Assembly (NCBI GenBank): GCA_951799425.1
Contig: OX637391.1
Coordinates: forward strand, 54,163,069-54,227,068
Direction: 5' to 3'
Source: Ilex aquifolium
Lineage: Eukaryota; Streptophyta; Magnoliopsida; Aquifoliales; Aquifoliaceae
Length of the DNA: 64,000 nucleotides
The notes below the pieces were generated by a model. That model was given only the letters and a program-made list of their open reading frames with translations, had not been told where the DNA came from and searched no databases. A program made the translations under genes and the position numbers. Position 1 is the stretch's first letter; every line of letters begins with the position of its first letter. Below, piece by piece: positions 1 to 64,000 of the stretch.

Positions 1-879
1 CAAAATAAATTCTGAAACCCCCCCTAAATTTTAGAATTATTATTATGGTACGATTTTGGTTGGGTTGATGATTATACGTGCTTTGAGTTGAATTTTTGAA
101 TTATATTATTAAAAATTAGTTAAAGTTAGTTGAAGTAGTAGCTAAAATGGAAAGCGTTGTTGAAGTGAATTTAAAAAAGTGGCAAGCAAAAGTAAAGAAT
201 ACAATATTTAAATATATTTTGAGTAACTATTTTATTGAGCAAGGTTGGAGTTGCTCTTAAAGTTGGTAAATCTGCTCTTAATTGCGGTAAATTACCCACA
301 ATTTTGTTAAATCTCACTCTAGTGACCTTGTGATCGATCATAGATATTTGTGATTGATTCCAAACTTACCGTTTTTCAATAATTTTTGAGGGAGACTACT
401 ATAACCTTGCGATAAATCCCAAGCTCTTGAGATAGATCGCAAACATTTTGGAGATAAAAAAAAATAATAATTTTGATATATTCTAAAAAATAATAACAAT
501 TTCAATATATTCAAAAAAAATTTGGGATAGATTACAAAATTCACATTCACCAAATTAATAAAAAAATCACCTTTTATTTTATTTATTAAACTTTGATTTC
601 AAAAATTAACACCAAATTGACCACCTATTTTATTAAATAAATATTAAAATTCATGAATTTAATGACTATTAATTTTATTAAATTAACATTGAAATTCCAA
701 AATTTAAAATTTAATCAAATTAATACCAAATTGATTGTGAATTTTATTAAATGAACATTAACATTCATGTATTTAACATTTAAATTTATCCAATTCATCA
801 AATTAACACTAAACTAATAATCAATTTTATAAAATTAACATTAAAATTTATTAATTTAATATTCAGTTAGAGTTGATTA

Positions 880-1640
880 AATTTTATTTTTTTATGTATT
901 AAAATTGAAGCCTATTAATTTTTTTTTTTTTTGCATATTAAAATTTTAGCCGATTTGATATCAACATGAGCTGCTAACGCCTAGCGCTAATTAAAATTCG
1001 ATTCAAGTTGATTCAATTTATCTTTTTTTACTTATTAAAATTCGTGTTGATTAAAATTTAATTCGAACTAATTAAAATTTATTTTTTACATATTAAAATT
1101 CGAGTCAATTAAAAATTAAATTTTTTTACTTATTAAAATTTGAGTCGATTAAAATTCAATTCGAGTTGATTAAAATTTATTTTTAATCAGTTTTCATCAA
1201 ATTTGAATTAACTCGCATTGAATTTTAATCGGCTGAAATTTTTATACATAAACAATATAAAAATTTTAATTGACCCAAATTTTAGTACGTAAAAAATAAG
1301 TTTTAATCAAGTTGAATCGAATTTGTAATAAGTAAAAAAATACAAATTCAATCGACTTGAATCAAATTTTAATCGGCGCTAGTCTCTAGTAGCTCAGGTT
1401 GAGCTCAAATCAACTCGAATTTTAATACGTAAAAAATAAAATTTAATTGACTCAAATTTTATTACGTAAAAAAATAAAATTTAATCAACTCGAATCGAAT
1501 TTTAATCTGCTTAAATTTTAATATGTAGAAAAACGAATTTTAATCAACTGAAATTTTAATATGTAGAAAAATAATTTTTAATAAACTTAATTTTCAAATT
1601 TAATGTAAAAAGATTGTTTGAGGTTTATGTAGGGACAATT
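880..1640. repeat. Degenerate copy of MULE internal sequence
   Basis: This segment is made of ttaaaattcgattcaagttg-like motifs followed by their reverse complement, with a turning point near 1190. It closely resembles the interior of the intact element at 4919-5857 (about 5165-5680), including the phrase ttgaggtttatgtaggg near 1618 and 5669. The long terminal inverted repeats of that element are not visible here. It is either a decayed insertion or the source of the internal sequence. Confidence 0.55.
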
Positions 1641-4600
1641 TTTGTATTTTAATATTAATTTATTGTTAAATTTATCAATTAAATATTAATTTAATGAACT
1701 GAAGGTTAAGTTCTTGTTAATTTGATGAATTTTAATGTTAGTTGGGTTAATTTGGTGTTAATTTGATTAATTAAATGTTAATTTAATAAATATGAACATT
1801 GATTTGATGAATTTGAATGTTAATTTGATAAATTGAATTTTAATTGGATCAAAAATACCATTGTTCGGGATGCTATTACAATAATTTGGGTGAATTTACC
1901 ACTATTCGGGTAATTTTACTACCTTTGTGGTAATGTTACCACTGTTAAGGACAATATTACAACTTTAATCATAATATTACGATAATTTTGAGTGATATTA
2001 TTAGTATTTAGAACGAATTTATCACAAATTACCCACTTTTGTCTTAAATTTATTCATAATCCTTGTAATGACTAATGTTACTCAAAATTGTCGTAATATC
2101 AATCAGAACAATCGAAAATTCACCTCTAAACTCGTAAATTTATCCACAATTGTTGTAAACTGACTTTCAAAGGTGGTAAATTGCCCTTAATTATGGTAAA
2201 TTATCCACAGTTTTGATAAAATCTCACTCTAGTGACCTTGAGATCGATCATAAACGTTTGTGATCGATCTCAAACTTACCCTTTTTCAATAATATTGGTT
2301 GTCCGTTATCAAAGTTGGGTGAGGAAACCACTTTTAGGGGGACACTACTGTAACCTTGCGATAGATCCCAAACTCTTGAGATAGATCACAAATATTTTTG
2401 AGATAAAAAATAATAATAATAATTTCGTCAAATTTCACATAGTGCTAGTAATGCCAAAAGATTGTAACATTCAAATTCATTTAATTAACATTTTATTTTA
2501 TCAAATTAACACCGAATAAATATTAAATTTCATCAATTCAAAATTCAATTTCAACAAATTAATAAAAAATTCAAGAATTAAATATTCAATATCATCAAAT
2601 TAACACCAAATTCATCTTCAATTTTATTTATTAAAATTCAATTTAAAAAATGTAACACCAAATTAATCACCAATTTTACCAAATTAGCATTGACATTCAT
2701 GAATTTAACATTCAATGTCATCCAATTGAGATCTAACTCATTAAATTGACACCAAATTTACCTTCAAGTATATCAAATTAGCATTAAAATTCATGAATTA
2801 AATATTAAATTTTATCCAATTGAGATCCAATCCATTAAATCAACACTAAATTAACATTCGAGTTCATCAATTCAATTTCATTAAATTAACAACAAATTGA
2901 TAGGCAATTTTATCAAATTAACAATAAATTTCTAGAATGTAATATTTAATTTCATCCAATTAAGATCCAATTTATCAAACAAATATCAAATTAACATTCG
3001 ATTTCATCAATAAAAATTTTAATTTCATCAAATTAACACCCAATTCACCATCAATTTTACTTAATAAAATTCAATTTAATCAAATTAACACCAAATTGAC
3101 CGCCAATTTTATCAAATTAACATTAAAATTCATGAATTTAATATTTAACTTTATTCAATTGAGATCTAATTCATTAAATTAACAATAAAATAATATTCAA
3201 TTTTATCAAATTAACAACAAATTTACCTTCAATTTTAATTATTAAAATTCAATTTCACTAAATTAACACCAAATTGAATATCAATTTTATCAAATTAACA
3301 GTAACATTCATGAATTTAACATTCAATTTCATCTAATTGATATCCATTTCATTAAATTAACCCCAAATTAACCTTCAAGTTTATCAAATAAACATTAAAA
3401 TTCATTAATTTAACATTTGATTCAGATCCAATTCATTAAATCAACACTAAATTTACATTTGATTTTATCAATTTCGTCAAAATGACACTAAATTGACCGT
3501 CAATTTTATCAAATTAATATTAATTTTATCAAACTAGCCAAATTTGTTAACCTTAATAATCTCAAGGTCTGGGGTTCAATTCCTACAAAAGGAATTGAAT
3601 TGAATATTTATTGGAGGATTTTGGATGTTAATTTCAAGAATGTCAATTAAATGAATTTGAATTTGATGCATTAAATGTTAATTGGATTTTAATTTGATGC
3701 CAATTTTATTAATTGAATGTTGACTGAATTAAATTACATGTTACATTAGCATTAGTTTGCTGAATTAAATATTTTTTGGATGTCAATTTGATGAATTGAT
3801 TGTTAATTACAGAAATTTGAATATAAATTGGGTAAATTAAATGTTAATTTTACTTTAATTTGATGAATTGAATGTTAGTTGGATGAAATTAAATATTAAT
3901 TTCATAAATTTAATGTTAATTAGTTGTATTTGAATGTTAATTTGATAAATTGAAAGTTAAACAGTTGAACATGTTGTTGCTTTGATGAATTTAATGTTTA
4001 TTGGATGATATTGGATGTTAATTTGATAATTGGATGACACTGAATATTAATTTTATGAATTGAATGTTAAGGGAATGAATTTGGATGTTAATTTGATGCC
4101 AATATGATTAATTGTATTTTAATTAAATGAAATTGCATGGTACTTTGCTGTTGATTTGATGAATTTAATATTTATTGGTTGATTTTGGATGTTAATTTGA
4201 TCAACTGAATGTTAATTGTATGAATTAAATATAATTGGATTAATTAAATGTTAAATTAGCATTAATTTGATGACTTGAATATTAATCGGATTACATTGAA
4301 TGCTAATTTGGATGTTGTTTTGATGAAGTTAATGAACACTAGTTAAATGTGAACGTTAATTTGATGAATTTAATGTTAATTTTGTATTAATTTTGATGAA
4401 TTGAATATTAACTAAATGAGATTGAATGTTAATTTGATGAATTTGAGTGACAATTTATTGTTAATTTGATAAATTGAATGCTAATTGGATTAATTTATGT
4501 GTTAATTTGATATCAATTTGATGAATTGAATATTAATTTGATGAAATTGAATATTAATTTGATGAAATTGCATGTTAATTTGACGACTTGAATGCTTATT

Positions 4601-4918
4601 AGATAATTTTGGAGTGTAATTTCATGAATTGAGTGTTAATGGTATGAATTTGAATATAAATTGAATGAATTAAATGTTAATTTGATGTTAGTCAGATAAA
4701 TTTAAATGTTAATTTTATAAAATTGAATGTTAATTAAATAAAATTGATTGTTAATGATTGTGGGTTAAATATGTCGCAGTAACATTAATGATTGAATATA
4801 TATTGAGTGATTTTGGATGTTAATTAGAGAAATTTGAAAATAAATTGAATGAATTGAATGTTAATTTGAAGAATTGAATACTAATTGAATTAAACTAAAT
4901 GTTAATTGAATAAATTTA

Positions 4919-5857
4919 GGGAAAATTTCAACCACACCCCCTCTAGTTTACCATATCTTCAAAGACACCCCCTCTAGTTTTTAAATCTTCAGTGACACCC
5001 CCTGTCAGATTAAAAATATTAATTATAATGCAATTTTACTAAATTGCCCATAATATATTTGAGGACAAACTTCATTCACACCCCCTCTAGATAAGTATAT
5101 CTTCAATGAGACCCCCTCTAGATAAACATATCTTCAATGAGACCCCCTCTGTTTTCTAATTTTTTTTACGTATTAAAATTCAAGTGAATTAAAATTCGAT
5201 TCAAGCTAATTAAAATTTATTTTTTTACATATTAAAATTTGAGCAAAAAAAAAATTATATTTTTTACGTATTAAAATTTGGGCTAATTAAAATTATATTT
5301 GAGCCAATTAAAAATTATTTTTAATCGACTCAAATCAAATTTTAATCAACTCATATTGAATTTTAATCAGCCCAAATTTTAATACATAAAAAATATAAAT
5401 TTTAATTGACTTCAATTTTAATAAATCAAATTTTAATTGACACGAATTTTAATAAGTAAAAAAATATAAATTTTGATCGACTCGAAAACGAATTTTAATC
5501 GGCGCTAACAACTCGGGTAGAGTTCAAATCGACTCAAATTTTAATAAGTTAAAAAAATTAAAATTTATTCAACTTCAATCGAATTTTAATTAGTTCAAAA
5601 TTTAATATGTAGAAAAATAAATTTTAATCGGCTCGAATTTTAATAAAATTTTATGTAGAAAAATTACTTGAGGTTTATGTAGGGGCATTTTTGGTATATT
5701 AGATTTTTTTTTTTTTGTTAGAAATGATAGTTTAATGGTAGGGGGTGTTAGTGATGTTTAAATATAAACTAGAAGGGGTGTCACTGAAGATTTAGAAACT
5801 AGAGGGGGTGTCCTTGAAGATATGATAAACTAGAGGGGGTGTGGTTGAAATTTTCCC
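4919..5857. mobile_element. Non-autonomous Mutator-like element (long TIRs, 9-bp TSD)
   Basis: The terminal inverted repeats are about 84 bp (4919-5002 and 5775-5857) and differ at only a few positions. Both begin gggaaaatttcaaccacacc and contain repeated 'accccctctag' motifs. The element is flanked by an exact 9-bp direct repeat, ATAAATTTA (4910-4918 and 5858-5866). Long TIRs plus a 9-bp target duplication are diagnostic of the Mutator superfamily. The interior has no transposase; it is an AT-rich imperfect palindrome. The near-identity of the TIRs suggests a fairly recent insertion into the older repeat block. Confidence 0.88.
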
Positions 5858-7088
5858 ATAAATTTAATATTCACCATTGGATTTGAATTTGAATTTGATG
5901 AATTGAATGATAAATTTGTATTGATTTGATGAATTAAATATTAATCGAATATTAATTTCTTCTTAATGTGATAAATTGAATGTTAATTAGATAAAATTGA
6001 ATATTAATTAGATAAATTTAATGCTAATTAGATGAATGTGGATGTTAATTTGATGAATTGAATATTAATTCAATGAAATTGCGTGGTACTTTGGTGTTGA
6101 TTTGATGAATTGAATGTTTATTGGATGATTTTGTATGTTAATTTAAGGAATTAAAGGTTAATTGGATGAATGTTAATAGAATTTGAATATTAATTTGATA
6201 AATTTTAATGTTATTTGGATGAAATAAAAGTTAATTTGGTATTAATTTGATAAATTGAATTTTAATTTGATTGAAAATACCATCATTTGAGATGTTGTTA
6301 CAACGATTTGTGTGAATTTATCACTATTCGGGTAATTTTACTACTGTTTGGGGTAATGTTACCACTGTTAGAGACGATATTATAACTTTTAGGGTAATAT
6401 TAAGATTATTTTGAGTGATTTTATTAATATTTAGAGTGAATTTATCACTATTTAAGGTATGGATACCATAATTGACGTATATTTTTACTTTTAAGTTTGT
6501 AATATTAACTACATATATCGTAACTTTAACCAATAAAGTAGTAAATTTGGTCTACACTCTTGTAATTTTGTCAACTATTATTGTAACTTAATGTTAAACT
6601 ATAGTAAATGTGTCTTTAATTATTGAAATTTTACTAAAGTTGCTGTAAATTTGTCCACAGTGATTATAACTTAACTTATTTCTGTCGTAAATTACCCCCA
6701 CATACTTTGTAATGTGACATTTAAATATGGTAAATTTATTCAAAGTATTGGTAATTTTACCTTAATTATAGTACCGTTATCCATAAAATATTGTAAATAT
6801 AACCTTAATTGTTCTACCTCTAACCAACTTTGTCAGGTAGGACAAGTCATGTCTTGTACAATCTGACTGTACTATTGTAAGAATATATATATTTTTTAAT
6901 TAATATTTGTTTACGAGGTAATCGGTTATCACATTGAAAAATGTGAAAAATAAAAGTACTAACTTAATCAATGGTCCTTAGGGATTGGCAGACTCATCAA
7001 TTGTTCACATTGGTTTTTTTATATGATACCAAAAAATTTAATATCTGTACAGTATCCGGATCCGAATAAAGGAGGCCGTGCAATTTAC

Positions 7089-7243
7089 GAGCAATGTTAT
7101 AAGAATTTTATTTGAGGATTTAGTGATGTGGTTTCAATCTAATCATTGGATTAATTGTGAATTTCAATGTTAGATGAAACCCACAACTAATTCAATGGTT
7201 GTACATCATTAAGTCCCTAGATTAGGTTCAAATAACATTTTCC
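7089..7243. mobile_element. MITE of the GAGCAATG(C/T)TAT family
   Basis: The left end reads gagcaatgttataag; the right end, reverse-complemented, reads ggaaaatgttatttgaacc. These are the same kinds of ends as the MITE at 15054-15234. No clean 9-bp target duplication was found at this copy. It is internally non-coding and contains the 'tcattggattaa' / 'ttcaatggttg' inverted words seen in related copies. Confidence 0.55.
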
Positions 7244-8984
7244 TTGACAATATTCCTAACAACTTCCCCCGACTCCTCCTTTCACTCCAATATTGTGTGA
7301 AAGTGGGAAAATGTTATGTTACCGTCGGTTCTACCATACTAAAAATTATATTTTTTAAGGTTAAGTTATAATTTTTTTTGAAATGTAAGTTACAATTTTT
7401 AAGGGTATGATCAATCAAGTCGGGATCAATACCGAGAGTTTATGATCGATCATGAGTGTCTATAATTAATCATGACGTTCACTTAAACAATTATAACTTT
7501 TCATTTTAAAATTATAATTGTATCGTAAAAAATGATAATCAATAATACTAATACCAAAAAAAATAACATTTGGATAGTGTAGAATTTCCCGTAAAAGTGG
7601 GATTGTACATGACGTATGGACCAGCGAGGCTTTAATTGCTTGTGTACCTCCTCTTCCAACTGTTAGCTCTCTCAGTAATAATAATTGGTAGGTTGCCAAT
7701 TTATTCTCTCTTTATTCTTCTACTTCACTGTACTTTGGATCAGAGCTGTTATTTTAGGGGTATGTTTGGATGACCCAAACGGGGGATTAGATTGGTTTTA
7801 GAAAATCCTTTTAAATCTAATTCAATGAATTTTTATAAGAGATTCAATTATAAATCGAATCTAATTTCATATTTAATAGATAACATAAATATATGTGGAG
7901 TCTATAAATTCACGTCAAATCATATTTACTCAATTTATTAAAATATTTATTATTAGGTGAATAGAAGAATAAATTTTTTGATAAAATAATATTTTTGTTT
8001 TCAAATATAATATTTCACTTTTGACCTCCCGAATTTCATCAAATCCTCATACTTGACTTTTAATGTACTATTTATTGCGGGCCAGAACTGGGCCGATATA
8101 TGAATCTCGGGTTTAAATGTCCTAATCAAACATGAAGTTAAGTAGTCTATTGACTATTTTTCTTAAACTCTCCCTTCTAAACCCAATAAAGCCGTGCTCG
8201 ATTTCAACTCAAAAAATCGTAAATTCATGCTAACCCAAACTTTGGTATGAATCTAAGTCGACCGTTGAGCTTAGCTACGACTTGAGCCTAACTAGAAACA
8301 ATCGAGCCATAGTTGAGCATACCAAAAACCCAACTAAATTAACACCCAGATTTTTTTATGCAATCAATACCTGCTAGATGTATATATGCAAAAAATCAAA
8401 AGAAACCTACAAGTCTTTTGCAGGCCTGCATCGGCCCATCATCTTGATTGTTCTTTTAACTGTTGGGCCATGGGTCTGCCCCTGAACCCGGTTCAACACG
8501 TTTTCTTCCTCTTTGATAACTCCGGTCAAAATTCAAAGACCACCACCGTGTACTCATCCCTTCCCCCACGCCAACCAAAAAACACAACTCGATTGTAGTT
8601 TCCAAAGTCGCACTCCATGTGCTCGAAGAAATGTCAAGGTGGACGAGTTTCTGCGGAGTAGGAATTAAGTACCTATTGAACTTGTCCTATCAGTTTGTAG
8701 GAGGAGTTTGGGGTTCCTTTTCAGTTGAATATCAAGCGATAGCTTGGATGGAACAACATTTTCTATATAATTAGATAGAGCGATTTTTGAATACATACTC
8801 CTCACAAATCACAATACTGTCTTAGATTAATCTAAAATTCATCCGGTGGTCAAAAATAACACCCGAAATTTCAATTTTTTGCCAAAAATTCCTCCAAAAA
8901 TTCCTTTTTGAAAGGGATTGTCCATGGAAGATCAAACTATCTTTGGATTTTATAAAGATTAGCCTATTTGAAAACGTTAAAGTT
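7244..8984. other. Intergenic stretch, no supported gene
   Basis: AT-rich sequence. About 7765-8050 begins ggggtatgtttggatgaccc and resembles one arm of a plant foldback element, but no matching right arm was found. The short ORF at 8386-8598 has no recognisable domain. Confidence 0.4.
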
Positions 8985-9568
8985 TGATGATACCTAGAAA
9001 AAAGCTCTAAGTATGAGCTCAGACATTGAGGTCAGACAAGGAGGTCAGACACAGTAACCAAGGCTCCACAATCCAGACCTCAAGCTCTGCTCAAAGAAAA
9101 CAAACGGGAAATTGAAAGGGAAACAGCTGGCTGGTGAATAGCATCCTCAAAGCAATGAAAAGCTAGAATCAAGGCACAAAACTCTCAACTAACCAAGATT
9201 CTATCCCAAAAATCAAGGAAGATCCTACGGATGAAGGGCAAAGATCTCGGTAAAAATCTCTTAGAGATAGGAATTACACTATAAATATTGTACATCGCCT
9301 CAATCAAAGCCAGAGAACCCTACTGGCATCAAAGGCATCTGGTGAAATATTTTCTAGATGAATATAGATTCTAGGAGCAAGAGACTCCATTGAAGAGTGG
9401 ACTAGCCGAGCTCAATAGCCGGTGAACCACTATATTTCTATGTGTTACACACACCACATCTCAGATAACTAGAGCACTCACACACAATTTTATGAGCCTC
9501 GTAGCTCAGATCCATCCCATACCATTGAACCCAAACTCATTGCTCATTCGTGTAAAATTACGCCATCA
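8985..9568 (+). repeat. 5' LTR of the TR-GAG element
   Basis: 584 bp, TG...CA, preceded by the target duplication AAGTT. It differs from the 3' LTR at about three sites (for example ccaaggctccaca here versus ccagggctccgca). A TATA-like tataaatattg lies at 9282-9292. Near the 3' end of the LTR, tgagcctcgtagctca (9494-9509) forms a stem TGAGC/GCTCA like those of the internal minisatellite. Confidence 0.95.
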
Positions 9569-9592
9569 GTTTGGCGCCGTCTGTGGGAACGA
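9569..9592 (+). promoter_or_regulatory. Primer binding site of the TR-GAG element
   Basis: Immediately after the LTR, gtttggcgccgtctgtggga contains tggcgccgt, matching the first nine bases of the complement of plant tRNA-Asp 3' ends used by Athila/Tat-type Gypsy elements. A near-identical site lies beside the minus-strand Gypsy element at about 29722-29743. Confidence 0.7.
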
Positions 9593-9630
9593 CTGTTCCT
9601 GTTACAAATAAACTGATTCCTCAGTGACTG

Positions 9631-10872
9631 ATGGTAACAACTCGAAATATGAGCAGAAGTCAAACAAACCTACCACGAATGCAAGATCAGCAGGAAGCCA
9701 CCAACGGCAGACAACCAGGGAACATCCAGGAGACGAATTCCCCCATTAATAACAAGTTGGAGGCCCTTCGCCTCGTCAACCAACGATTACTAAAGGAAAA
9801 TGCAGAGCTATCAAAGCTCGTACAACGCCCACAGGAGGCACGACCGGCCCAAGAAGGCCAGAATAACCCCCCTTACAGGGAACGGCGACACTGGGACCCC
9901 CTCAGAGAGGTCGACGAAGGAGGATAAAGCAGCCAGACCAGGGGGCATGCTCCTTATGTGCCCCCTAGGAATGGCCATAACGACGAGATGCAAAGTCAGA
10001 ACGACGGGGGCGATAAGGATGATTCTTTCCCTTATCCGCCGGACAGGAAAGAGCAGCGCTGGGAGCAACGCTTCAAAGACATCCAACAAGAGCTCAGCCA
10101 CATGAAAGAGGCTATAAAGAGCAAGGCTCCGGTTACAATGGACGCCCTAGTACAACAGACTGAGTCCCCATTCACCACTGGAGTGCTGCACTTTCCTCTC
10201 CCACCAAAGTTCAAGATGCCTCAGATAGAGGTCTTTGACGGAACGAAAGATCCCGTAGATCATCTCAACACTTACAAGAACCAGATGGAACTGCATGGAT
10301 ACCAGGATCCTGTACGTTGCAGAGCTTTTGCCATCACGTTAAAAGGCTCTGCCCTGGCCTGGTTTCACAGGCTCCCACCAGCCTCGATCTCATCCTTTAG
10401 AGAGCTCTCCATAGCTTTTGTATCTCACTTTATAGGAGCTCGGATATACAGAAAGCCGAGCTACCACCTGTTGAATGTAAAACAGGGACCCAACGAGAAC
10501 CTACGGTCTTATGTCCAAAAGTTCAATTCAGAATCCCTGAAGGTAGATATTCCAGATGAGAAGTTTGCGATCACTGCTTTCATTGCTGGATTAGGAGTGC
10601 AATCGAAAGATTTGATATTTTCTATATCAAAGAACCCGCAAGAAAGCATGGCAGAGGTGCTGGCTAAAGCAGAAAAGTATATTAATGGCAAGGAAGCCCT
10701 TCTCTCAAAGGTAGGGAGCTCATCCTCACAGAAGGAAAAAGTGAAGGAAGAAAATAAGAGGGATCGAAGTCCTAGGAAAGAAAGAGGACGAGATAGGTCC
10801 CCAAGAAGAGACAGGGATCGCTCCCACAAGAGAAGGGAAGATGTCAGAGAACAAGACGAGCTCTTCAGTTGA
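9631..10872 (+). CDS. Gag polyprotein ORF with one in-frame TAA
   Basis: Starts at ATG 9631 and runs in one frame to TGA at 10870-10872, except for a single TAA at 9925-9927; the frame stays open on both sides. The N-terminal third is polar and Gln/Asn-rich. From roughly residue 190 onward lies a retrotransposon Gag domain with the typical words FDGTKDPVDHLNTYK, LKGSALAWFHRLP and FVSHFIGARIY. The C-terminus is an Arg/Ser/Asp-rich basic tail (RDRSPRR type) likely to bind RNA. I see no CCHC zinc knuckle, unlike the minus-strand Gypsy element's Gag. The TAA may be a point mutation or a suppressible stop; the sequence cannot decide. Gag would form virus-like particles packaging the element's RNA. 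Confidence 0.88.
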
Positions 10873-10881
10873 TGAACATCA

Positions 10882-11644
10882 GATGAGCTCTTCAGCTCAT
10901 AAACTCAAGATGAGCTCTTCAGCTCATAAACATCCGATAAGCTCTTCAGCTCATAAATTTAAGATGAGCTCTTCAGCTCATAAACTCAAGATGAGCTCTT
11001 CAGCTCATAAACATCCGATGAGCTCTTCAGCTCATAAATTCAAGATGAGCTCTTCAGCTCATAAACATCCGATGAACTCTTCAGCTCATAAATTCAAGAT
11101 GAGCTCTTCAGCTCATAAATTCAAGATGAACTCTTCAGTTCATAACTTGAGCAACGTAGCTCACTATGAACTATTCAGTTCATAACTTGAGCCAAACAGC
11201 TCACGATGAACTATTCAGTTCGTAACTTGAGCCAAGCAGCTCACGATGAACTCTTCAGTTCGTAACTTGAGCCACGCAGCTCACGATGAGCTCTTCAGTT
11301 CATAACTTGTGCCACGCAGCTCACGATGAACTATTCAGTTCATAACTTGAGCCAAGCAGCTCACGATGAACTCTTCAGTTCGTAACTTGAGCCACGCAGC
11401 TCACGATGAGCTCTTCAGTTCATAACTTGAGCCAAGAAGCTCACGATGAACTCTTCAGTTCATAACTTGAGCCAAGCAGCTCACGAGGAACTATTCAGTT
11501 CATAACTTGAGCCAAGCAGCTCACGATGAACTCTTCAGTTCATAACTTGAGCCAAGCAGCTCACGAGGAACTATTCAGTTCATAACTTGAGCCAAGCAGC
11601 TCACGCTGAACTCTTCAGCTCATAATAGGAGCCACGTAGCTCGC
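10882..11644 (+). repeat. Hairpin minisatellite: nine 27-bp units then thirteen 40-bp units
   Basis: The 27-bp units occupy 10882-11124, each starting gatgagctcttcagctcat. The 40-bp units occupy 11125-11644, each starting gatgaactcttcagttcat and ending near gagccaagcagctcac. Each 27-bp unit can fold as ATGAGCT-loop-AGCTCAT. Each 40-bp unit can fold as ATGAACT-loop-AGTTCAT plus a second stem TGAGC-loop-GCTCA. The array starts at the end of gag. In the frame starting 10841, the 27-bp units also encode a 9-residue repeat (MSSSAHK plus two variable residues), but this frame starts inside gag and may be incidental. The array sits where pol would be in an autonomous relative. Confidence 0.92.
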
Positions 11645-11959
11645 ACTACTACTATTCAGTTCATGATATGAACAACACAGCCCACGAAGAACTCCAATAG
11701 TTCAGAAAAGAGCCTAGGAGCTCGAAATGGGCTATTTAATTCCTAAAAAGAGCCCAGCAGCTCATAAAGTCAATAATTTTGCTTCAAGAAGCACTGAAGT
11801 ACTTCTCGAAGCAATGGGAACTCGGCAACCGTAGGAAAAGCAGCAGCTCTCTGCACCTCGAGCTCATGCAAATCGAGGTCGATGTGTGGAAGTCTATCTC
11901 AATTCAGCATCAACTCAGCCCCTGCCCAAGCTCACTTGGGCCAAGGGCTGGGGGGCAAC
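11645..11959 (+). other. TR-GAG 3' untranslated region with polypurine tract
   Basis: Degenerate continuation of the hairpin motif (gagccacgtagctcg, gttcatgatatgaac, gagcccagcagctc), then unique sequence ending in the G-rich tract at about 11943-11959 just before the 3' LTR. No coding sequence is recognised. Confidence 0.6.
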
Positions 11960-12543
11960 TGATGATACCTAGAAAAAAGCTCTAAGTATGAGCTCAGACA
12001 TTGAGGTCAGACAAGGAGGTCAGACACAGTAACCAGGGCTCCGCAATCCAGACCTCAAGCTCTGCTCAAAGAAAACAAACGGGAAATTGAAAGGGAAACA
12101 GCTGGCTGGTGAATAGCATCCTCAAAGCAATGGAAAGCTAGAATCAAGGCACAAAACTCTCAACTAACCAAGATTCTATCCCAAAAATCAAGGAAGATCC
12201 TACGGATGAAGGGCAAAGATCTCGGTAAAAATCTCTTAGAGATAGGAATTACACTATAAATATTGTACATCGCCTCAATCAAAGCCAGAGAACCCTACTG
12301 GCATCAAAGGCATCTGGTGAAATATTTTCTAGATGAATATAGATTCTAGGAGCAAGAGACTCCATTGAAGAGTGGACTAGCCGAGCTCAATAGCCGGTGA
12401 ACCACTATATTTCTATGTGTTACACACACCACATCTCAGATAACTAGAGCACTCACACACAATTTTATGAGCCTCGTAGCTCAGATCCATCCCATACCAT
12501 TGAACCCAAACTCATTGCTCATTCGTGTAAAATTACGCCATCA
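11960..12543 (+). repeat. 3' LTR of the TR-GAG element
   Basis: 584 bp, TG...CA, same length as the 5' LTR with about three substitutions, and followed by the target duplication AAGTT at 12544-12548. Confidence 0.95.
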
Positions 12544-12866
12544 AAGTTGAATATTGTTACCTTTGTAACAAGCATAAAATATCGAGGTAAAGCTCTAGAT
12601 CTTCTTATTAATTGTTTGCTTATGAATAAACTTTTCCCTCGCTTAGACGAGGTTATATGTTTAGACAAATTTAATCTTGACGATAAGAATGTTGTTCAAT
12701 TCATTTTTTAATAAGTTTTATATTATATCGGTTTTTCAGGCGCAGACAATTTCTACTAATTCCATATGATGGTGTGTGAACTCAAAATGTGAGTTTAATG
12801 CTTGGGCTGAGGAACTCAAGGCTTATGAATAGTAAATCATGAATGAGCAGTATTGGTATATGAAAT

Positions 12867-13452
12867 TGTTCTGCAATTGAACCTGGTGGCTCTGGAATTT
12901 GCAACAGTAAATGAACAAGTGTTGGTAAGAACTAGGGATATAATAATGACACAAAACTTGACTATTCCACTTTAAAGGAGTCTTTTACAATCTTAGCAAT
13001 TACAATAGGTTTTTTACTCTAATTTGTGTGAGGGATTGCCTCTATATTTATACCCTCGTTCAGAGTGGTCATTTTGTCATCATCACATAATCCCTAAGTT
13101 GTTAGAAAAATATTTGATCGTTAGAGACTACATTCTCTAGGTGTGACGTGACATTCTAAAACTTGGTGAGGTGACATCTAATTTCTTCTTCCATGCCTGA
13201 ATACAGTAAGGTTCTTTGCCCGTGTGAGAGGTTATGCTGGTGGGATGAGCTAATTCTTTCTCTAAGGAAGAGCTCACTCTCATATCTTGACTTGACTTGG
13301 GATATCTTAACCTAGAACTTGGTTGGATGAGACCCCGCCTACATGGGCTGGATGACTTTCTCGGTCTAGGTCAGGGGTAAGACCTTGATTCTTGAACCCT
13401 TCGGCAATGAAGCTGTTGGGATGCTTCTCTGGTTATTTGATGCTATATAACA
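12867..13452 (-). repeat. Possible solo LTR (weak)
   Basis: Reverse-complemented, the segment begins tgttatatagcatc and ends caattgcagaaca (TGTT...AACA), with a TATA-like ggtataaatatagagg in the middle. This layout suits a Copia LTR. The flanking bases (gaaat and aaatc) do not form a proper 5-bp duplication, so the ends or identity may be wrong. Confidence 0.3.
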
Positions 13453-13972
13453 AAATCATGAACAGTTTCCCAATCTCACAATTTCGTTCAATGTTTTTCT
13501 TGACAGAAAATTTGTCAAGGTTAGTAGTATGAACTGCATACTTTTCTTCTTATTGATTCACTTAATATTCCAATGAAATTGGAAATATGACCAAAGTCCT
13601 TTTCAGATTGACCTTTGTTTGTTATGGGTAGGTAAACCAGACTAGTTCTAGTCTACCTTAATGCATGAATAGAGTTGGAAAACTTGAAGGCCTCTCGAGA
13701 AACAACTGCGTTGAGATCCACCGTCGTTTACTTTCAACGTCTCCACATGTTAAATCATTTTAAATATTTTTACTTTCCTTTTCAGTTACAGGTAGAATTA
13801 CTAAGATGGAACAATTTAAAAAATTTTAGGGATCAATCTTAAAATGTGAGAATCGAGCCTGAAACGTTAGGATCGATCCTAAAAACTTCAAAATGTTTCG
13901 AGTTGATCCCCAAAATTTGTATCCTAATCCCAAAAAGTTATAACGTGAGCCTCAAAATATTATATTTTTTTA

Positions 13973-14144
13973 GGGAAATACTATGTATCCCAAATTTGTA
14001 ATCTAAATTTGCATCCCAAATGAATGGAAGCCGTTGGATGAATGGGTCCCATCAACTTTTTTAAATGGGACCCACTAATCCAATGATCCTCCTTCTTTTG
14101 GGATGCAAATTTGGGTTGCACATTTGAGATACATAGTATTGCTC
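13973..14144. mobile_element. Mutator-type MITE, 172 bp
   Basis: Ends are gggaaatactatgtatc and, reverse-complemented, gagcaatactatgtatc. The inverted arms extend inward through aaatttgcatcccaaa. An exact 9-bp duplication ATTTTTTTA flanks it (13964-13972 and 14145-14153), although runs of T make this less specific. Non-coding. Confidence 0.8.
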
Positions 14145-14153
14145 ATTTTTTTA

Positions 14154-15044
14154 TGATTGTTCGTAACTTTTTTGTTATAAATAAACGCAATAGTCGTATC
14201 ATTACTCACAATAGTTATGAATTTTAATACCGTACCTACTTTGGTACCGTAGTTAAACCCGTCGAGTCAATACTCAATAGTTTACTGATTAATTTAACAA
14301 ACAAATCCTAAAAAGTCCAGAGACCAATTCACACTGATTAATGCTTATTCTTTCAAGCAAGTTTAGAAATATTGTGTAAATCCAAACACTAAAGATGAGA
14401 GCTGAAGTTATTATGCAAATGTCATATTATTATTATATATTTATTTTTCAACAAACTGGTCAAACTTGTTGCTGATACTTAGAATATAGAAATATAATAT
14501 TAAATGAATATTAGTTTCTTGTTTAGACCGTTTCTAGTGCAAGTAAGATAGTGACATCTTTTCATGACCAAATACAACCTATGATCTCACAATGACATTA
14601 GGTGATCCAAAGTTATCAAGTTTCTATTGGGAAGTTAAAAGTCGTAAAATTTCCCATGAAAATTAGAAGATCCAACCGGAAACAACCATTTTTGTGGATA
14701 CATAAAATAAATTCATCGCAAAATAAAGCAATAGTTTGTGCTTTCGGTCCCGGTTATTTTCTATAAATTTCATCGTTTTATGTTAAATTTTTGTTACTGC
14801 GCTTCCCCTATGCATGTGGACTTTCGACCCAAACTACGCCATATTGCGCGTTTTGTATATATATTTTTTTGTTTTATTTTGTTGTTTGTTTGTGACCTTG
14901 GATGGTTTATTGTATATTATTGCATGCAATAGATTTTCCAGATTCAGTTTGAATTCTTTTTGCATAACAATATTTATAAAATGTCTTTTGTAACTTTGTT
15001 ATCACGCAATTGAAAATTCTCAGCATAAAAAAATAAAAACATGA
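14154..15044. other. Intergenic stretch, nothing recognised
   Basis: AT-rich sequence without clear repeats, domains or RNA genes. The ORF at 14738-14932 is hydrophobic low-complexity translation without a family match. Confidence 0.4.
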
Positions 15045-15053
15045 TTTATTTTA

Positions 15054-15234
15054 GAGCAATGCTATTGGGACCTAATTTATTGATCTAATTTGCTGACCTA
15101 ATTCACTATGACCTTTGGATTGACTGTGGGTTCCATCAAACATTGAAACTTGGTGTTAATTGAATGGTTCCAATGAAGCCACGTCATTAGGTCTGTAAAT
15201 TATGTCAAATTTTTAGGTCCAAATAGCATTTTCC
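15054..15234. mobile_element. Mutator-type MITE, 181 bp
   Basis: Left end gagcaatgctattgggacct; right end reverse-complemented ggaaaatgctatttggacct. An exact 9-bp duplication TTTATTTTA flanks it (15045-15053 and 15235-15243). It carries the same terminal words as the copy at 7089-7243 and resembles the element at 13973-14144. Non-coding. Confidence 0.85.
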
Positions 15235-15243
15235 TTTATTTTA

Positions 15244-16144
15244 TATGACAACAGTCCAAGATAATCAATGACAGGTTATTAAAGTATTCCAACATATTTT
15301 ATTTTCATGATCAGCAAGTTGTAAAACCTTAAAATATGTGTTAAAAGTATGTTCATGGCTTCATGTTATCTGTTTTGTTAATCAATGAACACTATGCCTT
15401 TGTCATTGATCTATTTAATATTTATACATTGAATTCCATTAGAAAGCAGCAATTGACTATACCTTATAAATGTAAGGTAGAAGTCATCATGACGCCAAGG
15501 ACTAGTTGAAAATTATCTACAATATATGACACCATTGTTACTTATATTATCAATATTGTTAGTTATTTCCTTGACTTTGCAACGATTTTTTTTGGCCGCG
15601 AGCTCCCGATTTTAATTTTCTTTATGTTTGTATAATGAACTTAGTTATTACTTATTCGATTTTCCATCCCAATCAGAATTCTAATTTTTTTTGTGTACTA
15701 CAACATATGGCATCTTTCCACCATTGTTGCAAGTAATCGCGCACTCAAACAATAGGTGGGTTTAAGCTCAATAGTTCACTTACCCAAATAGAAATGAAAT
15801 TGTCTATTACTCTATCACAGTCCCATTATAGTCAAGAGCCTCATACTCTAGGTAAGTTTTTATTTTTTATTTTCTTAGTATTGTCCACATGTTCTATGTA
15901 AAAATTTATGTGACTGAAATACAAATCATTTGTAGAAATAATAAATGTTTCATATTGCAGTCTGCTTGTCATGGAAGTCTCTTTCCCAACAAACACAAAA
16001 TATAATGCATATTAATAAAGAAAGTTAGGAGTTTTATTTACTAATTAATAGCAACAGCTCCTAGACCTAGGTTTCCTCTTTTTCTTCAAGTAACTTTTGC
16101 GAAGTTTTGTGACTAAGTCAGCAAGTGCCATGTCATGCATGAAA
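15244..16144. other. Intergenic stretch, nothing recognised
   Basis: No ORF with a domain, RNA gene or repeat boundary could be supported here. Confidence 0.4.
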
Positions 16145-16152
16145 TTTGAATG

Positions 16153-16756
16153 CAGTGGGGACAGTTGCCCCTACTGAAATTTTAAAAATTTTTGGGACCT
16201 AGGTGTAATTTTAAAAATTTTAAGAATTTTTTAAACTTACCCCCACTAAAATTTTCTTAAAGTATAGGGTATATTAATATAATTTTTAACCATTAAAAGT
16301 TAACTTTTGGCAGCTCCCCCTCATTTTTCACGCCTTGTAGTTGCCCCCACTGAAATTTTAAAAAAATTTGGGACATAGATGTAATTTTAAAAATTTCAAA
16401 AATTTCTTAAACTTGACCCTACCAATTTTTTTTTAAAGTATAAGGTATATTAATATAATTTTCAACTCTTAAAAACTAACTTTAGCAGCTTCTTTTCACG
16501 CCTGTTTTTTTTTTCCGTAAGCTTTCGTCTTCTTCGTCCAGACCTAAGTATTTTGAAATTTTCTTAAAGTATAGGGTATTTTGGGACCTAAGTATATACA
16601 TGAGTTACGCCTCTAAATGGTATTCTTTTGATGTAACTATGTTTTTAAACAGTTTATCAAGAATACATATTTTGATAAAAACAATGTTATAATTATACTT
16701 TAAAATTTAAAAATTTAAGTTGCCCCCACTGAGGCAAAATCCTGACTCCGCCCCTG
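16153..16756. mobile_element. Non-autonomous hAT-like element, 604 bp
   Basis: Starts cagtggggacag and ends gactccgcccctg (reverse complement caggggcggagtcag), giving short imperfect inverted ends. An exact 8-bp duplication TTTGAATG flanks it (16145-16152 and 16757-16764), the hAT superfamily signature. The interior has an imperfect direct repeat: the phrase gcccc(t/c)actgaaattttaaa followed by gggtatattaatataattt occurs at about 16168-16310 and 16333-16490. No transposase. Confidence 0.8.
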
Positions 16757-16764
16757 TTTGAATG

Positions 16765-19409
16765 CATTGCCTAGACTCAGTAGTCAGCAATAATACTTAA
16801 ATCATTTGTTTAGAATTCATTACTAACGATTAGGCTGTCAATTGCTTGGATTTGAATCAGAGTGTTAACCAATCTAAATTTGAATTTTTATTGAAAATAT
16901 CATGGTCTCTATCCAAATTTGTTACAATAAAAAAATCGATTTCATCCAAGCAATTCAATTAGTGAAAATTTAGCAAATCATATCTCAATATTAGCAAATA
17001 GTCTCTCATTTTTCATATTTTTATATATAAGAAATAGATGATTTGGATAGATCATAATTTAGTAAGTTATTAGTATATCTACATCTAAATTTATAAATTT
17101 GACATATTGGATTTAGGTTTAATTCAAAATTTGATCCAATGACATGTTTACTACGAATCAGGTGGGAAGCAATCAAAACAAAGCGAATAAATTTTTATAA
17201 CAGAAAACCTAGTAGATATGAGACGGTGAAAATTTTTAAAAATATAAAAAAATTCGGAGTGGGAAGACGGATGCTTCTGGGGCTCCTACAATAATTACTA
17301 TAGGATATATGATAATTAGTAAACAATTCTCTTGTGAAATTTTTTTTTGGTTATCTCTTTGTTGTCTGTTAATGAAGACACAAATAATTAAATCGGAATG
17401 ACACTATTTGTTATTCCCTTTCCACAAGTTGAAAATGGAGACATTATAAGTAGAATCTTACAATGTGTAAGACAATCTTAGTAGTATTTTTAAATGTATT
17501 CCTAATTTATATGTTAAAGAGCTTAGTCCTCAGTAGTCAATGATGTAGGTTGTTGAAGGAAGCTATACGTCCCTTCTGCAAATTGTTTAAGCTTTTGGAA
17601 TTTAGGGTTCTAGCTATTATGAGAAAGAATCATACTGTAACAAGTGGTTTGAAGGCTCTTGTCATTGTTATTATTGTAAATTTTGTAGATAAGTAGAACC
17701 CCACAATTCTATAATGTTGTGGGTCAAGGATGTTACGGGAGACGAGAGAGTTGAATACCAGTAAATGACAAAATCCAAATTGTTGCGAATGTGTATCAAA
17801 CAAGAAAGAAAAACAATTACAAAAAACGAAATACCAGGACTTAAGTGGTTCGATAGTATTCAATTTAAAGCCACGAGAGGAGCTATTTTCTACTATATGA
17901 ACATCTCAATAGGGGTTTACCGGTTACAATGTATATATTGGCAAGAATTGAAAACCCTAGTCTATGTAAATTACAAATTATTTGATTCGGTACAACTTAT
18001 ATACTGCACCAATAGGTTTTGCTTCACACATAAGCCATCGGATTTTCGGGCCTAGTGAATTATAAGTTATGCATCCACTATTTTTAACACAAACCCGTAA
18101 ACAGAAATATTAAAGTTAATGCAAAGACAATTCATAAATGGTGATACTACATATCCTTATACAAGCTTAATCAGTAATTTTGGGAGCACGTACAAATATG
18201 TTGATTCTTCTAATTTGATCCATCAAATTGGCAAGGATTGTAAACAAAAAAAAAAAAAAGCTAGTCTAGTTCAAAGTGGTCGACCACTTGTTTTCTTTTT
18301 CAGGTGGTAAATAATTTGTCCAAGTGATCAAACTGATATACAGCTTGATGTATATGGCAGAATATGTATCACCCATAGATTTATGCAAAATATTTATGAT
18401 CTAAGCTATACTCTAGTATATGCACTAGGACAAAAATTACCAATTGGATTCTACAATTTCACTGTAAATCTCTATAGAGATGTCAACCATTATTAGGATG
18501 CAGAAAGAAGCTTCAATAAGAAAATCATTAAAACGTATAACAATTTGTGGGGGGGGGGTTGTTCTACGTTTATAGACCGTTTCAATGGAAAGTGGCACTA
18601 AATGTTCTACAAATGGCGAACCCACCCTAACTACAACATCCAAATTGGGAACTCTTCTCATGAGTCAGTGGATTGGTGTATTCACTATTTCCTTGGTCTT
18701 ATAAAATTGCCTTTGACTGTGGTACCTTGGGAGTGTCAATTGAAATTTGAAGGACACAAAGGAATTATATCCGATGTGCCTGCTTAACAAGAAACAACTA
18801 GGTTGGGTTCCTCTTTCTTGTTGTGACTAGGGGATGGTGACCAACCATATACAGAGAGGAGAGATTTCAACGCACTTGACTTCACCTAGTGTTGTTGAAG
18901 TTTTATCAAAAGAAGTGAATCAGAAAAAAAGAAAAAAAGAAAATTCCAAGTGAAGAAGTCAAGTATTCTCAAGTGGGTACCTCTAGGTTCTACATGCAAC
19001 TATTCTCTAGTTTCCTATCTAATAGAATGAAGACGGGCCAACGAAGTTGTATGAGTTGAAGGGTCTGGAGATTTATTTAGTGTTTTGTGCCTAATTCTGC
19101 GAGCTGTGAGGGAAATTGGATTGGCTTAGTCTTAATTGTACTTTTATTGTATAGAAAGACAAAATATCTTAGACTTTCCGTGTATGAGATGAGTAGTTAC
19201 CGAGTCTCATACGTTACGATAGTACAATATTTAAGTACCTTAAGTCTGAGGAGACTTGAGCAAGCCATCTGATATGTATTGAACTATATTATATGGCCAA
19301 ATATTTACGATTAATAAAGTCATGTATACCAATCAAAAAATAATTAGAGAGTAAGCATGGTTATACCAGATTTAAATCCAGCCTTCCAATAATAGTTCAT
19401 TATGATAAT

Positions 19410-19446
<37 letters not shown>

Positions 19447-19913
19447 TTAATGCATTATTGACTTCTAAATTGACGTGTTCTTCAATGGAAGACGAAAAAG
19501 ATTCTAACACATACAGTACACAAACAAAAAAGTGATTTTTTTTTTTATAAAGTGACCAAATCAAGCTTGAGTTTATTATAATTTTTGTTTTTTAAAGAAA
19601 TGTTTGCATTCACCAAATGGATAAGACACAATGATGATGATTCATTTGAACTAAGAAATCTATAAACTTTGAGTTTCAGAGATTGAACAAATGACAACCC
19701 CTTAAATTTTTGTCTGATTTTTCTTCAAATAAAGCTCAACATGTGAATTTAATCTTCATAATTGGATTTGTCTGATATAGTTAGCATTCATGGACGGACC
19801 TCTTTTCTATAATAATCTATACTTTAGTTTATGCCTATGTATGTTAACTCGATCATAAAATTGCCGCCAATGGATATACTATCAGATTTTTCTAAAACTA
19901 CTTGATCAATATA
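16765..19913. other. Intergenic stretch, no supported gene
   Basis: Several ORFs of 60-96 codons (for example 17765-18055) lack recognisable domains. A GT then GA dinucleotide microsatellite lies at about 19410-19446. Parts of 17.5-19.3 kb have the texture of decayed retroelement sequence, but no boundaries or domains could be assigned. Confidence 0.4.
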
Positions 19914-19918
19914 TAATC

Positions 19919-20379
19919 TGATGATGCACCAATTAATTTTATGCACCACTTGTCAAGTAATTAATGTAGTAAATAAATAAGAAGAGAGTCAACACAAGTA
20001 AAACACAATTTAAGGGGTTCGGTCAAGGTGACCTACTCCACTGTGAAAGGGTTAAGATGACTTGAGTGTTTTATTGCTTCAAGGAGCGTTGCGTGCTCAA
20101 GTCTGAGTAATAGACGAGATACAAGATGTGAGAGATTCCCCCCATGTGTAGGCGGGACTTACAATTTATAGGCGCCTCCTAACAGATTGAGGCGCCTTAT
20201 CAGTAACAGAAAGACTGATTTGGTAGAGTGGGCGCTATCCTCGCAACAGATGAGGTAGTTGCAGAAAGGGCGTGGAGATCTCCTCAAGACCTAATACCAG
20301 GATGGCGTGGCAGACCACCTCACTCTAGGATGGCGTGAATGAGGCTCTCTGATGGCGTTGCTGACTCCTTGACCTTTTT
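19919..20379 (-). repeat. 3' LTR of the Gypsy element, shortened
   Basis: Similar to 29744-30210 from tgatgatgcac onward, then similarity stops at gactccttgacc (20379), where a T-rich tract begins. The LTR portion matching 30211-30322, and the polypurine tract, are therefore missing from this copy. Confidence 0.85.
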
Positions 20380-20436
20380 TTTTTAGGCTTATTTTTTCCT
20401 TTTTGGTATGGTTTATCCTCATGGGAACTTCTCAAA

Positions 20437-20670
20437 GTCAATCCTACTCTAACTAGGATACTTGAATGCTAATCCAATTAGGTAACTGCCAAAGTGAATG
20501 GGAGCTCCTCAGTGTTACTCCTATTCCAATTAGAATACTTGAATGCCAATCCAATTAGATATCTGCCAAAGTAAATAAAAGCTGCTTCATGTCAATCCTA
20601 CTCCAATTAGGATACTTGAATGCCAATCCTACTAGGTAACTCCTAAGGTTGGGCTATAAATAGGTCCCTC
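20437..20670 (+). promoter_or_regulatory. Putative promoter of the antisense ORF: tandem repeats plus TATA box
   Basis: Three diverged direct repeats of about 70-75 bp carry caatcc, ctccaattaggatacttgaatg and actgcc(aa)-like words (starting near 20439, 20515 and 20595). A consensus-like TATA box, ggctataaatagg, follows at 20653-20665. The first ATG in a suitable frame is 53 bp further on (20718). This arrangement reads as a plus-strand promoter inside a minus-strand retrotransposon. Promoter function is inferred from sequence only. Confidence 0.6.
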
Positions 20671-20717
20671 ATTCTTTCCCTTTGTTCCATTCCTTGAGAG
20701 GGTTAGACTGAAGAGTG

Positions 20718-23700
20718 ATGGAGAGCAAAGGTGGTGTGAGTGGAGCAGACACAAGCAAGACAGGTACGGGCGCCGCGGGGGCAGTGGGCACTGGCTAGGG
20801 TGCAGGAGCTGGCTGGGAGGCGGTCATGGGCGCTTGGAGCGTCGTGGTTAGCGTTGGCACATGGGCAAGTGCAGGTACAAGAGTGGGCATAAGAGCCTGG
20901 GCACAGGTGGTAGGTGCCGCGGCATAGGCATTCGAGCTAGGTGTCAAGAATAAGCTACACGCGGAGACAGGGGCTGGACAAGTGGCGAAAAATGATGGTG
21001 GTAGTGCTCCTCATCCACAACGACGCAAGTATCGAGGTAAAATGTCTACTAATGATGGCTTTAAGGTGAGCTCTATCTCTAGCTCTCTTAACACTGATGC
21101 TGAGATTGTTAGGATTATATCCACTTTTTGCATTCCCCCTGCAGTGTTGTGTTGTCGGGCTAAGATGGACGAGCCAGCCTCTGATGACTCCTCGGGGGAT
21201 ATTGTTATTTATGAGGGGTACTTGAGAAGGGGTTAAGGTTTCTCGTACCTTCTCCCCTTTGCCAGATCATTCATTATTTTTCACTCTTGCCGGGGCGTTT
21301 GTCGCCCAATGGTTGGACAGTTCTGTTGGAATTTCTTGCACTATGGAGGAGGGCGCATTATGAGGATGCCTCCCCTGAAGAGTTTTCTGTTGTCTATATT
21401 TTGAGTGAAACTCCTGCTCCCAACCGCAATTGGTATTACTTCATTCTGAGGGGAGGAAAATTAATTATTGGGCTGCGATCCAACTGCTATAGTTAGAAGG
21501 ATCGCTTCCTGTTTGTAGGAGGAGAGTGGGCTTCAGAGGCGGACAGGGCTCTGGTACCAGTGAAGTGGGGCCTCCAAAGAAGATAGGTACAACCTTTCTC
21601 CTTTTTTTATTTTTTGGTATTAACAACATTTTTTCCAGGCTCCCCAGTGCTCTAAGCGGATCAGGAATGGAAGCTTCAGGCTGTGAGAGCCTGTCCTATA
21701 AGGGATTACAGGACCCTCATGCCTAGAGAGGGTGAGGCTAGGGACACTCCTTTTGGAGATGCTAGGGACCCTCCTTCTAGAGATGCTAAAGGCGGTGTGT
21801 CTTCTTCCAAGGCTAGCAACTCCTCATCGAAAAGAAAAGGTATGTTGGCTTCCTTCAGATTTTTCTCTCTTTTTTTTTATTAGGGTAACACTTTACCCTT
21901 ATGTAGTGGATAGGACAGTGGTGGAGTCCCGTTATTCTACTAGGAGTACTCCTCCACCCAAGATGGCCAGGGTGGATGATGTCCTAGTGAGCCCTTCTCA
22001 GATGACCCTTCCAGTAGCTCCTCCCTAGATAGCTTTTTCAGTGATTCCTCCAGAGGTTCCTCCAGTTACTGCTCTAGAGGTGACTGCCCCTCTAGAGGCT
22101 CCCTAGATGACCGCGCCACCTGCTCCCCATACATCCAATTCTCCGGCAGGGACTTCTGCTGGGGCAGGCTCTCAGATGGTGTCCATGCTAGATGACGTGC
22201 AGAGCGTTAGGGAACTACTTGAGAGATTTGTGTTCCCTGTAGAGATCGCACATGTTAGTTCTCGGGGCACCAAGGACATTATTGAAACCAATCTAGAAGG
22301 CTTGGCTCAGGTAAGCCTTTGTTCTCTTCCTTGCCTTTGTGCCTCTTTTATGGTGCTAACATTCCTTTATCTTTTTCAGGTTTTTGCTACTTCTGTATGC
22401 CTAATTTCAAGGGTTGTTTAGTTCAGCGAGCTACACTCGACTGTTAAGGAGGAGAGACTTTCTCATGAAGCTGTAAAAGGGGAGTTGTTGGTGGCTCATG
22501 AGAGGATTGTCAAGCTCAAGGCTGACGGTGAGGCTTCCTAGGCGGAGCTTGTGGCGACCCGTGAGAGGGCTGCTCTTAGTGAGGCTGCCTGCTCGAGAGT
22601 AGAGGCAGAGCTTGTGGCGACTCATGAGAGAGATGCTATTAGTGATGCTGCCTACTTGAAGGCAGAGGTAGAAGTTGTGGCAACCCATGAGAGGGCTGCT
22701 TTAGTGAGGCTGTCTGCTCGATGACAGAGGTGGAGCTTGTGGCGACCTGTGAAAAGGCCGCATGATTAACCATCAAAAGTGTAATTTTATTATATTTAGT
22801 GATTGTTTAATTACATATTATTTGTGATTAAATATGCCATATTTCTTGATTTTCTAGTTTGATACTTTTTCTAGTTGTTTGATGTATTTTACAAATAAAT
22901 TGGTTGATTTAAAATAATAATGGATAAGACAAGTGAAGCAATCACTAGAGGAAGAATTACAATTGATAAAAATTGAAGAGTCAAAATTAAGAAAGGAAGA
23001 TTTGAAGATAAAACAACAATTTAATCCATTAAAAAGTCCAAATTAGAAGAAAACTCATTTAAAGTTAGATTAAAAGATAAGGATTTGACATATCTTTAGT
23101 ATTTTGATCATAACTTTTGACTCCGATATCTGATTTACCTGATTTTTCTGGGGTTGGAAAGAAGACTTCAAGAACTACAAAAGTGTGTTTCATGAAAATT
23201 TCGTGAATCATCCTCTAAATATGCGAAATCCAAGTTCAAAATCTGGATAGATTTTGTACCCGCGTCCCCAAGATTTTATGCACGAGATTTAACCTTAAAA
23301 GGCTTCTTTTTGGAAAGGAATTCTTCTCAATCCAACCTTATATCTTCTACCTATACCTAGGATTTATTTTAGTGTAAATAAAGGTTCTCATCTATTGAGA
23401 GGATTATTACTCTTTTTCTGTCTTTTCTTTTCTAATTTTTGTTCTAGTTCTATGACTTGCTAAAAGTCCAACTAAGCCTAGGGGAGATACTTTCAATGAA
23501 GCACGATATTTATTATTGATTCAATGTTCTTTTTAATGCATGATTTATTCTTTTAATTTAATTCTTGTCTTTTAATAAAATTTTTATTCTGTATAATTTC
23601 TTGATTCGTTGTGTCATGTACATCGAATACTTGAGATTCTCTGCGAGTCAAATAATTGGTTATTCCATGCTTGAATTAATTAATTATAATTTCTTATAAG

Positions 23701-24565
23701 ATAGTTGATTTATTATTTACAATAAAATAAGATTTACCTGTTGGAAAGTTTGATTTATCGTAGACTCTGGGCACAGTGAATGCTTGTGATCTACAAGTAA
23801 ATTCTTATATTTATTCAGATAATTCATTAATTATAACTTGTGATGTTTTCATATTATCACAACTAAATATTTCGATTGGGATCACTCCTTAGCTAAATCT
23901 CAGTTGAGTTCGAAAATTGGATTATTAATAATTGTCATGTGGATTTGAAATGGTATCTTTGATGCTTTAGTATTTCAATTATTGTTTTTATTCAAATAAC
24001 TTTTGTTCTTTTGAACAAACAAATTTCTCTAAATAATTTTCAAACCAATTTTATTTTTATTTTTTTCTTACGTTTTAAGTTTTCTCAATTCCTTATGGTT
24101 CGACCTCGGATTTCCGAGTATTATATTACTTCGCACAACCTACACTTTGGTGATACAGAACTTGTGGCAACCCGCGAGAGGGCCGCTAAGTTGGAGGCTA
24201 ATGACGAGGTTACCCGCTTGAGAGCGGAGGCAAAGTTTGAGGCGGTTCGTGAGAGGGTTTCTCGAGCTGAGACGGATCTGCGATTCGCCCGTGAGAGGGT
24301 TGCCAAAGACGAGGCTGATTCAGAGGGTGACTTCACAGATGCCTTCTTTGACAGTTACGAGGAGCTTAGGGGGAAAATTTTGGTTGCCTTTCCTAATATT
24401 GACTTCTCAGGGTTTGTTTCATATGAGGCGTCACTGAGTGATGATGATGATGGTGATGAAGATGGAGACTCTGATGGTGGAGTAGAGGATGACGAGGAGG
24501 AGGGCGACTGCAGTGAGAGTAGTCAGAGTATTGAGGACTTTTGGTTTTTTTTTTTTAGCAGATAG
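20718..24565 (+). pseudogene. Antisense extra ORF (gypsy-type putative transposon protein) with introns
   Basis: From ATG 20718 the frame encodes a Gly/Ala-rich leader (two internal stops) and continues to 21236. After a frameshift, the frame through 21287-21496 shows GRLSPNGWTVLLEFLALW and NRNWYYF, resembling the Pfam family called putative gypsy-type transposon (PF04195). GT-AG intron candidates lie at about 21587-21638 and 22315-22379; the second joins ...EGLAQ to VFATSV. A Pro/Ala/Ser-rich linker and a coiled coil of ELVA(T)RERA(A)-type repeats follow, continuing after the nested repeat (22762-24157) to an acidic C-terminus (DDDDGDEDGD) ending at 24565. This is the type of protein found as an extra antisense ORF in Tat-lineage Gypsy elements; its role is unknown. 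Stops and frameshifts mean this copy is broken. Confidence 0.7.
22762..24157 (+). repeat. Nested LTR-like repeat, plus-oriented copy
   Basis: Interrupts the coiled-coil region of the antisense ORF. It begins tgattaaccatcaaaagtg and ends near gcacaacctacactttgg. It is the inverse of the repeat at 26529-27803 over almost its whole length, sharing for example gattttctagtttgata, ggcttctttttggaaagg and ggttcgacctcgga. It looks like a solo LTR, but no matching 5-bp target duplication was found, so exact ends are uncertain. Confidence 0.65.
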
Positions 24566-24739
24566 ACAGTGTCAGACTATGCTCTAACTTTTGTAATAGT
24601 GGCCTTTGCCTTTCAGAGTCTAAACAGGACTTCTGGGAGGGCGACAACGTGTCCTGGTCGCATGGGTGGCTAGGGCGCCTACCTGGGGCGCTTGGGTGTC
24701 TGTTTCTAGTGGCTGGACCTCTGGTGAGGCTTCTTGGGT

Positions 24740-26515
24740 GTCTTGTGGAGATGTTGAAGGTCTGCAACACTCCCCTACCGGCGGTGTGAGCTCGAAAACG
24801 AAATCTGTCAGGGCTTATGCCTTGATGGCTTCCCTCGACTAGTATTGTACATCGAACTCGCCCAGCTCCACTGCCCACTTGAGGAGTCTTCTAGAAACAT
24901 TTACTTTCCCAGAATTCTCTTCAAAGGCTGATCCGTGACAACGACGATAGTATGACTCTGGAAGTAGTGCTAGAGACGCCTTGTTGTTAAGCTCAGGCCG
25001 AGCGCTAGCTTTTCTAGCCCTGAATATCTTACCTAAGCTCCTCGATATGCCCTACTTACGTAGTAGACGGGTCTCTGTACCCCTTTCATTATCTCTGATA
25101 AGGATGGAGCTCAATGCAGACGGGGAGGCGGAGAGGTATATGTATAAGATTTCTCCTAGCATGGCATGAGAAAGGAAAGGGGGTGCAACTAGATAAGGTT
25201 TTAATTTTTGGAAAGCCTCCTCTGCATCAGGTCCCCACTTAAAAGCCTTCCAAATGATTCTGAAGAAGGGTAAGCACTTGTCTGTAGATTTGGAGACAAA
25301 TCTATTGAGGGCTGCAATTCTCCCATTGAAGCGCTAGAGCTCCTTGATTGTGGTGGGCGACCTCATATCCAGGATGACTTTGATTTTATCTGGATTTGCC
25401 TAAATTCCCCTTTGGTTGACCATGAAACCCAAGAATTTTCCTGATCCGACACCAAAGGCGCACTTCTCAGGGTTCAGTTTCATGTGGTACGATCTGAGAA
25501 CATCAAATGTCTCCTATAGGTGGTCTACGTGGTCCGTTGTGGCGGGGCTCTTTACCAACATGTCGTCCACATACACCTCCATTGTCCTTCCAATTTGTGA
25601 CCGGAACATCTTGTTCACCAGTCATTGGTATGTTGCTCCTGCATTTTTTAGTCCAAAGGGTATGACCCTGTAGCAGTAAGTTCCTTTTGGAGTGATGAAA
25701 AATGTCTTCTCCTGATCTGGGGGATATATGCTGATCTGGTTATATCCAGAATATGCATCCAAGAAGGTGACCATCTTATGACCAGCAGTGGCGTCGATGA
25801 GGATGTCGATTCGCAGCAACAGGTAGCTGTCCTTAGGACATGTCTTATTGAGCTCACTGAAGTCGACGCAAAGGCGCCACTTTCCACCAGCCTTGGTCAC
25901 CATTACCACATTTTATAGCCAAACCGGATACGCTACTTCTCTAACTACCCCATTTTCTATTAGTTTTTCCACCTCCTTGTCCATTACTTGCTCTCTTTTA
26001 GTGGAGACACTCCTCAACTTTTGATGAACAGGCTTATAATAGGGATTTGACATTGAGGCGGTGGGTGGCGAACTCAGGTTTGATGCCTTGGAGGTCCTCA
26101 TGTGACCATGCAAAGACATCCATATTTCGCCTGAGAAAATCTATGAGTTGGCTGGGCTAGATCCTCAAGAAGATAGGAGTCAATGTACACCATCATCTCT
26201 GGAAACTCCTCGTCTAGGACCACTAGTGTGAGTTCTTCCACTGGCACTCATCTCTCCAGTGTGTCATCATCTCTGGGATCAAGCACCTCCACCTATAGGG
26301 CTTCTCGTGGCTTCCTGACCCTCATGGAGGAGACGTAGCATTCTCTTGCCGAAACCTGATATCCTCGAACCTCTCCAATTCTAGCTGGGGTTTGAAAACG
26401 GAGGATGAGATGGTAAGTGGAGGGTACCGCTCTTCGGGTGTTAAGTGCGGGTCGCCCTAGGATAACTTTGTAGGCCAATGGGCAATCTATCACCAAGAAG
26501 TTCACCATCACTGCT
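24740..26515 (-). pseudogene. Gypsy pol fragment: protease end, reverse transcriptase, truncated RNase H
   Basis: Reading on the minus strand from 26515: VNFLVIDCPLAYKVILGRP (end of the protease region). Then reverse transcriptase words KTCPKDSYLLLRIDILIDAT, YSGYNQISIYPPDQEKTFF and GLKNAGATYQ (25640-25900), the catalytic YVDDML box (about 25553-25590) and [11 protein letters not shown] (about 25430-25480). RNase H remnants VSRRLLKWAVELGEFDVQY and LTDFVFELTPP follow (24750-24910). Stops and frame changes break the reading, so no enzyme can be made. Integrase is not found downstream. Protease, RT and RNase H would be cut from one polyprotein in an intact element. Confidence 0.88.
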
Positions 26516-26528
26516 ACAACTTTAGAAT

Positions 26529-27803
26529 TGATTACCCAAGTGTAGGTTGTGCAAAGTAATATAATACTCGGGAATCCGAGGTCGAACCACAGGGAATTGT
26601 GAAAACTTAGAACACAAAGAAAAATAAAAGAAAATTATTTTGAAATAATTGTTGTATAGATTTTGAAATTAGAAAAAAATAAATTTAATTTTTAAAATAA
26701 TAATTGAAAAATACTAAAGTATCAGGTACTCCCTCTCAAATCCATACAATAATGATTAAAGACTTAGTTTTTAACCTTAGACAAGAATCAAATGTCGGTT
26801 GATTCAAGTCACCAAGTTTAGCAATAAAACCAAGAGAACACATTTGTTTATAATCAAAAGATTATTTAGGAACCTGAATAATCATCCAATTATATTATTC
26901 TGTGAAATAATGATAATCAACTTAAGCATGAAATAACCAGTTATTTGACTCGTAGGGAAATTCAAGCAATCAATGTACATGGTACAATGACTCAAGGATT
27001 TTTACAGAGCAAAAATTTTGCTAAGAAATCAAAAGTTGAATTAACAAAATATCACATACCATTAAACTCATAAGTCAATAACATTACCGTACTTCATTGA
27101 GAGGTCCTCCCCTAGCCCTATCTAAACCTTTTAGTCAAACATGACGAACTAAAATAAAAAGATAGGAAAAGAATAATAATCCCATGCATAAAATCCTAGG
27201 TACAGGTAAAAGATATAAGGTTGGATTGAGAGGAATTTTTTTCCAAAAAGAAGTATTGTAAGGTCAAATCTCATGCATAAAATCTTTGGGTCCGCGGGTA
27301 CAAAATATGTCCATACTTCGAGCTTGAATTTCGCGTATTTAGAGGTTGAATCATGAAATTTTCGTGAAATAAACTTTTGTAGCCCTTGAAGTCTGATTTC
27401 CAACCCCATAAAAATTAGGTCAATCCGATATCAGAGTCAAAAGTTATGATTAAAATACTGAAAATGTGTCAAATCCTTATCTTCTATGATGTTTTCATAA
27501 TCCAACTTTAAATGAGTTTTCTTCTAACTTGGACTCTTATAAGGATTAAATTGCTGATTTATCTTCAAGTCTTACTCATGATTCTTCAATTCTTATCAAT
27601 TGTGATTCTTTCTCTAGTGATTGTTTCACTTGTCTTATCCATTATTACTTTAAATCAATCAATTTACCTGCAAAATAAACCAAACAACTAGAAAAAATAT
27701 CAAACTAGAAAATCAAGGAATTTAACACATTTAATCACAAATAATATGCAATTAACCAATCATTAAATATAATAAAATAACACTTTTTATGGTTAATTAA
27801 TCA
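26529..27803 (-). repeat. Nested LTR-like repeat, minus-oriented copy inside the protease region
   Basis: About 1275 bp, inverse of 22762-24157. In plus orientation it starts tgattacccaagtgtagg and ends ggttaattaatca. It splits the Gypsy protease coding region: the active-site part lies at 27.8-28.0 kb and the ILGRP part at about 26.45 kb. The two inverted copies, about 2.4 kb apart, could pair in RNA or recombine. Confidence 0.65.
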
Positions 27804-27829
27804 CCGTGGAGCTTTAGGGTGTTGTGCCG

Positions 27830-28050
27830 ACGGTGACTGACAGGGTGATGGGCTGCAGCCTCTCCCTTACAAGGCGGAGCTTGTCATTGGCTTTTGCGAA
27901 TAGGATGTCCGCAGAGCTCCCACTGTCCACGAGAATCCTCCGTACTTGAAAATTGGCAATAGTCATAGTTTACACCAGTGGATTATCATGGGGTGCTGAA
28001 TTCCTTCCAAGTCCTTGTATGAAAAGGAGATGATCTCTCCATCTCCCTAT
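27830..28050 (-). pseudogene. Gypsy protease active-site fragment
   Basis: On the minus strand the translation reads [20 protein letters not shown] followed by DILF, then [28 protein letters not shown] is the retropepsin active site (D-S/T-G) of plant Gypsy elements. An in-frame stop lies just upstream and the domain is cut by the nested repeat ending at 27803. It would have matured the Gag-Pol polyprotein. Confidence 0.8.
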
Positions 28051-29682
28051 TTTTGTGACTTGGATGGGCACAGGTCATCGGCATGCCTAGCCTTTCTGGC
28101 GTGGGCTTTTACGGCGAAGTGGGATTCACCTCCTCCTAGGAGCCCTCCGAAGATGGTTTGAATTTCTCCAAGAGGTTGCTGGTCATCCTGATTGTTAGCT
28201 GGTGGTACTATTTGGCCTTTACCAGCCACATACTTTCGTAGCTGGCCGTTCTGCATGAGTTCCTCAATCTATCTTTTAAGCTCATAGCAATCGTCGGTGT
28301 CATGGTCGTGGTTGCGATGGAAACGACAGTACTTGTTTGGATTCCTGCGATTTGGGGGAGACTTAATTCTTCTTGGCCACCTCACCGCTGGGTCATCCTG
28401 GATTTGAAGTAGGATGTGCCCAACAGAGGCGTTGAGCCGCGTGAAGATTTGCTGCTCTCTTTGAGGGGCAAGGCTAAATCGGTATTTGGCGGGCACCCTT
28501 TCTATCCTGCCTCGTTTGTTTTCACATTCCCTCTTGTTGTCCCGATCTCTTTATTTCCTTTTCTCCCCTGTTGAGGACTCACCTCGCCTAGCCCTGGTGA
28601 TGTCATCAGCATTCATGTACTTTTGAACTTTTGTCAATAGTTCTGGCATGCTCTTTGGTGGGTGCTTCATTACTGAGTAGAGGAAACTTGATGAGCGGAG
28701 GCCTCCCAGGAAGGCTGTCATGGTGACCTTATCATCGGGCTCCTCAATCTGGAGGACCTCCTTGTTAAAACGAGTGAGCTAACTCCTTAGACTCTCATCT
28801 CGATCCTGCTTTATGCTGAGTATGTGGGTGACAGGCTTCTAGTGTCGGCGTCCTCCGATGAAATGTGCCACAAAAGATCTGCTTAGTTCGGCAAAGGAGC
28901 CTATGGAGGCTAGGAAGAGCTTGGCGAACCACTGTCGGGCAGATCCCTTCAGGGTAGTTGGGAAGGCCCTACACATGATTTCGTCAGGAACGTTGTGAAG
29001 GCTGCATCAAGGATTTGTAGGTGTCGAGGTGATCTAGCATGTCTTTTGTGCCATCAAAGGCACCCACCAATGGCATTTTGAATTTCTGATGGAGAGGGTA
29101 ATTTGCCACATCGGCCACAAAAGGCGTGTTAGTACGCCTCACCAAGTATTTAACCGTTTCAAGTCCTTGGGCCTTCATAGCATTGAAGATATCACCCAGT
29201 TGGTTCTGCACTTCTTTTATCTTCTCATCCCACTGATTGGGAACTCCCTTGGAAACGTCATGGAAGTTGCTCTCATGGTCCACAATTTGATTTTCCCCCT
29301 TATCCTCTTGGAAAAGAGGATCTCCAACATGGAAATAAGGAGCTAGAGGAGGAGAATGAGCTACCCCGTGGCGTTGATAAGGGGCTCCACTCAAGGGGGC
29401 GCCCAAAGGGGACCTGGCGAGTGGCCCGATGGTGGGCGCCGAACTGAGGACCTCCTTGGTGCCTTGGGTGAGGGGCTCCCCTGGCTTGATGTTTTCCCGG
29501 CTGTTACCTCTTTGCCCAGCGAGCATCAACTGCAGGATTTACTGGTTTTGGTTTACTAGTAGTTGCATTGTTTCCAACATCTGCTGCGGGTTTGGAATAT
29601 GATTGGCTGGCGGAGGGGCAACCTCTTCCTCACATGGTGGATCATCCTCGGGCTAATTCATGGATCTAGTGGTGATCGCCAT
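28047..29682 (-). pseudogene. Gypsy gag, frameshifted
   Basis: The start is probably ATG at 29682 (MAITTRSMN), with a stop soon after. The long open part 29529-28984 carries KFKMPLVGAFDGTKDMLDHL; after a frame change come LKGSARQWFAKL and FVAHFIGGRR (28860-28960), which define the retrotransposon Gag domain. A zinc-knuckle-like segment, CRFHRNHDHDTDDCYELK (about 28270-28330), follows, then a linker with IQTIFGGLLGG (about 28130-28170). The Gag core aligns by eye with that of the TR-GAG element at 9631-10872, indicating the same lineage. Gag normally assembles particles around the element RNA; this copy is broken. Confidence 0.85.
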
Positions 29683-29743
29683 TGATACAGAAAGAAAGGT
29701 GATTGGGTGAAAACTTTGTCGTTTCCCACAGACAGCGCCAAAC

Positions 29744-30322
29744 TGATGATGCACAAATTGATTTTATGTACCACCTGTCAAGTAATTAATGCAGTAAATA
29801 AATAAGGAGAGAGTCAACGCAAGCAAAACACAATTTAAGTGATTCGGTCAAGGTGACCTACTTCATTGTGAAGGGCTAGGATGGCCTGAGTATTTTATTA
29901 CTTCAAGGAGTGTTGGGTGCTGAAGTGTGAGTAATCAGCGAGATACAAGATGTGAGAGATGCCCCCCCATGTGTAGGCGGAACTTACAATTTATAGGCGT
30001 CTCCTAACAGATTGAGGCGCCTTATCAGTAACATAAATGCTGATTTGATGGAGTGGGCGTCATCCTCACAACAGATGAGACAGTTGCAGAGAGGGCGTGG
30101 AGATCTCCTCAAGACCTAGTCTCAAGATGGCGTGGCAGACCTCCTCACTCCAGGATGGCGTGAATGAGGCTCTCGTTGCTGACTCCTTGACTTTAGGATG
30201 GCGTGACTCTCGGGACTTTGGTGAGCCTGACTAGATCTGGGTCTCTTCCGAGGCGGATCCACTGAGGCTTGTCTAGGCCAGGCCCACTATCTGAGTTGGG
30301 GCTGATCTGGGCCGGGCCATCA
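29744..30322 (-). repeat. 5' LTR of the Gypsy element
   Basis: 579 bp; in minus orientation it begins TGATGGCCCGGCCC and ends GTGCATCATCA. Target duplication TAATC follows at 30323-30327. A primer site, gtttggcgctgtctgtggga in minus orientation, abuts it (about 29722-29743), proving this is the 5' end. The LTRs differ much more than those of the TR-GAG element. Confidence 0.9.
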
Positions 30323-30327
30323 TAATC

Positions 30328-31159
30328 CTTAGTTTTATCCTGCTTGAGCTTCAATGTACGAAGATTGTGAACGGGCATTTTAAATAAAAAAAACATAGAA
30401 AATTACGTGATTTGTTATATACCTCGAATATCCTAACCTAAACATTTGACCTTGGCACCCGACAATAGATATCTTTGATCAACTCTTGGATGTAGCTCTA
30501 CTTCACTTTGCTCTGTTGCACTACGTTCTGATCCATACCAATTTCACCACAAACAACCATTAGACTCCGAGACCTATAAGTATGGGTAATCTATGGGTTA
30601 AGCTCCCCTCTGATTTCTAAACAATTTTGTATGATCATCCAATTCACTTTAAATAATGAGAATTTGTCAATATCTATTCATTTTGAATTTTAAAAATTAA
30701 AGTACTTTTTAAATGGTGACATAAAAAAAATTCTTATCATTCAAAAAAAATTGGAGAATACACCAATTATAGTAATGGACATGTATCAAACCAGCCAACC
30801 ATCATGGGACCCTTGGTTGTATGAGCTGACCATTATGGAACCCCTCGAAGAATTGGCCAAAAAAAAAACAGTACTACTAATAACAATGACTGTGTAATAA
30901 ACTAGTAAATTCCAATGGTGCAACTACACAAAAAGATCCAAATGAAAGCAACCATACTCCATCTTCCAAAACCACCAAGAAGACTTTTTCAGCTCAGCCT
31001 TTTCTCTTTTGCATTAGATTCTCTAGTTCCTTTCATGCATTCAATTTGAAGACCTCGTCCTCCTATATGTATCTCTTTCACCTCCATTAGAATTCCATTA
31101 AAAACCTAACCCAACTCTTCTCTCTCTCTCTCTCTCTTTGTGTGCTTGAAGTGAATTAC
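30328..31159. other. Upstream region of the SUPERMAN-like gene
   Basis: No gene was found. A pyrimidine-rich CT repeat at about 31119-31138 lies in the probable 5' UTR. A weak TATA-like tatatgtatc is at about 31065. No unusual cis-element cluster was noticed. Confidence 0.45.
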
Positions 31160-32032
31160 ATGGACCAATACTCACAGTACTTGATGTGGGTGAGGAGCAA
31201 ACAAATTCCGAATTCAAACTGTCAAGCATCGTTGAATTCACCCAGCAACTCGTGGGAAGAACAGGCCTTCGCTGAAGACGCTGCGGGTCCTCTTGGGGGA
31301 TTCATATGGCCTCCCAGATCCTATTCTTGTAGCTTCTGTAAACGAGAATTCAGGTCTGCTCAAGCCCTAGGTGGTCACATGAATGTCCACAGGAGGGATA
31401 GAGCTAGGCTCAAGCAATCTCTTAGCCCACAAAGTGAAGTTCTTGACACTCAAAACCATAACCAGAGTCTCTCGAAATCATTGGGGACTCAATACCCATA
31501 TCAGATTTTCACCCCAGATTCTAATTCTAACCCTAGTTTTGTAACATCACCTGTCTCATCTTCTAGGATTTCAGCCTTGTCCACTTTGAAGAATTTCAAT
31601 GAAAATAATACCTCTATGTTCCCTTTTTCTTCCTCTATTCTTCATGAAACCCCAAAGGAATTTCCTTATTCTTTGCCTCCTTCTTGGTCAGATTCTGAGG
31701 CAGTTACGCTTGTTAGTGTTTCAGATTCAAAAGCTGCATGTGAGAAGACCAGAAGGAAAGAAGAATCTGTATTACTGGGTCATGATAACTCTGTTGAAAC
31801 AAATTTGACTGTGGGCTTGAATTTGGCAGTTTCCCAAAATCTATCTGATGGTGATGAGACGATCAAATACAAGAGACTAAAGAGAAGTGCTGTGTCATCA
31901 TTGCCTTTGTTCCTCAGACCATGTTCAAGTAATTTATTTCCTTTCCCGTCAGAGGTTTTAGGACTCAAGACCAGTTCTATGGAGGACATAGATCTTGAGC
32001 TCAGGCTAGGTGATCCACCAGCAGTGAAGTAG
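31160..32032 (+). CDS. SUPERMAN-like C2H2 zinc finger transcriptional repressor
   Basis: Intronless, 290 residues, starting at ATG 31160 ([10 protein letters not shown]). An upstream in-frame GTG at 31142 is not needed. One C2H2 finger occupies residues 57-77 (C57, C60, H73, H77) with the plant-specific QALGGH helix. It sits in the context [20 protein letters not shown] and is followed by basic [13 protein letters not shown], the hallmark of the SUPERMAN subfamily. Near the C-terminus DLELRL (about 278-283) is an EAR motif, known to recruit TOPLESS-type corepressors. The middle is Ser-rich and probably disordered. By family, the protein binds DNA in the nucleus through one finger and represses genes in organ or cell proliferation programmes. 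Single exon and length fit the family. The exact orthologue (RBE, ZFP10/11-like or other) cannot be chosen from sequence alone. Confidence 0.93.
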
Positions 32033-32929
32033 ATTACACCTACAAATGCTTTTAGAAAAAGAAAGAATGGAAGTTTTCATTTGCTTTCTTTTCTTTGATC
32101 CTTAGATCCAACATAGACAGGTAAAAAAGCCTCTTGTGTACTTCATAAATTTTAGAATGAAATCTCTTGTGGTTCTTTTACAAATTTCATGTTTGAACTG
32201 TTAAGGCCATAAAGATTAAGATGGAAGATTGGACTATCCTCTGATATGACCAAATTACATTTGGTTCAAATAATCGGAATCAAACAAACAAAACCTTTTT
32301 CCTGTTTAATTGGATCGGCTATTATGAGTTTTTCTCGCCATTCCAAGGAGTATATGCATGTCCGATCATATTATAAGCAATCATAGTAGTCAATTTGTTC
32401 ATTGTTGCTTTCACAATCAGACATGATAGTTTTTTCTATCACCCTGAGAAACAGGAATTATGTAAATTCAGTGTTAAAGTTGTAACGTGCAATCCACCAG
32501 AATCCGAGGGAAAGAAGTTAATGTCCTAACAATAGTAGTTGAATAATACGGTTTTCAAAAATTTCGGAAACACCATGGTTCCCATAGGCCGCAACATATA
32601 TAGTTCTATCTACGAATGTTAGGTTTCAACTACGAAAAGATGGATATTAATCTGTTCACTGTACACAAATATTTGGTTTTTTCAAATCCTAGTTTTGAAA
32701 ATCTAATCTTATAGAGTATATGAGAAATGTTCCATGATAATAACATATCAAAATAGAAATTCGTCCTTTACAACTGAATCAAACAGTGAGATGCAAGAGA
32801 GGAGACTAGTTATTTTGTTGAGCTTTGAATATCTCTCAATTTTTTTTCAAGTAATGCTCTCAAGAACCAACATAACCAAAAATCAGATTAATGATTCTAA
32901 TAAGAATTGATACCAGCATGCTAGGAGAG

Positions 32930-32975
<46 letters not shown>

Positions 32976-34396
32976 CTGTGTCGGATTTAAGTGGCGGAAG
33001 AACTGACAGTAAACTGACACTAAATATGTTCAGAGACATCCAATAGGACTAACAGTAAAGGACAGATCTCACAATAGGAGTTGCCCTTTTTACCTGTATC
33101 GTTACCATCATCATAGTTGCAGTTTTGACAGTTTCTCGAGTAAACCAAGGTTTCCATATTCCTTAATTATTACGCTTAATTTCTCACTATCAATCTTCCA
33201 AAAAAGCCACCAACTCCTAGAGTTAATTCAACACGGATGACTGACCAAAAAAAATAAAAAAATTCCACACGGATAAGACGACTAATATATCACCGATTGA
33301 TTCATTTATAGACTACAGACTAACATTAAAAAAACTTTACCACTAACATATAGACTAGTATTAAAAAAAAAATGCACAAAAATGATTTATACTAGTACTA
33401 TATTGTCCATTGATTCATTTAAAGTTGTAAACTCTTAAAATAATAAAAGAAGAACACTATATATATGTCAAATTTGAGGCATAATATAGAAAAATAAATT
33501 TTTTTTTTGGTTCCAAAATTAGACCCCTTAAAGGCGTTTTTTTTTTTTTGGAATAACAGGATAAAGTATTGCAGCATATAACCCTTAAATAATCCTGTAA
33601 CGAGAGACATATCATATCAATGGCACTATTTGCGCAACTTTTGTTTTTGCATTTGTATGTATGCAATACAATACAAATGTACAACATATATTCTATGACA
33701 AAAATATGTATTAGGAATACCTATTTTACTCTCAAGTCTCAACACCCAACCCTAAAGAACCTACACTGTTCTATAATTTCTAAACCCCTATAAACGGTAG
33801 CTATAGTACGTAGACACCAGTTGGTACCGAAGGTTCTTGCAGAATTCACGGCGTTTGCTCATGCAGTGCTGTTTCTCTTCCGGTCTTTTTGAGGAAAATT
33901 GATGTAACATAACATTTGACTTAATGGGTTTTGCATAGAAACTGAGGAAATGGCCATATATGGTGGGAATTAATGTTATCCAACAAATTTCTTCCATTAT
34001 AGGATGGTCATTGAAGAGGGCTTTGATTATTTTGAGGTGAGAGAGAGAGAGAGTTTGGAGGGTGCAATGCAAAAGGTGTCAAGTACACAGGAAGCAACAA
34101 TGTTCACTTAGGTCTCTTTAAAGATCTTTGAGAAATATGGTTTGATGAGATGAGTTTTTTTGCTGGAACAGTTTAACAACTAGCTAGCGAGGTCTGAGAA
34201 TGTGTCCTGAGGTTTTAAGGGCGCAGTGACAGAGTCAGAGATGCACATGAAGCATGAAATGTCTGTTTCTCTGTTGTTTTCAAAGAATTATAAAGGAATT
34301 CATTAGGGAATGAAGAAAGTTGTTTTCAGCTTTCGTGGGGTTTTTGGGTTGTAGCGAAACATCACTCTCTGGCTTGGTTAGTGTGTGTGTGTGTGT

Positions 34397-34434
<38 letters not shown>

Positions 34435-36800
34435 TTGTGACCTTCAACATGGGGGTCAAATTGATGAGCCCATTGTTGCGGAGGATACCATCATACCATC
34501 CAGTCAGACAAAGATGTTTAACGCGCATTTGATTCATAAGATTACCTACACCTATCATTTCTTTTCTTTTCTTTTCTTTTTTCAAACAGGCTACTTGTTT
34601 GATGTATCAATATAATGACAATTTTTTTTAAAGAAATCAACAGCCATTTTTAATTAATAATAAATCACATTTAATATTGAAAATTATTATTTATCTAACC
34701 ACAGTAGTTATATGTTCCTTAAATTTCGTTCAAATAATATTACTTTTCGAGACCGTGATCTCAATTGATTTCCACCGTTGACAAAATGTGAATGAATATT
34801 CAAACAGAACAATACTTATGAGTAATTCAGTTGTCAAGTTTGTCCTCTTACAAACAAAAGGTCTTAAGCTCAATATTTTCTACACTCCCTAAGGGTCATT
34901 CATTTTTTTTTTTTCTCAGGAGACATGTCTTTAAACTAGCTAGAGCTGCAGTGATTAACTCAGAGTTCGAGAAAATAGTCGGTACAAGCCTGAAGACCCA
35001 ATAACCAAAAAAAAATATCCAAACATAACAAATAGTCAATGGAAATGAATATTTTTATTTCATTGTGAAGCTCATACAAGTAACCCTTCCCTTTCATTGA
35101 ATTTCATGTTGCGACTATTTTCATTTTCATCAGCAATGGTTTTTTTCGGTAGATTAGATGAATTAGTCATGAATATGATGGTAAGCGTTGAAAGGACAAT
35201 GTACTAAAAACTAAATATCTAAATATTGACAAATGTTCAAGGTCGATCACAGTAGTCAATCTTTCAAATTGGTGTCCTATTAAGACATTTTTTCTTTGGC
35301 GCCTTAATTATAATTTGTCCCCTCCTCCAACTATACTTTTTGTTGCAATCAGTTCTTTGTGATTTCAAATGTTGTAATTTACTCCCTCCAAATTTCAAGC
35401 AGACTAAATTGACTGAAGATAAAGGTTAGAACATGAAAGTAATTTTACACCCTCAATCTTGTACATTATTTTTCATATTTTTTTCTTGAGATATCAATTA
35501 TATATTCCTAAGAAATAAGGAAACAAAAAATCCAAGAAAAAAAATACAATTGTTCAGCCCAACACCATGTTCACCTCCACCCAATACCAAAGCATGCACG
35601 CGCACACACTCAAAAACATACACTTTTTCAGGGGTAGTTGTGTCTTTTCAACAAAGTAACTTGCGTGATTTTTTAAGGTCAACAATTAACTGTTGAAGTT
35701 AATTGCAAAATATTCAAAGTTAAATGGACTATTTGTTAAAATTAAAACTTGAGGGTGTGAATGGAAAACTATCCAAAATTAATGGAGATATTTTGTAATT
35801 AATCAATTTTCTTTTCTAACAAGTCTTTGACAAGATGAATTTGGATCCTCCACTTTGAGATTTTTCTTTTTTCTTTTTTCAATTTCAAACAATCATCAGA
35901 GAAATCATTAAACCACCTCCACTGGGGGGGAGAATTCCGTTATTAATTTTTTTTGCTCCGCCCTGCATGCAAGTAACCCTTTGCTTTCATTGAATTTCGT
36001 GTCACGACTATTTTCAGTTTCATGAGCAATGGTTTTCTTCAGTACATTAGATCAATTAGTCATGAATATGATGGTAAGCGTTGAAAGGGCAATGTACTAA
36101 AAACTAGATATTGATGTTGAAGGTCAGTCACAGGAGTCAATCTTTCAAAGGGGTGTGCGATTAAGACCTCTTTTTTTTTTCCTTAACTAAGTCTTTGACA
36201 AGATGAATTTGGATCCTCCATTTTAGAATTTTTGTTTTTCTTTTTTCAATTTCAACCAATCATCAAAGAAATCATTAAACTGTGAACCACCCAACTGGTG
36301 AATCCCATTATTAATTAAGATTGAGAAAAAAAAAATGTGAAAACTTGAATTTTAGAGGATTCAGATCCGACGACACCTACAAGAGTCAAACCACATTAAG
36401 CCAGGATCGTGGACATTCTAAGTTTTTTTTTTTTAAATGGTCCTTAATATTTTGATAAGATTTTATCATATTAGCTACTTAAAGCATGAGTCTTTTTAAT
36501 GTGATCACTCTCACGTATTTTAAACACACACAAGAACATAATATTCAATGTGGTTTTGCAAAATCCTACCCAGTTCCACGAATAAGAAGGATAAATCCTA
36601 TAAAGGTGAGAGAATTTCATGAGTTCTTGGCCAAACAAGTTGGTTGTCAAACCAAACGTGATCAATCTCAGTCATGGATTAAGGCTTAACTAAGGTTAAA
36701 AGCATTGTCGCATCAATGGGTAAAGTATGAAAGACAAACAGTTTGCTAACTGATGCTATATTTTTGACCATTCAATACAATACAATACGAGACGATGAAA
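32033..36800. other. Intergenic stretch with microsatellites and duplicated segments
   Basis: A (GA)n microsatellite lies at about 32932-32972 and a GT/GA tract at 34381-34432. A segment at about 35070-35300 is repeated with divergence at 35965-36180 (sharing tcatgaatatgatggtaagc and aatgtactaaaaacta). A second segment at 35820-35920 is repeated at 36188-36290 (tctttgacaagatgaatttg). ORFs such as 33788-34072 (minus) lack recognisable domains. Confidence 0.5.
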
Positions 36801-38240
36801 TGCAATGGGATAGATGGTAGAGGGTTGCTTGTGCCCAAAAGCGATGATTCACTTATCCTCTTGTCCATGGGGACCTCGTGGCATACAACTGAAACGACTC
36901 CCACTAGATAGCCGTCCCTTTCTCTCTTTTTCTAGCCTCGTGGACAGACGAAAGAAGGGAAGTTATAGAAGTAACTCAATCCCGGGAACTGAAATAATAC
37001 ATGGAAGACTCATGAACTTAGTAACTCAATTCAGTCATTCCTTACTCCATTCTTTCCTAAAGTTAATAATGGCGGGATAGTTAAGAGCAGCTATTGCTAC
37101 TCATACTCCTGCTTGCTGCTCTGAACAGGGAAAACTAATAATTCATAACCTACTTTGAACTCTTTTTTGTGCTTGCTTGCATATTGCGTATGTGATGTTC
37201 GAAAGCACTGCCCTGATTTAGTATGAACAAAGTAACTTACTCATCTCGAAACCTCTCGCTTTCCCATGACCCTCTCAACCATGAGGTGAGAGAATCTTCT
37301 AATACGAGGGAGAGTGACTGGTAAAGTCATTAAACTTAGTCATTTTGATCAACATGGCTGCAAGTGGACTGGGTTTATTTCTTTAAACTGACTATGACCA
37401 AAGTCGTGACTACTTCAACCAAAAAAAGGGTGACCTCTATTCAAACCGAAAGAAGTACCTCACCTCACTTACAAAGAAGTAGTTGGAGTTGGGCTTCGAA
37501 CTATGAGAGTTTGCATTTGTTTTATGTTTCTAAGAGCGGTCTGATCACTTATTTGATTAGACCGCTCCTGGTGTTCGAACTAGTCATTAGTGGTCACCTT
37601 AATTAATACCATTTTCGGTATGTGTTGCGAACACTTTCATTTTTAGTGTCTCATCTTCTCTAGAGAAGCAAAATTCGAGCGGGTAGAACACATGGTCCAA
37701 CTACATAACTTTATCTTTTTCATTACTTCCATGGTCGTGGCTCGTGGCATCGCAGCACCCATACTATTGAAATGGTTCGTTAGTAGAGATGTTCCCACAG
37801 GTGCCCCTCTTTTGGTCTATCTACATTCCTGTGCATTTTGCCTGATACTAGAAACTATCCTCATAGAAAATCAAAAAGTCAAGTAAAATGATGACACAGA
37901 CTACGAGTTACTAGACGAGGATTCACTCTATCCCAAAAAGACAGATCGAGATATCCGCGCTTACCTCAATGTCAGGATAGATGGGTCACAATCCTTGCAT
38001 TAATATTACAACATCCCAAACCAGCAGCACCATTGCCCTAAAGTTTTCACTTTATGTTTTGATGGCTTCTAATTCTATGGAGTTGCTATTGAGGTCAGGA
38101 AGTTCAATTTTGACTATAAAGAACCTAGTGGGCTGAATGAGCCCAATATTACCTATTGGACCTGAAGGTGTTGTGCAGACATTCGTTTAGTTGAGGAAGA
38201 TCTATCTCAAAAACTACCATTACCTTGGGTAGATGGTCAG
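36800..38240. other. Probable mitochondrial DNA insertion (NUMT)
   Basis: The segment is visibly richer in G and C than its surroundings and lacks their AT-rich texture. It contains a clear fragment of the mitochondrial gene ccmFC (37692-37840). The rest was not matched to a named mitochondrial gene and the limits are estimated from base composition, so true ends may differ. Confidence 0.55.
37692..37886 (+). pseudogene. ccmFC N-terminal fragment (cytochrome c maturation), mitochondrial origin
   Basis: The translation starts MVQLHNFIFFITSMVVARG and continues LLKWFVSRDVPTGAP, then LLVYLHS. This matches the start of plant mitochondrial CcmFC, a membrane component of the cytochrome c haem lyase system. 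The part normally between TGAP and LLVYLHS is deleted, and after LLVYLHS the reading departs from the family and stops at 37886. It is therefore a dead nuclear copy of a few dozen codons. The family assignment is from recognition of this conserved N-terminus. Confidence 0.75.
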
Positions 38241-38738
38241 CCATCAGAATTAGCTTTTATTTTATTAAAAAATTGTAATTACTCATTTCATGAATAGAAT
38301 GAAAGTTTGTTTGTGATCAAAAATAAAAAGTATGGCAGATTGAACATATTATCAAGTCTATATTATGGTTTGTATATTTTAATCTCTCTCATAATTCATC
38401 TTTTCTTAGAGACATGATAGTGCTACTTATTTTTAATTTTCATCAACGACAAATCAAACAAGAACTAGATGAATGATTGAGGGAAATTTTTAGTTGGTAT
38501 TTATATTTATTGGAGAAATATATGAACAGTACAGTATTTTTATTGCAGCAACAACTCACTGTTACCGATATAAATTATCACTGTAACAGTGATGTTTAAA
38601 TAAATTTTAAAACAAGAAAGTCTGAACAAGTCACAATTCAAATGAAAGTATAAATTAATTCATGTCTCATCTGATATGAGGATTTGGGATGGTCGATTAG
38701 ACTTGAGTCAGTTGATTGATGATATTTTTTTATGGACT

Positions 38739-39138
38739 TGACTATGTACCGAAGTAATAATTTCAGTACTGTATCTCTAATTTTTATCATTTTAGTTGTT
38801 GTTTTTATAATTTTTGTGGGTCATTTTATAACTAAAAAAATTATTATTTTTATGAGTGATTTATCACTTTTGTGGGTGTTTTTACCGCATTTATAGTAAT
38901 TATTTTTACTATTTTTTTTTTATACAAAAAAATTTCACATTTGTGGGTATTTTTATTACATTTGTGGGTGTTTTTATTATATTTATGAGTGTTTTTACCA
39001 CTGTTATAATAATTATTTTTTAACATTTTTAGGGTTACCACAACAGTGGTAAAATGATCCATAAATATAGTAAAAATAATCACAACAACTGTAAATGGTG
39101 ATATGGTAGCGAAAAATATTTTTCGGTACTGTAGTCAA
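38739..39138. mobile_element. Foldback (MITE-like) element with internal short repeats
   Basis: Left end ttgactatgtaccgaag; right end reverse-complemented ttgactacagtaccgaaa. The inverted arms are about 40 bp. Inside is a run of diverged ttgtgggtgtttttattaca-type repeats (about 38865-39000). No clear target duplication was found, so the superfamily is open. Confidence 0.5.
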
Positions 39139-39202
39139 CTCCTTTTTTTTTTTATCTATATTCTTTAAAATTGTTTAGGAATTCATAGAACACATACTTA
39201 TA

Positions 39203-39451
39203 TGTTAAACAATCATCTACTCTAAAAATTTAAACTTCTAGAGAAGCTATATTTTAAGTATTTTTATTTCAATACGTCTCCTGATGTACATGTTAAATTT
39301 TGAGCCTAGCAGATGAAAATCATTTTAATAATTAGAGTGTCGGTAAGATTTGAACACAAGACATTCTACTCTGATACCATATTAAATAACATTATATTCC
39401 AAAAATTTAAACTATTAAAAATGATATAACTTAAATATTTATACCTCAACA
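39203..39451 (-). mobile_element. TRIM (terminal-repeat retrotransposon in miniature), 249 bp
   Basis: Two 72-bp direct repeats (39203-39274 and 39380-39451) share aaaaatttaaact and ta(t/c)ttaa-like text. On the minus strand the right repeat begins TGTTGAGG and is followed directly by TGGTATCAG (39371-39379), the primer binding site for initiator tRNA-Met. Flanking pentamers are TTATA and TTAGA, one mismatch. Tiny LTRs, a tRNA-Met site and no coding capacity define TRIMs. Confidence 0.75.
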
Positions 39452-39504
39452 TTAGATATAAGAAAAAAAGCTCTTAATGCATACATCTAATCGACCTCCA
39501 TGAG

Positions 39505-40106
39505 TAGGATGTCCATGGGCCAAGCAGGGCTAGGCCCGCGAAATTTTTTTGGGGTCAGGCTGGATAGTGTAGGTCCAAACCCTTACCCAAGTGAATTACC
39601 GGGCGGGCCGGACTTCGGGTAGGGATGGGCTACCTGCGAGTCTATTGGGCGGGCCTGCTCGCGGATTTTTTATATACAACTTCATTTAAAAATAATAAAT
39701 ATTTTTTTATAACTTAATATTTTTTTTATATCCTTTAAAACTTGTATGCTTAATACATGGAAAAAAAAATACATTATTTATAGTATCTAAATTTTTAAAA
39801 CTTTAAATTCCGACGTTAGAAGACTTATTTTAGAGTTTCAAATTTAATGGTATAAAAATATAACTTTTTTTCAAAGGAAGGGTGGGTGGGCTAGGTTTGG
39901 CGAGCAGGCTCTTGGGCCGAGTTTTAACAGGTTTTTTTGGACAGGCTATTGGGCCAGGTTTCGGGCTGAGTAATGGGTTTGGGGGCAAACCTAAGTCCTC
40001 TTTTTAAAGATATTGGGTTCGAACGGGCCAACTATCGAGTTTCAGACTTATTTTTTTCAAGTCGAGTAACAGAACCCGTTGGTAACCCGGCCCATGAACA
40101 CCCCTA
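39505..40106. mobile_element. Non-autonomous hAT-like element, 602 bp
   Basis: Starts taggatgtccatgggcc; the right end reverse-complemented reads taggggtgttcatgggcc. An exact 8-bp duplication TCCATGAG flanks it (39497-39504 and 40107-40114). Both arms are rich in gggc/cggg words; the centre is AT-rich. No transposase. These features fit the hAT superfamily. Confidence 0.88.
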
Positions 40107-40387
40107 TCCATGAGCCCAACATTGTCACTTGGCCCTGTATGTGTAAGCTTGGCCCGACGTGAGTTCCATAAAAGATTCAATTTGAAAGTAGCAATTCCAG
40201 TAGGCACAAAAGGATACTTTGAGGGCCTATAATGTATAGTATCTAAACAGTTCAGTTGTTTTTTTTTTTTTAGGAGGGGTAGAGACAAAGAAGAACGCCC
40301 AGATACCACATTGATAAGCCCTTATTGGTGGAATTATGAGCCCCTTAACCGCTCCCGTTACTTCTCTCGAGAACGAACCTAGCTAAG

Positions 40388-41192
40388 TGTCGTGGGGTAA
40401 CTACTCGTTTTTTTTTAGGCTTCCCATGAAGGCGTTGCCACTTCAACCAGTCACACAAATTCGAATATAGGGACATACAAACTCACACAAAGACAACATA
40501 CGAATTTACTAGGAAAACACTCTCAAAACCTTATATTGAAACTCTCTACAATTACAAGGAACTCAAAGCAAAAACACTCTCTGCCCCTAAAAAATGCTCA
40601 AGCACCCTTATTTATACAAGGAGCATGACAAATGATGCCCCCATCTGTCATGGGGCTGTTACAACAGTTTGTCTATTTTCTAGCAAACTTAGTCAGCAAG
40701 GTTACTTCTCTGCGCAACATCGGACAGACAGTTTCACTCATTCAACTTCTAATGTGAAACTGCCCCTTATCTACATGCACCTGGACCAAATTATGGCTAA
40801 GAACGCCCACAATTGTCTCCCTCAGACTAGGTCATGTTCAATAACAACTTTGACTGAGTCAGCACCAGCAACTGTCCACATCCTCCTGGTCACATACATT
40901 GAATAGTCATGTGTCAATCATATGTCCACAATTCAGCAGCCAACTTTGCCCACGAACTAATGTGCATGCTGGGTCAAACTCATGCCATGTAATTTGAAGC
41001 CATGCACCAACATTGCCTCAATTAAACTCACCGTGTGCTACAATACTTAGTCGGGTGGTCTCATGCTGCCACGGTCCGCACCCATCTATAGAACCACTTA
41101 GCTGCATCACCTTAATTCCATTTCATGGCGTGCCTTGATACAAGGTGCCACCAAAACTTGTCATTGTGCACCCAATCAGTTAGGGTGTGACA
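40388..41192 (-). mobile_element. Solo LTR, 805 bp
   Basis: The segment starts TGTCGTGGGG and ends GGGTGTGACA (TG...CA). An exact 5-bp duplication CTAAG flanks it (40383-40387 and 41193-41197). On the minus strand a TATA box, ccttgtataaataagg, lies at about 40607-40622, so transcription would run leftward. There is no second LTR or internal domain nearby, so it probably remains after recombination between the two LTRs of a full element. Ty1/Copia or Ty3/Gypsy origin is not resolved. Confidence 0.85.
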
Positions 41193-41197
41193 CTAAG

Positions 41198-44099
41198 TTA
41201 AAATAGCGGTCAACCACTTAACCCCAATGTGAACTCTAAAATTTAAACCTTCAACTTTAAGGTGAGAAATTTGATCGATACCTTAATGGACCACCCATTT
41301 GGTGGTAACAGTTCAATTGAATTCATCAAACATATTGATAGAAAATGAGAGGTGTACCATATCACATTTACTCTAACAAGAAGACCGGTTTAAAAATATC
41401 TCTTCCTTATTAAAAAAAAAACCATAATGTAATCGAAAAAGTAATATGTAATGACATTTTTACCTATATTCGTTGGTATGAATATGAAATAGATATTTAA
41501 TGTAATTATTACACTATATTATTTTTGTCATGTACTTATTAATAAAATAAAAAATAATACAAGTGAATCCGTTAATCAGATACGATAGTTATTGATGTGA
41601 AAATTATTGGTGGTTTTATAGAATTCGATGGCATACACAAGCCTTTGTTTGACATAATTTTTAATTACGGGCATGAAAAAATTTGATCAGACTTAATAAT
41701 TATAAACCTTACGATTTTTCCTACTTGGACCTGTATGAATTCCTAATCATTACCATCCAGGCGTTTACAATCAAGTATAAAACTATTTCTGAATTTTATT
41801 CTATGTCATCAATTTGATCACGACATGTGGCCTTTTTAATATTTTTACATATTTAGATGTCAATAGTTATATATTTATTTATAATTAATAGTTGATATAC
41901 CGTAGCAATAACTTACGATGCAATTAGATCTATCAATCATGTCGGGTTAAAATAGGTTCGTATCGAATTTTAATGGATTCATATCAAAAAATATTTTACT
42001 TATATCCGATTCGTTTACTAATTCGTGTCCAACGAACCTTGTCATAATGGATTCGTGTCGCATTTGAATTATATATAACTGGTATTTAAACGAATTATAT
42101 TGCTTTTAATTAGTTTCATTTATACACAATTTATTTATTAATCGTGTTGTATCAGATTTATTTATTTATAAAACGAGTGATTTAAAAAAAATATAAAATT
42201 ATAGTATTAATGAGTTGTATAATATTTTAACACACCTAGGTGTAATAATGACTTTAACATTTTCTCATTAATATGACAAGTAGATGTAGTGTGACTTAAA
42301 TATTTTATCATTAATATGACGTGTCTTGTATCAATTGTTGTTAGACTTTAACTACATGAGTTACCAATCGGTTAAAGTAACTACATGAGTGTACGTTGCC
42401 TGTGAGTGCTTTTTTTCTGGGTCACGTGGCAATGTTGGCTGTTCCGTCACCTCACGGAAGGGCAGGACATTGGTTGCCAGCACAGACCTCTGTACGTGGC
42501 ATCTCCTCAGTGATTGCAGCGAAAATTTGCTATTTGTACAGGTCCCACCTTTCACGCACCAAACCCTACCCTCCTTCTCCTTCCAAGTCTCATGATCTAC
42601 TCCTGCAAAGAAATGAGAAGGAATAACAATAATATCATGGACACCCCTCTGTTTTTTCACATTATCATATACATCCCTTCTAATCCTATGATATTGTGCT
42701 TCACATCCCTTGTCATTGGCGAATACTTCTTGTATATGCCTATACAGGCCGTGTCATGTAGTCTTCTAAATTAGTGGGTCTGTTTGTATTTATGAATATT
42801 ATGCAAATAGACCTATCAATAAGTCGAACATTTATTCAAACCCAAATTCTATTAGTTATAGATTGATTGATATTTTTATTGATGTTTAATGTTTGCAATC
42901 CAATCCAAATTGTAAAAACTTAGATAAAAGGGTATGGCAATCGTCCGTCCCATTCGATGGACGATTCATCTCCTTTTCCTTCTAATCCCATCTTCACCCT
43001 TCTGCTTTCTCACATTCATTATTTTTTAAGTTAGCAAAAATATTATAGAAATTATTTGGGTTACAAAATTTGATATTTAAATTTTTTTTTTTAAATAATG
43101 GTGGTTAGAAAAAGTTTATGGATAATTATTTAGATTAATTATTAGAGGTATTTGACAGAATATGATTGAACGATGAACAATTTATTATTTTAAAATTCTT
43201 AAAAATTAGAAAAAGTGAAAGAAAACTCATTTCTGACACTCTTCCTAAGAATTTGATTATTTTTTATATAGTACTATAGTTTGACCATGTGATCATCCCC
43301 TTCTCCTCGCAATCCTCTTCTTCACCTTCTGCCTTTTACCACAATTTTTTTTTATAAGTTGGTAAAAAATATAGTAGCAATTATTGAATTACAAAATTTA
43401 ATGTGTAAAAAAATTTAGATAAGTAATGGTTAAAGGTAGTTTATGAGTAGTTATTTAGAATAATTATTATATGCATTTAGAAAAATGAGAGTGAAAGATG
43501 AAAAACTTAATAATTAAAAATTCTTAAAAATTAGAAAAGTGAGAGGTAAGATTTCTCAAACTTTCTCCTTAAAAAATTGATAGCTTTAGATATATAGTAT
43601 AGATAGATGAATTCAAAATATTATGTTCTAAAATTAAGTTAAAGCTTCGTAGATAAATTATTAAAATTCAGATTTAATTGATTTATTTAGATTAAGTCAA
43701 ATTCTAATTATTAGACTTTGATTTTTTTAGTACTTTATAAATTACAAAAGTAAAATCCAATCCATAAGATATTTGAATTGAAATCAAGTGAAAGTTTTAA
43801 AATTCGATTCAAATCATTTGGAATCCAATAAAATCCTCTTTGTTAACACACAAGAATATAAATTTTGACTTGATACATCACACGATCCTACACGTTCCTA
43901 ACCCTAATGAGGTGGTAATATGCAAATAAACCTAACTATAGTGGATAAAGTGAAGTTTAATCAAATCAAAATGAGTTGTATTTTTACTAATATAAGTGCT
44001 AAGTGCTTGATTTCAGAAATCTAGGGGGAGTTTTATGTAAATTTGAGATTTCCAAAAATGTGTTACGGGACGGCAAATATTAAAAATATAGGAAAGTCT
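41198..44099. other. Intergenic stretch with a diverged tandem duplication
   Basis: About 42970-43275 and 43287-43603 are two diverged direct copies (shared text: atcttcacccttctgc-like, aattattt(g/a)ggttacaaaattt-like, attcttaaaaattagaaaa). About 41935-42240 has ttcgtgtcg-type words typical of degraded plant DNA transposons, without clear ends. No gene was supported. Confidence 0.45.
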
Positions 44100-44830
44100 A
44101 TTGCCCCAAACGTGTAGAGCGCGAGGAACGAGGGATTCACCCTCAGCTCCACGTCAGTGTTGGACACGTGTCGACCAATGGGCAAGCCAAAGTTCAGATA
44201 TTCCCTTAAGCGTCAATGACGTTGACATATGGTCCCACACGTGTCCGAATTTCCTCTTGTTACGTAGAGGCTTTCATTGCACAACTGGAACAAAACCAGA
44301 ATAAAGAGAAACTACCCAAACTCCACTCCTACACTAACCCCAGGGCGTGTTGCCACCACTCTCTATACTTGTATCAATTATATCAATCAATTGAACGTCA
44401 CACGCCACAAAGGCGTGTGGACAGACAAAATCAAAAACGAATCTCGTATTCGACGATCCTGCCACGTGGTGATATCCTCGGCAATAGTTCGAGAAAGGCA
44501 TTACAAAAAATTAATAATAATTGTAAAAGACTACCAAAAGCGAATAACAGGCGAGAGGCGTCCCAGGACCACATGCGTGTCAGAGAAGGGACGTCCTTTC
44601 ACACTACCGTGTTGGACTCTCATTGGACCACGTATACCCATCAATCTTTACACGTGGAATGACATAAAAGAGGGAAGAAGCAAAGTACCTAAATGGACGG
44701 TGAAGATCACCGCTTTGCAATTTAGATCAGGGGGGCTACGTCACACCAACTGTACGTGTCGGATACTGCCCTTGACGGTGACGGGCAGCTGCCCGTACTA
44801 GTCCCCCACCCCACCAGTCTGGTATAATGT
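44100..44830 (+). promoter_or_regulatory. ABRE/G-box-rich promoter of the PP2CA gene
   Basis: Four CACGTG G-boxes lie at 44165-44170, 44238-44243, 44463-44468 and 44651-44656. Several more ACGT cores are present (44110, 44151, near 44738, and ACGTGTC at 44754-44760). Two G-boxes extend to ACACGTGTC, the classic ABA-responsive element bound by bZIP factors of the ABF/AREB group. ggtataatg at about 44821 could serve as a TATA element. Clade A PP2Cs are strongly ABA-induced as negative feedback, and the number of elements here agrees with that. Confidence 0.75.
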
Positions 44831-45066
44831 GGTCTCCCCCTCCAACAAAGCTTCATTTTTATGGGTCCTGTGCTCTGATCGACCTAAGATTTTATTTCTC
44901 GTATATCTTCTCTTGCCCCCTTCAAATTGAAGGATTGGGTTTGAGCTCCACACAGTTTTGGGTATTCTCATTCTTAAATTCTGGAGGCTTTGAGCTTCAA
45001 AGCACAGAGATTACGGAGAAAAAGATTGTGCAATTTTGAGACTTTTGGTTGAATTTAGGCTTCGTA

Positions 45067-46531
45067 ATGGCTGGGATGTGTTATGGAGTTGTCGGCGGCG
45101 AAACTGAAACTTCAGCACCGGTTGAGCCGAGTTCGAAATCAGCGAAGCGTCGGAAACTGGAAATTCATCAATTCAAGTTGGTTGCCGCCGATGTAGCCAT
45201 ACAGCCACCGGAAGCTAGTCGGAAGAGACGAAAGCTAGAGGCCATGAGTCTGTCAGTTCCACCACCGCGGTCGTGCGATGACGCTATTCAAAATTGTGAG
45301 GTTAATGGAAATGAACTTGCGAAAAATGGTGAATCGGAAACACAGTCTTTGAATCGGTGTGCGACTCCGTCTTCGTCTGTGAGAGTCGAGCGTGGAATGA
45401 CTTCAGAGTGCCCTAAGTTTGGGATGACTTCTGTGCGTGGAAGACGGAGAGACATGGAAGATGCAGTGGCGATTCGTCCACTAGGTAGTAGAAATCATCA
45501 GATTGCGAGCGATTTACATTTCTTCGGCGTTTACGACGGCCATGGTTGCTCACATGTGAGTTCCTAGATTCAGCTCATGAACACCATAACATAGAATTTA
45601 CAAGTACAGAGCACAGATTGTGAGGGTTTCTTTCCTGATCTTGATTTAATTTTTCTTTGTTGTTTGTAGGTCGCGATGAAGTGCAAGGATCGAATGCATG
45701 AGATAGTGAGAGACGAATTCGAGAAAAGTGAAGCTTCATGGAAGGAGACGATGATGCACAGCTTCTCACGTATGGACAAGGAAGTTATAGAATGGAGCAA
45801 TAGTTCAACCATTTTGAGCTCGAATTGTAGGTGTGAACTTCAGACTCCACAGTGCGACGCAGTTGGATCCACCGCGGTCGTTGCTGTCGTGACTCCGGAA
45901 AAGATAATCGTCTCCAATTGCGGTGATTCTCGTGCCGTGCTTTGCCGGAACGGCGTCGCCATCCCCCTCTCCTCCGATCACAAGGTGAGTCTTCATCGTT
46001 CATATCTCCAAACACGAACATCAATTTCAATTTGTATTACAGTTTTGGTTGTGTGGAATTCAAATTTTTTTGCTTTGGTATAAATCGCAGCCTGATCGAC
46101 CAGATGAGCTTAGCCGTATAGAAGACGCCGGCGGTCGAGTCATATACTGGGACGGTCCTCGAGTTCTCGGAGTCCTAGCAATGTCCAGAGCAATCGGCGA
46201 CAGTTACCTAAAGCCGTACGTGATCTCAGAACCGGAAGTAACCGTAACGGATCGGACGGCAGAGGACGAATGCTTAATACTAGCAAGTGATGGGCTGTGG
46301 GATGTGGTATCGAACGAAACTGCTTGCGGCGTTGCGCGGATGTGTCTGCAAGCTCAAAAAATACCGTCGCCGCCGCAGTCTCCGGGAAGCGATGTGAATG
46401 TATCCGCCTCCGGAGAGAGCTCCGACAAGGCTTGCTCTGATGCGTCAATTCTGTTGACCAAGTTGGCCTTGGCAAGGCACAGCTCCGATAACGTGAGCGT
46501 CGTCGTTGTGGATCTTAGGAGAGGCCTATAG
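45067..46531 (+). CDS. PP2CA: Clade A protein phosphatase 2C, PP2CA/AHG3 orthologue
   Basis: Three exons: 45067-45555, 45670-45984 and 46091-46531 (GT-AG introns at codon boundaries), 414 residues. The N-terminus [14 protein letters not shown] closely resembles Arabidopsis AHG3/PP2CA. Two basic KRRKLE motifs (residues 27-32 and 53-58) could act as nuclear localisation signals. PP2C motifs: RDMED (128-132), DGHG (157-160), GDSRA (248-252), [10 protein letters not shown] (296-305) and SDGLWD (334-339), with Asp residues that hold the Mn/Mg ions. Trp288 in VIYWDG corresponds to the clade A tryptophan that inserts into the ABA-bound PYR/PYL receptor. The family dephosphorylates SnRK2 kinases and so blocks ABA signalling until receptors inhibit it. 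All key residues are present, so the gene should be functional. Confidence 0.96.
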
Positions 46532-47363
46532 CTACGTGGTTTTGCGTTCTATTTTTCTTTTCTTTTCTTTTAGTTTGCTTTTTTTTTTTTCTTATAAATC
46601 AAAGATTTGTATTGAACGTAGTCTTGAAGGACAATCATGAAAGATGGGGGAAAATTTTAATTAGTAAAGAGTTCGGTTTTACAGATGGGTTATGGTTTAA
46701 TCATCGAGCTTATTAAAACTTAATTAATTTTTTATTTTGTTAATTTATATTATTATAACCTTTAAAATGACGTTTACTTAATTATATACAATTATAAATA
46801 AGGCAAATAAGGATTGAACGTATTATGCACGACTTAAATTTCGATATAAGATCCGAGAAGTAATAAAACGATGTGAGATTCTAGTTATTGTTGCTTAACC
46901 CTGAACTATGTATATTTGACATTGGATTTGGATCTCCATACGTTTTTTTGCCTTATATATTTAAATGGTGATATATATCATAAGCAAATTGTCGTACAAG
47001 ATAACATTCATCATTAAATTAAGTGTGTCTCCAACATTATTGGAAAACACAGAGTGGAAAAGGAAATTGCGAGGAAGTTGGCAACTTCTCTGCAACACCT
47101 TGTCTGGTTGGCTCGTCTGTATCACTCTTTTAATCATAGAGTAATGTTATAGGACTTAATTTGTGGACTTAATTAAAAATTTAATTCAAAGATTTAATTA
47201 TATATAATTGTTAGATTAATGATAAATTTTAAAATTAGATAAAATTCAATTTCAATCTAATTAGTATATTAAATTAAGTCCTCAAATTATATTTTTAAAT
47301 TAAATCTAAATTATATTTTACTTAATCAAATTATGTATATTAATTATATAGATGAGTGATTAT
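46532..47363. other. 3' flank of the PP2CA gene with a MITE-like remnant
   Basis: The 3' UTR probably ends within about 100 bp, after the T-rich tract at 46545-46590. A decayed MITE starts at about 47139 (gagtaatgttataggactta) and its right arm includes ttaagtcctcaaattata near 47275; it resembles the copies at 7089 and 15054. No gene was found. Confidence 0.45.
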
Positions 47364-47372
47364 TAAATTTTA

Positions 47373-49068
47373 GGAAAAATTTTGTCCACACCCATTATAA
47401 ATAGACATAATTTTAATAACACCCCCTATAAAAAGACTTATCTTTAACAATACTTCCTTCCGATTCTGAAATTTTAATGCACTGCATTTTAGTTATATTA
47501 TATTAACATTTAGGTTCATCAATTTAATATTTAATTTTATCAAATTAATTTCATTTATTTAATTTATATTAAATTAACATTTCATCTCATCAAATCAACG
47601 CAAATTGATATTTAATTTTATTAAATTAGCATTTAGTTATATTGATTTAATATTTTATTTTCATCAAATTAATATTATTTCTTTAATTTAACATTAAATT
47701 ATTATTTAATTTCATCAAATCAACACCAAATTGATACTTAATTTTATTAAATTAAAATTTAATATATTAAATTAATTTAACATTTAACCTTATCAAATTA
47801 ATGTCAATTATTTAATTTAATACCAAATGAACATTCAATTTCATTAAAGTAGCATTTAAATTTATTTAATTAATATTAAATTTTATCAAATCAACATTGA
47901 ATAAAATAAAATTAACACCAAATTAATATTTAAATTTATCAAATTAAGATCAAATTTATTAAATTATTATTAAATTTTAACAAATAATATTTAAATTTTA
48001 TATATGAAGGTTGATGTGTGAAAAATTGTCAGATGACATTGTGGAGAGCAGATGATATCAGAGAAGTTAGAAATAGATGAAATTTTGACATAGAATTTAT
48101 CAATTGTAATTTGTATTATGGAAAAATTATATTTAACTATGAAAATTATAAAAACTCGATTATGTAACCAAATGAGTTATAATACGATTTCTAATATTAT
48201 AAAAAAAAAAAAAAAGTTATCATGCAACGTTTTTAAATGATACAAATTCATTGAAATAAAATAATGATAGAAATTACGCTTATGTCAAACTCCTCCTCCT
48301 CTCTGTCTCTACCTTCATCAACAATTGAAGAAGACATTAATCCTACAATAATACATCACAACATATTGACATAATAAAATGAAAGAAAAAATTGAAAAAA
48401 TGTGCATGAACAAAATTAAAAAAAAAAATTACATGGATAAAAATCTCTACAAGAAAAAAATTAAAATTATTTGAATGAAAAAAATAAAAAAAAAACTATT
48501 TGAAATTTTTTTTTAAAAATTTGCATGAAAAAAAATTAAAATTATCTACATGAAAAAAAAAATTAAAAAATCTGTATGAAAAAAATTAAAAAAAATGGCA
48601 TGAAAATATTTTTTTAAAAAAATTGCACGAATTTTTTTTAAAAATTTGCATGAAAAACATTACAAATTTGCAAGAAAAAAAATAAAATTTTTTTTTTTAC
48701 CAACATAGGTAGTGATCGATCACAGTGGAAAACGAGTTGAAAAAGAATAACTGACTTTAATCCCCTATGCCTTCTAACAACACTAGATCGTTTTTTACTC
48801 TCATCAACAACAAAAAATATGGTATATATAGTAGGAAAATGATTGAGGATATTTTAATATGTTTATATAAGAAATGGTAGTTTTGATATTTTTAAAAAAT
48901 TTATAATTAAATCGTTATTTTTTCTATTGACAGAGTTAAAAATTACCATTAAAAATGTGTCTTTAATTTGAAAATATAAACAAGAAGAGGATGCAGTGAA
49001 ATTTAAGAATGAGGAGGGAGTGCCATTAAATTTAGACTTAACTAATAGTGGTGTGGATGGAATTTTCC
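47373..49068. mobile_element. Second Mutator-like element, about 1.7 kb
   Basis: Left end ggaaaaattttgtccacacc; right end reverse-complemented ggaaaattccatccacacc. The diverged terminal inverted repeats extend about 70 bp. Flanking direct repeats TTAAATTTTA (47363-47372 and 49069-49078) give a 9-10 bp duplication. The left half of the interior (about 47500-48000) is the same aaattaacacc/aaattcatc motif array seen at 560-830 and 2440-3540. The right half has diverged tgaaaaaaattaaaat repeats (48400-48680). No transposase. The TIRs resemble those at 4919-5857, so both belong to one broad family, this copy being older. Confidence 0.8.
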
Positions 49069-49078
49069 TTAAATTTTA

Positions 49079-49735
49079 TGATATTTTATTTTTTAGTACA
49101 TAATTATATCATGTGATATATTGAGGTTTTTTCGATTTAAGGATGATTGTTTAGCTCCATTTCGGCATCGATCCGATACCGGGGGGGACCGCAGATGAGT
49201 CGAATCATTGTACAGAACGTGAAAGCGGACCGGTACCAGCCTCCAGCTGCCGCCACGTATTAGTGGGCCCGGGGGTAGGGCATCACCATCTATGTGCTGG
49301 CTGGAGATGAACCTAATTAGATGGTGACGTGACGCCATTAGCATGGACCTGACTGAGCCGACCCTCCAGTTTAATATGGACTTGTACCGACCTTCATGTT
49401 TAATTAATAATAATCCTAATTACGTGACCAAAAACATGTCAATTTATTTTGTGTTGTATCGTATTATTATATTCGTATCTTATGTGTGTTAAGACCTACG
49501 AAAAATAAATTTATTTATTATATTTTAAGTGTTAAATATTAACTTAAATTATTTATAATACGTATTTATTAATTGTATCAATTTTAAAATTATATCGTAT
49601 CGATATCGTGTTAATGGGTCAGAATTGATACCCTATAATTTTTATTTTATAGACTTAGCTATAAAATATCAACAAATTTGGAGACCACAAAAAGGGAAGG
49701 TGTCTGCATCTTATGTTGTGCTCAAGATTGAGAGG
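49079..49735. other. Intergenic stretch, nothing recognised
   Basis: A short GC-richer patch at about 49170-49360 carries no recognisable domain. About 49430-49640 contains tatcgtatcg-type words typical of decayed DNA transposons, without ends. Confidence 0.35.
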
Positions 49736-49985
49736 GAGACAATATTTCAGCCTAACGGTATTACGTCACGTTATCATAGTTATGTAATTTAATAACTTAA
49801 TAAAAATATAACATGTAAATACGTGGATCTTACATAATTTAATAACTATTCATTCCATGTAGTACAATAATTGCTTTATATTAGAAAATGGTGTTCACTT
49901 TCTTTATTTGGTTATTTTTAATTAAATGGTGATAATATGTAACAGTGATAACGTGGTTTCATCGTTACATTAAATATTTATTCTT
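49736..49985. mobile_element. MITE related to the one at 52284
   Basis: Left arm gacaatatttcagcctaacgg; right arm reverse-complemented aataaatatttaatgtaacg, with shared gtgataacgtgg/cacgttatca words inside. The overall plan matches the MITE at 52284-53089 (aatatt...acggtgat). No target duplication was determined, so the ends are approximate. Confidence 0.45.
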
Positions 49986-52275
49986 TGAAATGATATGTTA
50001 AGTGTGTAGTGATAACTTAACCATTTAATGAGCGTTACAATCGAAATAAATCAAGGGTTTAAATAACCTTAAGGATGTATATACTTTTTTGGGTGAGATA
50101 ACTTATATGGGGAATCGATTTTATATAAGATTCAACATTAGTCCAACATGTAAATTAAAAGAAAAAAATCGATATGATCTATTGAGATAGCCAAGTTGGA
50201 CAAAAAAAAAAAAAAACTTCTTTTACTAATAAGACTATGCTGATGAAAAGACCAAAAAAGTTTTAACCATAATAAAATGACATAATTTTTATGTGTCATT
50301 GTGTTTTGACCAAAAAAAAAAGTGGTACGACATCGAAAGTATTTTTTTGGTATCCTAGCGCATACTAAGAATTCCTTCTTAGTGTAAGGTTCCTCGATTT
50401 AACAAGTTGAATATATATTTTTTTTTAATTTATTGTAAGGTGGATCATTAATCGTGAATTTGATTGGGATTTGTTACGTATAAACGATGTATGATTGATA
50501 TTCAATGGGTGATGTATACTTGCAATAATAAGTTTTAAAAACTACGTTCAAGACACAATCTGGAGCCCACTTAACAATGCTATGATTTAAAAAGTACAAA
50601 TTAAAGTATTTAAAATTTTATAGATGACTTGGAACAGATTAGTCAAAGTTTCATACAATAGGAGGAGTACTACTTTTTTGTAGTCTTTTTTTAATGATTT
50701 TTACTGGGGGGTTTTAGGGTCGTTTTTATTATTAATTATTTGATTGTCAGCGATGAAATATATTTTAATTAAAAAAATGTTTCATTATAGTTGATTCCAT
50801 TTCCACCATTACTTAAAACTCGAGGAAAACAATAGTGGTAGACAGACTTGCTAATGAATTAAATTTTGATTTAAATTTGAATTTGATTATTTTGATATGA
50901 TTAGTGATGGTGCTCGAAATTAACGGACCCAAGTTGTAGGACAGGATTGGGTTAAGTCCGATAAACGTATGGATGTATGAGTGAGTGGGTGCGTGCGTGC
51001 GTGAGAAAGTGCATGCTGTGGGTAATCACTGAAGTAAAGATAAAGCGTAAGTGATTCGCTTTAGTCGAGAGACTAAGGTTACAATCACTATAAGTGAGAC
51101 TCTTGTTCTTTAGGGATTATATTACTTGGGGAAGACAATAATTATTACAGAGAGTTAGGCTCGAAGCCGTTATAAGGTATTGCTTGATTCTCTCTCTCTT
51201 TCTTGTTTTTCGGTTTTCTCTCTTATACCCTATAACACCATTAGTTATTTATACTATTGATAGCTAGGGTTTCACGTTTGTCTTTTTTAATTAATCTTGT
51301 GGTTCCCTCTGTCTCTCTCTTCATCTTGGCGTTGTGGTCCCCAGAACATTTATGTGTTAACTATTTGCAGTCTATTGTACTTGATCCGTCTCCACTATCT
51401 ATGAGTTTTAGTTCATCAGAGTTGTCGATCAGTGTTTTCTTTGTCCTTTGTCCACGTGTTGTGTAACAGCTTTTGAGGCTAACCTTGTGTCGTGTTCCCA
51501 TAGCCTGAGCTAGTACCTATACCGAGTTTGTTAATATCAAACTTCCTTGGAATTGGGTCGTAGTCCAGTTCGCGTTCAAGAAATATTGTCTGAATGAACT
51601 TCTTGAACCGCTTCCTATCAACTCAAAGGATCTTGGACTCTAAAAAGGGTCCAGACTTTAAACCGATCATTATCAATTACTATTTTTTTTTTATTAAATA
51701 TTCGAATACACCAATATGATGCAATAGCAATTTGGTACGAAATATATTTATATGTGTCCAATTTAAATTATTATTTGATAAAATTGAGTTGATATTAAGA
51801 AATAATTATTAAAATTAGTTTCTTATTGGATTATTTGGATCGGATTTGTAATATTTTTGAATTTTAGTTTGTCAAAATAAAAACTGTCGAACACTTCAAT
51901 TTATAAACAGAATTCAATTTATGGATATTTTTGTCAATAATGCTGTTTATACGTAATTTACTGATATAATTTGTTAATCTAATTCATTACTATTACATTG
52001 ATAACGGGTCACAATAAATATTAAGGTACACCGTTAATCTTGACGAGCTCAAATTTAGACCAGGTCTGGACTCAATTCATGGGTTAAGCCCAAACCATCA
52101 AAAGACAGTTTAGGCTTAGCTCATGGCCTTAGTCCAGTCCAAAACTCAAGAGTTTAGGAAGAGCCAACGAACGTGAAAGAGCAATTATCGGATAGCCATG
52201 ACTCCAAGATCGTGCATATCCTCAATTGTAGTTATCTTTCCCAGTAAACTAGTACATTGACCTTCACGACACCGC
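49986..52275. other. Intergenic stretch, possible LTR remnant
   Basis: About 50905-51690 has LTR-like texture: it starts tgatggtgctcg and holds a minus-strand tagtataaataac box near 51243-51255, but no matching end or target duplication was found. The ORF at 51257-51466 lies within it and has no domain. The rest shows nothing recognisable. Confidence 0.35.
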
Positions 52276-52283
52276 CTCAACTA

Positions 52284-53089
52284 GGAGAAAATATTCATTA
52301 CACCGGTGATACCATGTGACAAGGTGATGTGGTACTACCAACCAATAATACTAAAATAAATAAACATATAGACTCCACAAAAATCAATAACTAACTTGTC
52401 ATGTAAGCAAATAACTCCCCACATTTTTGCCATGTAAGCTCAATTAGGGTTCACCTTTCCCATTTAGGGTTTTACTATTGATTGGTGATATCATGTCATC
52501 AATGGTGATATGGTATCACCGTTGCATTCAATATTTACTCCCAATGGTGGCTCAAGGTAATTTGAGGCCTAAAGCAATATCTATAAATGAGGTTTTCTAT
52601 ATTTAGTATAAATTTATTTTTCTTACCTTTAAAATGAAAAAATATTAATTAAGTTTTATATTCAAGTTTTGTTACCATATTTTTTTATCAATTAATAGTA
52701 TCGCTAATCCAACTAATCTCTCTTGTGACATAGCTGGCCTTTTTTGTGGGGTGTTGGCCAACTTGGCTTCTTAAGAGAGAGAGAGAGAGAGAGATTTGTA
52801 AGTAATGATCTGATTTGATAATTTTCTTTTTACCATTAATTTTGTTAATTTTTAATTTTTTGGGTTCTTAATGTTTGGGTTGGATTATGGGCCTAAATGA
52901 TTGAATTTAAATTATTTTCGATTGAGTATGTGTTTTTATGATACCTTTTTGTCAACCTTAAAATATTTATGAATTTAATTTTTTCAAATGGGTTATTTAA
53001 GGTACCTAAAAATTTGGGGCCTTCCATAAAAATGGAGCCTAAAGTTCAAGTTTTTTTATTTCTACTGTTGAGCCGCCCATGTTTACTCC
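52284..53089. mobile_element. MITE interrupted by a hAT element near its right end
   Basis: Left arm ggagaaaatattcattacac; right arm (rejoined across the hAT) reverse-complemented ggagtaaatattgaatgcaa. Inner arms continue with cggtgatacca. Flanking ctcaacta (52276-52283) and cttaacta (53089-53096) are a likely imperfect target duplication. The hAT element at 52542-53081 sits within its last bases, so it arrived later. Confidence 0.65.
52542..53081. mobile_element. Non-autonomous hAT element, 540 bp
   Basis: Starts caatggtggctcaa; right end reverse-complemented catgggcggctcaa. An exact 8-bp duplication TTTACTCC flanks it (52534-52541 and 53082-53089). The subterminal phrases ttgaggcctaaagc and ggggccttccat are characteristic of a common plant hAT family. 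It holds a short (GA)n run at about 52773-52794. No transposase. Confidence 0.88.
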
Positions 53090-53096
53090 TTAACTA

Positions 53097-53165
53097 GGGC
53101 TTTGTGTTTATAAATTGTAAACCCTCTTACACATGGGGGCAGAGAACACATACCTCACTTTGAGC

Positions 53166-53201
<36 letters not shown>

Positions 53202-53690
53202 TGTCTTGTATTCTCTCATTAATAGAGTTCTCTAAGACCATCGTTGCCGCTTTCAGAAATTAGGTCTTTAGACTCAACCATTCAATTTTTGTCTCTTATT
53301 ATTAACTATTTCATTAATTACTCTATACCGCATATTCGACTGATTTGATTGTACATAAATCAATCATCAAATCTAGTAATTTTGAATAAGTAGAAAAAAT
53401 AATCACAATAAATTAAGTACTATTCTATACTCATTAGAAATGAGAAGACAATGACACGATAGAAAATGGAACTGTGTCCACTGGTCTATATCAGCTGCCC
53501 ACGGTGGGGCTTGAACGCTGCTCATTTGGATATGTATGGCTCATTTTTCTCCATTAATTGTTGGAATAATAAAATAAGTAGAATAATAAAACTTTTAACG
53601 TATCTTTTTGTGGTTGGATGACAAAAAGAGATATGATCAAAAGTTTTTTTTTGATACTAAAATCTAAGCATAAACTTGGACATGATTGCT
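53097..53690. other. Intergenic stretch with a CT microsatellite
   Basis: A (CT)n tract lies at about 53169-53197. tttataaattgtaaaccctc upstream of it could be part of an old LTR, but no boundaries were found. No gene. Confidence 0.35.
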
Positions 53691-53879
53691 CTTAAAAATT
53701 ATGGAATAAATTCCTTAATTCTATCTTTCATGTGAATGTTTCTTTATAGTAAAATAAGAGAAAGATTAAAGAAAGTCTTAGTTGTACATGGAAAAAAAAT
53801 TATTTTTTGAATACCAAAAATTTCCTTTCTTAATAACAAAAATTTCATTTTTTAATACTCCCCTTCAAGTTGGTCATGA

Positions 53880-55118
53880 AGGTCCATATGCTCAACTTGC
53901 GAGAAAAGTGGTCAAATAATTTTCGACCTAAAGGTTTGCTGAAAAAATTCGTAACCTAATCACAAGCAGGGAGGTGTGCTGTAGAGATTAAACCGCTACA
54001 AAGCTTCTCACAAATAATGCGACAATCAATCTCAATGTATTTTGTCATCTCATGAAAGACAGAGTTATAAGCGATGTAGAGAACATATTGATTATCACAC
54101 TAAATGGTCATTGGACGAGGATGAGGAACACCAAAATCGTGGAGAAACTTCTGAAGTCATACTAGCTCACATGTGGTGACAGTCATTGTCTTATATTCTG
54201 CTTCAGCAGAGGAACGAGCTACAATAGCTTGTTTCTTGGTCTGCTAAGAAATGGGGTTGTCACCAAGGCAAATGAAGTACCGGTAGTGGAGCGCCGAGAC
54301 GAGTGACAACTTACCCAATCAGAATTAGTGTAGGTAATGACATAGAATGCTGGTAGAGGAGAAGAGGTGGCCTTGTCCAAGGGAGCCCTTTAGGTAATGA
54401 AGAACATGAACAACAGCATTTAGGTGAGTGGTCCGAGGATGGTGCATGAACTGACTAAGAATATTCACTAGGCAAACAATGTTAGGGCGAGTGATGGTGA
54501 GGTAGATTAAACGGCCCACCAATCAATGATAAGAGCTTGGATCAGGGAGAAGATCACTGGTAGTGTTATTAAGCTTTTAATTTTGCTCTATGGGAAATGA
54601 AGCGGGTCTAACGCCCAAGTGACAGCTGTTAGAGAGAATCTCTAAGGCATACTTCTTTTTTTTTTTTTTTTTTTTTTTTGGTATCCCAACCGGTATCCGA
54701 ACCCACTGGGCCGACTAATCCGGTTTCGGAGCGGGTCCCGGGGTTAAGGTTTTAAACTCCTCCCAACGGGCTTGCGGGGGATCGAACCGTCTAAGGCATA
54801 CTTCTGCTGATTGAGAAAAATTCCAAAAAGGGAACAGGCAACTTCAAGGCCCTAGAACTACTTGAGGGGGCCAAGATCCTTGATATTGAACTGCTCGGAG
54901 AGAAATTGCTTGAAGTGATTCACCTGGAAAATATCATTGCCTGCAACAAGAATGTCATCCACATCTAACAGAACAACAGTGAATGGAAATGTAGTCACAT
55001 GAGTGAAGAGGGAATGATCTGATTGGGACTGCTTGAAACTTGCATCAAGAAAAATAGAATAAAGCTTGAAAAAATAACTGCGGGAAGCCTGTATGAGCTC
55101 ATACAAAGATTTCTTCAT
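53880..55118 (-). pseudogene. Copia reverse transcriptase and RNase H remnant
   Basis: Minus-strand reading: KKSLYELIQASRSYFFKL, then the catalytic box in LLDVDDILVAGND (YVDD type) and NIKDLGPLK (54858-55118). After the SINE come VGRLIYLTITRPNIVCLVN and LSQFMHHPR, then VLHYLKGS (54325-54522). RNase H text QAIVARSSAEAEYKTMT follows at about 54180-54240. These are standard Ty1/Copia motifs in the right order. In-frame stops and the SINE make it non-functional. Confidence 0.88.
54657..54789 (-). mobile_element. 5'-truncated tRNA-derived SINE in the Copia remnant
   Basis: On the minus strand it starts cggttcgatccccc (a pol III B box) and ends in a poly-A tail (poly-T on plus, 54657-54679). An exact 16-bp duplication TCTAAGGCATACTTCT flanks it (54641-54656 and 54790-54805). 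A-tail plus long target duplication show LINE-type target-primed insertion. The A-box part is missing, so the copy is 5' truncated. Confidence 0.88.
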
Positions 55119-55302
55119 GGAATGAATTGTGGAATGAATTCCTTAATTCTATTATTCACGTGAATGTTTCTTTATATTACAATAAGAGAAAGACAAAAAG
55201 AAAGTCCTAACTATACATGAAAACAAAATATTCATTTTTTAATAACAAAAATTTCCTTTCCTAATATATTGTTTTCTAATAACGAAAATTTTCTTTCCTA
55301 AC

Positions 55303-58300
55303 CTTTCAATTGGGAGTGTTTAATAAGTTGTTTGAGTACGATATTGGATCGTGTAAATTTTTTCATATTGAAAAATAAAACGAATATAATGAAAACACTA
55401 ATTTACTTAATATTCAAGTTGAGCTCAAATAATATATTATTTTGTTCGATAGACTCAAGCTCAATTCGTTCATTGTACGACATATAAATTTACTTGTTCA
55501 ATAAACTTGATTATATTGTTGTATAATATATAAATTTATTGTGATTGAAAAGATAAAAATGTAACACTCTTAGTTTAATAAATAAAATATCTACTCTCTA
55601 CTAAGGGATCATAAGTTCAAGTCTCAAGTCTAGTTGAACGTGTCAGAGCTAACTTAAACATATGATCTAGAAATCGAGTGGCCTTGAGCAAGAGGATCAA
55701 GCTTGGCAACCAAGTCTAAATAAAATGATAATCAACTTGAGTCGAATCTAAGTATATGCATAAACTTACAAAGATTTGATAATCAACAGAATATCCCAGT
55801 CATGATCATTCTCTTAACCGAATATCCTGATGAAGTGCACATAGAGAATAAGTGCTGTGAGTTTTCTGATGGGAAATAATTAAGGAATAAGAACAAAAAC
55901 CCATAAAAGGAAGCATGTTCTTGCTCAAGAAACCATATCCACAGTGCTTGAGAACAAATAAAATATGTTAAAAATGTTTTAAAAGCTTGATGCCATCAAT
56001 TCTAACCACAATTTTTTATTGGTGGAAGGTGAAACAGGTAGGTAAAGTTCCATTTTTATTCTATGTGACAGAAGACATTCTCTTAATATACATGATTTGA
56101 ATGTATCATATAAAGAAAACATGAACGGAGAGAATAGGCATTTGACATTTCATGAACCCGAAGAAGCATCAGATTCTAGAAGAATGAAGGAGGAAGAAGG
56201 AATTTGTATGCACCTCTGAAAGAGAAATATGGAACCTTTTGATCTCCTGATCAACTAGATTTTTCTCATTGATCAGTTATACTGAGAAATATTCATGAAA
56301 ACCGGTAGATCAGATGATAGCAATTCAATGGTTAATATTAGCGTTCTTAAATTTGAGTTTTGAAGGAGAAATCCCGTTATATGTGACTAAAACCAAGAGT
56401 CAAGCCTAGAGAACAGATAGGGCCTCTCAAGCCCGCCAAACAATGGCCAGCTGCATATCCCGGGCTTCGCTGCCATCCAGAATTTTTTTTGGATCAGCCC
56501 GTGGGTCGTGCGGGCCTTTTGCCAAGGCTATGAAAAGTCTTTGTGGATGATAATAATCTTACTACATCACATTTAGGGGCCCGTTTAGTATCCTCTATCT
56601 AGAGGAATGAGAGAATACTTTTTAAAAATATACCCCATTAAATACAACACAGGAATGGTGAGTCAGAAATTTTTTTGAGAGTGGGCACACTAGTATGTCT
56701 TGATTTTTTTTTAATAGACCGTAAAAGTTCATAAATTTATATTTAATATTTTTAAAACATAGAAGATTAAAAATCGATATACTCATAAACAAAAAAATAA
56801 TAATTAAAACTTCTTATCGAGAATGAGACTAATTATTATTACTTACAATTGACCATGATATGCTTTTATTATTTGAAAGTGTTACAAATTAATTTTATCA
56901 ATAATATTTCTTTTATATATAAAATCACAGTAACAATCTTCTATTTATGACGTATAGTTTACTACATAATATTACTTACAATTGACCATGATATACTTTT
57001 ATTATTTGAAAGTGTTACAAATTAATTTTATCAATAATATTTTTTTTATATATAAAATCATGGCAACAATCTTCTATTTATGACGTATAGTTTACTACAT
57101 AACGACACACATTTTTATATAATAACGAAATAACCCTACAATTTTAAAAAAATTATAAAATAACATCAATATGTTCAAAACATATTCGGACATGTCTAAA
57201 AGTTAAAAATTATATTAGTTGTACCTAATTTGAGATTTAATTGATGGAGATCCAATGGTTTGTGACCATTGGATAGACAGTAGAATTTATTAAATATTAA
57301 GACTATTATATTTAATATCGCAATGTATTAGGTCCTAAAATTAGATTTCAATAACATTGTTCAAAAAGTTAACAATTATTTAGGTATGAGTCTATTTAAA
57401 TCAATATCACCTAAACACAATATTATGGTGGGCACAATTAAATATGGTGGGCCAAAAGTTTTGTTTTTAATGTTGACCCAAAAATTTTATTTTTTTAATA
57501 GGTTTGGGTGGATTGTGATAGGTCAAAATTTTAATTTTTTTAATAAGTTTGGGTAGATAGTGATAGACTCAAATTTTTTTGTTTTAAATGGACTTAATTT
57601 TTTAATTTTTTTGAATAAATAATGTGGGCCTAACATTTTTATCTTGGGTTTTGAGTGGGCACAAATAATATACTATACAAATATATAATATATATACATA
57701 ACTAAAAAAAAAAAATTTTTTTTGAGGGGAGGCACATGCCCACCCTGGCCCATGCCTCCCTCCGCCCCTTTAGATCATTAGGCTTATGACCCAATGCAAG
57801 AGATCTCTCCCAATTTTACAATACCTGCCCATATATCTCACAATCTCTCATTCTCTCGTCACTCCCACTCTCCCTCTCTCCGCCCCGGCCCGCCCCTCTT
57901 TTCTCTCTCTCCCATCACTCTCTGTGGCCTCTGCTCCTCTCCCTCGATTTAACCAACAAAATTATCAATTGCGCTTTAACCGAGAATATATAGCCATTTG
58001 AAGAACCTTGCATATGTGGGCAATAATAATACAAGCACGAAGTGAAGAATTGAAGCTTTGTATGTATTTCCTAATCAATAGGGTAAGAAACAACTGTGTT
58101 AGGTTAGGAGTTATAAAACCCTCATTATTTTCTACTCATATAGGGTAATCAAATGATTAGGTTAGGAACTATAAAACCCCCATGTATTTTCTACTCATAT
58201 AGGGTAATAAAATGATGCCTTTTTTTTTTTTTTTTTTCTGAACTGTAATAAAATGAGGCTCAATCACACTATTCTATACATGAGTTGCAACATTATGCTG

Positions 58301-58490
58301 CACGGTCGACAAATTGTTACATGTACTGACGTTTCAGCAACCATACTTTTCCCCGGTTCTCTGCAGAATGGTGAGACTTCGAGGAGCAATCTCTATGCAA
58401 TGGTGGCCAGACAAATTACTTGCATTGTTCTTGACATTCCTGTCAAGAGGAGTAATGATAACGTCCAATGTAATTCTGTATCCCAATCCG
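55303..58490. other. Intergenic stretch with tandem duplication and degraded elements
   Basis: A 133-bp unit is tandemly duplicated at about 56838-57104 (shared text acttacaattgaccatgata). About 57230-57365 is a MITE-like remnant (acctaatttgagatttaatt... and reverse complement aatgttattgaaatctaatt). About 56655-57770 has the look of a larger transposon, with tgagtcagaaattttttt at the left and gcctccctccgcccctt at the right, but no target duplication was found. CT-rich 57830-57940 carries an ORF of low-complexity type. Confidence 0.45.
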
Positions 58491-61400
58491 TCAAGACCGT
58501 AAGAGGCGTTTGTCACAAGTTAAGATTCTATAACTTGCATGAGGGCCTTCAGATGTGTCGCGCAATGACACATGCCAACCCATGGCCTTCCCAATCTCTT
58601 GAAGTTCATCCATGACAGCAATAGAATCACGGATGTACACACGTCCTCCAGGTCTCAGAATCCGATCCATCTCAAGCATGATGCTAGAGATATTGCATCT
58701 AATAGAAAGTAAACAAATAAACATGGTATAGCATCAGATGTAAAACAACTGGAACAAATATGGAAAGACACACTACTCAAGGATCAAGTCTACAGTTTGA
58801 CAGAAGTCCTAGATTACAAACCTATAAAAACCAATATGCTTTTACCCAAAATCTCGGATCAATATGTCGCAGTTAAATATATTATCCAAAAAGTTTTCAG
58901 TACATTCAACCATGCCTTTTGTTTACAGCTTGCTCAATATGGAAATTCTAAGTTCTTATCAAGGTTAAACCAATGTTACCTGAATCGTGGGTCGTTTTGG
59001 TACGTGATACAGGTACGGGTACATGGTACGATACTTTTTTAAGTACGCAATATGATAGAGATAGGTTTATCTGGTACGGTATTTTGGGTCGCAATTCTTT
59101 TTAAAACTCTTACGTAGATCGTTTTCATTACTATACAACATTATATATTACAGAACATCCATAAATACTAAGTTAGTTACCATTTATCTTATAGTTGTGC
59201 TTAATTTTCTATTATCTAAGACAATATATAATTATAAATTTACATACATGTAGTCAATTAATGTACATTTTATATTTGTGCTATTTGTTCTAAAGCGAAT
59301 TGATTTAGGGTTACTATTACAATTTGGGGTCGTCCATTTTGGTGATCTAAATCTTGAACCCACTCCGTCTGGGATCGATGTACCCAGATCATGAGTCGTC
59401 AGGAATTGAGTGAATTGTGGTAACCTTGGGTTAAACAATACTAATTTTTTGGTTGGTAGACAAAACAGAGAAATGCAAGAACTCTCAGCTAATCAAAAAT
59501 TAAGTGAGCATACCTTCTTCGTTCAATAGAGAAGAGACCAGCTGCATGCAATAGATCATAGGTTCTCGGGTATGTATCAAATGGTTCACACCTGGGAAGG
59601 TAGTGCAACTTGGTTAATACTGAACTCACTCTGTTAATGCTGAGCTCATTGAAATTCATTCCACTCAACCATAACTTCACCGACTTTGAAGAAAATAACA
59701 TATATATAGATGGATATCAGTTGTCAGCAATGAGATTTTGAACTCCCAAACCCCAGCCTTCAGATGGTAGCCATCACTTAAACCACTACGAAATTTTGTT
59801 GCAAAAGTTGCATGTATTTGACTGAGTTATAAAAAAAAGGCTCAGGTTATGAAGGTTCAGTGCCCAAAATAGGAAGAGGGTACTATTTTGGGTGATCTTT
59901 GATACTATTTTGGGAGGGGTTAAAGAATAGTACTTCGGCTGATCTTTGATAATATTTGGGACTGTGCACCTCATCACCTGAGGCTTTTTTCAGAGTCAAA
60001 TTAAAGTGCACTTGGGTCTTTTACCCCTGTCACTGTCTGAAAGCGGATTTAAGTGATGGCCATCCTCCTTGGGTTAGGAGCTCAAATAATTATAGGGAAA
60101 GGAAGGATGTGACCACAGATATCAAACTGAGTGATGTATTAAAATCATATATGACAATAACTAGTATCGAAGTTACTTATTTCAAGAACAGCTACAAGAA
60201 AAGAGAAAACTATTAATAGTGTTTTGTTTGTACCAGTCATGAATAACTCCTAGAAGTCCACGGTCATATATAACAGGCAAGGTGTTGGGCCCACTAACAG
60301 GAACAACATTCAGAACCCAGCAGTCCAATTTATTTTCAATCAACGCGGCTGCGAATCTGTAAAAAGCAAGAAATCATTGTCTAAAATTAGAGAATTTATA
60401 CTAAAGTTTATAAACAGCAAAACATATTTGCAGTTCACATTGTATGAGTCAATTCTCATCAGGAAATAAGAGGAAGCAACACAAGTGGGAGATAAATATA
60501 ATACCCTCCAAACCCAGCTCTCATGTCCAGTACATTTCTAAGTTTGTATTTCTTCCAATGAAAAGCATGGACATAGCTTTCTATTATTACATTCCAGTAT
60601 TTCGATTCTGCCTTAAAAAGCTCCTTTCTAGAAATATAGGCATCGATTTGTATGCTCTGGAGCCTATCAGGAGGATTCTGCAGGCGTGCAGGCCATGTTG
60701 TAACATTTGCTCCATATCCGTCCTCAGGTAGTCGAGTAAGACAGGCCTTCAGACCTACATACCTAAAAACATAATGCAAAGAATAATACGGCCAGTGAGT
60801 GATGACAGGAGTATAATGATGCAAAGGCATGCAAAACTCCTGAAACACATTCAACCGGCTATAATCCAATCTATCACTATAGATTAAAATGCCTAAGGAA
60901 CCCATCAAGCAATATTGGCATGACTTGTCTTCACAATTTTTTCTACTGTAGATGTGTTGGTGTGGAGGGAGAGAACATATTTTTGTAATATGTACAAAGC
61001 ATATGTCAAGGACAATTTATACTAAATTGAGTACTTTTTTCTGGTACGGTAAATGAATTCAATTAACAATTAATAGTTTGCAGAACTGGTTAGTCTTTTC
61101 CCCTGCCTTTGACATGGAGGTCCTAAAATCTTTTACCAGGGAATGGAATGCAGCAGGTTAGGAAAGCATAATCTAAAACAATATCGTTTAAAATGCGAAG
61201 CACATTGTAATTTCATCAGCCAAGTTAAATTGGCATCTATAGTTTAACACCAGCTTAATAAAACGCAATCTCCAGAAGTTTCAAGTACGGAACAATGAAA
61301 GAATCTTTGACGTACAACTGCCCATCATGCAAAACAATGAATCAACTTCTAGCTGTACTTTTGTGGTGACTTCCAAGGATATGTTATATAGGGCAATGCA

Positions 61401-63867
61401 TAAAAACTCCAACTTGAATTGCTCCATTATTAATCTTATCAAACCAGTATTCAAAAGAGTGAACAGACAATACCCCTCTCTCTTCTTGTTGTAATAGCAA
61501 TCAAATGATGGGATGAGGAGCAATTCATATAGGTAAGAAGTTTAAATTCACTATACAGATCTGGTTTATGCAGATTCTTTGCTCCACTCAATACGTACAA
61601 CAAGAAAAATACATGCTCATTTAATCAAACTAGTCTTGTAACCCTCACCACTCCATCACCCTCGAGCAGAAATGAGGCATAGATAACCAGGTTTTGTTGG
61701 ATTAACAAGGGAGTTAAGACCCCAACGTGGTCCAGGTATCAATCTTCCAATCCATTTTGAGGCCAGGCTGTTCTTCAACACTGTTGATATTGCCAAGGTC
61801 GTCAAAACACATATCGGAGTGCATATCGCTTCCTTCATATAGTATTATCATGAAATGGAATGTATTGTGTATCGTAAGATATGCTTTGCTTTTTAATATA
61901 AATATTTATGTGTGTGTGTGTGTGTGTGTGTTTGTGTATAACCCCAACGTGGTCCAGGTATCAATCTTCCAATCCATTTTGGGGCCAGGCTGTTCAGGTA
62001 AACAAATTCTCAGGTTCAACACTGTTGATATTGCCAAGGTCGTCAAAACACATATCGGAGTGCATAACGCTTTCTTCATGTAGTATATCATGAAACGGAA
62101 TGTATTGTGTATTGTAAGATATACTTTGCTTTTTAATATAAATATTTATATGTGTGTGTGTATATATAGGTATATTTATATGCCAAAATGCTATATTTTA
62201 ACTTAAACTCCAAACAAGATTTAAAAATACTTTGAGTTTCAAAACAAAATTTAACAATACAACATAATTCATTAATATCAAAATCGAAAGATTAACAAAA
62301 TCCAAAACAATCCATTCTTATGATCATGCAACTCACATTTGCATGATCTTCAATTCCAATCGCATCAATATCTTCATCATCGAATACCAACAAGGCTTTT
62401 ACTTCCTCTGTCTTTTTCAAACTTTTGTATGTCTTCCTCCTCTTCATTAGTTTTTTTCCAATTACTTGCCGTCCACTAGTTTTCTTATTTGACAAAACTT
62501 TTCTACGCCCCATAGAGGCCATGTAAATTATATAAAATACTAAAATGATTGAACAAGTCAATAAAATAAAAACTATATATAATATTTACATAGGATGTTT
62601 ATCTTTCTTTGTCTTTTTTCTTAATTTTTATTTTTTAAATCTATACACCGCGTATCATAACATATTGTGTATTATATAATACATTGTAAAACGATACACT
62701 TAACAAAATGTATCGTTTCAGTCCATGGATATTACAGCAAATGCAAAGCTCAACATCTCGTAACTATTAAATCCAAGTAGATCTGAAAAGGAGTATATCT
62801 TTCTATGACATATCCTATGCTGTCACAAGTCTAAAAAGTATTCGTAACCTATTTGAAGTTCCTGGCCAAGAATGAGAAAACCCTAGAAAATTAAATGAAG
62901 ATACAGAATGGATGTGCTATCAATGTAAGCTTAAGTGCTATCCCCTACCACCCCCAACAAGTTGGTAAAGGATTCAAGTCTATTAGGGATACAGGAGCAT
63001 GTATATGACTATTTCTACTGAATAAAAAATTTGTATCATCAATATAGAAACAAGAAGATGATAGCAAAAATACCAAACATTGTCCGGATCATCTTTAGGT
63101 TCACACAGAGGTGGTTGGGTTCCAGCCTCGCGGTTTTTATAACAACTGTTGTTAAATGGCTTTTGCCATATTGCAATGTACCCTTCCTTCTTCACAAGAT
63201 TCCAGCAAAGACGATTGGTGAGGTTAACCATCTCTGAAACAAAGAAAGACAGAAGGAAATTATGTTAACTGATATTGTTACTTATTGGTAGGATGGCTTG
63301 TCAGAAAAATTATTAAAACAGATTTGGAGTTACAGGAAAATAAGTTTAAGAGTTAAGACAGTTCATTTTTGTCCAGCTGAAAGCATGACCTCCACAAAAA
63401 TATACTGCTAAAGTCAGATGGGGTAAGTTACACTGCTCAACAATGGTTTCACCCAATTTTTGAGCATCCATTTCTGCCCAACATGCCACATTGTGTTTGA
63501 AGGACAAATCAGTGACAACTCAATCACCCACAACCCATCCAGTGAAACTGTCAAGTTGTCAATAATTTAATTTTATAGCACTCTCTAACAATTGACACAG
63601 AATAAAATGGGTAGAAACCCATGTGCACAGTTTTCACAGGAAGGGGAAATACAAGAAAGAGTGCAGATTTGTGCAATTCTACCAGCAAATGCTTTATGAG
63701 TTATTAAAATGAAAACTTTGCAAATCAATCTACACCAGAAATCAGGGTAGTATTACCTTCCCACTGTTCTTCCAGGAGCACTTCATGCTTATAAACAGGC
63801 TGTGCTGCCCAAGCAAAGTATCCTCCTGCCCGGAGCATCCTGTTGATCTCAAGCAGTAAAATCCCAT
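58491..63867 (-). CDS. PMT-type methyltransferase (PMT11-like), 3' part of gene
   Basis: Six exons on the minus strand, in order: 63867-63757, 63233-63074, 60762-60505, 60356-60234, 59591-59514 and 58698-58491. Phases agree at every junction. The 5' part lies beyond the window. Translation: [20 protein letters not shown], then [19 protein letters not shown] and [13 protein letters not shown]. It continues with [15 protein letters not shown] and [11 protein letters not shown], then the SAM-binding LDMRAGFGG spanning exons 3 and 4. [40 protein letters not shown] and [20 protein letters not shown] follow, ending [14 protein letters not shown]. This is the plant PMT/DUF248 family (Methyltransf_29), type II Golgi membrane proteins; members such as QUA2 act in pectin methylation. 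The C-terminus ([17 protein letters not shown]) is closest to PMT11 as I recall it. No internal stop was seen, so the gene is probably intact. Confidence 0.94.
58965..59445. repeat. Possible MITE in the last intron of the PMT gene
   Basis: Left text ggttaaaccaatgttacc; right text reverse-complemented gtttaacccaaggttacc. The inverted similarity is short. It lies in the intron between exons 59591-59514 and 58698-58491. Confidence 0.35.
61727..62172. repeat. Tandem duplication with TG microsatellites in a PMT intron
   Basis: Two direct copies of about 210-230 bp start with ccccaacgtggtccaggtat (near 61720 and 61943) and share cactgttgatattgccaagg and ggaatgtattgtgtat. Each ends in a TG dinucleotide run (61909-61931 and about 62150-62162). 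They lie in the 2.3-kb intron 60763-63073. No domain was recognised in either copy. Confidence 0.8.
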
Positions 63868-64000
63868 CTTCATCAGAGTGGAAGAAGAGATGGAAGCATG
63901 TCAGAATATATCCCAGAGATGAATTTGGTATTAACAACATAACAATCACTGTCAAACCCAATTCTTTGAAAGAAAATCTTAAATCAAGGATCTCCAACCA

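Follow-up and report, generated by a model that had tools for sequence, protein, structure and literature searches.

Why does a short retrotransposon that has no pol gene carry a tandem array of palindromic units, and why do the stems of these units differ by a base change that is matched on both arms? The question is raised by a locus in the 800-Mb genome of the holly Ilex aquifolium, which lies within a stretch of 64,000 nucleotides of contig OX637391.1 that is referred to here as the window. A preliminary description, made from the letters of the window, suggested that the array might be a structured RNA region used for packaging, dimerisation or stability, and gave as the alternative a minisatellite that had spread from a palindromic seed without selection. 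The second of these fits the comparisons reported below better than does a selected RNA structure. The array is probably, at odds that we put at roughly 0.7, a pol-adjacent minisatellite of Retand-type Ty3/gypsy elements that was inherited by a short, TR-GAG-like deletion derivative without pol. The placement with Retand is drawn from marks in the relatives of the element, namely a second RNase H-like domain and an antisense Transposase_28 gene, since the window element itself is without pol.

The element and its hairpin units

The array is part of an insertion of 3.56 kb with the order LTR, gag, hairpin array, 3' tail and LTR (Table 1), and this anatomy bears out the earlier description of a hairpin array inside an LTR retrotransposon that lacks pol. 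Gag, in which a Retrotrans_gag domain is found (E 2e-15), is the sole open reading frame of at least 150 amino acids listed in the element. With two LTRs, a target-site duplication and gag as its single retrotransposon domain, the insertion has the structure of a TR-GAG element, a non-autonomous kind that transposes by means of proteins from another element. Elsewhere in the window, at 25262-25921, there is a diverged pol remnant, which aligns with the pol of a relative, L051, over 664 columns at 66% identity (numbers of this form denote loci, L001 being the window copy).

Table 1. Features of the pol-less element, in window coordinates
Feature	Position	Strand	Remarks
Target-site duplication AAGTT, left	8980..8984	.	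same as 12544-12548
5' LTR, 584 bp	8985..9568	+	99.5% identical to 3' LTR, 3 mismatches
LTR hairpin TGAGC-CTCGTA-GCTCA	9493..9508	+	-5.9 kcal/mol; arms TGAGC 9493-9497 and GCTCA 9504-9508
Probable primer binding site TGGCGCCGTCTGTGGG	9572..9587	+	judged by position directly after the 5' LTR only
gag (PF03732)	9631..10872	+	one in-frame stop, 9925-9927, in the window copy; own stop codon within first hairpin unit
Ten 27-bp hairpin units	10856..11125	+	7-bp stem, 4-nt loop, 9-nt spacer; first unit overlaps gag end
Thirteen 40-bp units	11126..11645	+	two hairpins per unit: H1 7 bp with 4-nt loop, H2 5 bp with 6-nt loop; last unit diverged
Tail of degenerate hairpin modules	11646..11770	+	
Probable polypurine tract GGCTGGGGGGCAAC	11946..11959	+	identical letters precede the LTR in L040 and L049
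3' LTR, 584 bp	11960..12543	+	partner of 5' LTR, 99.5% identical
Target-site duplication AAGTT, right	12544..12548	.	

The array was previously counted as nine 27-bp and thirteen 40-bp units. The thirteen long units stand, whereas the short units number ten, the extra one lying at 10856-10882 where it overlaps the gag stop, and the starts of the units had been placed one base too early (they fall at 10883, 10910 and so on, not at 10882). The unit stems are present as described, and the TGAGC/GCTCA stem of the long units, which are made of hairpins of 21 and 19 nt, does recur in the LTR, one base off the 9494-9509 first given. In the long units of the window, stem pair 5/14 is A-T in 10 of 13, G-T in two (11286 and 11406, the G-U-compatible intermediates formerly placed at 11285 and 11405) and A-C in one (11606), and pair 2/17 is U-G in three (11206, 11246 and 11366). 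The two units reported to have an A-C mismatch hold when moved by one base to 11072 and 11606, but that list was incomplete: pairs are also broken at 10937 (A-C) and at 11486 and 11566 (G-A), and the unit at 11606 has a second mismatch.

Single units of the three types fold at -4.8 to -7.2 kcal/mol. The whole array folds far beyond shuffled sequence on both strands (z -10.5 on the plus strand and -8.8 on the minus strand, with 0 of 20 shuffles as good on each), a result to be expected of any tandem array of inverted repeats. When positions 8900-12600 were compared with the described RNA families of Rfam, only four weak matches were returned, none of them near the gathering score and the best with an E of 0.1.

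Variation in the stems

Hairpin modules from 51 elements were compared, comprising 391 of type A (27 bp), 897 of type B1 and 897 of type B2; the first 27-bp unit of each copy and all modules off the 27- or 40-bp spacing were excluded from the pairing tests. Each distinct variant was treated as one event, derived from its nearest commoner neighbour, and the count of events further excludes 10 variants that lie more than one step from any commoner variant. Counted in this way, the outcome of shared transitions was a G-U pair in 13 cases and a mismatch in 12, and that of shared transversions was a mismatch in 11. Among private changes there were 10 G-U pairs and 14 mismatches after transitions, and 20 mismatches after transversions. 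For A and B1 together, the 4 loop sites have 18 variants and the 14 stem sites have 52; on these numbers the stems are not clearly quieter than the loops. Copy number is somewhat higher for wobble variants than for those with a mismatch (p 0.06-0.08).

The 3' arms were also shuffled among the distinct variants, in tests that take no account of relatedness, so that a weak effect could hide in them. Within each type pairing was not above chance, the observed level being reached by 1585 of 2000 shuffles for A, 1899 for B1 and 1640 for B2. When A and B1 are pooled only 5 of 2000 shuffles reach the observed pairing, and when all three types are pooled over five inner pairs none does; without pair 5/14 these values become 1939 and 1975 of 2000. 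The pooled signal is therefore carried by a single double change (A and B2 have G-C where B1 has A-T), which marks two unit types and was spread by amplification. The paired stem change had been taken as evidence of selected pairing, and it reduces to this single pair that separates two unit types, without which pairing is no better than in shuffles. The further expectation that variants would keep pairing beyond chance fails as well, since both the shared transitions and the shuffles put breakage at about the level of chance. Covariation as proof of an RNA structure is rejected, one pair being all there is, and selection on paired bases is not supported by the variants compared.

The hairpin of the LTR was followed through the genome with the motif GAGC-CTnGTA-GCTC, as a flanked pattern that includes variants of the outer pair. 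There are 1567 matches, many of them in LTRs, and the outer pair is G-C in 1486 (obtained by subtraction), G-T in 28, A-C in 38 and A-T in 15 (these last two counted by hand). The A-T form occurs in at least three settings, with 12 of the 15 of one flanking type, and A-C occurs in both LTRs of three presumed elements of about 12 kb (C3:35974839, C6:23241106 and C10:33687121). As A-C is as common as G-T there is no preference for G-U, and covariation of the LTR hairpin was rejected as an RNA signature. In the window this hairpin is found at 9493-9508 and 12468-12483. In L047 it takes its compensated A-T form, which L051 has too, upstream of gag.

Five elements were tested for letters in common between LTR and array or tail, three others having yielded no LTR. 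In three of the five, L014, L020 and L029 of clade B, the tail has 13 nt in common with the hairpin of the element's own LTR, a length reached by only 1-2 of 300 shuffles. The same three tails share 15 nt with the LTR hairpin of L049 (0 of 300 shuffles). In the window element and L045, the LTR shares only 8-9 nt with array or tail (p 0.55-0.97). The LTR hairpin is thus a weak candidate for the parent of the array, the sharing being confined to clade-B tails.

Copies in the genome

The genome was searched both with the array, where the best 40 of 1320 candidates were scored, and with gag, where the best 40 of 2963 were scored. A total of 51 copies were read, one at each of L001-L048 and L050 and two at L049. 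Both unit types are present in 51 of 51, a figure that is biased because part of the copies were found through the array. The fairer figure comes from the 40 best gag matches (96-100% identical; 22 shared with the array matches and 18 fetched), all of which have the array. It is therefore not missing from most mobile copies, an absence that had been named at the outset as counting against a structured RNA. The motif formed by the end of gag and the start of the first unit has 54 exact matches genome-wide.

Unit number varies freely among the 51 copies, from 4 to 16 short units and from 8 to 53 long ones. The LTR pairs are 97.1-100% identical (7 of 22 pairs are identical and the others 97.1-99.8%), which indicates that the family moved recently, and over these 22 elements LTR age correlates neither with pairing (p 0.39) nor with unit number (p 0.75). 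A recent copy in L026 (560-3160), with LTRs 99.3% identical and GTAAT on both sides, has lost most of gag and kept the array, and from this copy gag seems not to be needed in cis. The leader between LTR and gag is about 75% like that of the window in L043-L048, the first copy in L049 and L050, where gag and LTR are 93-99% alike; in these copies the leader is a swapped module.

Gag could be framed in 39 of 50 copies, a set to which L026 does not belong, and in 16 of the 39 its frame stays open over at least 407 codons. Judged against the pol-bearing relatives L051 and L052, which are 79-80% identical in gag, its dN/dS of 0.06 (with dS >1) points to purifying selection, and gag seems to be in use although pol is gone. 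In each of the 51 copies gag ends within the first hairpin unit, reading ELFS-stop (31 copies), ELFSL-stop (13) or ELFSS-stop (7), and hence the array supplies its stop. A second frame, at 10839-11185 of the window, overlaps the end of gag and reads the 27-bp units as MSSSAHK repeats; it is open in 35 of 50 loci, those matched by script.

Origin of the array

The relatives of the element show features that it lacks. L051, with a gag 79% identical and a piece read that spans gag to RNase H, has RT_RNaseH followed by RVT_3/RNase_H, and L040 has an antisense Transposase_28 frame (6419-7588, E 1e-8) within 3 kb of its 3' LTR; no such frame is found in the short pol-less element.

The 22-nt core of the 27-bp unit, GATGAGCTCTTCAGCTCATAAA, has 6690 exact matches in the genome. 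The 100 matches listed form 24 clusters, all on contig C1, and of their 76 spacings 29 are of 54 bp, which may represent every second 27-bp unit, and 24 are of 55 bp. An RT motif lies 2.68-2.96 kb upstream on the same strand in 4 of the 24 clusters listed. Integrase would end about 2.7 kb beyond the RT motif, and the two distances together would place the array beside pol. The LTR motif is found 5.71-5.82 kb upstream in 6 of the 24, and the same six are enclosed by pairs of the motif spaced 11.0-12.9 kb apart; it is also found downstream in ten, at 6.66-7.15 kb in nine and at 5.20 kb in the other. The 40-bp unit has 1209 exact matches and follows the RT motif by 2683 bp in 2 of 11 C1 clusters listed, and the A-T core has 568, one of which, at C2:45272016, stands 2659 bp after the motif. 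Among the matches listed, no RT-motif match stands at that distance for 20 of the 24 clusters formed by the 27-bp core, nor for 9 of the 11 formed by the 40-bp unit; the 20-nt motif may have decayed there, or these clusters may belong to elements of other types. The list of RT motifs was compared up to C1:24.86 Mb, and for the one cluster beyond that point the comparison was made by eye.

The same hairpin core underlies arrays with spacings of 27, 40, 42-46 and 54/55 bp. The spacing of 42-46 bp was seen in an array of the A-T core at C2:42113462-42114277 (G000), which is unlike the 40-bp arrays.

Judging from these positions, the array is not special to the pol-less element, as the same core stands in arrays behind the RT motif elsewhere. 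No array is present in the pieces of L051 and L052 (gag to RNase H) or of L040, L049, L033 and L047 (3' ends), which stop short of the region behind pol, and the idea that pol-bearing relatives lack the array was overturned by the core matches downstream of the RT motif. Seeding of the array in the end of gag was dropped because of these same arrays, and it is more likely that the end of gag took its stop from the array. The order of pol and array is derived from a distance, and the positions of exact matches make the origin beside pol the most likely one. A deletion would then have joined the end of gag to the array. Unit number would shift by slippage or by template switching during reverse transcription, both of which palindromes favour, and a pol-bearing relative would supply RT and integrase. 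Some constraint is hinted at by a core that recurs at several periods and is present in every copy read, and there may be a function for which the array, being redundant, can afford single broken units.

Alternative explanations

Such a function could be that of an RNA whose hairpins, within the genomic RNA, jointly aid packaging, dimerisation or stability, with redundancy letting single units decay. We consider this unlikely. The array is in every copy read and has been retained in L026, which is young and has lost most of gag, yet unit number is free. The 27-bp cores are less diverse than their spacers (0.02-0.06 against 0.29 per site, the high spacer value being due in part to a few linked spacer types) and the same core recurs across arrays of several periods, but selection on pairing is absent within A, B1 and B2. 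The LTR hairpin stands at the inferred 5' leader position of the RNA; in this hairpin, however, the A-C form is as common as G-T and occupies both LTRs of three presumed elements; and the 13 nt that it shares with the tails of clade B have as their counterpart just 8-9 nt in the window element and L045.

A broader proposal, which we regard as improbable, is that the core is a selected, strand-symmetric signal of the Retand clade. Identical palindromes in their thousands would persist at a single place behind pol, with turnover confined to period and spacers, and would act between converging sense and antisense genes or as a redundant packaging and dimerisation array. The pol-less parasite would have retained and expanded them because they help its RNA to compete for the particles of its partner.

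It is very improbable that the array is a DNA or transcript signal read on two strands. In full-length relatives such a signal would have gag-pol on one side and, converging from the other, an antisense Transposase_28 gene, and would serve as a two-way transcript end, a boundary or a protein-binding array. Strong folding on both strands and a lack of preference for G-U over A-C would suit a DNA palindrome, and the cores are palindromic, but broken palindromes are frequent. The antisense frame of L040, less than 3 kb from the 3' LTR, and the LTR motifs downstream of ten clusters agree with such an arrangement, although the order of pol, array and antisense gene is pieced together from different elements. 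Finally, a coding repeat of MSSSAHK-type nonapeptides in the frame overlapping the end of gag is most improbable and is not supported: the frame does run open across the 27-bp units in 35 loci and meets a stop within the first 40-bp unit or shortly beyond it, but this is expected since 27 is divisible by 3 and 40 is not, frequent shared changes replace amino acids (M by I, S by N), and the other 15 of the 50 loci were unmatched by the script.

Comparison with known systems

The preferred reading, a Retand-type minisatellite inherited by a deletion derivative, has its closest known system in the Retand-type arrays, with which a 2006 study by Kejnovsky is reportedly associated. Retand elements are marked by a second RNase H, placed between RNase H and integrase, and by an antisense Transposase_28 gene ahead of the 3' LTR in the passages cited (PMC6317226, PMC11963269). 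Their arrays adjoin pol or the 3' LTR, with units of 8-100 bp in numbers that differ among copies; those behind pol are described as common, and their origin and function are stated there to be unknown (PMC11963269). The words "secondary structure" are absent from the main text of PMC11963269. As far as these passages go, the holly family is like Retand in the antisense Transposase_28 of its relatives, in the length of its units and in its variable unit number; the second RNase H-like domain of L051 and an array that probably stands beside pol would add to the likeness. It is unlike Retand in that the array here sits in a short element without pol and consists of hairpin units, with one core at several periods.

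A literature search for hairpins with compensatory changes, or for packaging, in connection with retrotransposon repeats found no match, by which absence in print is not proven. What is new here is a hairpin core that recurs across repeat periods and carriers, without proof of function. The clade provides a clean test, as a single genome combines one core, several periods, carriers with and without pol, and recent copies. A core that is just a seed for slippage would show how minisatellites arise from palindromes, and a selected one would be an overlooked cis signal.

Comparable systems are the repeats in the 3' UTR of Tat/Ogre elements, which are hypervariable (Macas 2009, as given in PMC7004042), and the minisatellites of soybean Gmr9 (PMC3305785). 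On the account cited, Ogre repeats feed long satellites, whereas the places listed here (the first 100 per search, all on C1) are dispersed short arrays. TR-GAG elements are described as having two LTRs, a single gag ORF, no pol and recent transposition (PMC8704663). The window element is like them, so described, in its two LTRs, its lone gag ORF and its recent movement, and unlike them in the hairpin array that it carries behind gag.
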